From the NCBI GenBank assembly GCA_025558095.1, contig JAIVFI010000007.1:434001-498000 (forward strand): 64,000 bases of DNA, given 5' to 3'. A model generated the notes under the pieces. It did no database searches and was not told the DNA's origin. It saw only the letters and a program-made list of their open reading frames with translations. Positions 1-64,000 of the stretch are shown piece after piece; the stretch's first letter is position 1, and each line of letters opens with the position of its first letter. The translations under genes and the position numbers were made by a program. The stretch is from Hyaloraphidium curvatum (lineage: Eukaryota; Monoblepharomycota; Hyaloraphidiomycetes; Hyaloraphidiales; Hyaloraphidiaceae).

Positions 1-566
1 ACGAGCGACAGCAGCTTGCGCGCCTCAGCAGCCGCCGACTCGGCCGTGCGCGTCTTCTTGTCGACGATCCGGTTCTCGCTCGTCGAGACGTAGAGGAAAA
101 TGGCTTCAAGCCTGCGCTCGCGTTCGGCAGCTGGCGAGAAGAGCAGGTCGAAAAGGAGTGCGACGAGGTGCCGGTAAGCGACCGAATGCGGCGACCGGTC
201 TTCGTGGTCGAGGCAAGGCCAAGCTTTCGTCACATGCACGCCGCGCGCGGCAGAGCTTTCCAATTGGAGACGTATCGAGTGACCGAGTACACTTGCATCG
301 ACGCGTCGCCCGGTGCCGATTGAGCACACGTCTACGCCAAAGCCGTGCTGGTGGGCGAGAACTTCGGGGAAGAGCCGTTCGAACGCGTCGTAGAGAGTCG
401 CAGTGTCGATGCCGCGGAGGGGGGAGGGCCCCGAGGACTTTTGCGCCTCCAAGGCTCCGAGCCCGAAGGACGAGTCGTCGTCCTCTTCAGCATCCGAGCT
501 CCAGGCCGAGGGCGGTCCATCGGAGCCCAAATCGCTCCCTGCGTCGTCGGCCGCGTCGCCGGTCAT
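1..566 (-). CDS. Unknown acidic-N-terminus protein, 3' end cut off
   Basis: An uninterrupted minus-strand frame runs from an ATG at 566 to the window edge, giving about 188 residues without a stop. An in-frame stop lies just upstream of this ATG. The first 45 residues are rich in Asp, Ser and Gly (a run reading AEEDDDSSFG). A more ordinary region follows (LYDAFERLFPEVL), then a Leu-rich helix (RHLVALLFDLLFS) and a charged stretch. Coding in this frame looks real because hydrophobic and charged residues are spaced as in helices. A short intron between about 200 and 300 cannot be excluded, since that part is less protein-like. I do not recognise the family. It is divergent from the SDR gene at 733, leaving about 165 bp of shared upstream DNA. 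Confidence 0.5.
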   Translation of the reverse strand, partial: MTGDAADDAGSDLGSDGPPSAWSSDAEEDDDSSFGLGALEAQKSSGPSPLRGIDTATLYDAFERLFPEVLAHQHGFGVDVCSIGTGRRVDASVLGHSIRLQLESSAARGVHVTKAWPCLDHEDRSPHSVAYRHLVALLFDLLFSPAAERERRLEAIFLYVSTSENRIVDKKTRTAESAAAEARKLLSL

Positions 567-732
567 TTTGGACGGGGAAAGCGCGTTGAGAGAATTCTCA
601 ACTGGAAATTGAGAACTTGGAAACGATCCGCGATCCGACGTCAACAGGGAGACAGCACCAACCCTCGTTCCATTCTTCGCGGGCGAACGGTCGGCGACCA
701 GCTCCAGGACTCACTCCGACCCGGGAATCCGA

Positions 733-1467
733 ATGAAAGTCGCAATCACGGGAGCGTCGCGTCCGCGGGGCATTGGTTTCGCCATCGCAACGGCCTTTAC
801 GCATCAGGCCGCACCTTGCCACCTACTGCTCGCCGCTCGGACAAAGGACGCGCTCGAAGCACGAGCGGCGGAGCTCGGCGCTCTGGGATTGCGCTCCGGG
901 ACTCACGCGGACGCGTTCGCGGCCGATTTGTCGACAAAGGAGGGCGCACAGGGGTTCGCCGAATTCGTGCTGACACGGGGCCGGCCTGGGCCCCCGGACG
1001 TACTCGTGAACAACTCCGGGAGCTACGTGCCGGGCACCACATCGGACGAGCCGGAGGGTGCCCTGCGGCGGATGCTGGAGGCCAACCTTTTGGGGGCGTA
1101 CGAGCTGACGCGGGCACTTCTGCCTTCGATGGTGGAGCGGGGATCGGGGCTGATCGTGAACGTGTGCTCGGTCGCCTCGCTGCGCGGCTTTTCCAATGGG
1201 GGCTCGTACTCGATAGCCAAGCACGCCCTCGCCGGGTTCTCGCGAAATCTGCGCGAGGAAACCAAGGGGACGGGCGTCAAGGTGACTGCGATCTACCCCG
1301 GCGCGACGCTGACAGAGTCCTGGGACCAGGAAGGTGTGGGGGCCTTTGACGGTCGGCCGATCATGGAGCCGCGGGATGTGGCAGCGATGATCGTGTGCCT
1401 GGCAAACCTTTCCCCGGGATCGGTGGTCGAGGAGATCGTAATGCGGCCGCAGGGAGGCGATCTGTAG
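733..1467 (+). CDS. Short-chain dehydrogenase/reductase (SDR)
   Basis: This is an intronless 244-residue protein of the classical SDR size. The Rossmann nucleotide-binding motif TGASRPRGIG is at residues 6-15. The NNSG motif is at 93-96. The catalytic Ser is near 146, and the YxxxK pair is Tyr159 and Lys163. A PG motif follows the active site (IYPGATLT). These features indicate an NAD(P)H-dependent oxidoreductase acting on a small carbonyl or alcohol substrate in the cytosol. The substrate cannot be read from the sequence. The ATG at 733 starts directly at the first beta strand, so the start is secure. Confidence in the fold is high; specificity is unknown. Confidence 0.9.
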   Translation: MKVAITGASRPRGIGFAIATAFTHQAAPCHLLLAARTKDALEARAAELGALGLRSGTHADAFAADLSTKEGAQGFAEFVLTRGRPGPPDVLVNNSGSYVPGTTSDEPEGALRRMLEANLLGAYELTRALLPSMVERGSGLIVNVCSVASLRGFSNGGSYSIAKHALAGFSRNLREETKGTGVKVTAIYPGATLTESWDQEGVGAFDGRPIMEPRDVAAMIVCLANLSPGSVVEEIVMRPQGGDL

Positions 1468-1836
1468 TTTCTTACAGTTACGCTACGTTACTTGCGCTTA
1501 CGGTCATTTCGGAAACGATCAGATGTGTGGTGCGCGATCGCGGCGAAGGCGTCCGAAGGAGGCGCAAGCGTCTGCGCCGGAGGTCACCCAACCGCGGTAA
1601 GTCCCCCGGGCGGATCCGGCGCCTTGAAGTTTGCTGTTTGGATGCATAGCACCGTCCACGTGGGTACTCGAGCTCCGAGGAGCTGCGTAGCGTGCGGAAA
1701 TGCGATTGGATTGCGAGGGAAGGCCCGAGAGTTTTCCAAGGGACCCGGGGCTCTCAAAAGCGGGCCGCCGCCGCCGCAAGCCGCACCCGCCCCTGTCGCC
1801 CGAAACTCCGAACTCGCCATCCCCGCTTCGCAAGCA
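1468..1836. other. Non-coding spacer with upstream-open frame
   Basis: The frame of the next gene is open from about 1492, but its residues here are not protein-like and the first convincing Met is at 1837. This stretch most likely holds the promoter and 5' leader of the BAG gene. I see no other feature in it. Confidence 0.5.
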
Positions 1837-3579
1837 ATGTCGTTCTTCGGATTCCCGCAGTACGGCTATCCCTCCGGCTTCGGCTACCCGGCCGGGGGAT
1901 ACTACGACGACGATGACGACTGGGGAGCTCCCCGGCGCCCTCCGCGTCGCCCGCAGTTTCCCCCTTCCCCGTTCGGCGCGTATCCGTCCTACGAGGACGC
2001 CGTGCGCGCGCAGCAGTACGGCCAGCGCCCGCCTCAGCAGCGCCAGCAACGGCCGCCGTCGCACCCCCAGCAGAGGCAGCCCGCCCCGCCGAGCCGACCC
2101 GCTCCCCAGCAGCCGCGCACCCAGCACGCGCCGCAGCAGGCACACGCCCAGCAGGCTCCTAAGCCCGCACAGGCCCCGAAACCCGCCCCCGAGCAACCCC
2201 CGCCGAGGCCGTCCAGGCCGGCGCCCTCGCCCGACGACGCCGCGCGCAAGATCCAGAAGGAGTTCAAGGTGCACCAGCTGCGCGAGGGCGTCGCAAGCCA
2301 CCTGCCCGCGCTGGCGCAGCTGCAGAAGATCCAGGCCAAGATGACCGAGCTGATGGACACGTACTACGCCGAAGCGATGGGCACGGATCTCGTGTTCCAG
2401 CCGCCCTCGGGCGACCCCAGCAAGCTCCAGTTCACGGCAAAGGAAAACAGGCCCTTCCTCATGCTCGAGGAGAGCCTGATGCGCGTCCTCGTGGACCTCG
2501 ACGGCGTCAGCGCCGGCGGAAACCAAGAGATACGGAAAATGAGGAAGTCCTTGGTGACCGAGATCCAGGGCGTGCTCGACAGGCTGGACGCTAAGAAGCG
2601 CGGCAAGCCGCTGCCGGAGCCCGAGAGCACGGAAACCAAGGCTGAGGAGCAGCCGCAGCCCGAGGCGGAGCCGATGCAGGAGGACGTGACGCCGGCCGCC
2701 GATGAGGCGGCGGCGGAGGAGCCGCAGACGGAGGAGAAGATGGTGGAGGAGAAGCCTGCCGAGGCTGCGAAGGAGGAGGAGCGCAAGGACGCGGAGATGA
2801 AGGCGAACGAGGATCTGCCCGCGCTCGTCGACATGGACACTGTTCCGCCTTCCGAGGCCCGCAAGGCCGACGCCGTCGAGCCCGCGCCGATGGAGACAGA
2901 GACCGCGGAGGAGGCCGAGGCTGCCGAACCCGAGGCGCCAGCCGCGATCGAGCCCGAACCGGAGGAGCCCCAAGTCAAGGAGCCTGTCGCCGAACCCGTG
3001 GCCGAAGCCGCCAAGGCCGCTGAGCCCATGGAGGAGGAAGCTCCCAAGCCGCCGCAGCACTCCTCTCCGCACAAGAAGCATCACCACCACCACGAGCACC
3101 GGCACAACAAACCCTCTATGCCTCCGCAGCAAAAGTACGCCCCACCTCCCGGCCCTCCGCCGCAGCTCAAGCCCGCCAACGCGCTCCACCGCAACCGGAG
3201 CCAGCCCCCGCCAACCTCCCCCGAAGCCGCGGTCCCGCCGGGCCTCGCGCCCGGCCAGCACGCCCACCCCGCGCAGCAGTTCCACCAGCAGGCCTTCCCC
3301 TTCTCCTACTCGGTCCGCCCGCCGGCGGACGAACCCGAGGTGGTCTACAGGCGGATGCCTTCCCCCCAGCCTGGCCTGCCCCCCGGACAATATGTTTATG
3401 ACGCGTACGGAAACGCCTACCGCCGCGTGCCCAACGGCTACGAGGGGCCCTACATGCCCAGGCCGCAACCGGGAAGGCCGAGGGGGAGGCAGCAGCAGCG
3501 GGTCTACTACGACCCCGTCACCGGCGGCTACTACCGTGACGACGAAGATGAGGAGGTGCCGGATTGCAGGCTGCAATGA
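1837..3579 (+). CDS. BAG-domain co-chaperone
   Basis: The protein has 580 residues and no introns. It opens with a Phe/Tyr/Gly/Pro-rich segment (MSFFGFPQYGYPSGFGY), seen at the start of fungal BAG proteins, followed by a Gln/Pro tract. The BAG domain occupies about residues 134-256. It begins with an IQ-like helix (AARKIQKEFKVH) and ends with helices that normally contact the Hsp70 ATPase domain (MRKSLVTEIQGVLDRLD). A Glu/Ala/Pro-rich acidic segment, a His-rich patch and a Pro/Tyr-rich tail follow. BAG proteins act as nucleotide-exchange factors for Hsp70. I chose the Met at 1837 over upstream in-frame positions because family similarity begins there. Low-complexity flanks make up more than two thirds of the protein. 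Confidence 0.82.
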   Translation: MSFFGFPQYGYPSGFGYPAGGYYDDDDDWGAPRRPPRRPQFPPSPFGAYPSYEDAVRAQQYGQRPPQQRQQRPPSHPQQRQPAPPSRPAPQQPRTQHAPQQAHAQQAPKPAQAPKPAPEQPPPRPSRPAPSPDDAARKIQKEFKVHQLREGVASHLPALAQLQKIQAKMTELMDTYYAEAMGTDLVFQPPSGDPSKLQFTAKENRPFLMLEESLMRVLVDLDGVSAGGNQEIRKMRKSLVTEIQGVLDRLDAKKRGKPLPEPESTETKAEEQPQPEAEPMQEDVTPAADEAAAEEPQTEEKMVEEKPAEAAKEEERKDAEMKANEDLPALVDMDTVPPSEARKADAVEPAPMETETAEEAEAAEPEAPAAIEPEPEEPQVKEPVAEPVAEAAKAAEPMEEEAPKPPQHSSPHKKHHHHHEHRHNKPSMPPQQKYAPPPGPPPQLKPANALHRNRSQPPPTSPEAAVPPGLAPGQHAHPAQQFHQQAFPFSYSVRPPADEPEVVYRRMPSPQPGLPPGQYVYDAYGNAYRRVPNGYEGPYMPRPQPGRPRGRQQQRVYYDPVTGGYYRDDEDEEVPDCRLQ

Positions 3580-3673
3580 GGCGCCGATGCTTTGATGTAT
3601 TGAAAAATCGCAGACCTTGGCTGCAACTTGGCGGAGCACGTCCATTTGTCCAGCCCAACTAACTACAGGCTAT

Positions 3674-4843
3674 CTACATGTCCTCCGTGCTCCAGGCATA
3701 AGCCGCCTCGGCTTTGCTCGCCTGCTCGTTGCGCATCTCAAACAGTTTCTTCTCGAAGCCGTTGTCCCGCTGCACGCCGTCCCATCGGTACCCGGGGAGG
3801 ATGCCGAAGCGGTTCGGCGGCGGCGGCGGCCCCTTGTACAGCGGGCGCAGCGTCTTCTTCCGCTTCTTGACGAGCCCGGCCATGGGGTCGCCCCAGCGGT
3901 CGCGGTCCATGAGGTCCTCGTTCATCTCCCTGTCGTCCGCATACCGCGCGAGCGGCTTCGCCGCCTCCCTGGCGTACGCCAGCGCGGATTCCTCCTTTTC
4001 GCGCTCCTGGGCAAGCCCCTTGCCCCATGCCATCTTGGCTTCCTCCTCGGCCTCCTTGCGGCGCTGTTCCGCCAGCTCCTCGGCGCGCCGGGTCGCCATG
4101 TCCACCTTGCGGCCCGACTTTTCGCGGTACACCGTCGCGGCGTTGCGCCCGCTCTCGTGCGAGGAAAGAGCGGAGAGCCTCTTCATCTCCTCTGTCCGCC
4201 GCTTCTCGGCTTCGCGCCGGAGGTCCGCGGCCTTTTGCAGGCCCGCGGCGCTGCCGTCGGCCATCCTGGGCCCGGAATCCCCGGCCCCGGCGGGCGAAGG
4301 CGAGCGGCTATCATGCCGCCGCCGCCGTTTGGTGCCGGGCGGGGACGGAGACCTGCTGTCGTGCCGCCGCTTGGGCTCCGGGCTCCGCCGCGCTCCGTCG
4401 CCGTCGCTGTCCGAATCGTGCCTCCTCCGACGCGGCGGTGACCTCTGCCGCCCGCCGTCGTCCTCATCGTCCGTGTCGTGCCTCCGTCCGCGGCCCCGAA
4501 GCTCGCCCTCGCCGTCTGAATCGGCGCCTCCGAGCCCGGGCTGGACCGTCTGCCACCCCGCCTCGTCGAACCGCTTGAACTTCGGCCCCTCGTCCTCATC
4601 CTCCGACTCTTCCTCGACCTTTGTCAGCACATTGTCGCCCAGCAGGTCCTCCAGGTCGTCCCGCGCCGCGTTGTCCTCGCGCGATGCCTTCCAGGCGTCG
4701 TCCGCGTCCTCGTCGACGATGCCGACCGTCGCGCCGGCCACCTGCTTCGGCCGCTTCTTCTTCTTCTTCTTGCGCTCCACCGACTCGGAGATGTCGTCCC
4801 CCGGGTTCAGATACTTCGCGAGCAGGTATTCCTTACTCGCCAT
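3674..4843 (-). CDS. BUD13: Pre-mRNA-splicing factor BUD13/CWC26
   Basis: This is a single-exon, 389-residue protein. The N-terminus (MASKEYLLAKYL) and a Lys-rich KKKKKKRPK patch match the BUD13 start. The middle is rich in Arg, Asp and Ser (RS/RD type). The C-terminal half carries the conserved block MNEDLMDRDRWGDPM, then PPNRFGILPGYRWDGV and NGFEKKLFEMRN. In yeast and humans this region forms the retention-and-splicing (RES) complex with Pml1 and Snu17. The product should be a nuclear spliceosome component that acts on Bact complexes and helps retain unspliced RNA. An upstream in-frame Met exists at 4876, but family similarity starts at 4843. The gene ends tail-to-tail with the BAG gene. 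Confidence 0.93.
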   Translation of the reverse strand: MASKEYLLAKYLNPGDDISESVERKKKKKKRPKQVAGATVGIVDEDADDAWKASREDNAARDDLEDLLGDNVLTKVEEESEDEDEGPKFKRFDEAGWQTVQPGLGGADSDGEGELRGRGRRHDTDDEDDGGRQRSPPRRRRHDSDSDGDGARRSPEPKRRHDSRSPSPPGTKRRRRHDSRSPSPAGAGDSGPRMADGSAAGLQKAADLRREAEKRRTEEMKRLSALSSHESGRNAATVYREKSGRKVDMATRRAEELAEQRRKEAEEEAKMAWGKGLAQEREKEESALAYAREAAKPLARYADDREMNEDLMDRDRWGDPMAGLVKKRKKTLRPLYKGPPPPPNRFGILPGYRWDGVQRDNGFEKKLFEMRNEQASKAEAAYAWSTEDM

Positions 4844-5075
4844 ATCGTTCCGGCGCCGGTCGCACGCCCGGGCCAATCCCGCCGAATCGAGTCCGCAGCA
4901 GGGTTCGACGCTGTCTGCGGGCCTTCACGCACGCGTCCCGCGTCCAGCTGTCGCCTTGGAGCGAGCTGCGCAGGGGAATAAGGTGATTGCGCGTGCGGGC
5001 GGGCCGGCCGGAGATCGTTGACGGGCCGGCTCTCGCCAAACAGGCGAAACGGACGCTACCCCCTTTCCACCGCCG

Positions 5076-6432
5076 ATGGCTTCATCGGCAAATGGAAACG
5101 GCGATGTTGAACTTACGGGGACCGCGCCATCGGCCGTCGCGTCGGCGGCGACGCTGACGTCTCCGGAACCTGCTCTTCTGCACTCTAACGGGGCGGCTGC
5201 CCAGGGGGCCAAAGCGCCGCCAAAGCCGCCGCAGCCGTCTGCTACCGAGATACAACGGCTGGTCGACCGATACGTGCAGACGTTCCGATTGTGCTACTAC
5301 AAAGAGACGAGCTTCCATGCCTCGCCGCAGGACCCGGAGCTGCGGAAGGGGGCCAACGCCTGGAAGAGGCTCACGGCCTGGCAGCGGCCCTTCCACTGGA
5401 TGTTCCTCCTGATGCTCTTCACCTGGATAACGACGACGGTGGTGTTCTTCGGGATTTCTGGCTGGTTCATCTCCCCGGTTCCGGCGCGGAACGGGGTAAT
5501 GATCTTCCTCGCGGTGCTACATGCCGTGCAGCTGGCCTGCACGGTGCATGTGACAACGGTGAACAACGAGGACAAAAGGGTGCTGGCCGAGGGGAAGCCG
5601 CGGGACCTGGACTACCTGAAACAGCGGGGCGTGCCGGTTGTCTACGAGGGCTTTTGCGGAGTCTGCCAGCTGGAAGTGTACGTCTGCCGCCGGGTCACAT
5701 CTTGCATCCGAGTCACGGGTCGGCTCCCTAGGCTTCCGCAGACACGACATTGCAAGCTGTGTAACAAGTGCATAGCGTGAGGATCCTCGTCGCGGCGGGA
5801 TGGAAGCCTGGTTCTCACCCCCCGTTCTAGTGTTTACGACCACCACTGCGTCTATCTCAACGCGTGCATTGGCCAAGCCAACTACGGGTGAGATCCATGT
5901 GGAGCCGCACATGTCAACATGGTCTGACTTCTTTCAACCAAAAGCTCCTTTTTTGTGGTGCTCCTTCTCTCCTTCCTGGTTACGGGCTTCAACGCGGGCT
6001 GGTCCCTCTATTGCTTCTCTGTCTGCTTCATCGACCCGGAGCGCGCGCGAACTTCCCGTGAGAGCCGATCGGTGTCGTCTCCAACTGCTGGAGCTCACGG
6101 CGCGTTTTTCAGTGCCCTATAATAATCCGAACGCGATCTACGCGGCATACGTCCTGCTGCCCTTTCAGGGTCTGCTGGACGGTGTTGCAATGTCGCTTGT
6201 GGGCCTTCTGCTTCAGTTCCACATTGCGTTGTGTGAGTATCCTCCTTTCCTGTCCTGGGAGAAACGATGCTGAAGACACGTTCCGCATACAACAGGGGAC
6301 CAGAATCTGACCACGCACGAGTACTCAAACCAGGTACCGCCAAAGCGACCGAGGCTTTACAGGCGAATATGGAACCGGCTTACGGAGCAAGGGGAGGCGA
6401 AGTCGGCAATTTATGGATCGTCGGCGGCATGA
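5076..6432 (+). CDS. DHHC-type protein S-palmitoyltransferase
   Basis: Six exons are rebuilt by removing introns 5678-5731, 5777-5830, 5888-5944, 6058-6112 and 6233-6295 (54-63 nt). The spliced frame is 357 residues and exactly divisible by three. Splicing restores the Cys-rich domain with its usual spacing (C-x2-C-x9-HC-x2-C) and the active site DHHCVYLNACIG near residue 220. Two hydrophobic segments precede it (about residues 105-160) and two follow, giving the four-span topology of the family. A short basic cytosolic tail ends the protein. The enzyme transfers palmitate from CoA to cysteines of membrane-associated substrates, passing through an acyl-Cys in the DHHC motif. It differs from typical members in having LPQTRHC before DHHC. 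Substrates are unknown. Confidence 0.93.
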
Positions 6433-6525
6433 CAGTAGCGATACAGTGTTGCGACGTGGAAGTGGAGGCATGGGAGATGTGCGATGTGCGACGTGCAAAC
6501 AGAATCAATTCCATCAAAAGCAGAA

Positions 6526-7379
6526 TCAGCCAATGTCCATGGCGTTCTCCGTCTGGTCCACCGCCCCTTCCTCTTCCTCCGCAGCCGCCTCTATCGGCGT
6601 GACGACAGAAGCTATTGGCTTCTCCAGGTCCCTGGCCGCTTCCTCCTCGGCCCGCTGCTTGCTTTCCGCAATGATTGTCCGAAGCTGCTGAGCAACGCAG
6701 AGAAGCGACGTAAACTGCTTCTTCCTCAGCTCCCATTCGTCGTCGAGCTGCTTTCCTTCCTTCAGCAGCAGGTTCAGCTCCTCCTGCAGCTGCTGGATCT
6801 GGCGCTCGTTCTCTCTCCGCTCCGGGATCTTGAGGATCTTCTTCGCCAGCTCGTCGTACTCGGCCTTGTTCTTCCGCTCCTCCTGTGCCCGCTCGAGGCG
6901 CCTCTTCAGGCCTTCTATCTCGTCCTTGGCGGCCTGCATGTCCCCTTCGATCCTCGCCTGTTCGTGCCGGTAGCGATCGACCTCCCGAGAAACCATGCGA
7001 GACGTGTAGCGGTTCTTCAAAGAAGCTATTCGCAGATCGTCCACCTCCTTGAGGCATATGTCGAGAGCAAGACGCCTGGAATGCCGAATGCAGTCGGACA
7101 CGGTGCTTCACGGCCCGCAGGCCCGGCCACCCACGCTTCCTCCAGCTTGTTCTCCCGCAGAAACTTTTGAAACAGAGTAAACTGTTTCATGAGGCCCTTT
7201 CGCGGCCTCTCATTGGCCACCAGCCGCAAGTGGATCAGCGTGTCTGGCCCCGTGTGTCCGACGCGTCAAGCGGGCTCAAAGAAGACATCGCGGCGGAGAC
7301 CACCTTCATCGGTAATGTCTGGAAGCTGGAGCGCCTCTCCAGCGTATTTGGACTGTATCGGCGAGGGCTCAATCTCCAT
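6526..7379 (-). CDS. THOC7: THO complex subunit 7
   Basis: Three exons (7379-7304, 7243-7135, 7075-6526) with introns of 60 and 59 nt give 244 residues. The N-terminal half contains the family block LIHLRLVANERPRKGLMKQF and a following helix. The remainder is a long coiled coil (KNRYTSRMVSREVDRYRHEQ onward), and the tail is acidic. THOC7 is a structural subunit of the THO/TREX complex, which couples transcription to mRNA packaging and export in the nucleus. The start is the ATG at 7379, whose reading frame needs the first intron to avoid a stop at about 7255. It is head-to-head with the protease gene at 7443, so 63 bp must serve both directions. Confidence 0.88.
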
Positions 7380-7442
7380 CGCGAGGTCCTTCGTCGGAGG
7401 TGACAAGCGCGGCGGTGATCACGACGACGTTGTCTTCGAACG

Positions 7443-8189
7443 ATGCCGCGCCCGGAAGACGCGATCGTTCTCGAGTACGGAGACGTGGTTCTCCGGAAGG
7501 CGGATCTGCACACGCTCGAGGATCGGCAGACGTTCCTGACGGACACAGTCATCGAGTACGCCATGGAAAGGCTGGAACTGGAGGGCACCACGAGTCGAAA
7601 CCGTTCCTGGCGCGTGAAGCTGCTCCGTCCCTCGATGGTGCACCTTTTGGCCCATTCTTCTATCGATTCGACGGACGTCGCGAGCCTCCTGGGCCTGACC
7701 CTGCTGGGTGCGAACTCGGACGCCACGGACCAGGCAATCTTTCTCCCATGCAACGACCAGTCTCGCAATGCGGTCGGTGGAACGCATTGGTCCCTCCTGG
7801 TGCTCCATGAGCGTTGCCGCGACGGAGCTCATGAATTTGTCTATCGATACTACGACTCCATGAATAGTTACAACGAGCCCAGCGCGCAGAGGGTGCGAAA
7901 TCGATTGTCCTCTGCGCTCGCGTCGACTTCCACGGACTCGGACACACTCGTGATGCTTCGCAAAGCATCCTTTGCGTCCATGGTCTGCCCTCAGCAGGCG
8001 AACGGATTCGATTGCGGCATCTTCCTTGTCGCGTTTGTTCAGGAACTCGTGGGCCGAATCGCCCACGGCGCAACAGACATTGACACCATGTGGGAGTTGG
8101 CGTCGTGGACAGTGGAGCCAACGGATGTGGTCAGCGAACTGCTGAAGGCCATTCGGAATGAGCCCGTGATCGTCAAACCCGGAACGTGA
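7443..8189 (+). CDS. NEDD8-specific protease (SENP8/NEDP1 type, ULP1 family)
   Basis: This is a 248-residue, intronless C48-family cysteine protease. The catalytic triad is visible: His115 in GGTHWSLLV, Asp138 in YYDSM, and Cys191 in NGFDCGIF. Oxyanion Gln185 lies just before it (CPQQ). The absence of a long N-terminal extension and the compact size match SENP8/DEN1, which processes NEDD8 and removes it from cullins, rather than the larger SUMO proteases ULP1/SENP1. The assignment to NEDD8 rests on size and overall pattern, so a SUMO-directed role remains possible. It shares a 63-bp divergent promoter with THOC7. Confidence 0.88.
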   Translation: MPRPEDAIVLEYGDVVLRKADLHTLEDRQTFLTDTVIEYAMERLELEGTTSRNRSWRVKLLRPSMVHLLAHSSIDSTDVASLLGLTLLGANSDATDQAIFLPCNDQSRNAVGGTHWSLLVLHERCRDGAHEFVYRYYDSMNSYNEPSAQRVRNRLSSALASTSTDSDTLVMLRKASFASMVCPQQANGFDCGIFLVAFVQELVGRIAHGATDIDTMWELASWTVEPTDVVSELLKAIRNEPVIVKPGT

Positions 8190-8231
8190 TCCCAATACTA
8201 TGCAACAAAAACCAATGAATGAATCTAGCGC

Positions 8232-10859
8232 CTACTTGGCGCTGGTGCGTCGCGACTGCGTTCCAAACTCTCCTCCATCGGCTGCCTTGCCCGACCGCGG
8301 GGTTGCCTGCCTCTTCTCCAGTTCCGCCAGGAACACAGCGTAGCGCTCCCGATCGCGCTTCACCTCCCTCGCCTCCTGCCATTTGCGACCAACGATTTCC
8401 TCCATCTTCCTCTTCCCCTTGCCGGACAGCGGTCTGAGGAAACTCAGGTGGTTGATCACGCCCCTGATTGCTTCCAGCTTGTCGTTCTGGATGCGTATCA
8501 GGGCCGAAAGCTGGTCCACGGTCACTTTTACCGATGCCGGGGTGGCAAAGAACGCGCTGGCTACGGCAGCGTTCACCGCAGAAACCCATTCGCCAGCATG
8601 CTCTCCCTTGACCACGTAGTCCTTTGTAAAGGGCGGCGACGGCAACCAAAGGTGCCAGCAGCCGGGCGCTTCCTTAGGCACCGCGGTGTTTGCCCGCTCG
8701 GAATCATCTGCGACGTCCTCAGCGCCGCCGCGGTAAAACCACGGGTCCCAGACGGCCACCGCCCCTTCCAGTGGTAGAATTGTTGTCTTGCGGGATGCAG
8801 GGTTGTAGAGCGTCACCGTCCCGTCGTTTTTGAGGGCGACCCATGTCAGAGGCCAGGCTCCAAAGTCTTCGGCGGCGTTCCCCAACGAGGAACCGGGCTC
8901 GCTCGTCGAAAGCGAGCTCTGCAGCGAACTCACGGACGCGCTGGTGACGAGCACGCTCGTCATACCATTTCCGGGGTCGGAAATGTAGGCTGCAGCGGGC
9001 GGCCTCGACGAAGAAGACGCAGATGTCGCATGCGGCACCTTGCGCACGTTCAACCTCGCGTGCAGGAGCACGCTGCTCGGATCCAGCATGGATGCCGGCG
9101 GCTGGGCGTACGATGCCGATTGAGCCTGCGAGGCGAACGAACCAGAGCGAGAGCCCATGACTGAAGATCGCGACGACATGGACAAAGACGGCCGGCTCAG
9201 GCTTCCGTTTGCGGAATAGACGGAAAATCGTCCCAGAGTAGAAGACAAGGAAGGGCGATGCAAGCTCGAACTCGAGCGGGCCGAGTTGATGAACGTGGAC
9301 GACGACTCTGAAGTCCGTGCGTCCACGCCAGGTGCCGCAACAGCGAGCGACAGCCGCTTGACGGAGGCGTCCAAGCCCGATGCGTCCGAGCCCTGCGTCG
9401 CGAGCGCGGGCATCGGAGGATCCGACCCGACTGCTGTCGCTGCCAACACGCCAGCCGTAATGTCCAAGACCTGCGACGGTGCCGTCGAAAGAGGCGCAGG
9501 CGTGGGCTGCGAGGACGAGAACACCGCTTGGAAGCTCAACTGCATAAGGTGGTCGATCGCATCCAAGGCGGATTCGGCAGATTGGATCTGGGAAGCAAGA
9601 ACCTTGAGCGCGGATCCCCGCTTCTGCCGAGATATGGTAACTCACGTCTCCCATGGCCCAACCAGCGCGCTTCTTCAGCGAACCGCCGGTCGCCCAATTC
9701 AGCATCTTCTGAAACGCTTTCTTGCCCCCGCTCTTGTCCAAAGGCACGGCGAGCGGGAGTGATGGCGGCGCCGTAGCCGCCCGGAAGGATGATCGGCTTC
9801 CGCGTTCGCCTTTCTTCAAACCGAGCTTCTTTGCTGTCCTGCCCAAACCCCAGTTCTTCCGCTTGGTGGAATCCGATCCGGGCTCCGCCGCGCCGGGGCC
9901 CATGCGGAACTCCACGCTGGCCACGTTCTCGTAGAGAATCTCCAGCAGCTCGGCAGGAAGCGATCGCGCCGCGGGGCCGAAGCGCGTGTTGTTGATGAAG
10001 TCCGACGGCGACATTTTGCGCTTCACGTGCGGGGAGTGCAGATCCGTGTTCAGCATCAAGAGCGAAAACGTAAGGATGTGTGCCGCGTCTGCGGAGGGAC
10101 GGAGTTGACAACGGTGCGACGCAGCTACGGGGACAGCATGGCGTACCGGCGTTCTCGAAGACGTCCGGATTGTCCTCATGGTACTTGTTGGCGAAGGCCG
10201 CGACGACCCGGTCGATCTGCTGGCTCTCCTTCGGGAGCTCGAAAGTCTCCAGGAAGTCGCGGAGCGACTCGTCGACAGGCATGTTGGTAAAGTCGAATTC
10301 CGAAAGCAGGAGCCTGCGGAGCTCCTCGTGGAACGAAGAGTCGCTGCCGACGGAGCGCAAAAGGTTAGGAGGCACAAGTGCGAAATCAGCTTGCTCGAAC
10401 GAACCCTTGGGCAACCAGTCCAGCAAGTTCGCTGGTGTTTGCGACCTCCTTGAGCTTCTCGTAGAAAGCGACGGGGCTCGCGTAAAGTGAGGGATCATCG
10501 TTGAGAAGATTCATGCGCGACGTCGACAGGTTGATCTTCAGCACGACGGGTTTCGACTCGGTCGAAAGCCGAGGGGTCCGGGGCATGGACGCCGACAGAT
10601 TCCGCGTCGCTGACGACGGCGAAGGAGGCTCCGTGGGACCAGCCAAAGGCCGGGCGCTGGCAGTATCCTCGCTCGCCACAACGTCCCCGTCCGCGTTGAC
10701 AACGATCGTCTCCTCGGGCACCGTGGCGAGGCCAATGCGCGGCACGGGCGGCACGGGCTGCGGAGACATCGACAACTGCAGACCGCCATCCGTGGGCATC
10801 GCCGCCGCGGAAAATGGAGCCGCAAGAGCCATCCCGCCATTAGATTCGGTGGCCGCCAT
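8232..10859 (-). CDS. SEC7-PH guanine-nucleotide exchange factor for Arf
   Basis: The Met is at 10859. An N-terminal low-complexity region of about 120 residues leads to a SEC7 domain. Recognisable SEC7 segments are FLETFELPKESQQIDRVV and, after a 58-nt intron at 10146-10089, ILTFSLLMLNTDLHSPHVK. A second intron (9645-9588) precedes a Ser-rich linker, a PH-like domain (WVALKNDGTVTLYNP ... WHLWLPSPP) and a helical tail. This order resembles fungal SYT1/Sec73 exchange factors, which load GTP on Arf at Golgi and endosomal membranes. The catalytic Glu of the SEC7 loop should lie in the FELPKESQ segment. Between about 10390 and 10470 two frames overlap (one reading TSELAGLVAQGF, the other LLDWLPKGSFEQ). 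A small intron of about 52 nt or a one-base sequence error is needed there; I could not settle which. Confidence 0.82.
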
Positions 10860-11655
10860 GGCTAGTCGACTTGGCAGCCTGGAGTCGAGTCCCGAGTCAC
10901 GTCCACGGTGGGCGGAGCAAGCAACCCCCCGACGCAGTCAAAGCAGCGACATGCTGCAACGGAGCGAGCGGGTGCGATGATTCGTACGCCTCAATCGGAG
11001 GCGCGTTCGCCAGCTCTCGGTTGTCGCCGGGGGCCGTTCAAAGCCGAGCACTCCGGCAGGTCGGGGTTGGTCGCTTGTGCGCCAGGTGCCGCTCCTCCGT
11101 CGGGCTTGCGGCTCCAGGCGCAGTTCACCAAATTCAAAGCCTGCGTCGGTCACAGCCGACGGCAATCGGTTTTGTGCGTGGCGCCGCTTACGAGTTGGGC
11201 CCTGGTGAAGCGTGTGCGCCGAGCGGGGTGGCGAGCAGCAGAGGCGCACCCACCCCGCTCGCACCAAGTCACTACTCAGCATCTGCGAGCTCTTCATGAA
11301 TGCAATTTGTTGCCACACCGTCTCTCGTCACTGTTTGACCTTAGTCCGCTCCGCGATCGCAGCTTAGATCGCAGCTCGCAAGCGGGGACGGTCCAATCGA
11401 GATGCCTTTCCAGTCGTCGCGTGGTCGGCCCCTCCTTGTTTGAAAGGGCGATCTTTGTTGTCGCGATAGTCACCGGCAGTCGTTGATTGTCGACCCGGGC
11501 GGTGGCGGTGACGACCAGGTCTCATCCTCATCCATGATTTCGCTCATCTGCGGCCACCCCTCCAATGGCCGTACCCGGTTTCCGATGCATCGAGACGTGT
11601 TCCGATTAGCGGAGGCACGGTAGTCGCCCTCTGAGTCCCATTACTCGGAGCCACG
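10860..11655. other. Intergenic region between divergent genes
   Basis: This 796-bp stretch separates two divergent genes, the SEC7-PH gene and PIGN. Open frames in it are Arg/Ser/Ala-rich and show no domain. It probably contains both promoters. I see no RNA gene or repeat here. Confidence 0.5.
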
Positions 11656-14600
11656 ATGTTCCGGAATCTCACCACGAACAAGCTCCTGGCGCTCGGGATC
11701 GCGTTCCATTTCCTCTATGTCGCCTCCATCTTTGACATCTACTTTCGTTCTCCCCTCGTGCATGGAATGGAACCCGTGGATCCGCCTCGGCCGGCTCCGG
11801 CTTCGCGGCTCGTTCTCATCGTCGGTGGGTCGCGGGTCCCGCAAGAAGGACGAGCTCCGTGGCCAACTGGGGACTGCAGCCGACGGTCTGAGGGCGGACA
11901 AGCTGTTCGGGAATCGACTGGAGATGGCGCCCTTTCTCCGCTCCGTCGTGGAGGGCAAGGGGACGTGGGGAGTGTCGCACACGCACGTCCCCACCGAGTC
12001 GCGGCCGGGACACGTCGCGCTCATCGCCGGGATGTACGAGGACGTCAGTGCTGTGACGAAAGGTAGCTTGGAAAGCCGGTGCTGCGCCGAGGTTCCTAAG
12101 CGACGCCACCGTCAGGTTGGAAGTCCAACCCCGTCGACTTCGACTCCGTGTTCAACCGATCGTCACATACCTGGTCCTTCGGCTCGCCCGACATCCTTCC
12201 CATGTTTGCGCATGGCGCGTCACCGAAGGACAAGGTCGACATGTTCATGTACGAGGACGAAGACGAGGACTTTTCCAAAGGTTAGCTGCCCTGTTCGTTG
12301 CTCGCGCATTCCATGACCATCGCCCGCAGATGCTTCATGGCTCGACACGTGGGTGTTTGACAAGGTCGAAGAGCTGTTCCGCAATGCAAGTAGCAACCCG
12401 GAGTTGTCACACCTGATGAGGCAAGATCGCATAGTCTTCTTCTTGCAGTGAGTTGCCCGAAGGCAGCAAGCATGCTTAGGCTGACACCATACCGATAGCC
12501 TCCTTGGGCTTGACACCAATGGGCACGCGTTCCGGCCGCACTCCGACACGTACCTTGGCAACATCCGTTTGGTGGATTCCCGGCTTCCCGCCCTGGTCGA
12601 CCTGTTCGAAGGCTTTTACGGTGACCGCCGAACTGCTTACGTCTTCACAGCCGATCACGGCATGAATTCGCGGGGGGCTCACGGTGACGGGGACAAGGAG
12701 AACACGGAAACGCCGCTCATATGCTGGGGCTCCGGGGTTGCTGGGCCGCGTGGCCGCGAGGAACTGCCGGGGCCAGACGAGAATGGGTGGAAACTTGAGG
12801 ACCTTTCCCGCCACGACGTCGAGCAGGCAGACGTGGCTCCCCTCATGTCGACTCTTTTGGGACTGCCTCCGCCGATGAATTCGGTGGGAAAGTTACCCAT
12901 TGCTTTCCTGGATCCAGCTCTGGGGGACGAGTTTGCTGCCAAGGCGGCGCTCGCAAACGCGCGCCAAGTGCATGCGCAACTGGTCGTCAAGGAGGAGGCA
13001 AAGAGGAGGACGGAGTTGTGGTTTTCCCCGTTTCCCGCACTTGCGGGTGGGGCAGGCGACGACCTTTTAGCACGTGCAGAAGCCTTGGCCACAAAAGGGC
13101 GCTTTGCCGAATCCGAGCGCGTGAGCATGAACGTAGTGGATCTGAGCATTCAAGGAAGCCGGTACTATCAGACCTACGACTGGCTCTTTCTCCGGACGGT
13201 CGTCTCGCTCGGATACCTCGGCTGGATTTCTTTCAGTTCGATTTGGACCGTGATGACGTTCTCATCTGGCCCCGTCGAAAGTTCACCAAGCTCATGGGAT
13301 GACATGGTACGCTCTAGGCAAGCCCGTGTCGCTGCAGAGCCTTGATTGTCTCCCTCGCAAGGCTGACAGAGCCGGGGTGCTTGCGGCGTCACTGATGGCA
13401 GCTTTGCTCCTCTACAAGCGATCTCCCTTCATGTACTACGTTTACGTGGCCTTTCCCATCTTTTTCTGGAGAGAAACCGCGAAGCAATTGCCCGTGCTCT
13501 GGCGTTCTCTGCTTTCCAAGTGGACGCGCAATGAGTGGGCGACCGTGTCCGCGGGCCTTGTCGTCTACGGGTCGGCATTGCTTTGTCTGGTAAGCTGGTG
13601 TCAAATCTTGACGGGACATTGCTCACGTACTGCTCGCAGACAGTTTCATACTTTGATCGGCGCGTTCTGGCAGCTTGCTTTACTGCTCTTGCAGCCGGGT
13701 ATGCATTAGTGCTACCATCACCGGTCAGGGCCAAGAAACGCTCGCTTGTCGTTGCTTGGACTGTCTCGTGCGTTGCGGCTGGGTGGTTTGCACTTCTGCC
13801 CGTTGACCTGCCCGAGAACCTGACGCTAATGTGAGAACCTCTCGTCGTGCGACAAGATGGGATCGCTCACATACATCGTCCACCAGAAACCTCGGGACCG
13901 GTCTGATTGCTGGTATCGGTTTGGTGGCAGCTCGTTCCAGTGATCTAATGGTCATCGATCCTTTGCTTTGCGGCGGGGCACCCGCGGAGCGCCAGCGGAA
14001 GGACATGCTGCGGTTGCTAGCGGTTCAGATCACAATGGTGGTTCTTGCTGGCGCTCTAGTCAACCTGACAAGCAAGGCTTTCGAACGTCGAGATGGACTA
14101 CCGATCCCGAACCAGCTGGCAGCGTGGGTTATTGCCTGTAAGTGCAGCGAGCCTCTCGCTAGTCTGATCTGGCGATGTTCTAATGCTGATGCGGACAGTC
14201 GGATCGATGCTTGTGCCCTTTACTCGGTTGCCGATCTTGGGCCTGTCTGACAATGCACACGACGTGCATTACCTGTTCCGCCTCGTGACTGTTTTCCTCG
14301 CATTTGCTCCCTGCTACGTGCTCCTCACCATTTCCTACGAGGCTCTCTTTTACGGCGTCTTTTGCGCTGGTCTGCTCAGCTGGTTGCTGCTGGAGCAATG
14401 CGCACACGAAGCCACAAAGGCAGACAATGCGAGTGGTGCCGGCCAGAACGGCGGCCACGTGGCCCCTGTTTTGGATGCAGGCCGCGCAGACGGAGTTCTT
14501 GAGCTCATGGGGGGTTTGCGGAAGCGACCGCGGACACGAAAGACAGAAGCCGTCGACGGGAGCTCGTCTGCGCCCGGCGCATCGACGGATCGCACAGCGA

Positions 14601-15073
14601 CGGCGGGCGCAGATCCTACCATTCGGTCGATGCGCTACAGCGACCTTCGGATATCGCTTGTGTTCCTCGTCTTCCTCATCTCGGCCTTTTTCGGCACGGG
14701 CAACATCGCCTCTGTCGCATCCTTCTCGATGGAGTCAGTGCGGCGTTTCCAGTCGGTCTTCAACCCTTTCGTCATGGGCGCGCTGCTCATCTTCCGCGTC
14801 CTCGTGCCCTACTTTGCCCTGTCGGCAGCTTTCGGCGTGCTCAGCCGATGCGTAGATCTGCCGGCCCACGCGCTCTTCCTCCTGACCATCTCGACGACGG
14901 ACATCATGACGTTGCGTTTCTTCTACCTGGTGCGGGACTCTGGGAGCTGGCTCGAGATCGGCACCAGCATCTCGCACTTTGTCATTTCCAGCGGCCTGCT
15001 CGTGTTCAGCATGATCCTGTTTGGCATCAGCAGCCTGCTGGTGGACCGGATCATCGTAGTCGGCTTGCAGTAA
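11656..15073 (+). CDS. PIGN: GPI ethanolamine phosphate transferase 1 (PIG-N/MCD4)
   Basis: Nine exons are rebuilt, with introns 11825-11879, 12063-12115, 12281-12329, 12448-12498, 13307-13361, 13590-13639, 13831-13886 and 14138-14198. The frame is 995 residues and divisible by three. The N-terminal signal anchor is followed by the family signature [15 protein letters not shown]-like segment and [11 protein letters not shown], which carries the metal-binding Asp of alkaline-phosphatase-fold transferases. [20 protein letters not shown] supplies the nucleophile region, and [16 protein letters not shown] the second metal site. The C-terminal half has many membrane spans, including [21 protein letters not shown]-type segments typical of the PigN domain. 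The enzyme adds ethanolamine phosphate to the first mannose of GPI precursors on the lumenal side of the ER. Confidence 0.95.
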
Positions 15074-15252
15074 AGGCGCGAGAACGCAACCAGCAGATGA
15101 TGTTGCAGGCCATAGAAAATGGAAAGACGATCTTGGGCCAGTTTTGGCACCGTTAGTCGTCTTCGGGGAGTCTGGATTTGAAGCTCGCCGCGCCCCGAGG
15201 AAGCTTGTCCAAACAAGCGCACTTCAATTCTTGCGAAGCTTCGGACGAACAG

Positions 15253-16004
15253 ATGGCCGACAACGCCTGCGGACGCTGCAGCAAGAAGGTTTGTACCTTT
15301 TTGGCAGGCGCCAATGGTGTCGCAAGACCGATCGGCGGAGGCATCTTCGGTGTTGGCGGGCCGACGCCGGCACTCCGCTGCTGGACACCCACTGCTGGCC
15401 GCCAACCTAGGCCATGCTGAGGACGTCGGCTGATTGTTTCGGATCGGATTCTAAAGCGATGCCTTCCTCCCAGGTCTACGCCACGGAGAGAATCGATGGG
15501 GCCGGCAAGCAGTGGCACAAGCTCTGTTTCCGATGCGCCACCTGCGCAGCACCGCTGAACCTCAAGAACTACGTGGCGGCTAGCGGCGATGTCTACTGCA
15601 AACCTCACGTGCCCATGCCGTCGGCAACGGTCGTCGCAGACCCGCTCTCGGTCGTCGCCGCGGTGGTGGGTCCGGCCGAAAACACTCCCCGTTTCTCCAG
15701 GGCCGTAACTCCTATATCACAGAATGCGCCAAAGCGGGCGGCCGAGGGCCTGAAGAAGACGTCGCTTGCCACGGGCGAGGCCATCGGGATCACTCTCGGC
15801 GCTCTCGACATACAGACGGCCCTGCTCTCGCCCAAGCCGCAGCTGGTGCCCAGCGGGGCCGTGCAGAAAGGGGACGAGAAGCTACTTCGGGAGCTGAAGC
15901 CCGCGGAGATCGTCAACGCATCTGACGCGCCGGAGACCAAGCTGGCGGAGAAACCTTTCGCGGAAATCATCAAGTCGGCGCGGGTCGTCGAGCAGGACCA
16001 ATGA
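15253..16004 (+). CDS. Single-LIM-domain protein
   Basis: Two exons (15253-15288 and 15474-16004) are separated by a 185-nt intron, the longest I see in the window. The spliced product is 188 residues. Residues about 5-58 form one LIM zinc finger: C-x2-C (CGRC), 17 residues, H-x2-C (HKLC), x2-C, C, and a closing CKPH. The rest has low sequence complexity, rich in Ala, Lys and Glu, with no domain I recognise. LIM domains mediate protein contacts, often in cytoskeletal or nuclear complexes. The specific partner cannot be inferred. Without the intron the first two zinc ligands would be lost, which supports the model. Confidence 0.85.
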
Positions 16005-16183
16005 GGCTTCGACATCGGGGTAGAAGGCACAGCTCCATCTCTGGCATTGTAGATCGTCACAGTCGCAATTGCACTACATCATTGTTCATCATCGACGGAG
16101 GAAAGAGTCGGGTATCGTTCGGGCTGCTTGTGACGAAGTCCACGGGCCAGTGCCTCCACAGCACAGCTGTCATTTCAGCTCAC

Positions 16184-17578
16184 TCATGCCTTCTCGAGCC
16201 ACCGGAAGAAACCGCAGCGTTGACCAACCGCGCGCCCGTTGCCACCGGCGCCAGCACAGCTGTTGGTCCAGGGGTGTTCAATCTTCCCCTTCCTTCCCAA
16301 CAATCCAACCCACCTGTAAAAGTATCGCTCATTATCGCGTTTAAACGCACACTGTAAATCGGCCTTGTTCGCACAGTCGCACGCCGGGGTGTGAGCAGCA
16401 TCGTACTCGTCTCGGTAGCAGCGGAAAGTCAGGTTGATCCGTTCGGAGCCCGAAATGGGATGGCGCTTGAGCGCGGGCAACGTGGAAGTGATCTTCGGTA
16501 TCTCGTGCTTGTAGACTTCTTGCGTCGGAGGGTGCATTATGAGCAGACTGTTGTGAGGCAGGGGCACGAGATAGCTCGGGTACTCTCCCGCACGGGGCTT
16601 CGCCGCCGGGTCCGGGTTGTCGTCGGGATTCATCGGCCGCAGCTTGAACACGCGGCAAGCTCCGAGCGTGAGCGATGCAATCGTGGGCCGTGGGCCGATG
16701 TGCGTCAGCCTGTCCGTGTGCGGACCGACGCCCGATTGGTCGTCGAGGTAGCTATTCGCGAGCACAGTATTGACGGACCTAAAGAATGTTCACTAGCGTC
16801 CAAACAGACGCTATGAGATCCCTCACCACGGGCCCTTGATCTCCAGGCGGTGCCGCTCCCTGCCCTTCATCAGATCGTTGACTTTCTCCTCGATCAGGAA
16901 CTTGGCCCTGACCAGATCATCGGTACAGCGCCGCACGTCCGAGAGGTAGCGTCCGCCGAAAAAGAGGCCAGCGTCTTCCTGCTTCTGAGCGCGGATCTCG
17001 TCGAAGTTGGTGACGTATGTGGCGGAACGGTGCGGAGACTCCGTCTCGCGTTCAAAGATAATGTACCGAGGGGTCTGCCAGGTCTGGCTCTCTTTCATCA
17101 TGAAGCGAAGGATCGAGTCCGCAAGATCCGGAGGCAGAAAGTCGTGGTGGATCGAGAGCGACGGGACATGCGTCCGGACGAGCTCGGGCGTGTCGAGGAT
17201 GACATTGGTGAAAGTGTTGCGTGCCTTCTTGGGTGCAGCGCCTTCCTTCCACTGCAGCGCTTCAAGTGCACTCTTCGTGGTCTCCGCTTCGCCTTCTGCT
17301 GTCTCCGCAGCGCGCGCTTCCGGGTTCGTGAACACGGCGCTCCGAGGCTCCGGTTTCGTAGAGTGGCTCTTTTCGGGAGCCTTGGCAGTGTCCGCGGATC
17401 CGAAGTACTCTGCAATCGAGCGCTTTAGTGGAAGTTTCGGTCGTGCGAAGAGCGCGCTTGCAGCTAAATCGACGTTGCCCCGGGCCCGTTCCAGCGCCGC
17501 GAGGAGTACGGCCTCTGGTTCTCCCGGCAGCACAGATTTCAGCGACTCCAGCGCCGCGGCCCGCGCGTCGGCTGCCAT
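16184..17578 (-). CDS. CUE-AlkB-GRF dioxygenase (ALKBH family)
   Basis: Three exons (17578-16827, 16778-16314, 16259-16184; introns of 48 and 54 nt) give 430 residues. Residues about 5-45 form a CUE-like ubiquitin-binding helix bundle (SVLPGEPEAVLLAALERARG). The AlkB core contains VLANSYLDDQS and the iron motif HTD near 271-273. A second iron His follows near 330 (YKHEIPK), and the 2-oxoglutarate-binding Arg lies in RINLTFRCY. The final 60 residues form a GRF zinc finger (CDC ... RYFYSCAGAGG ... CGFFRW) that becomes complete only after the last intron is removed. Members of this Fe(II)/2-oxoglutarate class repair alkylated DNA or RNA. An in-frame Met at 17677 would add 33 residues of possible mitochondrial presequence. 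Confidence 0.88.
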
Positions 17579-17945
17579 TGGCGACGCGCGGAAGGCAAGA
17601 GACAGAGAGAGGGCCCGGGACCAAGGCCGGTTCGGCTGCGATTCAAGTTGCCGACTCCCGGGAAACGGTTCCGGCATCCGCGCTACTCCAGCTTCCGCGT
17701 TCCCAAGCTGTCCAGTCCTTCAAAACATTCTGTTCGTCGCTCTGATGAAGCGGCGGGGTCGCTGGACGTGATTCTAAAGCGGAATGGGGTGGTGTGTACG
17801 GAAGCTCGGCCGGGACTAATTAGCTGGGTGTGTACGTAGCCTAATTATTGCCCTTTCTCCAAAGCTTGCCCACCCGCGCGCGCGCAAAACTCAGGCACCA
17901 AACGTCCTCGAATCTGCCCCCCCCCCCAGCCCACGGAAGAAGGCA
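17579..17945. other. Spacer with repeated element and C-tract
   Basis: This 367-bp region lies between the divergent AlkB-type and PHD genes. It holds one copy of a 21-bp sequence repeated at 21609, a related partial copy near 17792 (sharing GTGTGTACG), AT-rich TAATTA motifs on both sides of the full copy, and a run of about eleven C at 17920-17930. No coding region is visible. Confidence 0.6.
17821..17841 (+). repeat. 21-bp direct repeat, copy 1
   Basis: The core AGCTGGGTGTGTACGTAGCC, preceded by T, is identical to the copy at 21609-21629. It lies about 105 bp upstream of the PHD-finger start codon and is bordered by TAATTA on both sides. Confidence 0.75.
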
Positions 17946-20382
17946 ATGGCGCCTCCGCAGGACCCGGAAAAGTTTCAGATTTCATGCGCTCTATGTGACA
18001 ATTGCGTCGTCTGCAACAGGAACTGCAGGCAGCGCGACGCCCACGAGTCCACGCTCCAGAAGGCCGGCCGCCCTTCCGACTACTTGCGCTGGATCACCTT
18101 GAGCCGTGACAATGCCGAGGTCTGCGGCACGAGAATCAAGGGACAGAAGAAGCTCCAGGCCGGCGACCACTCCGTGTGCAAGACGTGCTACGAGGCAGTC
18201 CGAGCTGCAGGTCGGTTCCCGTTTGAATTCTGGAGGCAGCCGGACTGACAGCACTCCTCCCCTTCAGGAAAACAAGGCACTACTACGAGCAATGAGGACG
18301 TCGACAGCGCGGACGCGGAGAGCTGGGATTTCAAGTGCGTCTGCGGTGCCGAGGGGCACGACTTCGACGACGGCAAGCCCATGATCGATTGCGACGAGTG
18401 CAAGGTTTACCAGCACACAAGGTGCAACGGCATCAACAAGAGGCCCGGCAAAAGCATGAGCTGGATTTGCTCGGGCTGCCAGCAAGGGAAAGGTGGGCAC
18501 TGGATGGTAATTCGTCACGACCGTTACCATCCCCAAGCCACCACGCAGAAGATGGCTCCCAACAGGCTCCGAAGAAAGCACGCATGAGCAAGAAGCATCA
18601 GACGCAGAGCACTGTACCCAAGCCCGCCGTGGTTGTCGAGGAATCCGAGCCGGCATCGGCACCTCTCGACGACACACCGTCCAGAATCACCCATGCTCTG
18701 CCCAAACCGCCGCCCACCCCTTCGAGCGAGTCGTCCGTGGTCGTGGAGGCCGCCTACTTCGAATGGGGGCCCAAGCGGAAGAAGGGAGGAAAGAAGGCAG
18801 ACGAGAAACCGACCAAGCCATTGACGGCCAAGGAGAAGGCTGAGCTCGCTACCGTCTATGAGGGTGTGGAATCGCAGCAATCGCGCTTTTTCTTGCATTA
18901 CGCTCACATGCGATGTTCCAGTCAAGTTTGCGGCTGTAACTGGCACCAAGATGATGGGCTCTACGATGTCCACCGTCCAGCTCGATCTGGGGCCGATCGA
19001 CAGCATCACCATCGCGGCGTTCTAGGGTCAAGCTGCCAAGCAGATCCATAGCCCCAATTGGCACATCGGCGTATTCGTTCCGCACCGCTCGGATGGGGCA
19101 CCTCTGCTCACCTACATCTCGGGCAACCATAACTCGACAAAGCCCAAAGACGTGCATGTCTGCCACGTTACCGATGACGAGGCGCTTCGTAACTTGCTGC
19201 GCCGGCGTCAGCTCATTCCGGGAATCGACATTGTGGAGGTCAAGGGCATCACGTTTGGCTTGTCCCAGGCCGGCGCTCTCGGTGCCCCGCCCCTGTTCGA
19301 CCCCGCCGCCGTCCAGGCTGCCACACAGACTGCCAACCCCTTGGGGACGTCGACCGGTGTGGTAGGATTCGGCGTCTTTGCTGGTTATGTCTATGTCGAC
19401 GAGACTTCCGTGGCCCGAGCAGGTCACTGGTGGGAGAGAAGTTGGAACAGCTGGCACAACATCCAGCCTGCCCGATCGTTTGTCTAAGCTCAACAAGCTC
19501 TACATTCCCGTGTGCAAGACGAGGGGCCACACGCACGTCGGGGACCTGATGACCCGGGTTCACGGCCCACGCTGTTTCCTGATGCACGGCATGTGCCACG
19601 GCCAGTTCGACCTTCAGGACTCCCATCATTGGGTACGGATGGCCGTATGTATCGTTACTTTACCGCGTTGTCTTGTACGCTTACACCGAATTCAGATAGA
19701 GACGGAAAAGAAAGGCTTGACCCCGACCGACCCCGACTACGTCGACTTCGAAAACCCCCCGGGCGGAACGACGGCTCTCGACGCCATTCGGGCATCGCTT
19801 CGGAAGCAAGGTCTTGCCAGGACCGTTCCTGTCATGTCCAAGCCGGACTGGGGCACTGGTGGTGCCCCCCGAGAACAGAATGACGGGAACCCGTTCATGA
19901 GCCCCCTCGCTGCCCCCAACGCGGGCCCCTCGCCAGGTGCGACCGTGCGTACAGCGTCTTTCACACCCATCTGGATGCATCTCCATATTGCAGGCGTGAC
20001 TGAGCCTATGGCCTTTACGCCCGACGGCCCCATGGGCAACTTCAAGCCGACCTACTCCGTTTCGCTGAGCAAGCGCAACGATGACGGTGAGATTGCCGCA
20101 TCAGCTCCGTTGTGGCCCAAGGAGAGACTACTTGGGGACGAGACCGTCTGGAGCATCGTCACGAAGTGTCCCCAGTTCAAAGATCACCACAAGGCTGAGT
20201 GGCAGGACCCTGCAGGGGAAAAGACCATGACCTTTCACCTCCTCCCCTTCGAGATGCTTTCTCCCCAGCAGAAGCTCATCGACGTTCCCGCCGTTGAAGG
20301 GCACATTGCTTTGTACTGCCTCCCTGGGAAGCGCACCAAAGATGTTGTCATGGTCGGGTCCGATCTGTACAGCAACTCGTGA
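17946..20382 (+). CDS. PHD-finger protein of unknown function
   Basis: Eight exons are proposed, with introns 18211-18267, 18493-18548, 18864-18921, 18975-19025, 19362-19422, 19645-19695 and 19937-19993 (51-61 nt). They give 681 residues in one frame. The N-terminus is Cys-rich (CALCDNCVVCNRNC). Residues about 105-155 form a PHD finger with the Cys4-His-Cys3 pattern: CVC, then IDCDECKVYQHTRCNGI, then WICSGC. A basic KKARMSKKH segment follows. The remaining 450 residues are globular in appearance but match nothing I know (examples: HSPNWHIGVFVPHRSDG, CFLMHGMCHGQFDLQD). PHD fingers usually read histone H3 tails. The intron 18975-19025 is the least certain: it removes an in-frame TAG but also protein-like sequence. 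The gene is tail-to-tail with a transposase, and both lie between identical 21-bp repeats. Confidence 0.7.
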
Positions 20383-20444
20383 ACGAATTTAACATCTGTT
20401 ATTTGCAAGTAATCGCAACGTTACATTAGTAGCCCTGTACTCGT

Positions 20445-21509
20445 TTAGCAGTCAAAGTCAATGCGGTATCCCGCCCCTTTGAAGCAAGCCCGTGCCATGG
20501 CCTCAGTAATCTGAGTGCACATGAAGTTGATAGCGTCCTTTGCGTCTGGAAACGTCCTGACAAAGTCCTCGTACCTCCTCATGAGCTGCTTGAGGTGAAA
20601 AAAGGAGTGCTCAATGGGGTCAAAGTCCGGGGAGTATGGTGACAGGAACTCGAGGAAAACTCCGAATCTCTCGCAGAGAGGACGAATGCGCGGATCCTTG
20701 TGGATGCTTGCATTGTCCAGAAGGATGACACTGAACGTTGGAATGCGTGGGAGGAGGTCCTTCTCGAGAAAGTCGCAAAAGTCAGCCCCTTTGATTGACC
20801 CCTCTTGAATGCGCCAAGCAACGTAGCCCTTCATGTCCATAGCGGCCAGGATGCTGTACTTTTGGCCCCTCACAAACGGAACGGAAGCAATCGCACGTAG
20901 CCCAATGGGAGCCCAGCCGTACTTGCGGATAAGCGTGTTCTCGTTGTACCCTGATTCGTCCACGGCTACGATCATTCGCGGGTCGTACTTTGATATCCTC
21001 AGCTGGAAATCAATGCGCTGTGCTTCGCAGCGCTCCTTTGCCGCCGTCTCGACGACCTTCCGGGTGATTCCGTTCCGGTGGAGGAGTTCCCAAAGAGCAC
21101 TGACGGAGAACTGTACTCCATAGGCATCCGAGACGCGCGAGACGATCTGATCCAGGTAGAGAGTGTTGTTTGCCACGACAAAGTCTACGACTTGCTGCTC
21201 CTGGCCCGGGCTCAGAAGGCGTTTGCGTCCTCGGCGGCCGGTGAGCGGGCTCGTCACGCAGCCCCACGTCGTGAAGCAGGTAACGACGCGGGCCACGCTC
21301 CGACGAGAAACCAAAAGCTCCCGTGCGATCTGCGCCTTTGGCTGGCCGTCTGCCCATTTGCAAATGATCCTCCACCGCAAAGCGTCAGGCAGGGCGCGAG
21401 TGGTTCCGACAGGAGACCGTGTCGAGCGGACGACTCTGTTTGCTCCATTAGAGCACGCCAGGTGGAAGGCAGCAACAAATATGAACCTTCTCCACCGGAT
21501 TGGCGGCAT
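20445..21509 (-). CDS. Tc1/mariner-IS630 superfamily transposase (DD34E)
   Basis: This is an intact, intronless 354-residue transposase starting at the first in-frame ATG, 21509. A paired-type helix-turn-helix region (RIICKWADGQPKAQIARELL, then SVARVV) precedes a GRRGRKRLL basic hinge. The DDE catalytic residues are Asp in VAVDESGYNE, Asp in VILLDNASIHK and Glu in SPDFDPIEH. Exactly 34 residues separate the second Asp from the Glu, the DD34E spacing of Tc1 and many IS630 relatives. The protein should bind element ends and carry out cut-and-paste transposition into TA sites. I could not find terminal inverted repeats by eye near either end, so element limits are unknown. The frame is open throughout, suggesting recent activity or selection. 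Confidence 0.93.
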   Translation of the reverse strand: MPPIRWRRFIFVAAFHLACSNGANRVVRSTRSPVGTTRALPDALRWRIICKWADGQPKAQIARELLVSRRSVARVVTCFTTWGCVTSPLTGRRGRKRLLSPGQEQQVVDFVVANNTLYLDQIVSRVSDAYGVQFSVSALWELLHRNGITRKVVETAAKERCEAQRIDFQLRISKYDPRMIVAVDESGYNENTLIRKYGWAPIGLRAIASVPFVRGQKYSILAAMDMKGYVAWRIQEGSIKGADFCDFLEKDLLPRIPTFSVILLDNASIHKDPRIRPLCERFGVFLEFLSPYSPDFDPIEHSFFHLKQLMRRYEDFVRTFPDAKDAINFMCTQITEAMARACFKGAGYRIDFDC

Positions 21510-21608
21510 TTGTTCTCGAGCTCGGGGTGCACGGGCGATTCCAATTCGGGGCTGTCCGGTGTGGAGCGCGCGCGCGGGTAGGGTGGGCAAGCTTTGCCGA
21601 AACGGCCA

Positions 21609-21629
21609 TAGCTGGGTGTGTACGTAGCC
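21609..21629 (+). repeat. 21-bp direct repeat, copy 2
   Basis: This copy is identical over 21 bases to 17821-17841 and lies 100 bp beyond the transposase start codon. The flanking bases differ from those of copy 1, so the identity is sharply bounded. Confidence 0.75.
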
Positions 21630-21861
21630 GTGCGTTGCACCTTTTGACCCTCCCTTCCAGCGTCACCCACCAAACGCCGGGCCACGCAACCCACGGACGC
21701 GCCGATTGCGGGCACTACGTTGGGCTCCCTATCATAATCCCGTTTCGTTTCGACGCGGGTGTCCACCACGAGAGCGCCAAGAGGGCGGGCCCGGGCAGCC
21801 CGGGACGCGCCGGTATTCAACATCACGCAACATACCCGGGACCGCTCCCGAAAACGCCGCG

Positions 21862-22862
21862 ATGGCCTCCTCCGCAACAGCAACCTTTGTGCCGACGGTT
21901 CTTCTGTACGCATCATTGGTCCACGGCCGCCTTCGTGTCCGAATGAGCTGATCTTTCTCGTCCTGTCACCCACGCCGCGACTTCATGTTTGGACCAGCAC
22001 CGGCGTTTCGCGTGGGATCGGGTTCGGCATAGCCAAAGCGCTGCTCGAGCAACACGGTGCCAACCTCGTCGGAATCGCGCGGACGGAGACTGCCGAACTT
22101 GGGGAGCTGAAGAAGCTGGGAGGCAGTCGGTTCCACCATGTCCAGGGCGACGTGACAGACCTATCGGTCGTGAAGAAGGGTGAGATGCTCGGTCGTTGCT
22201 TGAATAGCAAGATGCTGAAGGCGATCGACAGCGGTTGCGGACTCGGTCGATCGTTTCGGCGCCCTAGACTCCGTGATTCTCAACGCGGGCGTCCTCACGC
22301 CTTTGCTTCAGCTGCGGGATTCGGGGTCGGAGGATGTGATCAAGCAGTACATGGAAGGATACAACATCAACGTGGTTTCGAACGTTGCCCTGATCGCCGC
22401 GGCGGTTCCGCACCTGCTGCCATCGAAGCTGCCTGGGGGCCCGCGGGTTCTGTTTGTCTCTTCGGGAGCAGCGGAGCGGGCCATCTCTGGCTGGGGAATG
22501 TACTGCTCCAGCAAGGCCGCGCAGTGGTCCCTGTGCATGCAGCTGCACAAGGAAGAGCCCGAGATCATGAGCGTCGCCATCCGCCCCGGAATCGTGGAGA
22601 GCCACAGTGGGTTCCGCCTGAGCTCGCGATTAACCGCGACCTGACTGATGCACTTTCGTGTGCAGTGCAAAAGACGATCCGCTCGGACGTGGGCAAGGCC
22701 GGGATGCCGGACTCGGAACGCGAGTTTTTCCTGAAGGTCAAGGAGGACGGCAAGCTCGGAGACCCGCTGGTCGTTGGGGCCGGCATCGCCAAGATCGCCC
22801 TGACGTGCCCGAAAGAAGCGGCCGGGAAGCTGCTGGACTGGTCCGACAAGGTCTTCGGCTAG
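21862..22862 (+). CDS. SDR, sepiapterin/benzil-reductase-like
   Basis: Four exons with introns 21906-21997 (92 nt), 22180-22231 and 22607-22665 give 265 residues. The nucleotide-binding motif TGVSRGIG is at residues 16-23 and becomes complete only after the first intron is removed. NAG is at 93-95, catalytic Ser at about 152, Tyr166 and Lys170. The late segment RPGIVESHMQKTIR and the C-terminal LDWSDKVFG resemble fungal YIR035C/IRC24-type reductases related to sepiapterin reductase. It should reduce a small dicarbonyl or pterin-like substrate using NADPH. The exact substrate is uncertain. The start ATG gives a short leader before the first beta strand, as expected for the family. Confidence 0.88.
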
Positions 22863-22888
22863 AGAGAGTTAGAAGAGAGACGTGTTGC

Positions 22889-24381
22889 CTAGTACGGCCT
22901 GAACTTGCGCTTCTCGCGCATGTCGGCAATCTTCTTCTTGTCCTTTTGTGTCCATGCAGGTGAGAGCGAGCAGCCAAATTGCGCCGGGTCCGCCCACCTC
23001 TTCGAACTTTCTCCGCAGCTCCACGAGCTCGCCGACCTTCTTCTGTCGGATCTGGAAGCGGTAAAAGTCCTGGAGCTCCTTCTTCTTGGGCTTCACGGCC
23101 GCAGCATCTTCGCGGCGGAAGCTCTGCACGGTCGCCCCTCCGCGGCCGCGCGCGGTGTTCCGGCCCTTCTTGGCGCGCACCACCAGGGTAAAACCTTCTT
23201 CGTCCGTAAGGTTCCGCTGCGCCAGAGCCGACAGGCGCGCAGATCGCTCCTCGGTTTCGAAGCGCTCAATCCAGCCGTCCACCAGCTCCGCCAGCTTCCG
23301 CTGATCGGGATGGGTTGCCTCGTCAAAGTACTTCCACTCTGTCGATTCAGAGTGAGCTGTCAGCAAAAAGCAACGACGAGCTCAGAATCTTTCATCACTC
23401 ACTCTCCGTGCCGACCAGGTTGGCCCCGCGCTCTCCTGTGTCCGCACCCTCGGGAACGGTTCCGTCCCAACGCCGCTCCAGCGGCTTCATCGCCAGCGCC
23501 AAATCCACCGAGTCCACTTCCCTGAACACGACGTGCACCGTGGTCCCCGCGGGATGCGGAAGGTACGGCACGGGCCGGAGCGGCAGCAGCGCGTCGAACG
23601 GGTCCTCCTCGGCCCCCAGCTGGCGGTCCCTGTCCGAGTCGCCCCAGACCACCCTCTCGACGGGCCCGCATTCCGCAAACAGGTTCGCGAGGTGGAAATC
23701 CGTCGCATCGGCGGGGATGCCGGTGCAGAAGAGGGTCCGGCCGCGGGGCAGGGGGTCGTCCGACTTGCGGGATTCGTGCCGCCGGAAGAGGAGGTTGTGC
23801 ACGATCGGGATCCGTTCGACCTCAGCGTCCGCGAGCTTCTGCGACATCCGCACCGCGGCTTTGGCGGTCCTGGGGAACTCCTTGGTGACGACGAGGGGGG
23901 GCATAGTGATGGGGAGGACCTTGAAACCGGCGAGCTCCCCGAGGCGGTCCGAAGGTTTGGCGGCCTTTGCTGCCTTTGCTTTCGGGGCCGCGGGAGTGCT
24001 CTTGGATGCCCCGCCTTTTGCAACGGGTTTCGGTCCGGTTCCCGGCCGTTTCGGAGGCTCGCCGTCCTCCGAGTCCGATTTTGACGACGAAGAGGAAGAG
24101 GACGGAGGGGCGGGCCGCTTTCCACCTTTCCTCCCCGGTTCTTTCTTCCCACCGGTGCCATTTGCTGGAGGCACGGGTTTGCCGGACCCTTTGGCCGCGA
24201 GCTTCTGGCCCGCGGGCAGCTTTACAGCACGGACCGGTGTCTCGGCCGAGGCGTCCTCGCCGGCCCCAGTGTCCGCCAGGGGAGTCTCCAGCCACGCCGC
24301 CTTCTTCTTTGGCTTCCCCGTCATGGGAAGCGGGACGCCTGCGAGCTGCTTCCGCTTCCGCGGCGGGTCCGTCGCGGCCAT
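22889..24381 (-). CDS. RRP7: Ribosomal RNA-processing protein 7
   Basis: Three exons (24381-23403, 23356-22998, 22942-22889; introns of 46 and 55 nt) encode 463 residues. A low-complexity Lys/Ala/Pro/Ser N-terminus of about 150 residues precedes the RRM-like domain (GFKVLPITMP, then RTLFCTGIPADATDFHL). The C-terminal RRP7 region includes LTDEEGFTLVVRAKKGRN and the helix KKKELQDFYRFQIRQKK. It ends in the characteristic KIADMREKRKFRPY, which is reached only through the last intron. RRP7 joins the UTP-C/CURI module of the small-subunit processome and is needed for 18S rRNA maturation in the nucleolus. The gene is divergent from the SGNH hydrolase gene with only 14 bp between start codons. Confidence 0.92.
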
Positions 24382-24395
24382 TGTTTGGGTTGTTT

Positions 24396-26099
24396 ATGCG
24401 CGGGACGTCTCATCAGCGACGATCGAGTCGGACCACGACGCCGATGGCATGGAGCGCGCAACATGGCCATCTGCTCCTTCTCGTCGCCTTTGTCGGCCTC
24501 CTCGCCGCCACCTTCTGGACCTGGGACCCCGCCGGAGCTCAGGCCGAACTGCGTCCCGAATGCGCGTCCCTGCCACCCTGGGCGACCTCCCCGGACCCTT
24601 GGCGGGACAAAGACGCCGCGCAGCACCTCTGGGGCAATGCATCGACGCTCTGGCGGGCGCGGGGCGGCGGATTTATCGACGTGGGCCGGTCGGACCAGGG
24701 GCTGCCCTTTGTCACCGTCGAGGCGCCGCCGGCGCGGTACCCGCTGGACGCGGCGATGCTGGAGCGGTCGTATACGCCGGCGGGGATCACGTGCAGGCTC
24801 GGGAGGTTTTTTTCGAAGCTCGCGAGCGGGGAGAAGGCGACGATCGTGGTCATAGGCGGCTCGATGACGGCGGGACACGAGTGCGGGATGGAACGGTGCG
24901 CCTGGCCGCGCTACCTGGCGCCCTGGTTTCGCCAGATGAATCCCGCGTGGAAGGTGGAGGTGAAAAATGTGGCCGAGGGGGGCTGCGGACTGGACTGCTG
25001 GCTCACAAAGCCCTTCTTTGCGGAACTCGCGGCCGACCTCTTCATCGTGGACCTGTCGGTGAATTCCCAGGCGATGCCGGAAACCACGGTCACGGAGCTG
25101 ATGGACCAACTGCTCTGGGACCTGTACGACCGGCAGGGAGAGCCCGCGATCCTCGTCGCCGAGGCGTTCCGCACCTGTTCCGACCAAAGGTGGGACTGCG
25201 ACAAGCACTGCAGCCGGGCCGACCAGGGGTCCGTCGGCGACCAGTTCTACTGCAAGAAGTGGTGGCATGCCGCTAGCTACGAGGCGGCGGTCGCGAAACA
25301 CTACCGCCTGCCGATCGCCAGCTACCGCGACGCGGTATGGCCCGTCCTGGAGAAGCCGCCGGCGGACCTGAAACTCCTTTGGAACGGCCTTTCCCACCCG
25401 GACGCCCTCGGGCACGAGCTGTTTTCGGACGTCGTCAAGTACGCCCTGGCGAGAGAGCTGCAGCGCTACTGCCGCTCCCCGCCGGACGCCGAGGCGGACT
25501 GCGGGTTCCGGCCAACGATGCTGACACAGCGGCGGTGCCCGCGGCCGTGCAGGGAGCCGGCGACGGCCATGAGCGCCGCCAACAGGAGCTCGTTCGAGCC
25601 TGCGAGGGAACCTCCGGGGAGGTGGAGGTTCTTTGCCGACCGGCCGAACAAGCCGGGCTGGATCTTCACGAGCAACGCGAGCGCCGAGCCTTCCGAGCCT
25701 GCGGAGAACGCCGGCGCCGGGATCGCGTTCGACGTCGTCCTGGGCAGCAGGCGCTCGCTCGAGGTCACCTTCATGCGATCGTACGCGAACTTCGGCCCCA
25801 TGCTCGCGACTGTGACGGCCGCGGACGGCATGGAGCTGTCACAGCGCGTCCTGAACGGGACCTGGGCCGACCGCTACTCCCTCCCATTCAATGCGCGGTG
25901 GTTACCGATGCAGGAGGACGGTAGCTGCAGGGGACCGCGGTGCGAGGAGGACATTGCGTGCCTCCCGCGCGGCGTGCGGGAAGGGGACCGCGTGGGGGTG
26001 TCGCTGGCCCCGCTGCCGGACGCGGTGGTGGGCAACCTCACGTTTGCCGGGGGTGGCCGGGGCTACAAGTTCAAGCTGCTGTCGATCGTGGCCTGTTAA
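24396..26099 (+). CDS. Membrane-anchored SGNH-hydrolase-like protein
   Basis: This is a 567-residue intronless protein. The basic N-terminus (MRGTSHQRRSSR) is followed by one hydrophobic segment (about residues 24-40), the arrangement of a type II signal anchor. The lumenal part has SGNH-fold blocks: GGSMTAGHEC (block I, catalytic Ser), EGGCG, VNSQ, and SHPDALGH near residue 335, where the Asp and His complete the triad. The last 200 residues form a Cys-containing second region without a known name. Members of this broad superfamily deacetylate or esterify glycans in the secretory pathway. A second possible start at 24444 would shorten the cytosolic tail. The polar substrate is unknown. Confidence 0.8.
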   Translation: MRGTSHQRRSSRTTTPMAWSAQHGHLLLLVAFVGLLAATFWTWDPAGAQAELRPECASLPPWATSPDPWRDKDAAQHLWGNASTLWRARGGGFIDVGRSDQGLPFVTVEAPPARYPLDAAMLERSYTPAGITCRLGRFFSKLASGEKATIVVIGGSMTAGHECGMERCAWPRYLAPWFRQMNPAWKVEVKNVAEGGCGLDCWLTKPFFAELAADLFIVDLSVNSQAMPETTVTELMDQLLWDLYDRQGEPAILVAEAFRTCSDQRWDCDKHCSRADQGSVGDQFYCKKWWHAASYEAAVAKHYRLPIASYRDAVWPVLEKPPADLKLLWNGLSHPDALGHELFSDVVKYALARELQRYCRSPPDAEADCGFRPTMLTQRRCPRPCREPATAMSAANRSSFEPAREPPGRWRFFADRPNKPGWIFTSNASAEPSEPAENAGAGIAFDVVLGSRRSLEVTFMRSYANFGPMLATVTAADGMELSQRVLNGTWADRYSLPFNARWLPMQEDGSCRGPRCEEDIACLPRGVREGDRVGVSLAPLPDAVVGNLTFAGGGRGYKFKLLSIVAC

Positions 26100-26188
26100 C
26101 TTGCAGGTGTTTTTGGGACACCGGTCCCCTCGAGTCCAGCGCAGCGAGGTCGCGCCCTCCCAACACGAACCAACCCACACACGCCGCC

Positions 26189-29100
26189 ATGGTCCACACC
26201 GCGCGTCCGGCGACGCGCACGTTCGACGCGGTGGCGTTGCCCCCCGAGCCCGAGAGCGAGGGGAGCGTGGACTTTGCGAACCACAGCGACGGCGACGACC
26301 CGCCGGGGGACGACCCGCCGGGGGACGACCCGGCGCGGGACGACCCGACAGCGGAGGCCGAGGGCGGCGAGGGCGGCGGCGCACCCGCGGAGGAGGAGCA
26401 GCCGCGCAGCCGGAACTCGCTGTTGGGCTCGTTGTTCTCCGCCGTCCGCACCGGCGTCCGCACGGGCGCCCGCTTGTTCGGCGGCTCGGCGGGCTCCGCT
26501 CCGGCGCCCGCAGACGACGACGACGCGGACGGGTCGCCCGCCGGAGCCCTGGACATCATGCTGACGCAGGCGCCCGCCGCAAACACCGTGCCCATGTCGC
26601 CCGGCCGCGTCGACCCCGCAACGCCCAGCCAGCAGCGCTCGACGCCCCGCGCACGCAAACCCGCACGCCGCTCGGACGACGAGGAGGACGACGAGGTCGC
26701 GGAGGGCGAGGAGCTCATCAACTGGGACCGCGACGACGACCCAGAAACGCGCTTCCACGTCGAGCGCTCCGTCACGCTGAAGCTCGGCGCCGCCACGCAG
26801 CCGCTGCCGGACACCTTCGCCGCGCTCATGGCCGAGGCCGAGGAGGAGATGGTCGACGAGGAGCCGGCGTCGCAGGCGGAGATCCGCTCGCAGCCCCGGA
26901 CCAGCCCCGCAAAGCCCGCCGCTGCTGACGAAGAGGAGGCCCAGGGATCCGAGGACGGCGAGGAACCGGAGCCGCGGCGCTCCCCGCGCCGCGCACCGCA
27001 GCCCGGACCCAGCCCCAAGCCGCGCGCGCGCTCGCTCTCCCTGTCGCCCGCCCGCGGCCGGAGCACCAGCCCCGCAGGCCCGGCAAGCCAGCCCGTCGGG
27101 AAACCCAAGCGCGGCCCGGGGAGGCCGAGGAAGCGCCGCGGGCGGCAGACCAGGGCGCAGCAGCAGGCCGAAGAAGACGAGGGCGAGGAGGCCGACGCCG
27201 AGGACGCGCAGCCGCGTGGAAGCAGGGGAAAGGCCAGGGTCCCGGAAGTCGTGGTCGAGGAGGCCGAGGACGAGGGGGAGGAGGAGGAGGACGGGCCGCC
27301 GGTCACCCGTAGCCGCGCCCAGACGCAGGAGGTCGAGGAGTCGGTGGAGCCCGAGGACGAGCCGCCCGTCACCAGGAGCCGCGCGAGGTCGCAGCAGGTC
27401 GAGGAATCGGTCGAACCGGAGGACGAGCTTCCCGTTCCGCGCAGCCGCGCTCGTTCGCAGCAGACCAGGGACTCTGCCGCTCCCGAGGACGAAGAGCCCG
27501 CACCTCGGGCCAAGAGGCGGTCGCAGCCTCAGGAGCAGCAAGACTCGGAGGAGCCTGCCGAGGAAGACAAGCCGCGGGTGCGCAGGCGGGGCCGCGCTTC
27601 CCAGCTCAGCGAATCCGAGAGCGACGAGGACGAGCCGGACGTCCGCCGCTCGCTCCGCAACCGCAAGCAGCAGTCCGACAGCGAGGAGGAGCCGACACCC
27701 CGGCGCTCCCTGCGCAGCTCGGAGCCTGCGGGCTCGCAGTCGCAGCGCCGCTCCCCCCGCAAGTCGCCCGCCGTCGACGAGGTCCCCGAGACCGAGGACT
27801 CCGAGACCGGGGTCGAGGACGACGGCCCGGCGAAGCGCACGCGGTCGGCGGGCAAGTCGCAGGAGGAGGAGCTGCCGCCCCGCCGGCGCGGGCGGCCGAA
27901 GTCGGAGCCCATCCCGGCCAAAGAGAAGGAGGACGGCAGGAGGAGGTCAGCGCCGGCCAAGGGTGCCGGATCCGAGTCGGAGGAGGAAGGCGAGGAGGCC
28001 GAGGCGGAGCAGGACACCCCTGCCCGGCACACGCGGTCTCACGACCGCTCACAGGCGCCCAGGGAGCTCCGGCCGCCCCCGGAATCCGACGAGGAGGAGC
28101 AGGGGCAGGAAAGCCCCGCGAAGCACACGCGGTCGCACGACAAGGCCAAGGCCGCGGAGCAGGAAGAGGAGGCTTCCGAGGAGCTCGAAGCGCATACGCG
28201 GTCGCACGACAAGGCCAAGGCCGCGGAGCAGGAAGAGGAGGCTTCCGAGGAGCTCGAAGCGCATACAGCCCCGCTCGCCCCCCCGGGCGCCTCGCAGGCG
28301 GTGGCTTCGCAGCGGCAGGCGCGCGCACCGGTCACGCAGACCCCGGTCGAGATGGCCGGAGACCAGGCTGCGGATTCGGACGAGGCACCGGACAGGCCGC
28401 TCAAGCTCTTCGAGGACGAAGAAGGGAACCCGCTGCGCTTCTTCCTCATCAACGGAGCGGGCAGGGCAGAGGCCCTGAGTGCCATAAGGGTGCGTCGCCC
28501 ACGTGTATTCATCGTTACGTCGCGGCTCACTGGTCCCGCAGGCGCACGGAGGCCAGAGCGTCATGAGCGAAAGCGTCGCCGACTTCCGGCTTGCTCCCCC
28601 GCGCTTCATCAACACCACCCCGAGGGACGCCATTTCATTCGAATGGGTGCACGCTTGCGTCAGGGAAGGGGTGCGGGTCGCTACGGAGGACCACCTCATC
28701 CGCGGGTCCAGGAACAAGGTCAGCGGTTCAAAGTGGGTGACTGGCGCTATCTCCTGGAGAAGCTGCGAGCTAAGCTGCCACTCCTTCAGCCGCACGCCGT
28801 TCACGAGAGACGACGACGTCCTTCTCATCGATCTGGCCATGAAGGGGAAGCTCGGCGAGGGCAAGAAAGCCGGGAACAAGGCGTTCCAGGATTTGGCGGA
28901 GAAGGTGGGCTTGCATTCGTCGCATGGCACTCTGGTTTCTCACCCGAGCACGAAAGTACCCGCATCATTCGGCGCAGGCCTGGCGTGAGCGTTGGGTGAA
29001 GCACCTGCAGCCGGAAGTCGGCCGGCAGCTCGAGAAGGAGCGTCGGGAGGCAAAAGATCGGGAGAGGGCGGAGAGGGCGGCGCAGGGAGAGGGCCTCGAC

Positions 29101-30581
29101 GCCGAGGAGGAGCCCGAGGGGCAGGACGACGCGGATGGGGAGGAGGAGGAAGTGCCTCGCCGGCGGCTCCCCCAAACCGTGCGGCAGCAGGGGTCGGTGC
29201 AGCGCTTTTGTCGCGTCGCCTTCATCTAACATCGGGCAACAGCGACCGCCGGACTCGCCAACCCTTTACGGAAGAGGACGACGACATCCTGATCGAAAGG
29301 TGCAACGTCCCGGGCAAGAGGGACACGAAAGGCAACGAGATCTTCAAGGCCATCGAGGCCGAGGTGGGATGCTGATCGGCTCGCATTTGCGCTGGTTCTG
29401 ACCGAGGAGTGCGCAGTACCCGCATCACACGTACCAGTCCTGGAGGAATCGTTGGGTCAAGACCATCATTCCGAGGCTAGAGGCAAAGGGCGAGCTGCTC
29501 ATTTACGATTCGCGGAAGCGCTCGGCGTCGGACGGCGAGGGATCAGCTCGCGAAGAAGAATCACCCCGCCCCGTACGTCGCAAGCGGCAGCGGACTGCCA
29601 CGGCCCCGCGGGAGGAACCAGAGGACATCGACGAGGACGACTCCGATGCCGAGATGCGCAAAGCTCTGGACGCGCAGGCCCGCATTGGCGACGCAGCGGA
29701 GCGCCGCAGAAGAGAGTCGGCGCGCCCGGCTGCACCTGCAAACCCTCCTGCTGCCTCTTCCTCCGCTGCACCGGCCCCTCGCACGCCGCGCGATGCGTCG
29801 GCCGCTCCGCAGGACACCGGCGCCAACGAGGACGTGGACATGGCGGAGGCCGGCGAGCCCGCCGATACCGCCTTCGACTGGGACTACGCCATCCTATCCG
29901 AGGACGAGGTTGAGCCTGGGGAATGGAACGACGTGGCCGAGGAAGTGGACCTGGTGGAGACGACGGCCTTGATCAAGAATACGACCCCGAAGCGTGCTTC
30001 GGACGCGGGGACCCGCCCGCGAAGCACGGGGAAACCCCCTGTCGCACCGGCGGCCACGTCGACGGGCGGCCGCTCCGGCCTCGCGGGTATTGCCTCCTCG
30101 TTGGCGAGACCAGCGAATGTCAGGGGCTCTTCGCAACTGTCACAACGGCGCGGTAACGAGAACGCGGCGAGCCGTGCAAACTCGGATCGCGCGGCGTCAA
30201 AGGTGCCCGCGGATGCGAGGGAGCTCTTGGCGCTTGCAACGACTGCCGAAGACAGGAGGCAGATCCTCACGGCGCTGAACATGGCAAGTGGCGTCGTGGG
30301 GATCGCGTTTCAGCTGCACAAGGTCAAGAACGACGTGAGCAAGTTGGCTGCCGCGGTGCGGAGACTCGTCTTCACGGAGGAAGAGGACAACCTCATTGAG
30401 CATTACCGGGACGAGGCGGAGTTGATGGACCTCGCCGATCGCCATGGCGCGGACCTCGTGAACAAGCGGTAGGTCCATCCGTCCTTGTCTCAACGACGGT
30501 ATCTCACGTTCATCCAGATGGAACTACCTCGCAAAAACCCGCGAGCGAAGGCAGAGCTTGACTCAGTCTCAAGCGCGGTAG
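26189..30581 (+). CDS. RAP1: RAP1-like telomere protein (BRCT-Myb-Myb-RCT)
   Basis: Seven exons with introns 28490-28541, 28733-28789, 28905-28956, 29193-29242, 29364-29416 and 30469-30517 give a frame of 1,359 residues, divisible by three. Residues 1 to about 730 are a low-complexity region rich in Glu, Asp, Arg, Ser and Pro, with repeats. A BRCT domain follows at about 732-830 (PLRFFLINGAGR ... HGGQSVMSES). Two Myb domains come next: about 831-895 (RTPFTRDDDVLLID ... QAWRERWVKHL) and about 950-1008 (RQPFTEEDDDILIE ... HHTYQSWRNRWVK). The C-terminal RCT-like domain (about 1255-1345) contains FTEEEDNLIEHY and ADLVNKRWNYL. RAP1 sits in shelterin at telomeres and regulates transcription near them. 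The N-terminal extension before BRCT is far longer than in yeast. Confidence 0.88.
26295..26352 (+). repeat. Short in-frame GDDPP repeat in RAP1
   Basis: Three to four near-identical 15-nt units encode GDDPP/GDDPA in the acidic N-terminus of the RAP1-like protein. The repeat keeps the frame, consistent with slippage inside a disordered region. Confidence 0.7.
28125..28266 (+). repeat. Tandem 69-bp repeat in RAP1 coding sequence
   Basis: Two almost identical 69-nt units start near 28125 and 28194 (period measured from GGTCGCACGA at 28131 and 28200). Each encodes 23 residues beginning HTRSHDKAKAAEQ. Earlier degenerate copies of TRSHD occur just upstream (near 28029). The near-perfect nucleotide identity suggests a recent duplication in the disordered part of the protein. 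Confidence 0.88.
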
Positions 30582-30682
30582 GACTCTTAGTTTTGTGGAC
30601 GTTTGTGGCAGTTTGCTTTCGTCTTTTGGTGTACGTGGCACATAGGATACAGGAACTGGCTCGTGCCTCTACGCCTACGCCA

Positions 30683-31390
30683 CTACGCCGACGAGACGTG
30701 TTCGACGAGTCGCTCTACCACAGAGGCCAGGATGTCGGGTAGTTCGCTCGAGCCCGAGTCGTGCTCGATCAGCCTCAATCGCTGCACTGCGTCCGGGTCT
30801 CCGAGGAATGAGTTGGTTGCCAGATACGCAGGCCAAACGAGTTTTTCCCAGTAAGCTGGCGGATCCACAAACACACTCCCTTCCGCCGTAAGATACCCGC
30901 TGCGTGCTTGCCTGCGACTGCGAAGAACAGGCTCTGGCGCAGACAGGAAAACGCGAAAGTCCAAGTGGGGCAGAATCTCGGGCGTAAAGAGACATATCCC
31001 CTCGACCACGACGAAGCTCACGTCAGCAATGCGCGTCAAGTGATCGGCGTGCGATTCGGAAACACGTGCCGCAGCAGCGAGCACCGCGTCCGTTCGATCG
31101 TCCAAATTGAGCGTTGGGTCCGAAAGGTCCCCAGGCTTCGCAGGAAACTCATCCTGTTTGAGGCTCTTTAGGACCAACAAATCTTCGACCAATCGAGAGT
31201 TCTCGAAACTCCCCGGAATGTCCCAGTTCGTCTCAAAGACGGGATGCCGCGGCAAGTCAGATTCCGGGAGGTAGTACGCGTCCTGACGAAGCATGACGCA
31301 TCGCGGTAGGAGACGGAAAACCGAGTCGGCGAGCGTCGATTTCCCCGAGCACGAGGCGCCTCCGATGCCGACAACGAAGGTTCGGCTCAT
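30683..31390 (-). CDS. NRK1: Nicotinamide riboside kinase
   Basis: This is an intronless 235-residue P-loop kinase. The Walker A motif GGASCSGKST is at residues 10-19. RQDAYYLPESDLP and ETNWDIPGSF correspond to the substrate-binding region that in human NRK1 contacts the ribose of nicotinamide riboside. VVVEGICLF is the Walker B region, and GYLTAEGSVFVDPPAYWEKLVWP matches the lid and late conserved block of the NRK family rather than uridine kinase. The enzyme phosphorylates nicotinamide riboside to NMN for NAD synthesis in the cytosol. A uridine-kinase activity as a second function is possible, as in other NRKs. It lies convergent with RAP1 and divergent from the TMEM237-like gene, 99 bp between start codons. 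Confidence 0.87.
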   Translation of the reverse strand: MSRTFVVGIGGASCSGKSTLADSVFRLLPRCVMLRQDAYYLPESDLPRHPVFETNWDIPGSFENSRLVEDLLVLKSLKQDEFPAKPGDLSDPTLNLDDRTDAVLAAAARVSESHADHLTRIADVSFVVVEGICLFTPEILPHLDFRVFLSAPEPVLRSRRQARSGYLTAEGSVFVDPPAYWEKLVWPAYLATNSFLGDPDAVQRLRLIEHDSGSSELPDILASVVERLVEHVSSA

Positions 31391-31489
31391 TGGGGAAGCG
31401 CGGGGAGAGGGCAGGGGAGAGGGGGAGAAAGGAATTATACCCTCCTCGGGGAGCCATTACCCTGCAATTCCCAAACCGCCAGCCTCGAA

Positions 31490-32904
31490 ATGGACTCGTC
31501 TCTTAGGCTTCTGAGCGAGACAAATGCTTCTGTAATCATGGACAGCGGTCCTCGGGATAGGCCGCCGGAGCTCGATGGCAATGGCTCGGGGGCCTTTGCA
31601 GCCTCAGGCCCCGTCCCGCCAGGCGCCGGCGCGCAAATCGGGCCCGACCAGGGCGTCGGCCTCGTCTTGGAGAGCCCTACCACAGCATTTGTTCCGACCA
31701 TCGAGGTCAGACTGGATGGGGGCCCGAAACGGAAGAGCCTTCCCGTTGAGCGCACGGAACCACAACCCCTGGACGCGATGGCCCCACCGACTGCTCGGCC
31801 CAAGAAAAGCAGGAAGAGCAAGAAAAGGGAGTCTCGGGAGAGATGGGAGACGGATGGACAGCACCAGCAAGCTCCCTTTGCCTCGTACCTTCCCGACGAA
31901 AGGCGCGCAGGTGGCCGTTTCGCCGTGTACGACTCGTACGATCCAATGGGGGCGCCCACGGACGCTTTTGCCAATCCAACAATGCCGGTACCCCTGGTAA
32001 ACGGGTTCCCGATGCAAATGCCTGCGTTCCAGATGCCTTTCGTTTCGCCCTTCGGCCAGATGACCCTCGACCAAGCCGCACAGTTCTTTCCCTGGAGTTA
32101 TAACTCGGAGGGGGAGCAACGGTACCACGAAGAGCTCTACCACAACTCACTGCTTCTTGAATCGGGTGTTTCTTACGTGCTCCACTTTTCGATTGGCCTC
32201 CTCGGAGGGGCAAGCCTGCTTTCAATGCTTGTACTGCCCCTGGTGGTCCCTTCAAACACCAATACCAGCAATGGCATGACCAGTTTGCAAGTGTTCTTTG
32301 CGTACTTTTCTCCTTATGCCCTTCAGTTCTCGCGACTCTTCAGCTTCCTCGCCACGATCGCTCTCGTCGCGGTGCTCGACATCATGATCGGTGCGCACGC
32401 TTGGACCAAGCCGAAAACGTCGGAAGTTCCTTCGCAGGCCACAAACCATCGTCCTGCATCGGGAAGGCCGCAAAATGAACTCCCGCTCGGGAATGGCGAG
32501 CATCCGGTGCCTCACCGGAAGAGCTCGGCACGATGGGTCGTGCAATGCGCCATGTGCATTTCATCAATCACGTGCTTCTTGACGTCGATTTTCTGCACTC
32601 CGATCGACGACTCGCTGTACTTTTCGGATCAAGGCACGGGCACGGGGCGCTACGGAGCTTCGGGGTGGTGAGATCGATCTCCTTCCTGCAGTCTTTCAAC
32701 CTTGAACGTCTTCTCTTTAGGTACGAGACGCAACCCATTAGCTCGACTGCCCTGGCAGACGCAAACTCGTGGACGATCATGAACGCCGTGAAAGGCGTCA
32801 GCGGCTTGCTTGTTCTGTTTCTGGAGGTCATAGATCTGCGGCTGCTGGCCCGCGAGAACGGCGACACCGCTCAGCGGGTTCTACCGAAGCTGCGCAGGTC
32901 TTAG
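31490..32904 (+). CDS. Four-span membrane protein, TMEM237-like
   Basis: Two exons (31490-32667 and 32721-32904, intron 53 nt) encode 453 residues. The first 200 residues are hydrophilic with a Lys/Arg patch (RPKKSRKSKKRE). Four hydrophobic segments follow: VLHFSIGLLGGASLLSML, a second near FSRLFSFLATIALVAVLD, a third at CAMCISSITCFLTSIF, and a fourth after the intron (GVSGLLVLFLEVID). The order of a long soluble N-terminus, four spans and a short charged tail resembles TMEM237, a protein of the ciliary transition zone. The similarity is in layout and a few segments only. If correct, it implies a cilium in this lineage or its recent ancestors. An unrelated tetraspan protein remains possible. 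Confidence 0.6.
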
Positions 32905-33034
32905 ACGTAGCTGATGTATTCTTCATAGCTAGACGAATGTGGAGCTGTGGGCGAGGCGGATTAGACCTTGGCCACCATTGTCCAATCAATCAAACACCGC
33001 TCGACAACGTTCGTTCACAGCGCACGAGACAGTC

Positions 33035-33568
33035 ATGGTACAGCGCGACCGCCGAAACGTGCAATGCTATCGAACGGTCCCAACTGCCCCCCGCAGCGTC
33101 TCATTACCCACAACATGCTGCAATGCAACGCGCGCGGGTGTACCTCGAACAACTTCCCCCTGCGAATCGCCGACGCGGAGCTGGAGGAGACCGAGGCAGA
33201 GTTCAATGCCGATTTTCTGAAACGGATGCTGCCAAAGCTGGAGTGGGGAGCTTTGGTAGAGACCGCGTATTCGGTGCGGTGCCCGCCCGTCAGCAGCGTG
33301 GCGACGGTTCCTGACGGTTCGCCCAGCTCGGGATCGATTCGCTGCCGAAGGAGCTGCCGGAGAACACGGACGACGAAGAGTTCCTGAAGAACTTGCATCA
33401 CGTCCTCCTGGAGGTGGGGCTCGGCTGCGTCCCCGAAGGAGGGGCGGCCGCTGACATCACCCACAGACGCGTGTCAAAGAGGGCAAGATGATCTGCAATA
33501 ACTGCAACCACGTGTTCCCTATTACGGACGGGATACCGAACATGCTCCTCACGGAGAACGAGGTCTGA
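33035..33568 (+). CDS. TRM112: Methyltransferase activator TRM112
   Basis: Four exons give 122 residues, the usual TRM112 length: 33035-33037 (only the ATG), 33097-33273, 33327-33413 and 33467-33568, with introns of 59, 53 and 53 nt. Splicing joins the ATG to CGT, giving MRLITHNMLQC, the standard N-terminus. LEWGALVETAYSLGIDSLP and NLHHVLLETRVKEGKM follow. The second zinc-ribbon half is CNNC, and the conserved end is FPITDGIPNMLL. The protein is the obligate partner of several methyltransferases, acting on tRNA, 18S rRNA (Bud23) and eRF1 (Mtq2). The coding portion of the first exon is exactly the start codon, an arrangement supported by the perfect family match after splicing. Confidence 0.93.
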
Positions 33569-33674
33569 CGTCGCAAGGGGGGAAGGAGGACAATCGATAC
33601 CCCGCGGTCAGGGCCTGCAAAATGGCTCGCGTGATTATACTGTACAAGTGGAGAATCATCGGGTATGGGGAGAC

Positions 33675-35217
33675 CTAAGGTCCGCTTCCCTGCGGTTGCG
33701 AATCAATGTCCATGGGCACCGGCTGGTCCGCGACGGCGGGACGAACAGGCGGCGCCACCGGGACCTGAGGCTGGGGAACAGGTGCCGCAGGTGCCTGCAC
33801 CGGCACAGAAACGGGACGCGGCGCGACCTGCGCGGGCGCGGGCCGAGGAGGCATAGGCTGGGGCCTCGCCACGGGTTGCGGCATCGCGACCTGGGCCGGC
33901 CTGACGGGGGGCAGCGGCCGAGCCATGGGCATCGGCGCGCGAGCGACCCCGGCCGCGGTGGCAGGAACGGGTGGGAATCCGGGTCCCTGCGACGGCCGGG
34001 GTGCAGGTGCTCCAGGAACCGCCGCCGGTCGGGGTGCAGGTGCTCCAGGGACCGCCGGCTGCGGCGGGACCGGCGCACGAATGTGCAGCACCAGAGGCCT
34101 CGGCGGGGTAGGTCCGCCCGCCCCCTGCGGCCTTGGTGGCTGCTGCATGCCCGGCTGCGGTGGGCGCACCGGCGGCCGCACAACGACGGTAGCACCGGGA
34201 GGCGGGGCCGGGCGCGGCGGCATCGGCCGAGGTGCAGATGCAGCGCCGGAGGTTGGCGAAGCCGAGGAAGGGGATCCGGCGGCAAAAACAGGAGGAGACT
34301 GAAAGGTCGCCGGGGGAGCCGATGCAGACCCAGGGGCAACTCCGGCCGGCGCTGGAGAACCGTCTCCGGGGGGAGCCGAGACGGATCCTGCCGGCGTGCC
34401 TTTCTTCGAAGACGATTTCGGCGCGCGCGGCTTGGGCTCCTTCGGCGCCTTGGGAGGCTTCGGCTCCTTCGGGGTAGCAGGCTTCCTCTGTCTGGGCGCC
34501 TTGGGCTCCCCGGATTTGGCGCCCTTCCCCTTCCCTTTGCCCTTGCCTCCTGCCATCGGCGGCGGGGGGTTCGGATTGCTCGGGTCCAAGATGATTCCGT
34601 CCTCCCGCTTGAGGTTGAGCTTGATCTTGAGCGAACCCGGTTTCAGCTTCGAGCGGTCCACGAAGTACGCGGCCGGTTTCGGCGATCCCAGCGCCCCAGC
34701 GTCCTCCATCTCCTCGTCCTCGTCTTCATCGTAGTCATCCTCGTCGCTGCCGACCACCCCGTTCTCGCCGGGCGCCCTCTTCTTGCCCTTTTCGCCGTGC
34801 GCAGCATAGGCTGCCGAGGCGGACCGCGGGAGGCGTCAGAGATCGGCATGCGGGGGCGACGCCGGCGGCACCCACCCGAGACCTTTTCGCGCACGGCCGG
34901 CACCAGGTCGCCGAGCTCCAGCACGCGGTCGAGCGCGTCCAGCACGTCCTCGGCGCCGAGGATTGCCGGGTTGCCCGTGAGCCGCATGTCGGCGACGTTC
35001 GCGGCCGAGCCCGTCAGGTAGCCGGCAAAGAGCGGCAGCGCCTTGAACAGCGCGAGCTTCGCATTGTCGGCGACGTGCACCTTGTCGGGCAGCTGCGGCG
35101 CGTCAGGCGGGCGGGCGCGGCGGGCGCGCGGCGCACCTGCTGGCGGATGAGCCGCTCCACGATCTTGCGCGGCAGCTCGACGAGCTCGAACGACTCGGTC
35201 TCCGGCGCGGACGCCAT
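33675..35217 (-). CDS. Histone-fold protein POLE3/DPB4 with long Pro-rich tail
   Basis: Three exons (35217-35137, 35092-34876, 34810-33675; introns of 44 and 65 nt) give 477 residues. Residues about 12-105 form a histone fold: ELPRKIVERLIRQQLPDKV, then ADNAKLALFKALPLFAGYLT and ILGAEDVLDALDRVLEL. After splicing the sequence continues AYAAHGEKGKK, matching the start of the charged tail in POLE3/Dpb4. Family members pair with POLE4/Dpb3 in DNA polymerase epsilon and in CHRAC/ISW2-type remodellers. An acidic stretch (DEDDYDEDEDEE) is typical, but it is followed here by about 320 residues of Pro/Ala/Lys-rich sequence with short repeats (VPGAPAPRP). The family is usually 150-200 residues, so the tail is exceptional. 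Confidence 0.82.
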
Positions 35218-35444
35218 GGCGAGAATGCAAAAGGACGAACACTACTGGCCGGCGCTGGTAGCTACACTCTCAGAAACTGCTACTGTGCCCCCTGTGCCGC
35301 AATCCTTTGCGGCCTAGCAGCAATGTTCATCATCGAGCCTGCGAATAAAAGGCGGTCCCTGACGGACTCCACCTCGATCAAGCAAATGCAATGGCGCCCA
35401 CGCGGTGCATGGCACGCCAACTTGTAACTGTTTCCGCGGCCAGG
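35218..35444. other. 3' flank of the Fanzor gene with a strong hairpin
   Basis: A perfect 7-bp stem with a 4-nt loop (GCCGCAATCCTTTGCGGC) occupies 35296-35313. In TnpB and Fanzor loci the guide RNA is made from the region at and beyond the 3' end of the nuclease gene, so this flank is a candidate site. No inverted partner of this sequence was found near 43.6-43.8 kb by eye. Confidence 0.35.
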
Positions 35445-38400
35445 TCAGCTTGCCGGCTTGAGCTTCTTGACCGACCCATTCGCGGCGCTTGCGGCCGTAC
35501 GCTTGCGGCCTGTGGCGGCACCTGGAGCTCCCGGATCAGCTCGGGATGACGCTCGGGATGACCGTCGCGAATGCGAGCGCGCTCACCCGCGGACTTGCGC
35601 GGCGCTGCACCAGTCCCAGCTCGGAGCTTGGGCTGCGGCTTCGGCTTCCTGGTGTCCGGCCTGAACGGCCAGGGGCGCTCCCCTCCGGTGATGAGGCCGA
35701 ACCAGAAGAGGTGCTCCATGGAGTGCACACTGTTCACGTCGCGCATCCAGAAGCGGCGGCAGAGGGGACAGTATTTCACCCCGCGCACCTCGCCCTTGGA
35801 GCCGGGGTTCCGGATTCCGACGACATAGGTGGTCTTGCAGCTGGAAAGGACGTCAGGCGAGTCGGATGATCACGGCGGCTGCCGCACCAGCTGCACATTT
35901 GGGACGTGAGGTACTCGTTGACCAAGACCATGATCCCGGCCTTGGCCAGCTCCGCCCTGAAGCGAACGATCCGGGAGGCCGGGCCGCCCTTGCTCGCATG
36001 GCCGAATCGCGCGGCGCCGTATGCGATGGTCGTCTGTGGATCGTACTTGCCCGAATACGGGTTGCGACACATGTCGCGACAGATCCAGCTGAGGACCTCG
36101 CGGCGCCGGCGAATCGTGCGCACACGATCCAGGCTGCAGGATGCGTGAGCGAAGTCGTTGCCACAGGGATTGGCTTGCCCACCTCCGTTCTCCGGAACAG
36201 TAGACGTCCAGGATGCGGTCGAGTTGTGGCAGCAGCGCCCTCGTGTAGTCCGAGAAGGCTGCACTGTTCGTTGTGCGTTGAGAGGGCAGGTCGCGCTCGA
36301 AATCGTGGAGAGACTTCTGCACAGGGTTGCCCTCGCAATCGTTGACGTCCAGCATGGTGGTCCGCTTGGTGGCATTCAGACGCGCGGCCGCCTTGTCGTA
36401 GCCGCACAGGCGGCGGTCGAGCTTGGCCGGAACACCGAGGATGAGCTCCGGCAGCGCCGGGGTCCCCGCACGGCCGGCACCAGCGACCTCGCCCCACAGC
36501 TTGGCACCAAACTCGTCCGTGCAGCCGCCAGGGGTCGGGAACAGTTCGACGTTGCGCCGAGCGTGCTTCTCCGCCTTTGCAGCGTCGTTGGGGCGCGAAT
36601 CGGGCGCCGGCGGCTTGAACTCCGAGATCTTGGGCTCCCAGAGCGGGTGGTGTCTGCACGCTCCAGCGGCAGGCGGCGACGGACCGAAAGACCTTGCGAT
36701 CCGCTTAGTATCGGAGCAGGAGTGCTCTAGGTGGAAGCCGACGATCCTCCCGAAGCTGACGGAACCGTCGGCCTTGGACGGGTTCGCCCGCTTCGGCACG
36801 TAGTGCGACTTGGTGCCGTCGGCATTGGTCACGGTGATGCGCTCCGTTGTCCCCGGCAGATGACTGTTGGCGAAGTCGTAGCGTCCGTTCGGCCCGGGGT
36901 TCAGGCTCTTGGCAACGAGCCGCACGTCGACGCGGCGGTTGGCAACAGCCAGAAACCAGCGATTCGGATCCACGTCGACGACCCCGCCCTCCACTGGCTC
37001 GCCGCGCTCGGCCCGCTCGAACATTTCCGCCTGCGTCGGCATGTGCAGGAGATTGGGTGCCAGCACGGACACATGGTCAGGGCGGCTGAGGTAGCAGACG
37101 GGAATGCCAGTCTTGAAGTCGACCGGGGGCCGCGGCAACGGCTCGGCAGAACGCGGCGGGAGCGGAACCGGGGTCGGGGCCAGCTGAGGAGGTACGGGGG
37201 CAGCGAACTTGCCCTCGACCGTTACCGTCGGCGGCGACGGTTCGACCGCGCAAACGACGACTTCGGGAGGGAAGCAAGAAAGGAAGGGGGAAGGAAGTGG
37301 CGGCGAGAAGTCGGGGAAAGGAAGGGCCGCGCATGGATGCACAGAAGTCTCGGGCACCGAGTCACCGGGCGAGACAGTCGCGCAGGGAGGGTCGTTGTGC
37401 CCCGAGCTCAGGGGCGCGAACACGTTGGGCGCACAGTCCACGGCCGAAGGCATGGTGGTGAAGTTAAGGTTGCTGCTGGCACAATAAGAGGGCTCCCAAT
37501 CCATCGGGACCGATTCGTCCCCTTGGGCCGTCGCCTGCAGGTAGTAGACCATGCCCCCATGCCAAATCCGATTCTGGCCTGGAAAAGTGAGGATCCGATC
37601 AGCCTCCGAACCCGTGCGTCACTGAGCAAAATGCCCACCATCGAAGACAGCCATGTCGCACGGCGGGTCCGGATCGCCGTTTGGCAGCCATGGACCGGTG
37701 TAGAGCGGCGGGTAGGGATCCATCGGAACATCGCGAGGGAACGAAACATCCACTTCGAAAGCAGCAAGACCGGCGGGCACATGAGCTGCGGCGGGAACGG
37801 AGACGGTGGGCCGAGTTTGAACAGGAGGAGCCGGCGCGGCTGCTGGCGAATGCGCTGCGCGCTTTGGCGGCTCGACGTCCTGTGTCGTGTTTTGCCGCTC
37901 CTGCTGCTGCGACTGCTGGAACGAGACCTTTTCCACGAAGGAGACTTCTTCGTTAAGAATGCCCAGGGTGCTGCCGCAATGATAGATGCCCCGGACGCCG
38001 GAGTACCTCAGAACGTCCGCGGTGCGACGATAGATGGGCTGCGTGGCGGCGGCATGGCCCCTGGCCGAGACTTTGCCCTGCTGACGGAGGCGGAAGAGCC
38101 GGTCCTCGTTGACGAGTTGGTTGCCGCCGTTGAGCAGGTGGCCGAATAGGTAGTCCGAGTCAACGCGCGAGGTGTCGATGCCAGGCGCGACCTCCACGCC
38201 CAGCTTGGACAAAAACTCGGGCAGATCCGAGGCCGAGATGTAGACGGTCACGGGGGACAAGCTGATTTCGGCGACCGCAGCCCGAAGCTTCCGCCGCGCC
38301 CACGAGGCTGCCTTTTCCTTGCCGGTCTGGGCGGCGCCAAGCCCCGCCATCGCGGCGGCGGCGGCCGCCTTGCGCTCCCGCCGCTTCGTCTCCATGGTCT

Positions 38401-41400
38401 CCTTCTTGGCGAGTCCCTCGGGCCCCGGCTGCGGTCGGCGCTTACGGAAGCTCACGACGAACCCGTGCCATCGCTTCGGGGAGCCATTCTTGCTGTAATG
38501 CCGCTTCTCGACGCGGTGCGGCCGCCACGTGTTGCGGGCCCTCCTGGTCTTGTTCGAAGCCTCCCTGTCCTTGACCGGAGCAGTTGAAATGGTTGGGAAA
38601 GTTGGGGTTGAATCGGGGTCCCTGGCGGTGCTCGTCCTCCGCGCCGTTCCAGGTTCCGGCAGTGCAGCAGCCGCGGACGCGGCCCTCTTCTTCAGCGCCT
38701 CGTCCTGCTTTTCGAGCTCGTGCAGGGCGATGAAGCACATCTGGAAGCCGAAGGCTTCGTCCGCGGGGTTCGTGGATGAACGACACTTGTCGAGGTCATA
38801 CTCGCTCATCCGCGCCACCAGAAGCTTCTCGCTTTCCCAGTGGGGCCGGTTCTGCCCCACCAATGCCGCCGCCGCCGCCTCGTTCATGTCCTCGGCGTGC
38901 TCGGGGACCCAGAACTTGGGTTTCTGCTCTGTCGACCGAATCGTTGCCGTGGTCACGGCCGGGTAGCGGAAGGGGATGCTCCGAAGCTGTAGACGGTTTG
39001 CAACCACCCAGTCCCTCAGCTCCTGCAGCTCCACCTTTCGCAAGTCAGCCTTCTCCGCAGGTGAGGCCCGCGGCAGCGTCTCCCAAATGTTCTGGAGGTA
39101 GCTGCGCACCGCCTCCGTTTCCGCGTCGACCTTTCCGCGCGGCTTGCCCTTCGGCAGGTTCACGGTTCGCACCGCGGCCGCCACGGGGTTGCCCGCCTGC
39201 TTGTCCTGCAGGACCCGAGCGATAACCCTCCGCTGCGAAACGGTTGCCGGCACCGGCGGCTTCTGTTTTGAATCCCGGAGGTCAACGATCCGGTTCAGCT
39301 GCAAGCCTCTGAACGGCCGGAGGAGCCTCCCCAGCCCGACCCTGAGCTCCGTGGCCTCGGCGAGACCACAGCCAAATGCGCTTTCGAACGGGAAATTGGA
39401 GAAGTCGTCGTCCCCATATCCGAGCTTTGCCAGAGCGTAGCTGAGGATTGGGCCAATCCGCCTCCGGCCGACGCCCGCGTTCACCTCCCCGCGTAGGAAG
39501 CGACGGATGAGAACCTTGAGCGCAGTCAGCAGCCGCTGCGGCACGCTTCGAGCTCGGTTGAAAGCGACCTGCTCGGCATAGCGGAGCAAAGGTCCCTGCA
39601 CGAAAAGCGGCCTGAGCTTGTCGTACGTCTCGCCCACAAGTTCCCGCGCCTCTGCAAACGCAGCAACGGCCGCCTTGCGGACAAGCTTTGCCGCTGCGTT
39701 GTGCTCCGCGACGGTGAGAACGGACGGTGCGCCCTGATCAGCAACCTGCGAGAGATCGGGGGTGTCCTCAGCCGTAACCAAGTCCTCGTCCTCAATCTGA
39801 TCCAGCTCGCCGTGCAAGAAGTCGGCCAAGATCTTGGCGCCGGCCTGGTCCTCGGACATCGCGTCGTCATCGTCCTCGAAGTCAACGTCCTCGAGCACCT
39901 CGTCTCGATCGTCGTCGTTGGCTCCGAGGTCCGGACCGCCGTCCACAAGCTGCTCCACTCCTGGCGCCCCCGAATGGCCCGAGTATCTCGCCCCAGCACC
40001 GAGCCCGGCCGACTTCTGCTTTCCCGCGCGGCGGGTTCCAACAGCGGCGGACATCTGGCCGGCACCAAGCACGGCGTGGATGGCAATCTTTGCGACGTAA
40101 GACGGGGGAAAGCTGGCGAGCATGTCCTGCGTGACGGATCCGTCTTGGTCCGGGAGCTCTTTGTTGTGGATCTGCAACAAGATCTTGGTCCAGATGATCT
40201 TGAATAAGATGGCGGCGAGGGTGCAGGCCTTGGTGATGAGGGGCCCGACTTGCTCGTACGGGCCCCGCGCCCATGGGTGGCACACCTCGGCCGCCGGGAA
40301 CCACTCGACGGCCAGCTCCGTCATCGTCTTGTATCGCTCGTGCTGGGGGTCGCCAAGTGCGAGGAAGCCGTTGAGCGCGACCCACCGCCGCTTCGGAGAG
40401 CACTCCTGCCGGTGCCTCCCGCCACCGGCGAAACAGAAAGGGCAGGACGAGCCGCCGAGGCCCGTAGGAATGTTGGCTTTGAGGTTTGTCGACGCGAACG
40501 GGACAATGTAGTGTGCGTTGGCAATGAACTGGCCGAACGACGTGGTGAGATTCCTTGGGGCGACCAAACTGTCCGCGGCGGCGGTCAGCTTCGCATCGGT
40601 CCCAGGCATGCATGGAAAGCGCGGTGCAACTCACGCCCCACGGTGGTTCTCCTCGACATGCTGCCGGAACTCACTCTCGAGGTCGAACTGATGTCCCTTC
40701 CCCGGGCACGCTCTGCAGGTGAGGTGCGCACCCTTGACGTGGTGGAGGAGCCGAAGCTCGGCGTCATAGACACGCTCCCGCGCAGCTCCGTCAGCCACCA
40801 TCCCCGACGCCGCGACCTTGCGCCGCCGCCCAGCCTTCGCCGGGACTTCGCCTTCCACCTGCACACTGAAGGAACAGAGCGGACAATCCCGCTTCTGGAT
40901 ACGGCCGAAGTCCAGCAGTCCAACGGATTCCGCGTGGAAGTGGAGCTTGGCGTCGAGCGCGGTGCGCGCGGCCTCCTGCCGTGCTTCGGGGTTGCTACCG
41001 CGCACCAGCGCGGGCATACCGCACAAGTCCAGGGTAAAATCGCGCATCTTGGGCCCCGACTCCAGCAGCCGCAGCGTCACCATGGAAGAGTGTTCCCACC
41101 CGAGCTGCTCCGCCTTCAGGAACAGGGTTGCCAGCAGCTTATCGCCCTCTGCATCCAGTCCAGGTACGCCCGGGCTCATCTGGAAAAGGCCCGGGAACGA
41201 AAGCAGCTGCCGGGGCAAAAATCAGTTTGGGATTGCGGGGCTGCTCGACAGGAGATTGCACACCAGCACGGGAACGGAACCCGGATTCTCGATGGCGAGG
41301 GCCTCCTCGTTGGCCGCCATCGGGTTCCACACCGCCCAATCGAAGAATCTCTTGCGCCCTTCCGCATTGCGACTCGCCACACTATCCGGCAAACGCGCCG

Positions 41401-43579
41401 CCATGACTATCTTGCATCGCTGCGGGAGGGAGAGCGAAGCAAGGAAGTACTCCAGGCCGGGCGACGCATCAAAAAGCGAGCGGCCCTGCTGGTCCTTCAG
41501 CGTGCGGCACGCTTCCTCCAGTATCTGCCTAAGGTTCCTTGGCAGAGACTCGGTCGAAGCCGCGCGTTCGAGGTACTCCAACCGACAGACCTTCGAAATG
41601 GGCTGGTGAACATAATGCAGAGCACGACGTGCTGTCTCGGATGTTTCGAAGCTGTCCATGCGTGCCCTCCCGGCCGGGCCGAGCTGTCCCCAGAGAGAAA
41701 CAGCGAGCGCACGTAGCCATTCTGGTCCACGACCGTTTCGTACAAGGCCCGATAGGAGGATGGCGAACCTCTCGTCCAGCACGGTGTCGTTTGCAAGGGC
41801 TGAGAGCGGAAACAGCTGTTTCAACGCGGCGCGGCTGGCTTTCTTGAACGAGACGTTAAGTTCCGGTGGGACGTCGGCATAGCGGGCGAGGTTATCCAGC
41901 TGGGAGATGGAGACGTCGGGGGCTGACGGCGGTCCCAGATCCGCGCCATCGTCCGCGGGGCGGAAAAAGGGGGGTGCCGGTGCGTCTGGTCCGATCAGAC
42001 TGGGGGCGACCCGGCGCCGCCGGGCGACGATGTTCCGGAGGCGCGCGACGAAAAGCTCGCGCTCCAGCTTGTACCCCCGACCCGATGCCACCCGCTGACA
42101 GATGAACTCAAAAGGAGCTTCACCGAGGTTGGAGAGGCCCCCGAGGACGTCCGCAGCGTCGAAGCCCGCGGTCCTTTGAGCGGAGTCCGTGAAGTCGTTC
42201 CACGGCCCAAAGAATTCCCTCGCCGAACCATCGACGTGGAGAACTTCCCTCAGGATCAGCAAAGTGTGCTTTTGGTGCGGGTTGATGTGGGCGACGCCGA
42301 GGTTGCGAGCCTGCTCGGAGTGGGCGTTGTCGTGAGTCAGCGCGGTCTGCATGCCCGATGCGCAACCGTCATGGCAGTCCACCTCTTCAGCGAGCCGCTC
42401 GGCCGCGTTTGCTTCGGTCTGGGTCGCTGCTGCGCCCTCCATCGCGGAAGGGCACGTCTGAGGAGCCGGAGAAGCAAAGGCAGAGATCTGACCTTGTAGT
42501 GTGACCTTCCGCGCCACACATTTGCCGGCGGACGCGGATTCCGCGATGCGCACAAACTCAGCCTCGCTTAGCTTCAAGCAGTGCCGGAACGTCGCCATCA
42601 GATCGCCGTGGCCGACGATTTGAATGGCCCTCTCGATGGACCGGACGAGATCCGGCACCGTCCTGGGGCAGTCCCGCCTCACGAGGTTCTTGATCGTGGC
42701 AAACACGTACTCGGTCGGGTTAAATTCCGGCGATCTCGGTCGCAGGTAGATGAGGCTCAGATTGTTGGCCTTTGCTACGGCCTGGACCGCAAGGAACGAC
42801 TTGCCCGAGAGGTTCTTTATTATTGCCGTGCCGTCCGTGGTCTTCCTTGCCCGCAGAGGAGAGCCGTGGAAACCCGCATTGTCCAGGATAACGCCCAGGG
42901 ACTCGGGCCCACAAGCCCCGGCGCGAATAGTCTTGAGAAAAGCACAGAACCTCTCGGTGTTCATGTTGCCGCTGTAGATCTGGTACGAGATCACGTTTCC
43001 AGTGTGATTACCGGGTCGCGGAGTGGGTGAGATGGCGAGGCAAAGGGTCACCTTGGGGCCCCGGTTCCCTGGCAGGTATACGACGGCGGGAGTCCCCTTC
43101 TCCGAGTAGCCGAAGCGCCCCGGATCGTTGAGTTGGAATGAGGACTCGTCCAAGGCACCTAGGCGCCCCAAATCAAGGGAAGTGACCCTCTCGTGGAACA
43201 TGCGGTGCCGCTCGGGTTGTTTCAGGGCTTCGGCGCTCTTAATGGTGAGCTTCTTCCTCGTGACCCTGTTGGCCTTCAGCAGCCGCGAGATATGCTGCTG
43301 CGACACCAAAACGCCAAACTTTTCCGCCAGGTCAGCAGCGAGCTCCCTTTGCGTCACGCGGACGCGAGCTTTGGCCTCGTCAACTACGTGCCGGACCATT
43401 TCCTCGGACACCTTGCGGAAGGCCTTGCGGGGATGGTCCGGAACGGTCTGAGCCCCACATCGGCGGATCCAACGGAAATACGTCGTTCGGTGAATTGCGA
43501 GTACAGCAGCAATCTCGTCCGGGTCAAGCTTGCCGGTCTGCTTGAGCCGAACCGCGGTTTCTGGCCCGCTCAGAAGCAT
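35445..43579 (-). CDS. IS630-type transposase fused to Fanzor (TnpB-like) nuclease
   Basis: The model has six exons: 43579-41264, 41206-40635, 40568-37639, 37578-36183, 36133-35587 and 35521-35445. The introns (57, 66, 60, 49 and 65 nt) each remove an in-frame stop or restore the family frame. Residues 1 to about 345 are an IS630/Tc1-like transposase: helix-turn-helix (LDPDEIAAVLAIHRTTYFRW), Asp144 in GALDESSF, Asp233 in VILDNAGFH, Glu290 in SPEFNPTE. About 1,600 residues of unfamiliar sequence follow, with Cys/His clusters (CPLC, CRAC, CPFC). The RuvC-I region is VVDVDPNRWFLAV near residue 2143. The Fanzor core is IAYGAARFGHASKGG, then NEYLTSQMCSWCG, then VKYCPLCRRFWMRDVNS. An unresolved shift of frame lies between 35842 and 35876. 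Without the last intron the frame ends at 35378. Confidence 0.72.
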
Positions 43580-43844
43580 GTTTTGGCCGTGCCGTTCCCC
43601 GACGCGACGCAGGAGGCACCACGCGCCTTTTGCGATGGAGACTGTGCTCTAGCGGTTGCAAATTCGCACGCGGCGACTCCGGCAAGCTCGAGTAGCGGGG
43701 ACCTGTGTGTGAAACGAGGAGCGCCGGGCAGCCAACTGGGAAACCCCTTACCCCCACACTGCCACCGCGTTCTGCGGGCCGCCGAGCGCCGGACGGTGTC
43801 CGAGGCAGCGAGTTCCGGCCGCGGTAGCGGCGCCCTGGCCCGAG
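35445..43844 (-). mobile_element. Probable DNA transposon carrying a transposase-Fanzor gene
   Basis: The DDE transposase and the RuvC nuclease mark this block as a transposable element inserted between the POLE3 and SEC63 genes. Its limits are not defined: candidate terminal sequences at 35218-35444 and 43580-43844 show no convincing inverted repeat by eye. Family knowledge: Fanzor1 proteins are often carried by eukaryotic DNA transposons, including mariner-like ones. Confidence 0.55.
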
Positions 43845-46483
43845 ATGAGCGGGGCGAAGTACGAGTATGACAACAACGGCCTGTACTTCTACTACTTCGT
43901 CTCCTCCGTGCTGAGCCTCCTGCTCGTGCCGTGGACCTACTATGTCTGGACGGCAGAGGACCGGGCCGCGAAAGGTGCTCCCGCCGCCTTGTGGCCGCCC
44001 GGGCCCCGCTGAGCGTTCCCCGCAGCGGCCAAGAAGGAGCACTGGGAGTGTACGTGCGAGGGTTGCGCCAAGAAGCGCGCCGTGCTGCAGAATATGCAGC
44101 AGAAAAAGTCCAAGATTACATGGACGTGCGTTGATTGGCGCCTCGGGTCGGGGAGCAGGCGAGCTGACACCGGGATCCCGCAGGCACATCGGGCTCGCCG
44201 CGGGCTGGCTTGTCTTTGCCTACTTTGCGTACTGCGCGGGGACTGCGAGGCTCACCGAGGCCAAACTGTGGGATCCCTTCGAGATCCTGGGGCTCAGAGA
44301 GGTGAGGTTGGCGCGAGCTCTGTCGTCGGCGCCGCTCACACCGTTCTTGCCACCAGGGCGCGAGCGCAGCGGACGTCAGGAGGGCCTTCAGGAAGCTCTC
44401 TCTCGTGTACCACCCGGACAAGGTGGACGCGGACAAGAAAAATGAGACCGAGGGCAAGTACGTTGAGCTCACCAAGGCGTACAAGGCCCTCACGGACGAC
44501 GAGGCGCGGAAGAACTGGGAGGAGTTTGGCCACCCGGACGGGAAGCAATGTCGGTCTAGCTCCGGGCTGTTTTGAGCGCTCGTTTCTCACCGCCCTCGTC
44601 CCGCAGCCATCTCGGTCGGCATCGCCCTCCCCGCGTGGCTCGTGGAGGCCGGCGCCCGCTACAAGGTGCTGGCGGTCTACGGCCTCATCTTCGGCATCAT
44701 TCTGCCCGTCGTCGTGGCTCGGTGGTGGCAACAGTCAAAGACCTTGACCAAGGACCAGATTCTGAACGAAACGATGGCAAAGTTCTTCCGGGAAATGAAG
44801 GACAACATGAAGTGGAACGGTGGGCACATCAGCTGCCCCTTGTTTCGCCCGCAGCTCACGTTGAGCTGCGCCCGTCAGATCTGCTTATTCTCCTCAGCAC
44901 CGCCGCCGAGTTTCGGCGCGAGAGCGTCAAGAACCCCGAAGGGCTGGGGCCAACGGCCATGGCCAAGCCGGAAAAGGCTGGCATGCAGAAGCTCTTTGCC
45001 GCCACGAGGGATGCGATGGAGGAACGGTGCGGGGAGAAGCTCGAGCGGCCCAAGAAGCTCATGGACGACGAGGTGGCGTGGAAGGTGTACCTGCTGCTCA
45101 TGTCGCACATTTCGCGCGCGGAGCTGAACGACGAGGGTCTGGAGGATGGTGGGTTTCCGTTGGGCTCGAACCGATTGCGGAACTTATCTTTGGATCCCCA
45201 GACCGGCGCTTCGTCGTGTCGAAGGCGGCACATCTCCTGGGTGGCATGATGCAGCTCGCCACGAGCCGCTTCTTCGTCATCAACATGGTCAGCTTGATGG
45301 ACCTCGGGCAAATCCTGGTCCAGGCCAGCCACCCGCTCAAGATGGGCCCGCTGTGGCAGCTGCCGTACATGTCGGAGGAGATCATGAAGCACACCAAGTC
45401 GAAGAAGGTGTGTTGGGATGTTTGCTGGGCTTTCTAGCCTGCCGCTGACGGGTTCTTTAGCGCAACATCGTCTCGGTTTACAACGTCCGCGACATGCCTG
45501 AGGCGGACCGACGAGACCTCTTCCGTTCCCTGACGGACGAGCAGTACGACCAGCTCGTGGCGGTGGCGAACAAAGTCCCCCGGATCGAGATCGAAAAGGC
45601 CGAGGCGCGCGTGATCGGCGAGGAGGAGATCGAGACCAACGCGTTGCTCACGGTCTTTGTCAAGCTGAAGCTTGCCAAGCCCGGGGAGAAAGACGGGGAG
45701 AAGAAGGACGGCGACAAGGAGAAGAAAGAGGCCGAGAAGGGCAAGGACGGAAAGGAGAAGGAGAAAGGGGATGGGAAGGCGGAGGAGTCTTCGGCGGACG
45801 AGGATGACGACGAGGAGGAGGAGGAGAAGCTGCCCGAGTGGTGGGAGAAGCGGGAGCACAACACTGAGCCCGTGCACGCGCCGTTCTGGCCAGCGGTAGG
45901 TTGCTCTTGCTGTCATGGCCCCTGCGCGTGCTCATCGTCTCCGTTCGACAGGAAAAGCGTCCCGGGTGGTGGGTCTTCCTCGCGGCACCCGGCGGCCCGC
46001 CACGGATCGTTTCGGGGCCCGCGAAAATCACGGATCTGGCGGATACAAAGACGGTGCGGCTGCAGTTCCAGGCGCCCCCGAATCCTGGCACGTTCCAGCT
46101 GTTGGCGGTGGTGAAGTCGGACAGCTATTTGGGGGCGGATATCCAGAAGGACTTCAAGGCGAGTTTGTGATCCGTCACCTGCTCTAGTGCGCTGACGTCC
46201 CTTGGCCGTCTAGTTTACGGTGAAGAAGGCTGTCGAGCGCCCTGTCGAGGACTTTGACGACGACATCAGCGAGCCGGACGAGGACACCTTCGCCGGACAG
46301 CTCGCGCTTGCCCGCCAGGAGCTGGCTGAGCTTGCAGGCGCCAAGCCCGCGAAGAAGGCAGGCAAGGTCAAGGGCGCGGCCGAGGGCGGGAAGGCTGGGA
46401 CGGCGAAGGCGACGAACGGAAAGCCCGCCGAAGAGTCCGAGGAGGATTCGGACAGTTCCGACGACAGCTCCGACGAGGAGTAG
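43845..46483 (+). CDS. SEC63: ER translocation protein SEC63
   Basis: Ten exons (introns 43975-44025, 44126-44183, 44302-44356, 44550-44606, 44820-44878, 45149-45201, 45408-45460, 45896-45951 and 46159-46213) encode 713 residues in one frame. The first two membrane spans flank a Cys-rich loop (CTCEGC). A third span lies next to the lumenal J domain (WDPFEILGLRE, then VYHPDKVD with the HPD triad). Two Brl/SEC63 domains follow: LLILLSTAAEF onward and, after the acidic Lys/Glu linker, PGWWVFLAAPGG and FKFTVKK. The C-terminus is acidic and Lys-rich. SEC63 recruits BiP to the Sec61 channel for post-translational import. The last intron starts with GC (AAG/GCGAGT) and is required to keep the frame. 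Confidence 0.95.
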
Positions 46484-46657
46484 TTGCTGAGGCGCCAATG
46501 TACTGTCTCGTGGTTCCTGCTGAACAGTATTTTCGTGCCGAAAAGGCTTCAGAGGGAGCTTCGAAATCGGGGCAGCGAAAGGGTTGACGTGACCGTGTCA
46601 CTCTCAGGACCGCGCAGCACGACGACATGAGATTCCAGTGTGCGTAGCTCGGCAGCG

Positions 46658-48236
46658 ATGGCAAAGGGGCTCAATCCTGCCGACGTGAGGGTCGTCCTAC
46701 ACGGTAGTCCGGCCTGCGCTGACCTTCGGTTTGCCGGAATCGCGTCGCGTCGATTCTCCCCCGCCAGGCCGCCAGACGGGCCGCGAAGAAACGCGAGCTC
46801 AAGAAGAACAAGGAGGAGCGGAAGAAGGCCCGAATCTTTGCCGCAGCCAAGAGGGATGATGGGAAGCTCAAGCGCGAGCTGGCCGCGCTCGAGGCGCAGG
46901 AGCGGCAAGGCAAGCTGGACAAGGCGTCCAAGGCCAAGAAAGCGAAGCTGGAGGCCGATCTGAAGACTTTCGAGGAAGCTCGAGAGCAATTGGGCATGAA
47001 CCGGAAGCCAGAGGACGAGAAGGACAAGCCCAAAGTGATCGTGAAGATCCCGGGCCTTTTGAAGAGGAAGAAGGCGGACGAAAGCGAGAGCGAGGACGAG
47101 GAAGTGGACTCGCTTGACATTCCCGAGATACCCGAGGACGAGTCGGAATCCAGCGACGAGGATGAAGAGGAGGAAAGCGGTTCGGAGGTCGAAGAAGAGT
47201 CCGGCAATGAAGGGGAGGGAGGAGATGACGACGAGCCCGAAGGTTGGCCGATTGCTAGAGCAGTTTCTAGTGACATGCTGACATTTGGACGATGTTTCAG
47301 TGATGGAAGTGGATCTGGACGAGGAGGACGTGGTCGTTGTGGAGTTCGGGGACCTGTCGCACATACCGCTTCCGCCGGGCGCGCCACCGGACTCGGCAAC
47401 GAAGGAAGGGCCGCGGTTTTACCCGCTGCTGCATGTCAGCGAAGTGAGGGATAAGGCAGAAACCGTTGCAGCGCCGTCTCCGGCGGTTCCTGGACACACG
47501 GGACCTCGACATGGTCAACCCCACCCGCGACCTCCGCGACCCCCGCGACCTCCTCGACCTCCCTTCGCTCTTGGAAACGGGATGAATCGACCACCATTCC
47601 CCCCTTTCCCTGGCTTTCGACCGCCCTTGGACGGACGGCCTCTTCCCTTTCCCCCACCTGGATTTGCGTTCCCCGGCGGACGACCGCCAATTGGACCCTT
47701 CCCCGGGGGACTTGTGCCCCCACCGTTTATGCCTCGGATGCCTCCTTTCATGCCGCCCGGTTTCCCGCCCGGTTTCCCGCCCGCAACCGTTCAGGGAGCC
47801 CCGGTCATGTTTGGGCAGTCGCCGCCCCCTGTACCGGTTCCAGCTCCTGTGATTGCAGCTGAGCCGCAAATGAGGGATCTGCAAAAAGAGCTCACTACGA
47901 TGGTCCCCGCTGCGCTTTTGAAGCGCAAGAAGGGCGACTTAAGTGAACCGATACCGCAGCCGGTGCCAGTGCCGAAGAGCGCCCCCAAAATCATCGGCCC
48001 GGTCAAGCCATCGGTCAATACCGCGCCGGATGTGGGTGGCGATGATGCCAGTGGTCCTGTTCCAACGCTTGGGAGCTCCCTTCCGAACGTTCTTCCGGGA
48101 CCGAAGCAAGTAGGGCAGACAAAGACCAAGGTGGACGATGGTGAGCCGCAAGATGCCCTAGCATTGGTGCACTCGGACTTACGCATCTGCGACAGAATAT
48201 GAACGTTTCAAGAAGGAGATGGACGGGCTGCTTTGA
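46658..48236 (+). CDS. WBP11: WBP11-like splicing factor
   Basis: Four exons (46658-46684, 46768-47242, 47301-48140, 48196-48236; introns of 83, 58 and 55 nt) encode 460 residues. The N-terminus MAKGLNPADAARRAAKKREL, with KKNKEERKKAR, is the WBP11 signature and needs the first intron. A coiled segment, an acidic Ser/Glu tract and a Pro-rich region with PPRPPRP and PPPGFAFP stretches follow; these can bind WW domains. The last exon gives YERFKKEMDGLL, the conserved WBP11 C-terminus. In animals WBP11 is a spliceosomal factor that binds PQBP1 and the phosphatase PP1. It is tail-to-tail with the ARMH3 gene, with only 21 bp between stop codons. Confidence 0.9.
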
Positions 48237-48257
48237 CCGCCGAATACATGACTCATG

Positions 48258-50177
48258 TCATTTTGCCGGCGTTCGGGCCATCGTTCTCACGTCCGCACAG
48301 ATCAGTCGAATGAGCGAACGGAAGTAGGACGTCTCGCCAGCTTCGGTGTATCGCGGAACAGAATCCAGGTTTGGAACGTGCACGAGCACGAGCGCTCCGC
48401 TGTCATACTGCTTCCGTATCAGTCCCAAAATCTCTTCGGTCGTGGTAGGGGTGTTGGTCGCCGTGGGGAGAATCGGGAGAAAGCATAACAAAGCCTTTTC
48501 AATGTTTCGAAAGTCAACGACCTCTTGATTGACCAGGGTCTTGCATGTCGTGAGGCTGTTGCGTTGACGAACGATCTCGTACAAGAGTTGCTCGGTCGAG
48601 AGCGTATCTGGAAGAAAGAGCTCCCCGAATTGAAGAGCAAAGTTGATAAGGGCGACGATTTGCTCGACGAGAGTCGCCGTCTTAGGTTTGTCCTTCAGAT
48701 CGGCGGCATGCGCCCCCAAGAAAGTAACCAGCCTACTCAAGGCAAGCCAAACCGTGTTGAACGCGTACGGAAGACGGATCCTGTATCTCTTCTGATGCGC
48801 AAAGCACCGGTGAATGCACTCCAGAGCATGCACGTAAAAGTCAGCAGGGAAGCCACGAATGCGCAGGTTGTGATTGATGGCAATCGCAAGGATGTCCAAC
48901 AGAGAATTGGCCAACGGCATAGGGCCACGGACCTTTGGCACGGTGGGCGGTTTGCTGCGGCAGATGTCCACTGTGAATCGCGCGTTCGCGTCATAAAGCA
49001 GCGCGATTGAGTCCGTGTTCTCCAACAGAAGGGAGACGATGATGAGCGCGAGCCGCGCGAACGCCATCTCCCTCTTCGTGCCGCTGAACTGGAAAACGTA
49101 TGATGCATAGGAGAGAAACTCGATTAGCGTCGAGGCGGCGGGTTTGCTTGGGGTCGGACCATGCGGCGACGTCGGCGACGGCACATCCGCACTCGAAGTC
49201 GTCGGGGTGAGTCCGCGAGCCACCTTTTCCGCCTCTTGAAGCATGGCCGAAAGGAAGCGAGCGTTGGAGCTGATCAACTCGTAGAATGTCAGGAGCGCGG
49301 CCTGCAAGGGTAGGCTGTCCTCGTCTTCGCCTGCCGTGGTACCATTAGAGGCAGGTCGCCACAACAAATCGGTAAGCATGGTTGAGAAGGTCCGGACGAT
49401 GGTGTTGGCTGAGTAGCTGGCCTTGCTAGTACCATGAGCAGCACCTGACAGTTCCTGTGAAGTTTGCCTGAATATAGTTCGGCTAGTTTCGAATATCCGC
49501 TCGAAAACGGGACCACCGACGAGAGTGGTCAGTCCATTCGAGTACAGGTTGTTGATTTCTCCTTTCCTGAAGTTTGCTAGCAATCCAAGAGCAACGGTGC
49601 TCCGCACGGAGAGTGCAAAGTCCGTCTCGGGGTCCCCGATCACCCCAAGGAGGCCGCCCAGCAGGTTGGTCTTTGCGAAGAAGTACTCCGTCAGAGGCTG
49701 CTGATTCAATGTCGTGTTCCCAGCAATCGTGACTAGGAGAAGGTTCACGGCCGCCAGCTTCAAGCTGCGGTCCGTCCCGGAAAGCATCGCGTCCAGCTCC
49801 TTTGCCAGGGCCGGAAACAAGACATCGGCATCGCCGAGGGATGCCGTCAGCAGCTGCAGGATGTCGAATGCAAAGTTGCTCCAGCTCTTCGAGAACACGT
49901 TCGCAAAAACAATGGAGAGCGTCCAGGCGGCGTTCAATCGCCGGAAGTGGCCATTCTTCCCCGCCAAAGTCGCGACAGCCTGCGAGACCAGCTTTGCAAT
50001 CACATTCCGCCTCTTGAGCAGCTCTTCCGTCGTCGCGGTGCCGATGGTCCTCTCCAACCAAATCGCGTTCGGTTCGAGCATCCAAAACTCTGGCCACGGC
50101 GGATCCTTCGAATCCTTCTGGAAGAGCCCTTCATAGTAGACAACCACTTTCTCTTTGAGGGGAGAGCTCCCCGCCAT
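48258..50177 (-). CDS. ARMH3: Armadillo-like helical protein ARMH3 (DUF1741)
   Basis: This is a 639-residue intronless protein starting at MAGSSPLKEKVVVYYEGLFQ; LKEKVV followed by an acidic helix is the ARMH3 start. The rest is a stack of amphipathic helices typical of armadillo folds, with the DUF1741 region in the C-terminal half (for example PMPLANSLLDILAIAINHN and HALECIHRCFAHQKRYR). In human cells ARMH3 (C10orf76) binds GBF1 and PI4KB and supports PI4P production at the Golgi. The length is close to the human protein (about 690 residues). An in-frame Met at 50276 would add 33 residues without family similarity. Confidence 0.87.
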   Translation of the reverse strand: MAGSSPLKEKVVVYYEGLFQKDSKDPPWPEFWMLEPNAIWLERTIGTATTEELLKRRNVIAKLVSQAVATLAGKNGHFRRLNAAWTLSIVFANVFSKSWSNFAFDILQLLTASLGDADVLFPALAKELDAMLSGTDRSLKLAAVNLLLVTIAGNTTLNQQPLTEYFFAKTNLLGGLLGVIGDPETDFALSVRSTVALGLLANFRKGEINNLYSNGLTTLVGGPVFERIFETSRTIFRQTSQELSGAAHGTSKASYSANTIVRTFSTMLTDLLWRPASNGTTAGEDEDSLPLQAALLTFYELISSNARFLSAMLQEAEKVARGLTPTTSSADVPSPTSPHGPTPSKPAASTLIEFLSYASYVFQFSGTKREMAFARLALIIVSLLLENTDSIALLYDANARFTVDICRSKPPTVPKVRGPMPLANSLLDILAIAINHNLRIRGFPADFYVHALECIHRCFAHQKRYRIRLPYAFNTVWLALSRLVTFLGAHAADLKDKPKTATLVEQIVALINFALQFGELFLPDTLSTEQLLYEIVRQRNSLTTCKTLVNQEVVDFRNIEKALLCFLPILPTATNTPTTTEEILGLIRKQYDSGALVLVHVPNLDSVPRYTEAGETSYFRSLIRLICADVRTMARTPAK

Positions 50178-50346
50178 GGGTAGCTTCGGCGTTTGGTTTG
50201 CGGACGCGATCACTCGCTGGGGACGGAGCCCAAAAAGATTGCAATCGTTTCTTCCTTGAGTGCTGTACAGTGTCATAGGATGCTATAGCCCTCCATTATC
50301 TCCGCTTGGTTACAAAGGTCTTAATCTTTGTTCCTGGGGGCAACGA

Positions 50347-53300
50347 TCAACCGGACAGACTAGCGCAGTCAGGACGCAACCTACCCAAGGTGCCGCTTTC
50401 CACCGTCTGCTCCTCGGTTGCTGCGCCGTCCGCAACATATTTGCCCCGCCCCAGGAACAAGTCCCGCGCGTCCTCAGTCAGCTCCGGCGGAAAATGTTGC
50501 GCCTGTTCCTCCCGCGCCTGCCAGGAGTGAAACCGCGCGTTGCGCGCTCTGCGCATGGCGCGCATGCTCTCGCCACTGTTCTTCTCGTGCTTGTGGTGGA
50601 AGTAGTCCTCCGTGTTCTGCACCCATGTGATGCGGTACGTGTTGACGCAGATCTTCAGCTCCAGTCCGCTGTGGGTCACAATGTTGTTCGGCGGGTCGTT
50701 GGGTACCTCTGCAGGCAGGTGCCTCTTGAGGAAAGGCTCCCGCCGGCGCGTGGTGTACCCCTCGGTCGCGTTGAGCTGCACGAAGCGGTCCACGTACAGG
50801 CTCCACTTCTCCTCCTGCGAGATGGTGGTATCGTCCGAGTAGTCGTCCTTCCCAAGCAGCTGGAACGTGAGGGCATTCTCGTGGGCAATCTGAGGAAGCC
50901 CAGTCAGACATGCCACCGCGCTGCGAGGGTGGATACCCACGAATTCGATCCGGTACACGTTCTCGTCGCGGATCATGTCCTCCACGTTCATCCGGTACTT
51001 GGCCTCCTGCCGAGGGCTGTAGGTATCGCGGTCCCTGTCCGCCTTGAACAGGGCCAGGAGCTCCGGGGTCTTCGGGTCCTGGAGGATCGTGTGCACCTGC
51101 TTCGCCACCATCTGGGCCAGCTTGTCCAGGGTGAAAGTCAGGTAGGCCGAAGTGCCAAACAGGTCCCTCGTGGCATCCTCAAAGTCCGCGAGAGCCTTTT
51201 GGCTCTTGGTCTGGTCGTCGCTGAGCTGTCCAAAGAGCTGATGGACCATCTCCATCATCTTCTCGAACCGGTCGACGCCGTGGTTCTCGGGTGCGGCTTC
51301 CTGGCCGTTCTTATCCAGAAGGCCTAGGCTGGCTGCGATGTTGTTGGTCCCCTGCACAGGGGGACCCTCGTTGGCGAGCTCCCGGCTCTTCTCCTTCATC
51401 TTCGCGAGGCGCGAGTAGATGGTCTGCGAGACAGGGCGCATCAGCACGATCTGGCGAGGCGAAAGAGGTTCAACCCACCCCGTAGAGCCGGAAAAAGACG
51501 TAGAAGTGGTTGTTGCCGAAGAACTGGTAGGTCGTCCGGGCCTTCTTGCGCCAAACGGTCTTCGGCACGACCTGTGCGGGGCTGGAGCCGCTCCCTTCCG
51601 GCTTCCCCGCATCATCCATCGTGACGTCACCGTCCGCAGCCGCCGGGACCGCGCCGTTGAGAGGGGACGGCTTGTCGCCGTACTCCCTGCCCGAGCGCGT
51701 GCTCGTGCCGGCGGGACGCCGCGGCTCGTCCTCGTCCACGTCGAAGTCCTCCACGCAGAAGAAGCGCCGCACAAACGTCCGGAGAAAGTCGTCCACCTTC
51801 CTCGAGTCCGCTTCGCTCATGACCTTGTTCGCCGCGGACCACTGCACGACGTGCCGCACGTCCCGGAACACGCTCCTGTCCTTGAGATAGAGCCGCAGCT
51901 GCGTCTTGTCGTTCCACGTCGTGTCCTCCGCGACGTGCAGGTTCGGTACGTGCGAGCTGCCGGCGATGGCCTGCGGGTGGTTGGCGGTGATGGCCGCGTT
52001 GGCCTCGCGCAGGCGCCGCTTCAGCTTCTGCTCGCGGTATATGCTCTCGATCTCGGTGATGAGGCTCTTGCCCGAGAGCATCTTCTTGTCGTTGGCCTTG
52101 AACATGACGCCCTGGTGGTCCAGCGACTTGTTGTAGTTCTTGACCTCGACTTCCCGCCAGACCTTGTTCCACTCGCGCTGCGCGCGCTTCCACTCCTCGT
52201 CCTTCTGCTTCAGCCGCTTGAGCACGATCGGGACGGCCACCGCGGGGTGGCGGTGCAGCGCCTCGATGACCTCGATCCCGCGGTCCTTGTCGTAGATCTT
52301 CTTGATGACGCGCTGGTAGATGGTCTTGCCTTTGTGGCCCAGGCCCGGCTCCAGCGTAAAGCGCGCCTTTTCGTCGGCCGACATCTCCTGGATCCGCTTG
52401 GCGATCGGCTCCAGCAGCGCGATGGTGTGCATGTTGGCCTCCAGGTTGAGGTCGAACTCGTACCGCTCGTCTTCCACCTTGTGCAGGGCCTCCTCGTACT
52501 GGTTCTTCTTGTGCGACTGGAACGCCTGCTCCTCCGACACGAAGATGGGGTGCGAGACCCAGGTGTTGTTGAGAACCTCGTTGCACAGCGCGTCCCGGCC
52601 GGAGCACTTGGGCACCTCGAAGTCGGGCGGCATCATGCGGTAGTGCTGCCCCGAGCGCCGGCACTTGGACATGTCCACCACGGGCCTCTCCGAGGGCGCG
52701 TTGAAGATGACGTCCATGTCCTCGTACTTGACCAGGTTCTTGAGCCACTCGTAGAGCTCCGGGCTGCGGGCCAGGAAGGGCTCGGCGCGCTCCACGAGCA
52801 CCTTGGTGTCGATCACCTCCTGGCTGAAGAGGTTGAGCAGCTTGAGGAACTCCTGGTACACGGGCTTGGGCATGAACCGCTTGACTTTGTCGAAGAACTC
52901 CAGCTCCTCCGCCGACGCGCCGTACGGCGCCGTGGGCGCCGGCTGCGACGCCTTGGAGGTCGTCGAGGACGGCGGCATGCCCTGCATCGGCACCGAGGAA
53001 CCATTCATCGTCCTGCTCTTCTTCTTGGCCGGCATGGTGCTCATGCTCTGCGGCACGCCCACCGGGCCGGCGTGCACCATGCCGCCGCTGGGGCGCTTGG
53101 GCACGCGCTTGCTGGCCATACTGCCGGGGCCGGGCACGACGGGACCGCCGCGGGGGCCGCGGCCGGGCTGGTCCATCCCGCCGGGGCCGAAATTGCCGAC
53201 AGGCGGGAGCGGTCCGGAGCGAGGCATCGGGACGGCCATGCCGTTGGGCATGGTGCCCAGCACGGCGTTGGTCGCGCGCGGGGGCCCCGAGCCCATAGAA

Positions 53301-54386
53301 GGCGGCGGGCCAAAGAGGCCACCGCCGGCATTGGGGGCGTTGTTGTCGGGGAGGAACTGCTTGAACTCCTCGAGCAGGTCGGGCGCACCCTTGAAGAGGA
53401 TCTGCACCTGGTTGTACACCTGCCGAGGGAAGTGCGTCAGGCTCGGTTTCCATCGACGATGCGGAGAGCAAACGGACCTCCTGGATGGGCTTCTGCTCTT
53501 TCTGGTAGGTCTGCAGGATCTCGAGGAACTGCTTGTACGTCTCGGGCTCGTTCTGGAAGCGGTTCTGTGGTGCATGCGAGCAATGAGCGATTCTTATAAC
53601 GCCATCGGAGCGAGTGACGAACCTTAATCTTGTTGACGTAGTTGATGGCGTGGTTGAACTCGACCGGCGTCCGCTGCGGAGGCATGGCGGGCGGCACGTT
53701 CACGTGCGGCCCGCCGCGGCCACCGGGCTGGGGAGGAGCACCCATGCCTGCAGAGCCAAAAGGATGGGTCAATGAACTCCGACACCGTTCAAAGGACGAC
53801 GTCCCCACCTGGCCGCTGCTCCATGTAGCCCGATCCGCCACCGTAGCCGTACGGAGGCGGCGGCGGGCCCGGCATGGGGGGCCCCGACCCGGGGCCGGGG
53901 CCCGGTGCCGTCCCGGCGCCCGTCGGGGGGCTCGCCGCCTCGATGGCGCCGTTGGTGCCCATCATCATGGGCGTGATGACCTGCACGGGCTGGTCGGGCG
54001 AGTGGCCGGGGACTATCCGGTAGCCCGGCGGGAGGAAGGTGTTGAAGCCGAAGATGAGGTTAGGGTGCCCGTTGAAGAGGGTGGAGACGCGCTCGATGAC
54101 GCCGGGGGTGTCGATCCTGCGGCGGCGAGGTGTCAGCGGGGCCGGTGGCCAAACAAACAATCGACGCACGTCTGGGCCTTGAAATCCTTCATGATGTCGA
54201 GGAACCGGTTGTAGACCTCCGGTTGGTCCTGGAACTGGATCTTGACCTGATCCAGGTACGACAGGGCATCCTGCAGAGGCGCGGACGCGTTAGCAAGGTA
54301 GGGAGGTTGTCGCGCGAGGCGGAGCCGCAACCCGCCTTGACGTTCAAGGGCCGGAACTGCTCCTGGGTGTTTGGAGGCGCCGACAT
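50347..54386 (-). CDS. SIN3: SIN3 histone-deacetylase corepressor scaffold
   Basis: Seven exons (54386-54336, 54270-54170, 54116-53809, 53747-53623, 53564-53478, 53419-51479, 51423-50347) encode 1,229 residues. The first paired amphipathic helix domain lies within about 18-85 ([13 protein letters not shown], then [17 protein letters not shown]). PAH2 follows ([15 protein letters not shown], then [10 protein letters not shown]). PAH3 lies near [20 protein letters not shown]. The HDAC-interacting region and the C-terminal SIN3 domain occupy the long sixth and seventh exons. SIN3 scaffolds Rpd3/HDAC complexes on chromatin. The first intron (54335-54271) appears to begin with GC: AAG/GCGGGT joins NVK to DALSYLDQ exactly as in other SIN3 proteins. 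Gly/Pro-rich linkers separate PAH1 from PAH2. Confidence 0.95.
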
Positions 54387-55286
54387 CTTGGCCCGGCTCT
54401 GCTACGGCAGGGGGAGGCGATGCGTGGATGGCGGGGGACGGGAGGTGGCGGGGAGTCGGGCAACGGAAGACCTGCACCGAGGCGCGCCCCGAAACGATGG
54501 GTGATGAGAAGACGCTCTCCCAAGTCCCGCGACGCGGCGAGACACCCACCACGCCGATCGCCGAGGAAGGGGCAAGGTGCGAGCGGAGGGCCCTAGTGGG
54601 GACGCGGGAACCAAGCGTCAGAGTGCCGGCAAAAGCGGGGTAGCAGGCCGCGCCGGCGCATGCCGGTGGACCGCCGTGCCCGCGCGCACTCGCTGAGCGC
54701 AGCCGCGTGCGCCGGCGTCCGCTGTTTGGCGCGCCGCGGACGAGCCGGGATTGTGCGCCGCGCGACCCTTGCGCACGCGGGGCGCCCGGGCCGCGGCAGC
54801 CCACCGGCCCCGCGCCGCGCGGCATCCGACGCACGCGGCCGAGCGGCGGCGGGGCCCAGCGGGGCTCGCAGCGCCATTCCGCGGTGCACCGGTGTCCGGC
54901 GCATCCCGGGCTGGTGCGGCCTCCTCGCCGCGGCGGCCGCGCGGGGGCCGTGGGGCCGCTACGGCCCGGCGTGCGCTCGGCGGCGCCGCTCCGCACTCGC
55001 CAGCACCGCACACTCACCGATCCTGCGCCGCTCCCGGCTGCGCCCGCTCCCGGTTGTTGCTCCTCTCAGCGGTGAGGTTGCGGCGCTTGCTCGAAAGCGG
55101 GGCCCTGCCGGGCTTCGGCCGCGCGGGGGCGTGCGGCTGTGCGCACGACGAACGCGCGCTCCGCGGGGCGCCTCCCCGGCTCGGCCGGTGGCTGCGAATG
55201 GGCGTCCGGTAGTGTGCCGACGAACGCGGGGCCAAATCGACCTGGCTGACGCGCCGCCCCTCGCCCTCGTTCACTCCTCCAAAGCA
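54387..55286. other. Very GC-rich divergent promoter region
   Basis: These 900 bp between the divergent SIN3 and MEA1 genes are much richer in G, C and CpG than their neighbours, most strongly from 54640 to 55200. Open frames exist on both strands but consist of Arg/Ala/Pro/Gly without domains. I interpret it as regulatory DNA; no RNA gene was recognised. Confidence 0.55.
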
Positions 55287-56000
55287 ATGGTCTCCCGCGA
55301 TCCGAGCACCGGCGAGCCCGATCCCGCGGCCGAAACTTCTCCGGACGCAGGCGACGAGAGCGACGTCGAGGATCCCTACCCGGAGATGGACGTTGACGCC
55401 GCCATCCGCTTCCTGATCGAGGACGACGGCGCGACCCGCGTCCCGCCCCACATCCTGCTCGGACCCGGCTACGGGCCGCCCTCCGCCGGCGGGGAGACGG
55501 GCGACGGACATGCCGTCAACGGCCGCCGATCGCCGCCCGGGATTCGCCAGATCAACGGGGCCGAGCATCCCGACTCCGACTCGGACGAGGCGCCCGCCCA
55601 GGACGGGGACTTTGGGTACGAGCCGCTGCCGGACGGCGGATCCGATGCCGGGGATGCAGAGGAGGGTTGGGCGGGGGAGCACGGATCCGGGGACCCGGGG
55701 CTGTCCGAACCGCACGCGATTTTTACAGTGGAGAGGGACCTGCAGGAAGCGTCGGCAGGCGCCGAGCTGAGTAGTGGTGCTCCGTCTGCCGAAGCCGCGG
55801 CCGGGCGATCGCTCGACATGGACCGCGAGGACCAGAACCTCATAAAGGCTGTCATGAACGGGATCAGCCTCCCCGCGCCGGCATGGGCGGCCGACGGCGC
55901 CTGGGAGGCGCGCATGGAGGAGATGGTGGCGGACCTGCGCCGGCGGCAGCCAGCCAGAGATGCGGCCGGCGAGGTGGAAGGCCAAGAATCTTCGAAATAG
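55287..56000 (+). CDS. MEA1: MEA1-family acidic protein
   Basis: This is a 237-residue intronless acidic protein. The motif GYEPLPD in the middle and the C-terminal block DREDQNLIKAVMNGISLPAPAWA, followed by a Trp-containing helix (GAWEARMEEMV), match the MEA1 (male-enhanced antigen 1) family. Everything else is rich in Asp, Glu, Gly and Pro and probably disordered. The biochemical function of MEA1 is not established. The frame is open far upstream, but the ATG at 55287 is the first Met before non-random sequence. The gene ends 25 bp from the convergent F-box-like gene. Confidence 0.75.
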   Translation: MVSRDPSTGEPDPAAETSPDAGDESDVEDPYPEMDVDAAIRFLIEDDGATRVPPHILLGPGYGPPSAGGETGDGHAVNGRRSPPGIRQINGAEHPDSDSDEAPAQDGDFGYEPLPDGGSDAGDAEEGWAGEHGSGDPGLSEPHAIFTVERDLQEASAGAELSSGAPSAEAAAGRSLDMDREDQNLIKAVMNGISLPAPAWAADGAWEARMEEMVADLRRRQPARDAAGEVEGQESSK

Positions 56001-56025
56001 ATTGCGCTCATTAAGTAGCCCGCTC

Positions 56026-56772
56026 CTACATCTGCCAAAACTCCCGCGCCTGCACGTCGCTCCGGAATACCACCTCCACTCGCCGGACGCGGTGCAGCTT
56101 CCCGAACGACTCGAGCCCCTCCAGCGCCAGCGGCAGCGGCTCCTGCACCGTCTCCACCGTATCGTCAAACAGAAGGTCCTCCTCCGTCAGCGGTCTCGGC
56201 TGCGGCGGTCGCACAGGCACCGGATCCCACAGCGCGACGCGCGACAGCTGGGGCATGGCGTTCAGCGCCGCGCTGAACGGGAACTGGCCCCGCGCCGAGA
56301 TCCACGCCAGCGTCGTGGGGCGGATAGGCACCTCGTGCAGGTGCAGCGTGCGCAGGTGCGGGCGCACGCACGGGTGCGAGAGCACGGCGGGCAGGCGCTC
56401 GGCTACGAACTTGAGCGGGTCGCCGCCGCGCTTCGCGGGGGGCTCCTTGCTCCCCGGCAGCGCGCCGCGGCCAAAGGCGACCAGGTGGAGGTGCCTCACC
56501 CTCGGCCGTCCCTCGGGGCCGGACCGGTCCGAGACGAGGGAAACGTAGCCGAGCATGTCACTGAGCCTCTCCACGCGAGTCCAGATGTTGCGCTCCAGGA
56601 TCCGGGCAAAGGGCGCCGCAATCCAGAGTTCCTTGCATGCCGCGGCGAGGCGCAAGGCCGAGACGAGGTCCAAATGCGCGGCAAAGATCAGGAGCAGAAC
56701 GTCTCTGAAGCGGGGAGACAGGAGGGGAGGCACGGCGGGCACAGCGACCTGCAGTTGCTCGATCCCGGCCAT
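56026..56772 (-). CDS. F-box-like protein of unknown role
   Basis: This 248-residue intronless frame starts at MAGIEQLQVAVPAVPP. Residues about 15-60 (LSPRFRDVLLLIFAAHLDLVSALRLAAACKELW) have the spacing of an F-box, a three-helix SKP1-binding domain. The remainder has Leu-rich segments with His/Arg (RHLHLVAFGRG, LRTLHLHEVP, LSRVALWDP) that could be leucine-rich repeats. If so, it would select substrates for an SCF ubiquitin ligase. The F-box is weak and could be a chance helix pattern. The frame continues upstream to 56973, but that part overlaps the start of the divergent CIA2 gene and is not protein-like. Confidence 0.6.
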   Translation of the reverse strand: MAGIEQLQVAVPAVPPLLSPRFRDVLLLIFAAHLDLVSALRLAAACKELWIAAPFARILERNIWTRVERLSDMLGYVSLVSDRSGPEGRPRVRHLHLVAFGRGALPGSKEPPAKRGGDPLKFVAERLPAVLSHPCVRPHLRTLHLHEVPIRPTTLAWISARGQFPFSAALNAMPQLSRVALWDPVPVRPPQPRPLTEEDLLFDDTVETVQEPLPLALEGLESFGKLHRVRRVEVVFRSDVQAREFWQM

Positions 56773-56932
56773 GTTTCCTGTCTTCAATAGCAAAGAAATC
56801 TTTTCGACGCGCAGGCGAGTCCGACCGACGTGCTTGACGGACAACTCCGGGCGCGACTGGGGCGCGCAGCCAACACCGCTCAAGTCAACAACGGTTGATT
56901 TGAGACGCACTCCAAGGCACCAACAGACGACG

Positions 56933-57717
56933 ATGCAGGGCCATGAGGAGAAGATAAACGCAAATCCGGTCATTTACGACGTGTCGGAGCGGCGCAAGCC
57001 CCGGCCCGAGCGGCAGCGCAAGCCGAAGCGCTTCGCGGCCCAGCTCCCGCTGACCGCTGACCAGTTCGGGGCCGTGGACCTGCTCGTGGGCACCGAGGAC
57101 GACCGGGAGGGCGACGAGGACGGGGAGGAGGAGCGGGAGGACATCGACCAGGAGGAGATCTTTGACCTGATTCGGAACATCAACGACCCGGAGCACGTGG
57201 GATCGGCCCTATGCCGTCGAGCTCGGAAGCCTGACATCGCGGGTTGCGCGGCAGCCCTTGACCCTGGAGCAGCTCAACGTGACGCAGCAGGAGCTCATCG
57301 ACGTCTCGGATGCCGAGAACAAGATCAAGGTGCGGTTCGTTCCGACCATCCCCCACTGCAGGTTCGTATATTGGTTCTTGGTCCCGGGTCGCGCCTCACC
57401 ACGATTTGGCTCCCAGCATGGCCACCCTCATTGGCCTGTGCATTCGCGTGAAGCTGCTCCGGAGCCTGCCGAGCAGATTCAAGGTCGACATCAAGGTGAT
57501 GGAGGGGAGCCACGCGAGCGAGAACCAGGGTAGGCCCATGTCCGGCGCCCCCCATGCCTCATCTCACTCGTTTCTGCCGCCTTCAGTGAACAAGCAGCTG
57601 AATGACAAGGAGCGCGTCGCGGCTGCCCTGGAAAACTCGCACCTCCTGGAGGTCGTGAACAAGTGCCTCGCGACGACGATCCCGCGCCGCGAAGAGCCGA
57701 GCGCGGCGGCGGCGTGA
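56933..57717 (+). CDS. CIA2: Cytosolic Fe-S assembly factor CIA2/MIP18
   Basis: Four exons (56933-57196, 57255-57361, 57417-57539, 57597-57717; introns of 58, 55 and 57 nt) encode 204 residues. The DUF59/MIP18 core reads [20 protein letters not shown], then [20 protein letters not shown], in which the conserved Cys precedes SMATLIG. It closes with [27 protein letters not shown]. In the CIA targeting complex this protein works with Cia1 and Met18/MMS19 to deliver Fe-S clusters to cytosolic and nuclear enzymes such as DNA polymerases. An acidic insert ([14 protein letters not shown]) before the core is common in fungi. Each intron removal keeps the motif order intact. Confidence 0.94.
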
Positions 57718-57833
57718 TGTCGTGGACGGACAGTTCGAGAGGTGCTCAGGGGCACGGGAGCAGTAGGTTTGTGTGTCAATTCTCAATTCCAGATGACGTC
57801 GCCAACTCGTCCCAAGAACGCCGGATAGAGTCG

Positions 57834-58614
57834 TCACGCTTTCGGCTGCTTGGCGTACTTTGCCTTGCCTGCCTCCGAGACCACGCAGACGTGCTCCAGC
57901 TCGCGACCGAGTTCGTCTGCGGTGGCCGATCATCTCACTTCTACCTCGGACGCGCCCGACGGCACCCACTGTAGTCGAGCCCGTAACCGACCAGGAAAAG
58001 GTCCGGAACAGCGAAACCGGCATAGTCCGGCTTGAAGCCGTTCGATCGAGAGGTCTTCTTGAGCACGAGCGTGGCAACGCGCACGCTCTTTGCCCCGCAG
58101 TCCTTTTCGAGCTTTGCCTTCAGCTTGACCAACGTTTTGCCCGTATCCACAATGTCCTCGACCAAAAGAAGATTCTCTCCTCGAAACGTCTCCAAGTCCG
58201 TCAGGCTCGTGATTTGCAGTTCACCAGATTTGTCCCCGTGGTAGCTCTCCGCCCTAATGAACTCCAGGCGAATCGGAACCTCGTAGCCTTCCCGGGACGA
58301 GTACCGCTTTATTTGCTTTGCCAGCTCCGCGAAGAACGTGAAGGCGCCCTTTTGGACGATGAATGCCTCAGTGGCGCCCCAGGTAGCTCCGTGATTGCAC
58401 ACACCTTCAAAACGCAGACCATAACCAGGGGCCCGGGCTCCGAAGCCACGATCTGCTGGGCCAGTCGCTCGACGCGGTCCAGGATCAGGCCCCTGGGAAC
58501 CATGACCGACGCGATGCCCTCCCGCAGATAAGCCGGGATCACGAAGTGCGAAGGGTCCCATTGATCGCTCTCGTCCAAATCGATCCAGTCGCCGGAAAAG
58601 TCCAGCTCGGCCAT
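57834..58614 (-). CDS. HPRT1: Hypoxanthine-guanine phosphoribosyltransferase
   Basis: Three exons (58614-58405, 58348-57970, 57916-57834; introns of 56 and 53 nt) encode 223 residues. [20 protein letters not shown] is joined by the first intron. The PRPP loop is [14 protein letters not shown], and the purine-binding Lys and Asp-containing end is [20 protein letters not shown]. The last intron joins GLDYN to [12 protein letters not shown], the normal HPRT C-terminus. The enzyme salvages hypoxanthine and guanine to IMP and GMP using PRPP in the cytosol. Start codons of this gene and DPH5 are 97 bp apart, so they share a short divergent promoter. Confidence 0.95.
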
Positions 58615-58711
58615 CGCGATGGCGCGGTATCAGGCCGCAGGAACGCGTCCGGCGAACCTGATTGATCGCGAGAGTCTGGAACATCTCAGGATTCTCGAGA
58701 GCGACCACGAT

Positions 58712-59861
58712 ATGGTCCTGCATCTGGTCGGCTTGGGGCTGGCGGACGAGAAGGATGTGACTGTCAAGGGCCTGGAGGCGATTCGCAAGTCGAAGCGCGT
58801 TTACCTGGAGGCCTACACGAGTATTCTGCTAGTCGACAAGGAGCGTCTGGTAGGAGACGGCACCTCGCCATGAAGCAAAGGAGCTCTAGAGCCGTGGTCC
58901 GCCATGGTGGTGTCAGGAAGAGTTCTACGGGAAGAAGGTCGAGGTGGCCGACCGAGAGTTCGTGGAACAGGAGGCAGATCGGATTCTCGAAGGCGCCGAG
59001 ACGGACGACGTCTCTTTCCTCGTCGTCGGGGATCCATTCGGGTGCGAAAGATGCCGTCGACCTCGGACGTGTCCCATCTTGACCTGGGAATGTGCGATGC
59101 GGACACAACAGGGCGACTACGCACACGGACCTCGTGGTCCGCGCCAAGGAGCGCGGAATCCCGGTCGTCTCGATACACAATGCCTCCATCATGAACGCCG
59201 TCGGAGCCTGCGGCTTGCAGCTTTACAGCTACGGCCCGGCCGTGTCGATTGTGTTCTTCACGGATACGTGGAGACCGGACAGCTTCTACGACAAGATCAA
59301 GATCAATCGGCAGCACGGCTTCCACACCCTCTGTCTGCTAGGTGCGATTGCCGGCGACCCACAAGTACAGTGATTGATCATGGTGCGCGCCATCTAGATA
59401 TCAAGGTCAAGGAGCAGAGCATCGAGAACCTCGCACGGTGGGCCGAACCTGTCAACACGACGACCTCCAGTTAAGCCCTTCGATCCAGCGGCAGGAAAAT
59501 CTACGAGCCTCCGCGGTACATGACAGTCAACCAGGCTGTCGAGCAGTTGCTGGAGATCGAGGACAGGCGGAGAGAAGGAGGTACGGATCGCGATCGCCGC
59601 CCATCGGCGCCGGGCTGCTGACAATCGTGGCGCGCAGTATACGGGAGAGATACGATCGCAGTCGGGATGGCGCGCGTGGGCGCCCAAACGCAGCACATTG
59701 CCGCGGGTTCCATGGAAGAGCTCCTGACGCATGACTTTGGCCCGCCGCTGCACACCCTGATCATTCCGGGGACGATGCATTTTCTCGAGACGGAACTGTT
59801 GCGGACGTTTGCGATATCGCCGGAGCGATTCGATGCGCTTGTACCGAAGGAAAGCGAATGA
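58712..59861 (+). CDS. DPH5: Diphthine methyl ester synthase
   Basis: Six exons (introns 58850-58916, 59042-59111, 59342-59397, 59438-59488 and 59581-59637) encode 282 residues. The N-terminus [15 protein letters not shown] is the SAM-binding start of the family. [38 protein letters not shown] and [17 protein letters not shown] follow, and then [23 protein letters not shown]5 adds methyl groups to the modified histidine of elongation factor 2 during diphthamide synthesis. The upstream in-frame Met at 58619 was not chosen because the family starts at the MxLxLVGLGL strand. Its last codon lies 119 bp before the BEACH gene. Confidence 0.95.
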
Positions 59862-59980
59862 TCGATTCTCAACGAGTCAGTCGGGAGTGGGCCGGAAGGG
59901 CCGACGGCCCACGACAATACATCCCTCGCCCAGTTGCGAATCCGTCATCTCGTCATGACGGGCCGCTCCTACCCGCCACA

Positions 59981-62900
59981 ATGATCAATAATTGGCTCCG
60001 CCTCAATCTGGGCGGTGCCAGTAAGGGTCCGGACGACAGGTTCGCGGAGGCAGCGGGGGATGTGGGAGCCTGGTCCTCACGCGAAGGCTGCCGCAGCAAA
60101 CGCCAGGAAGTCCGGATCCTGTTTCGGCGTTGTGCCGAGGCGCAGACGGAGCAGGTGGAGAGCTCCGCGACGCGGCGCGTCGCGATGGCGCTGACAGCGC
60201 GCGTTCCCCATGAAGGAGCAAGATGGCTACCTGCACCTTCTGCTCCCACTGTACATCGAATGCTTCGGAGGCGCGACGGAAGGTGCCATCGCGGAGAGCG
60301 TCGGAACCCTGGTGGACCTGAGGAAGTTTGCCGCTCTGCTCGGGAAGAAGGTCGAGAGGACGGTCGTTCCCTACTTCCAACCCGGGTCTCTGCCAATTGG
60401 TTGGTCTGGGAAACGGCTGGAAAGGAACGGTCTTGCTGATGGCTGCGTTATGCTGGGACAGAGTTACTTCTGGCTTTGCGAACGTCGGACTCGGGCCTGC
60501 AGGCTCTGGATATCCTCACCAAAGGCCCGGTAAGTCCCGGCCAAGCTGTTTCGATTCCCGCGGCTTGACGTTTTTCTGCAGGCCATCGTCTTCGAGGGTC
60601 TTGCGAGGAGCAGGACCGCTTCCTTGTTGGCCCACGTCGCGTCGGTCCTACCGCGCGCGTCCGCCGCGGTGTTGCCAGCTCTCGCCGGGACTGCGAGACT
60701 CGACGGGGATGGGGAAAGGAGGGCGCTGTCCGGCAGCGAATCGGAGGGTGCTGATTCTTCCGGGGGAGATCGTGCACGGCGAGATCCTCGGATAGTGCGC
60801 GCGGACGACGTGCCCGTGATCGCCCAAGCTCTGTTCGGCCTCCTTCGGCGATGCCTCTCGCGCCCGGAGGTTTGCCTCGAGATTGACGAGCCTGGGAACT
60901 CTGCGCTCGCCGACATCTTCACCGTGGCCTCGCTGGCTCCGACACAGGATGGGTCCGAAGCTGTCACACAGCTCCAGCAAGGCTGGAGGCAAAGGTCTCG
61001 AGCATTGCCGCAGGATCTGGGCCGGAAGTCTCACATGAGTCGCTTCACAGTGCCATCAGCCTCGTGGAAAGTCTCTTGCGGTCCCGTTTACCGCACCGGG
61101 CGAAACTGCTGGACGCGGTCATTCGCCAAAACTGCCTTGGCATTGCTCTTCAAGATCTTCGCAATGGCTCTGGGCCGTACAACCAACCTGTGTTGGATCT
61201 CCTCCTCGTCGTCTTCACGGTGCGTGTTTGTTCCTTCTTTTAGCCGTGACCTGCCTGACAGTTAGGACATTAGGAATCCGTCACCTTCTACAGCAGTGGG
61301 CTGCTTGACGAGTTCAATGCCTCCGGTGGCTACTCCGCACTACAGAAGCTGCTGTGTGAAACGACGGATGACTCTCTGGCCGTGAGATCGATACCCTGGG
61401 CCCTTCTCTGTTTGGGCAGGTGCTGACCCGTACCTTGCAGGCCGGCGTGATAAACTTTCTGGAACGCCTCGTTTACATCGGACCACACGATTTGACGCAG
61501 ACGATACAAGAGGAAGATTCGTTCCATTTCCAGCACGGCGATTTTCGCCTTCCGTCGAACAACGGTGGTGAGCGCGAAGGATGAGTTGATTCGCGACCCA
61601 TTCTCAACGCCCTATGCGCACCAGGACCTAGCGTCAGAAATCCGGACGCATTTCGATGCCTTGTGGATTCTTTTCTTGCCAGCGCTTCCGAAGATTCGAC
61701 CGTCGGCCTCCCTGATGACGGCGGCGTTGCGGATAAGCTGTTCAGGGCGATGGAGACGGTCCTGCGGATAAATCCTTTGAACTACTTCATCCTCGAGCCC
61801 TCCAAGTTTCTGCTGCGCATGGTCGAAAAGTTGGACGTTCTCCGACCGTCCTACAGGGTAAGGCGACTGATCAGCAGCGAGACCGCTTTTCTGATACCCT
61901 TTCTACCCAGCAAAAAGTGATGCAACTGGTGGAGTACGCACTCATCGATCTCAATTACGTCCCGTTCAAGGAGATCGCGTGCTTGTGCATCCATTTCAAC
62001 GGTAGGGCCCGCTGTCGCATTCAGATCGCAGTCCGCTTATGTTTTCCATTAGACACCTCGGCGTCACCCGTGACTGCAATGATTGCGCAGGCGTTGTCTC
62101 GATTCCTTGGGTTGTCGAAACGCCTTGGCAGCATCTATCGAGACGTTGGTCTCGTCACCATTCTCGGCAACATGACCTTCGACATGGCGACGAATCTGCG
62201 TCGACTGCTGGGCAGTTTCCTTTCGGAATCATCGCTTGCGTCGGCGGATGCGTCGTCCCTCTCGCTCGTTGAAGTCGGCTCTGAAGATGGCCAGCCTTCC
62301 GCCGTGCAGCTGGTCGGATCGGCAGACGAGCTGCGTTCAAGCCGGCGGAAGCCGTACACGCGGTTCCCCCCAACGATTCTCGAGAACTACAACGCTATGA
62401 TGGCGCTTGCCATGCAGTTGTTGGAAGGTGACGTGGAAAGCTGCGGCGTCTGGATCAGGTGTGCCAAAGGGTACGCTTTGCCGTGAGATTCCCCATCGTT
62501 CGGCTCATCTCCCGTAATAGCGCGCTCCTTGACCTTGTCGCGGTGGACGAGCTTCGTCCCTCGGCTCTCAAGGTCATGCGCACCATAGGTCTGGCCCTAG
62601 CCTCGCGAGACAAGGCGGCGGTCGGCAACGAGTTCGACAAGATATTTGTCGCTGTCATTGAGACGATTCTCAGCGCACCTGCGCGGAGTGTTGCCTTCAA
62701 GGCCGATGTCTTTGAGGTCAGCACAGTGCCTGCTCCCTGCTTTGTCGAATCTGAAACAGGTCGCCCCTGCTAGGTCATTGGCGAGCTAATGTCGTTTGCT
62801 CCGGTTTTCAAATCTTCCTTCCGTGAAGCCGGAGGCTACATGACTGCGGTTTCCATTCTTGCTTCCCTGGAGGACGTCTTCCTGCGCTCCCCGCCGTTCC

Positions 62901-64000
62901 CTCTCGACTCGGACTTGGTCGTACCTCACGGACATCTCGCTGCGGTCGCAAGCGTTGGGACGGAACAGGAGCGTGAGAGCATCATTCGCTCCTACAATCT
63001 GGCGGAGGACTTGGCACCGTCTTCGGCGCTGGCCGTTGATTACCCCGCCTGTGCGCGCTTGGTGAACGCCAGCTTGCTAGTTCTAATGGAAGCGTCGAAG
63101 AACGACGAAACCGGAAGGGCTTTGCTGGCCGCCGAGCTCGATTCGCTCATGCAGGCGATCAGACTCAGCGGTATCCTGCAGACTCGCTGGGCTGCGCATC
63201 TCCTGGGGACTCTGTTCTCGCTGGCACTGGAGGACGGCAGTCTGCAGCAAGTCTTTGTCGGGAACACGTGGGAAGCGCCTTTGGAATCCACGTGGGCCTC
63301 ACCCTCGGACGATCCGACGCAACGCTCCGGGTCTTCGTCGTCCTTGGGATCGGCAATGAAGGAGGAGTCCGCCGCGACGCAGCAGGTGACTGCCCTGCGA
63401 AACACCATGGCGAGGTCAACGAGGTTGCTGCGTAATCCGTCGACGTTGGTCGCTCTGTTGGCTTTGCTACCCGATCTCGGCGGCGCGGCACCTCCCAAGT
63501 TGGGCTACGCGTGCCTCATTGCGATCCATGGTCTGTCGCTGGGAAATAGGGGTAACCACGCGCGTATGAGTGGTGCCGCCATGCTCATGCGCCTGCTTGT
63601 GGATCTGTATGCTGCCGAGGGCTGGCTGGCTCCGCACAATGCGCACGCGCAACCTTTGCGGACGCAGTGCCGAGAAACGGCTAGGTTGCTGGCGATGCGC
63701 TTACTCGAGCTCGGCGTCGCTTCGGACACCGAACTTCGTTTCCTGTTCGAGCAAGCCAACCCTGACGCTCCGTGGAACCGCGAAGACCCCGCAATCCTGA
63801 ACGATGTCGCGGAAGTGATCTTGCACGGGATCAAATATGGTCGCACGCCGGCGCACGTTCATTTCGACCATAGGACTAGCTCCCTTTCCGGGGTGATGAT
63901 GGAGAACCAGAGCGTCAACTCGTCCTTCCCGCCCAACGGATGGAGCTACTCGATCTGGCTTCGCGTCCAGGACTTCGATCCGCTGGGGAACGTGAACCTG
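59981..64000 (+). CDS. BEACH/neurobeachin-family protein, 5' part (cut off)
   Basis: The start MINNWLRLNLGG at 59981 is provisional. Downstream blocks read as long alpha-helical repeat sequence: EQDGYLHLLLPLYIECFGG, ELLLALRTSDSGLQALDILT, LLDAVIRQNCLGIALQDLRN, and VINFLERLVYIGPHDL followed by FQHGDFRLPSNNG. Supported introns include 60530-60581 and one ending near 61265. The exon order between 60050 and 60200 and a one-base shift near 60970 are not resolved. Near the window end, a concanavalin-like segment (SFPPNGWSYSIWLRVQDFDP) appears, as in the N-terminal half of BEACH proteins such as LvsA, BPH1 and neurobeachin. The BEACH and WD40 parts would lie beyond 64000. These proteins act in vesicle fusion and lysosome or vacuole traffic. 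Confidence 0.7.

Follow-up and report, generated by a model that had tools for sequence, protein, structure and literature searches.

A 64,000-nt window from Hyaloraphidium curvatum, the whole stretch of DNA analysed here, carries what is, with a probability of roughly 0.64, an autonomous DNA transposon of the IS630 type with one spliced gene for a fusion protein: a DDE transposase with a C-terminal region, a long linker and a divergent Fanzor-like, RNA-guided nuclease. The ends of the element, its repeated copies, the gene structure and the catalytic residues are all read from sequence, as is the fact that two families have kept the fused structure. From this we infer one mRNA and one polypeptide.

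The element and its gene

The earlier note had proposed a search for further copies with the same fusion, and the genome holds ten near-identical ones that are common in structure (family A, the window copy counted) together with five of a second family, B, which is 43% identical to A. Copies in which the two parts form separate genes, the outcome that would count against a fusion, were not seen among the A and B copies; one of the five B copies was read whole and the other four were matched exon by exon. Ungapped repeat searches had failed to single out the ends of the element, which came from comparison of one copy with another. The terminal inverted repeats of A are 13 nt long and imperfect (9/13 matching, by eye), and the ends of B are similar. 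TA flanks the right end in nine of ten A copies, and the left flank is TA in four and TC in six; in B, the left flank is TA in three of five copies and the right is CA in all five. The gene fills the element, from an ATG at 43579 to a TGA at 35445 on the minus strand:

35261..43715, minus strand: whole element, 8,455 bp; similarity drops abruptly at both ends, 10 copies in differing flanks
43703..43715, minus strand: 5' terminal repeat GTTTCACACACAG; TC immediately before it at the window copy
41264..43579, minus strand: exon 1, IS630-type transposase (residues 1 to ~350) and C-terminal region to residue 772
41207..41263, minus strand: intron 1, 57 nt, phase 0, joining the transposase exon to the rest; the B intron, 59 nt, has the same phase and aligned column
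40635..41206, minus strand: exon 2, cysteine/histidine clusters; 38% identical to B
40569..40634, minus strand: intron 2, 66 nt, phase 2; B counterpart 3 columns off, beside a gap
37639..40568, minus strand: exon 3, ~976 residues, no Pfam match
37579..37638, minus strand: intron 3, 60 nt, phase 1; B counterpart in the same phase
36183..37578, minus strand: exon 4, proline-rich stretch, then RuvC-I D2143 (DPNRWF)
36134..36182, minus strand: intron 4, 49 nt, phase 2; B counterpart in the same phase
35888..36133, minus strand: exon 5, the nuclease core as far as NEYLTSQMCS; identity with B 82%
35841..35887, minus strand: intron 5, 47 nt, phase 2, within the zinc ribbon; B counterpart, and PF07282 gains on splicing
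35587..35840, minus strand: exon 6, second half of the zinc ribbon and RuvC-III RDVNS (D2521)
35522..35586, minus strand: intron 6, 65 nt, phase 1, after KSA; the B counterpart splits KSAG, phase 1, 8 columns off
35445..35521, minus strand: exon 7, basic NLS-like tail KRTAASAANGSVKKLK (NLS reading by eye) and stop; 24% identical to B
35347..35383, minus strand: conserved 3' block GCTTGATCGAGGTGGAGTCCG with a short hairpin, a candidate scaffold for a guide RNA
35261..35273, minus strand: 3' terminal repeat CTGAGAGTGTAGC, an imperfect inverted match to the 5' end; TA comes next

A single minus-strand frame (43648 to 35870) holds four successive stop-to-stop stretches of 808, 196, 1003 and 582 codons, after which the frame shifts. 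Once six GT-AG introns (57, 66, 60, 49, 47 and 65 nt) are removed, seven exons encode 2,596 residues. The unbroken transposase-to-nuclease frame that the earlier note had traced on the minus strand is thus recovered as a spliced open reading frame between that note's own coordinates, 43579-35445; its intron sizes of 49-66 nt hold for five introns, the remaining one being 47 nt. The donor of intron 1 is uncertain: A and B each offer four GT-AG pairs that leave the frame open, and in A the in-frame alternatives at 41269 and 41275 share the acceptor. Read-through of the TGA at 41222 was considered and rejected, as the homologous frame of B after its stop is a different one.

The case for a single gene is carried by family B. 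The A and B proteins are 43% identical over 2,493 aligned residues with their parts in the same order, and all six A introns have a same-phase counterpart in B (the B introns were picked with the A protein as guide), which argues for the one gene that had been proposed. Four of the six introns fall in the identical aligned column, one is shifted by three columns and adjoins a gap, and one lies eight columns away, within the tail, where conservation is poor. Intron length modulo 3 differs between the families at five of six, and splicing restores the homologous frame, intron 1 included. In every measured exon block but the short last one, third codon positions have changed most; in that last block, they tie with second positions.

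Among the other nine A copies, seven have exons 1-3 open and of equal length, with a matched exon 4 free of stops, and all nine have exons 5-7 of equal length and open up to the final stop. Exon 4 of the window copy lacks 57 codons present in all nine. Variable sites among the A copies number 21, 9 and 23 by codon position. Variation in the introns is as great as at position 3, so selection on recent A copies is seen weakly at most.

The transposase and the nuclease

The label of IS630 DDE transposase was well chosen: NCBIfam NF033545 scores 122.2 bits against a cut-off of 100 and Pfam DDE_3 scores 56.1 against 28.6, and the named residues D144, D233 and E290 are present and invariant in five aligned sequences (the window copy and four others). 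A 5.8-billion-protein set, with ~8,000 candidates scored per query, yielded one transposase relative (P0001, 43% over half of the query) and no nuclease relative. By sequence, the PDB gave only three weak, unrelated matches for the transposase and no match for the A nuclease; the relative D2 and a three-sequence profile found weak zinc-ribbon matches there to TnpB-like chains and LaTranC (best E 0.0015). In viral contigs, 61 and 31 stretches fitted short patterns and none was confirmed, and prokaryote contigs gave a single weak match (26%).

The nuclease residues named in the earlier note stand, with one correction. DPNRWF, YGAARFGHASKGG and RDVNS are present; NEYLTSQMCSWCG runs into intron 5, and the spliced product instead reads NEYLTSQMCSCCK, which forms the zinc ribbon. 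Splicing raises the PF07282 zinc-ribbon score from 20.0 to 26.4 bits, barely over the cut-off of 26.3, and D2 scores 32.3. An alternative glutamate, ExxxxxxCxxC, is found as NEYLTSQMCSCC in A, NEYLTSQMCSKC in B and HEHGSSQKCNRC in D2; that of Fanzors is described in PMC10711439 as lying six residues before the zinc finger. All elements of the Fanzor/TnpB pattern given in PMC3627910, D-X(125,275)-[TS][TS]xx-C4-X(5,50)-RD, occur in the right order, and the X(5) before RD fits. The distance from the RuvC-I Asp to the TS pair, 337 residues in A and 324 in B, is outside the published 125-275. With 22 residues between the CxxC pairs in A and B, the CxxCx(12,18)CxxC of the regular expression in PMC10711439 is likewise unmatched; D2 has 14 (by eye). 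The DPG at RuvC-I, near exclusive among Fanzors according to PMC10711439, is absent, A, B and D2 all having DPN. The zinc ribbon that appears after splicing and the alternative glutamate favour the Fanzor label, which stays provisional because of DPN in place of DPG and the long spacings. A self-cleaving 2A peptide at the NPGP near RuvC-I in A was rejected: the B sequence is DPGP, and cleavage at this point would divide the nuclease.

Near the 3' end, a 21-nt block is identical between A and B. Its 17-nt core has 15 mismatch-free occurrences in the genome, once per A and B copy, and RNA folding of the 3' end was no better than that of shuffled sequence (z -0.16 and -0.39). The block is a candidate guide-RNA scaffold.

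Alternatives to a fused, active protein

A translated fusion whose nuclease end is inactive, or serves in another role such as DNA binding or regulation, is unlikely in our judgement. TnpB relatives that have lost their activity are known, and DPN in place of DPG and the long insertions would fit such a loss; however, the RuvC-I D, alternative E, zinc ribbon and RuvC-III D are intact in A, B and D2, and exon 5 is the most conserved part of the protein. More doubtful still is a switch in which one transcript gives two products, a 785-residue transposase when intron 1 is retained and the 2,596-residue fusion when it is spliced. The third intron of the Drosophila P element is a comparable case of a splicing switch. 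The retained-intron frame ends at the same codon in A and B, 13 codons past the donor, and the A donor, GTGTGC, looks weaker than the B donor, GTGAGC. Yet the shared TGA sits in a CTGAY motif and is explained by a branch site, since by eye each of the 14 listed introns of A and B has a CTNAY. The 13 retained codons lack a third-position excess (mismatches 7, 4 and 6 by codon position), and with the stop they are identical between A and B at 25 of 42 bases, ungapped. A short transposase-only form is possible.

We give less weight again to two genes head to tail, a transposase gene that stops at TGA 41222 followed by a nuclease gene with a separate start, or to a two-cistron mRNA. The Fanzor and Mariner transposase of PGv-1 are described as separate proteins (PMC3627910). 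Four other loci in this genome have transposase and Fanzor matches 13-22 kb apart, so a single gene is not necessarily the rule at every locus, and the transposase frames of a family C end without a clear splice reading. A further family, D, was read on either side of a stretch of ~4.7-4.8 kb. Against two genes, A has just 42 nt between the stop at 41222 and the next in-frame ATG, and in B exon 2 has its first Met only at the 55th residue of the exon; before it, 16 of 53 aligned residues are identical between A and B (weak evidence, with mismatches 30, 26 and 34 by codon position). Exons 1 and 2 are phase-compatible in both families, although their introns differ in length (57 vs 59 nt). Chance open frames in G+C-rich DNA we credit with next to nothing. 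Long shadow frames do occur (502 codons on the opposite strand). Bridging introns are uncommon by chance: in a test on both window strands, 5 of 193 stops could be bridged, the requirements being at least 150 open codons before the stop, an intron of 45-70 nt with a GTG or GTA donor, CTNAY and YAG, then at least 190 open codons. This gene's three stops (41224, 40633 and 37621) lie within these cut-offs by their values in the minus-strand listing; for 41224 the script paired the same acceptor with a donor 6 nt farther upstream, for an intron of 63 nt. A chance origin of the gene structure is very unlikely because that structure is conserved in the second family; the conserved protein at 43% identity, the conserved introns and the repeated copies already refute it.

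Proposed mechanism and meaning

Returning to the fused, active protein, we propose a model where the transposase end would bind the terminal repeats and cut and paste the element. An RNA from the 3' end of the element, starting at the conserved block and running slightly past the right end, may guide the nuclease to the unoccupied site, and repair after the cut would copy the element back, as in the model proposed for TnpB. With the two enzymes in one chain, their expression would be coupled and each would be carried to the ends of the element.

Known systems share parts of this arrangement. PGv-1 and PUl-1, the Fanzor1-bearing Tc1/Mariner elements of Bao and Jurka 2013 (PMC3627910), likewise combine a Mariner-type DDE transposase and a Fanzor in one element with inverted ends; the targets of PGv-1 and PUl-1 are of the TA type. 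As described there, PGv-1 encodes three proteins (transposase, endonuclease and Fanzor), whereas here both enzymes lie in one spliced frame with ~1,800 residues from the transposase to RuvC-I. SPu-1 Fanzor1 of Spizellomyces punctatus has a TnpB-type nuclease, inverted ends and putative TA duplications (PMC3627910); unlike the present element, Spu-1 is reported in PMC10432273 as a 633-residue single-ORF Fanzor, with no transposase found inside its repeats. The Fanzor-related IS607 TnpB clade and Fanzor2 share the alternative glutamate, placed six residues ahead of the zinc finger, but are described with a separate serine-recombinase transposase and the DPG motif (PMC10711439). What appears to be new here is that a transposase and a Fanzor-type nuclease, otherwise described as separate proteins, share one spliced gene.

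We lean, by somewhat better than even odds, towards a natural chain of ~2,600 residues that joins a DDE transposase to an RNA-guided nuclease in two diverged families (15 copies), with a conserved intron that possibly switches between transposase-only and fusion forms. The near-identical A copies point to recent movement and, with defined ends and a candidate guide-RNA block, make for a testable system. Such a chain would be a natural design for programmable cutting and insertion in one protein. A single chain would tie the nuclease to the transposition event itself, which bears on what Fanzor proteins do for their host transposons.

Gene and element on the minus strand

43579-35445, minus strand: gene under study, seven exons (IS630-type transposase, middle region, Fanzor-like nuclease)
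35261-43715, minus strand: family A element that holds this gene

Along the minus strand, contiguous stop-to-stop frames of 808, 196, 1003 and 582 codons lie in one frame, and removal of six GT-AG introns (57, 66, 60, 49, 47 and 65 nt) takes out the intervening stops and later frame shifts, giving a predicted product of 2,596 residues. Its N-terminus is an IS630-type transposase (D144, D233, E290) and its C-terminus carries RuvC-I, a zinc ribbon and RuvC-III. About 1,800 residues separate the end of the transposase (about residue 350) from the RuvC-I aspartate (2143), and scanned pieces of this middle matched no Pfam family above its cut-off. The earlier note placed every stop between the parts in a GT-AG intron of 49-66 nt; one intron measures 47 nt. 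The element is flanked on its two sides by genes named by eye: in the SEC63-like one, three introns with a CTNAY motif, chosen by eye among ten listed candidates, measure 55-58 nt, and in the histone-fold-like one a single intron of about 50 nt was made out by eye.

Family A sequence stands at ten loci of the 31.9-Mb genome, including the window locus, and a second family, B, has five copies. Similarity among A copies drops abruptly at GTTTCACACACAG (left) and CTGAGAGTGTAGC (right), both ends being altered in the copy on contig C35; this sharp loss at both ends indicates that the whole transposon, 8,455 bp long, is taken up by the gene. The window copy differs from each of the nine others at 9 to 26 sites, which argues for recent spread. 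In seven of those nine, exons 1-3 are stop-free and of equal length, and matched exon 4 sequence is also without stops. Exon 3 of the C15 copy carries a 1-nt deletion, and the C35 copy lacks part of its 5' end and contains one TAG. All nine have exons 5-7 of the same length, closed by the same stop. At about 37447, in exon 4, an in-frame stretch of 171 nt (57 codons) that codes for a proline-rich segment is absent from the window copy but present in the nine others; it was read in one of them (L038). The left flanking dinucleotide (43716-43717 and homologous positions) is TC in six and TA in four of the ten A copies; the right flank is TA in nine of ten, and CA in all five B copies. As a target duplication, the flanks are TA-like and not a clean TA.

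A transposase of a further family, C, directly adjoins the right end of the C15 copy (C15:542316-545132). Outside the A element, a distant (27%) IS630-like transposase match lies at 20691-21263 (C7:454691-455263), minus strand.

Conservation of the gene between two families

Families A and B are 43% identical across 2,493 aligned residues, with 1086, 971 and 1470 mismatches at the three codon positions. In the searches for copies, B matched A at 63% over the transposase, 36% over the middle and 45% over the nuclease exon. One B copy (L072) was read whole, and its gene model, built with the A protein as guide, has eight introns, six of which match the six A introns in phase. Introns 1, 3, 4 and 5 fall in identical alignment columns; intron 2 is three columns apart, beside a gap, and intron 6 eight columns apart in a poorly conserved tail, splitting KSAG in both. 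Lengths (A/B) are 57/59, 66/54, 60/52, 49/60, 47/58 and 65/49 nt, unlike modulo 3 at five of six, and every removal restores the homologous frame. As a control across the window, such an intron could bridge 5 of 193 long-frame stops.

The transposase exon joins the rest at CTG/GTGTGC...CGGCAG/CTG in A and CTG/GTGAGC...TCGCAG/CCG in B (slashes mark splice sites). Each family offers four frame-keeping GT-AG choices here, three of which share acceptor and phase, which makes the join itself more certain than the precise donor position. The in-frame TGA of intron 1 sits inside CTGAT or CTGAC in both families, and a CTNAY-type motif was seen by eye in all 14 listed A and B introns. The first 54 residues of B exon 2 contain no Met; at its start, 16 of 53 aligned residues are identical to A, with 30, 26 and 34 mismatches by codon position, which weakly suggests that translation runs through the join. 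These findings support the view that transposase and nuclease form one gene; they are not proof of a single mRNA, which we infer.

Nuclease and 3' end block

On PF07282 (cut-off 26.3 bits), the zinc ribbon scores 20.0 bits in the unspliced frame and 26.4 once spliced. D2, a relative on contig C2, reaches 32.3 bits; across some 430 alignment columns it is 26% identical to A and 31% to B. All three share ExxxxxxCxxC, the alternative glutamate described as a Fanzor hallmark in PMC10711439, and have DPN, not DPG, as the RuvC-I motif. In A and B the D-to-TS distance exceeds the spacing in PMC3627910, and the cysteine spacing is longer than the 12-18 given in PMC10711439. The earlier identification as a Fanzor nuclease is supported by zinc ribbon and glutamate but not by DPN and the long spacings; provisionally, we call the nuclease Fanzor-like and leave Fanzor1 membership open. 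No close relative was found among public proteins (each search scoring some 8,000 candidates), viral contigs or PDB sequences.

Families A and B share an identical block of 21 nt near the 3' end, GCTTGATCGAGGTGGAGTCCG. Its 17-nt core has exactly 15 mismatch-free genomic sites, all of them at copies of family A or B, and with two mismatches 39 more, versus 10 for a reversed control pattern. Because exact copies lie at the right end only, a guide-RNA scaffold suits the block better than a transposase site, and we regard it as a candidate scaffold. Fold energies of the 3' end RNA were no better than those of shuffles.

Larger relatives and a proposed mechanism

A search with the D2 nuclease found five more C-terminal matches, and a Pfam search one extra. 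Four of the six lie downstream of an IS630-like transposase match on the same strand.

Further Fanzor C-terminal matches in the host genome
C15:378582, paired with a transposase (both within C15:359125-378740), gap about 18.5 kb
C13:344096, paired (both within C13:321440-344221), gap about 21.5 kb
C3:874428, paired (both within C3:874428-890481), gap about 13.3 kb
C23:297272, paired (both within C23:297272-315268), gap about 15.4 kb
C12:33714
C5:336026

Each of the four pairs may be a very large transposon laid out in the same way. Taken with the copies of families A (10), B (5) and D (2), they make a left transposase with a right Fanzor look like a common layout here, of which A and B would be the compact, fused form. 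Against this, the transposases at C5:420273, C27:349503, C15:542316-545132 and C21:582075 have no such Fanzor match, nor do several weaker transposase matches.

In PGv-1, Fanzor1 and a Mariner transposase are separate proteins according to PMC3627910, whereas A and B place both parts in one predicted gene; the main text of that paper uses neither "fused" nor "fusion". No report of such a fusion, whether for Fanzor or for TnpB, showed in the literature listings, which covered few subscription papers.

Most likely, judging by family membership, the transposase end would move the element. By analogy with TnpB, for which a model of this kind is discussed in PMC10432273, RNA from the right end would most likely guide the nuclease end to cut unoccupied sites, and repair after such a cut would then restore a copy of the element.
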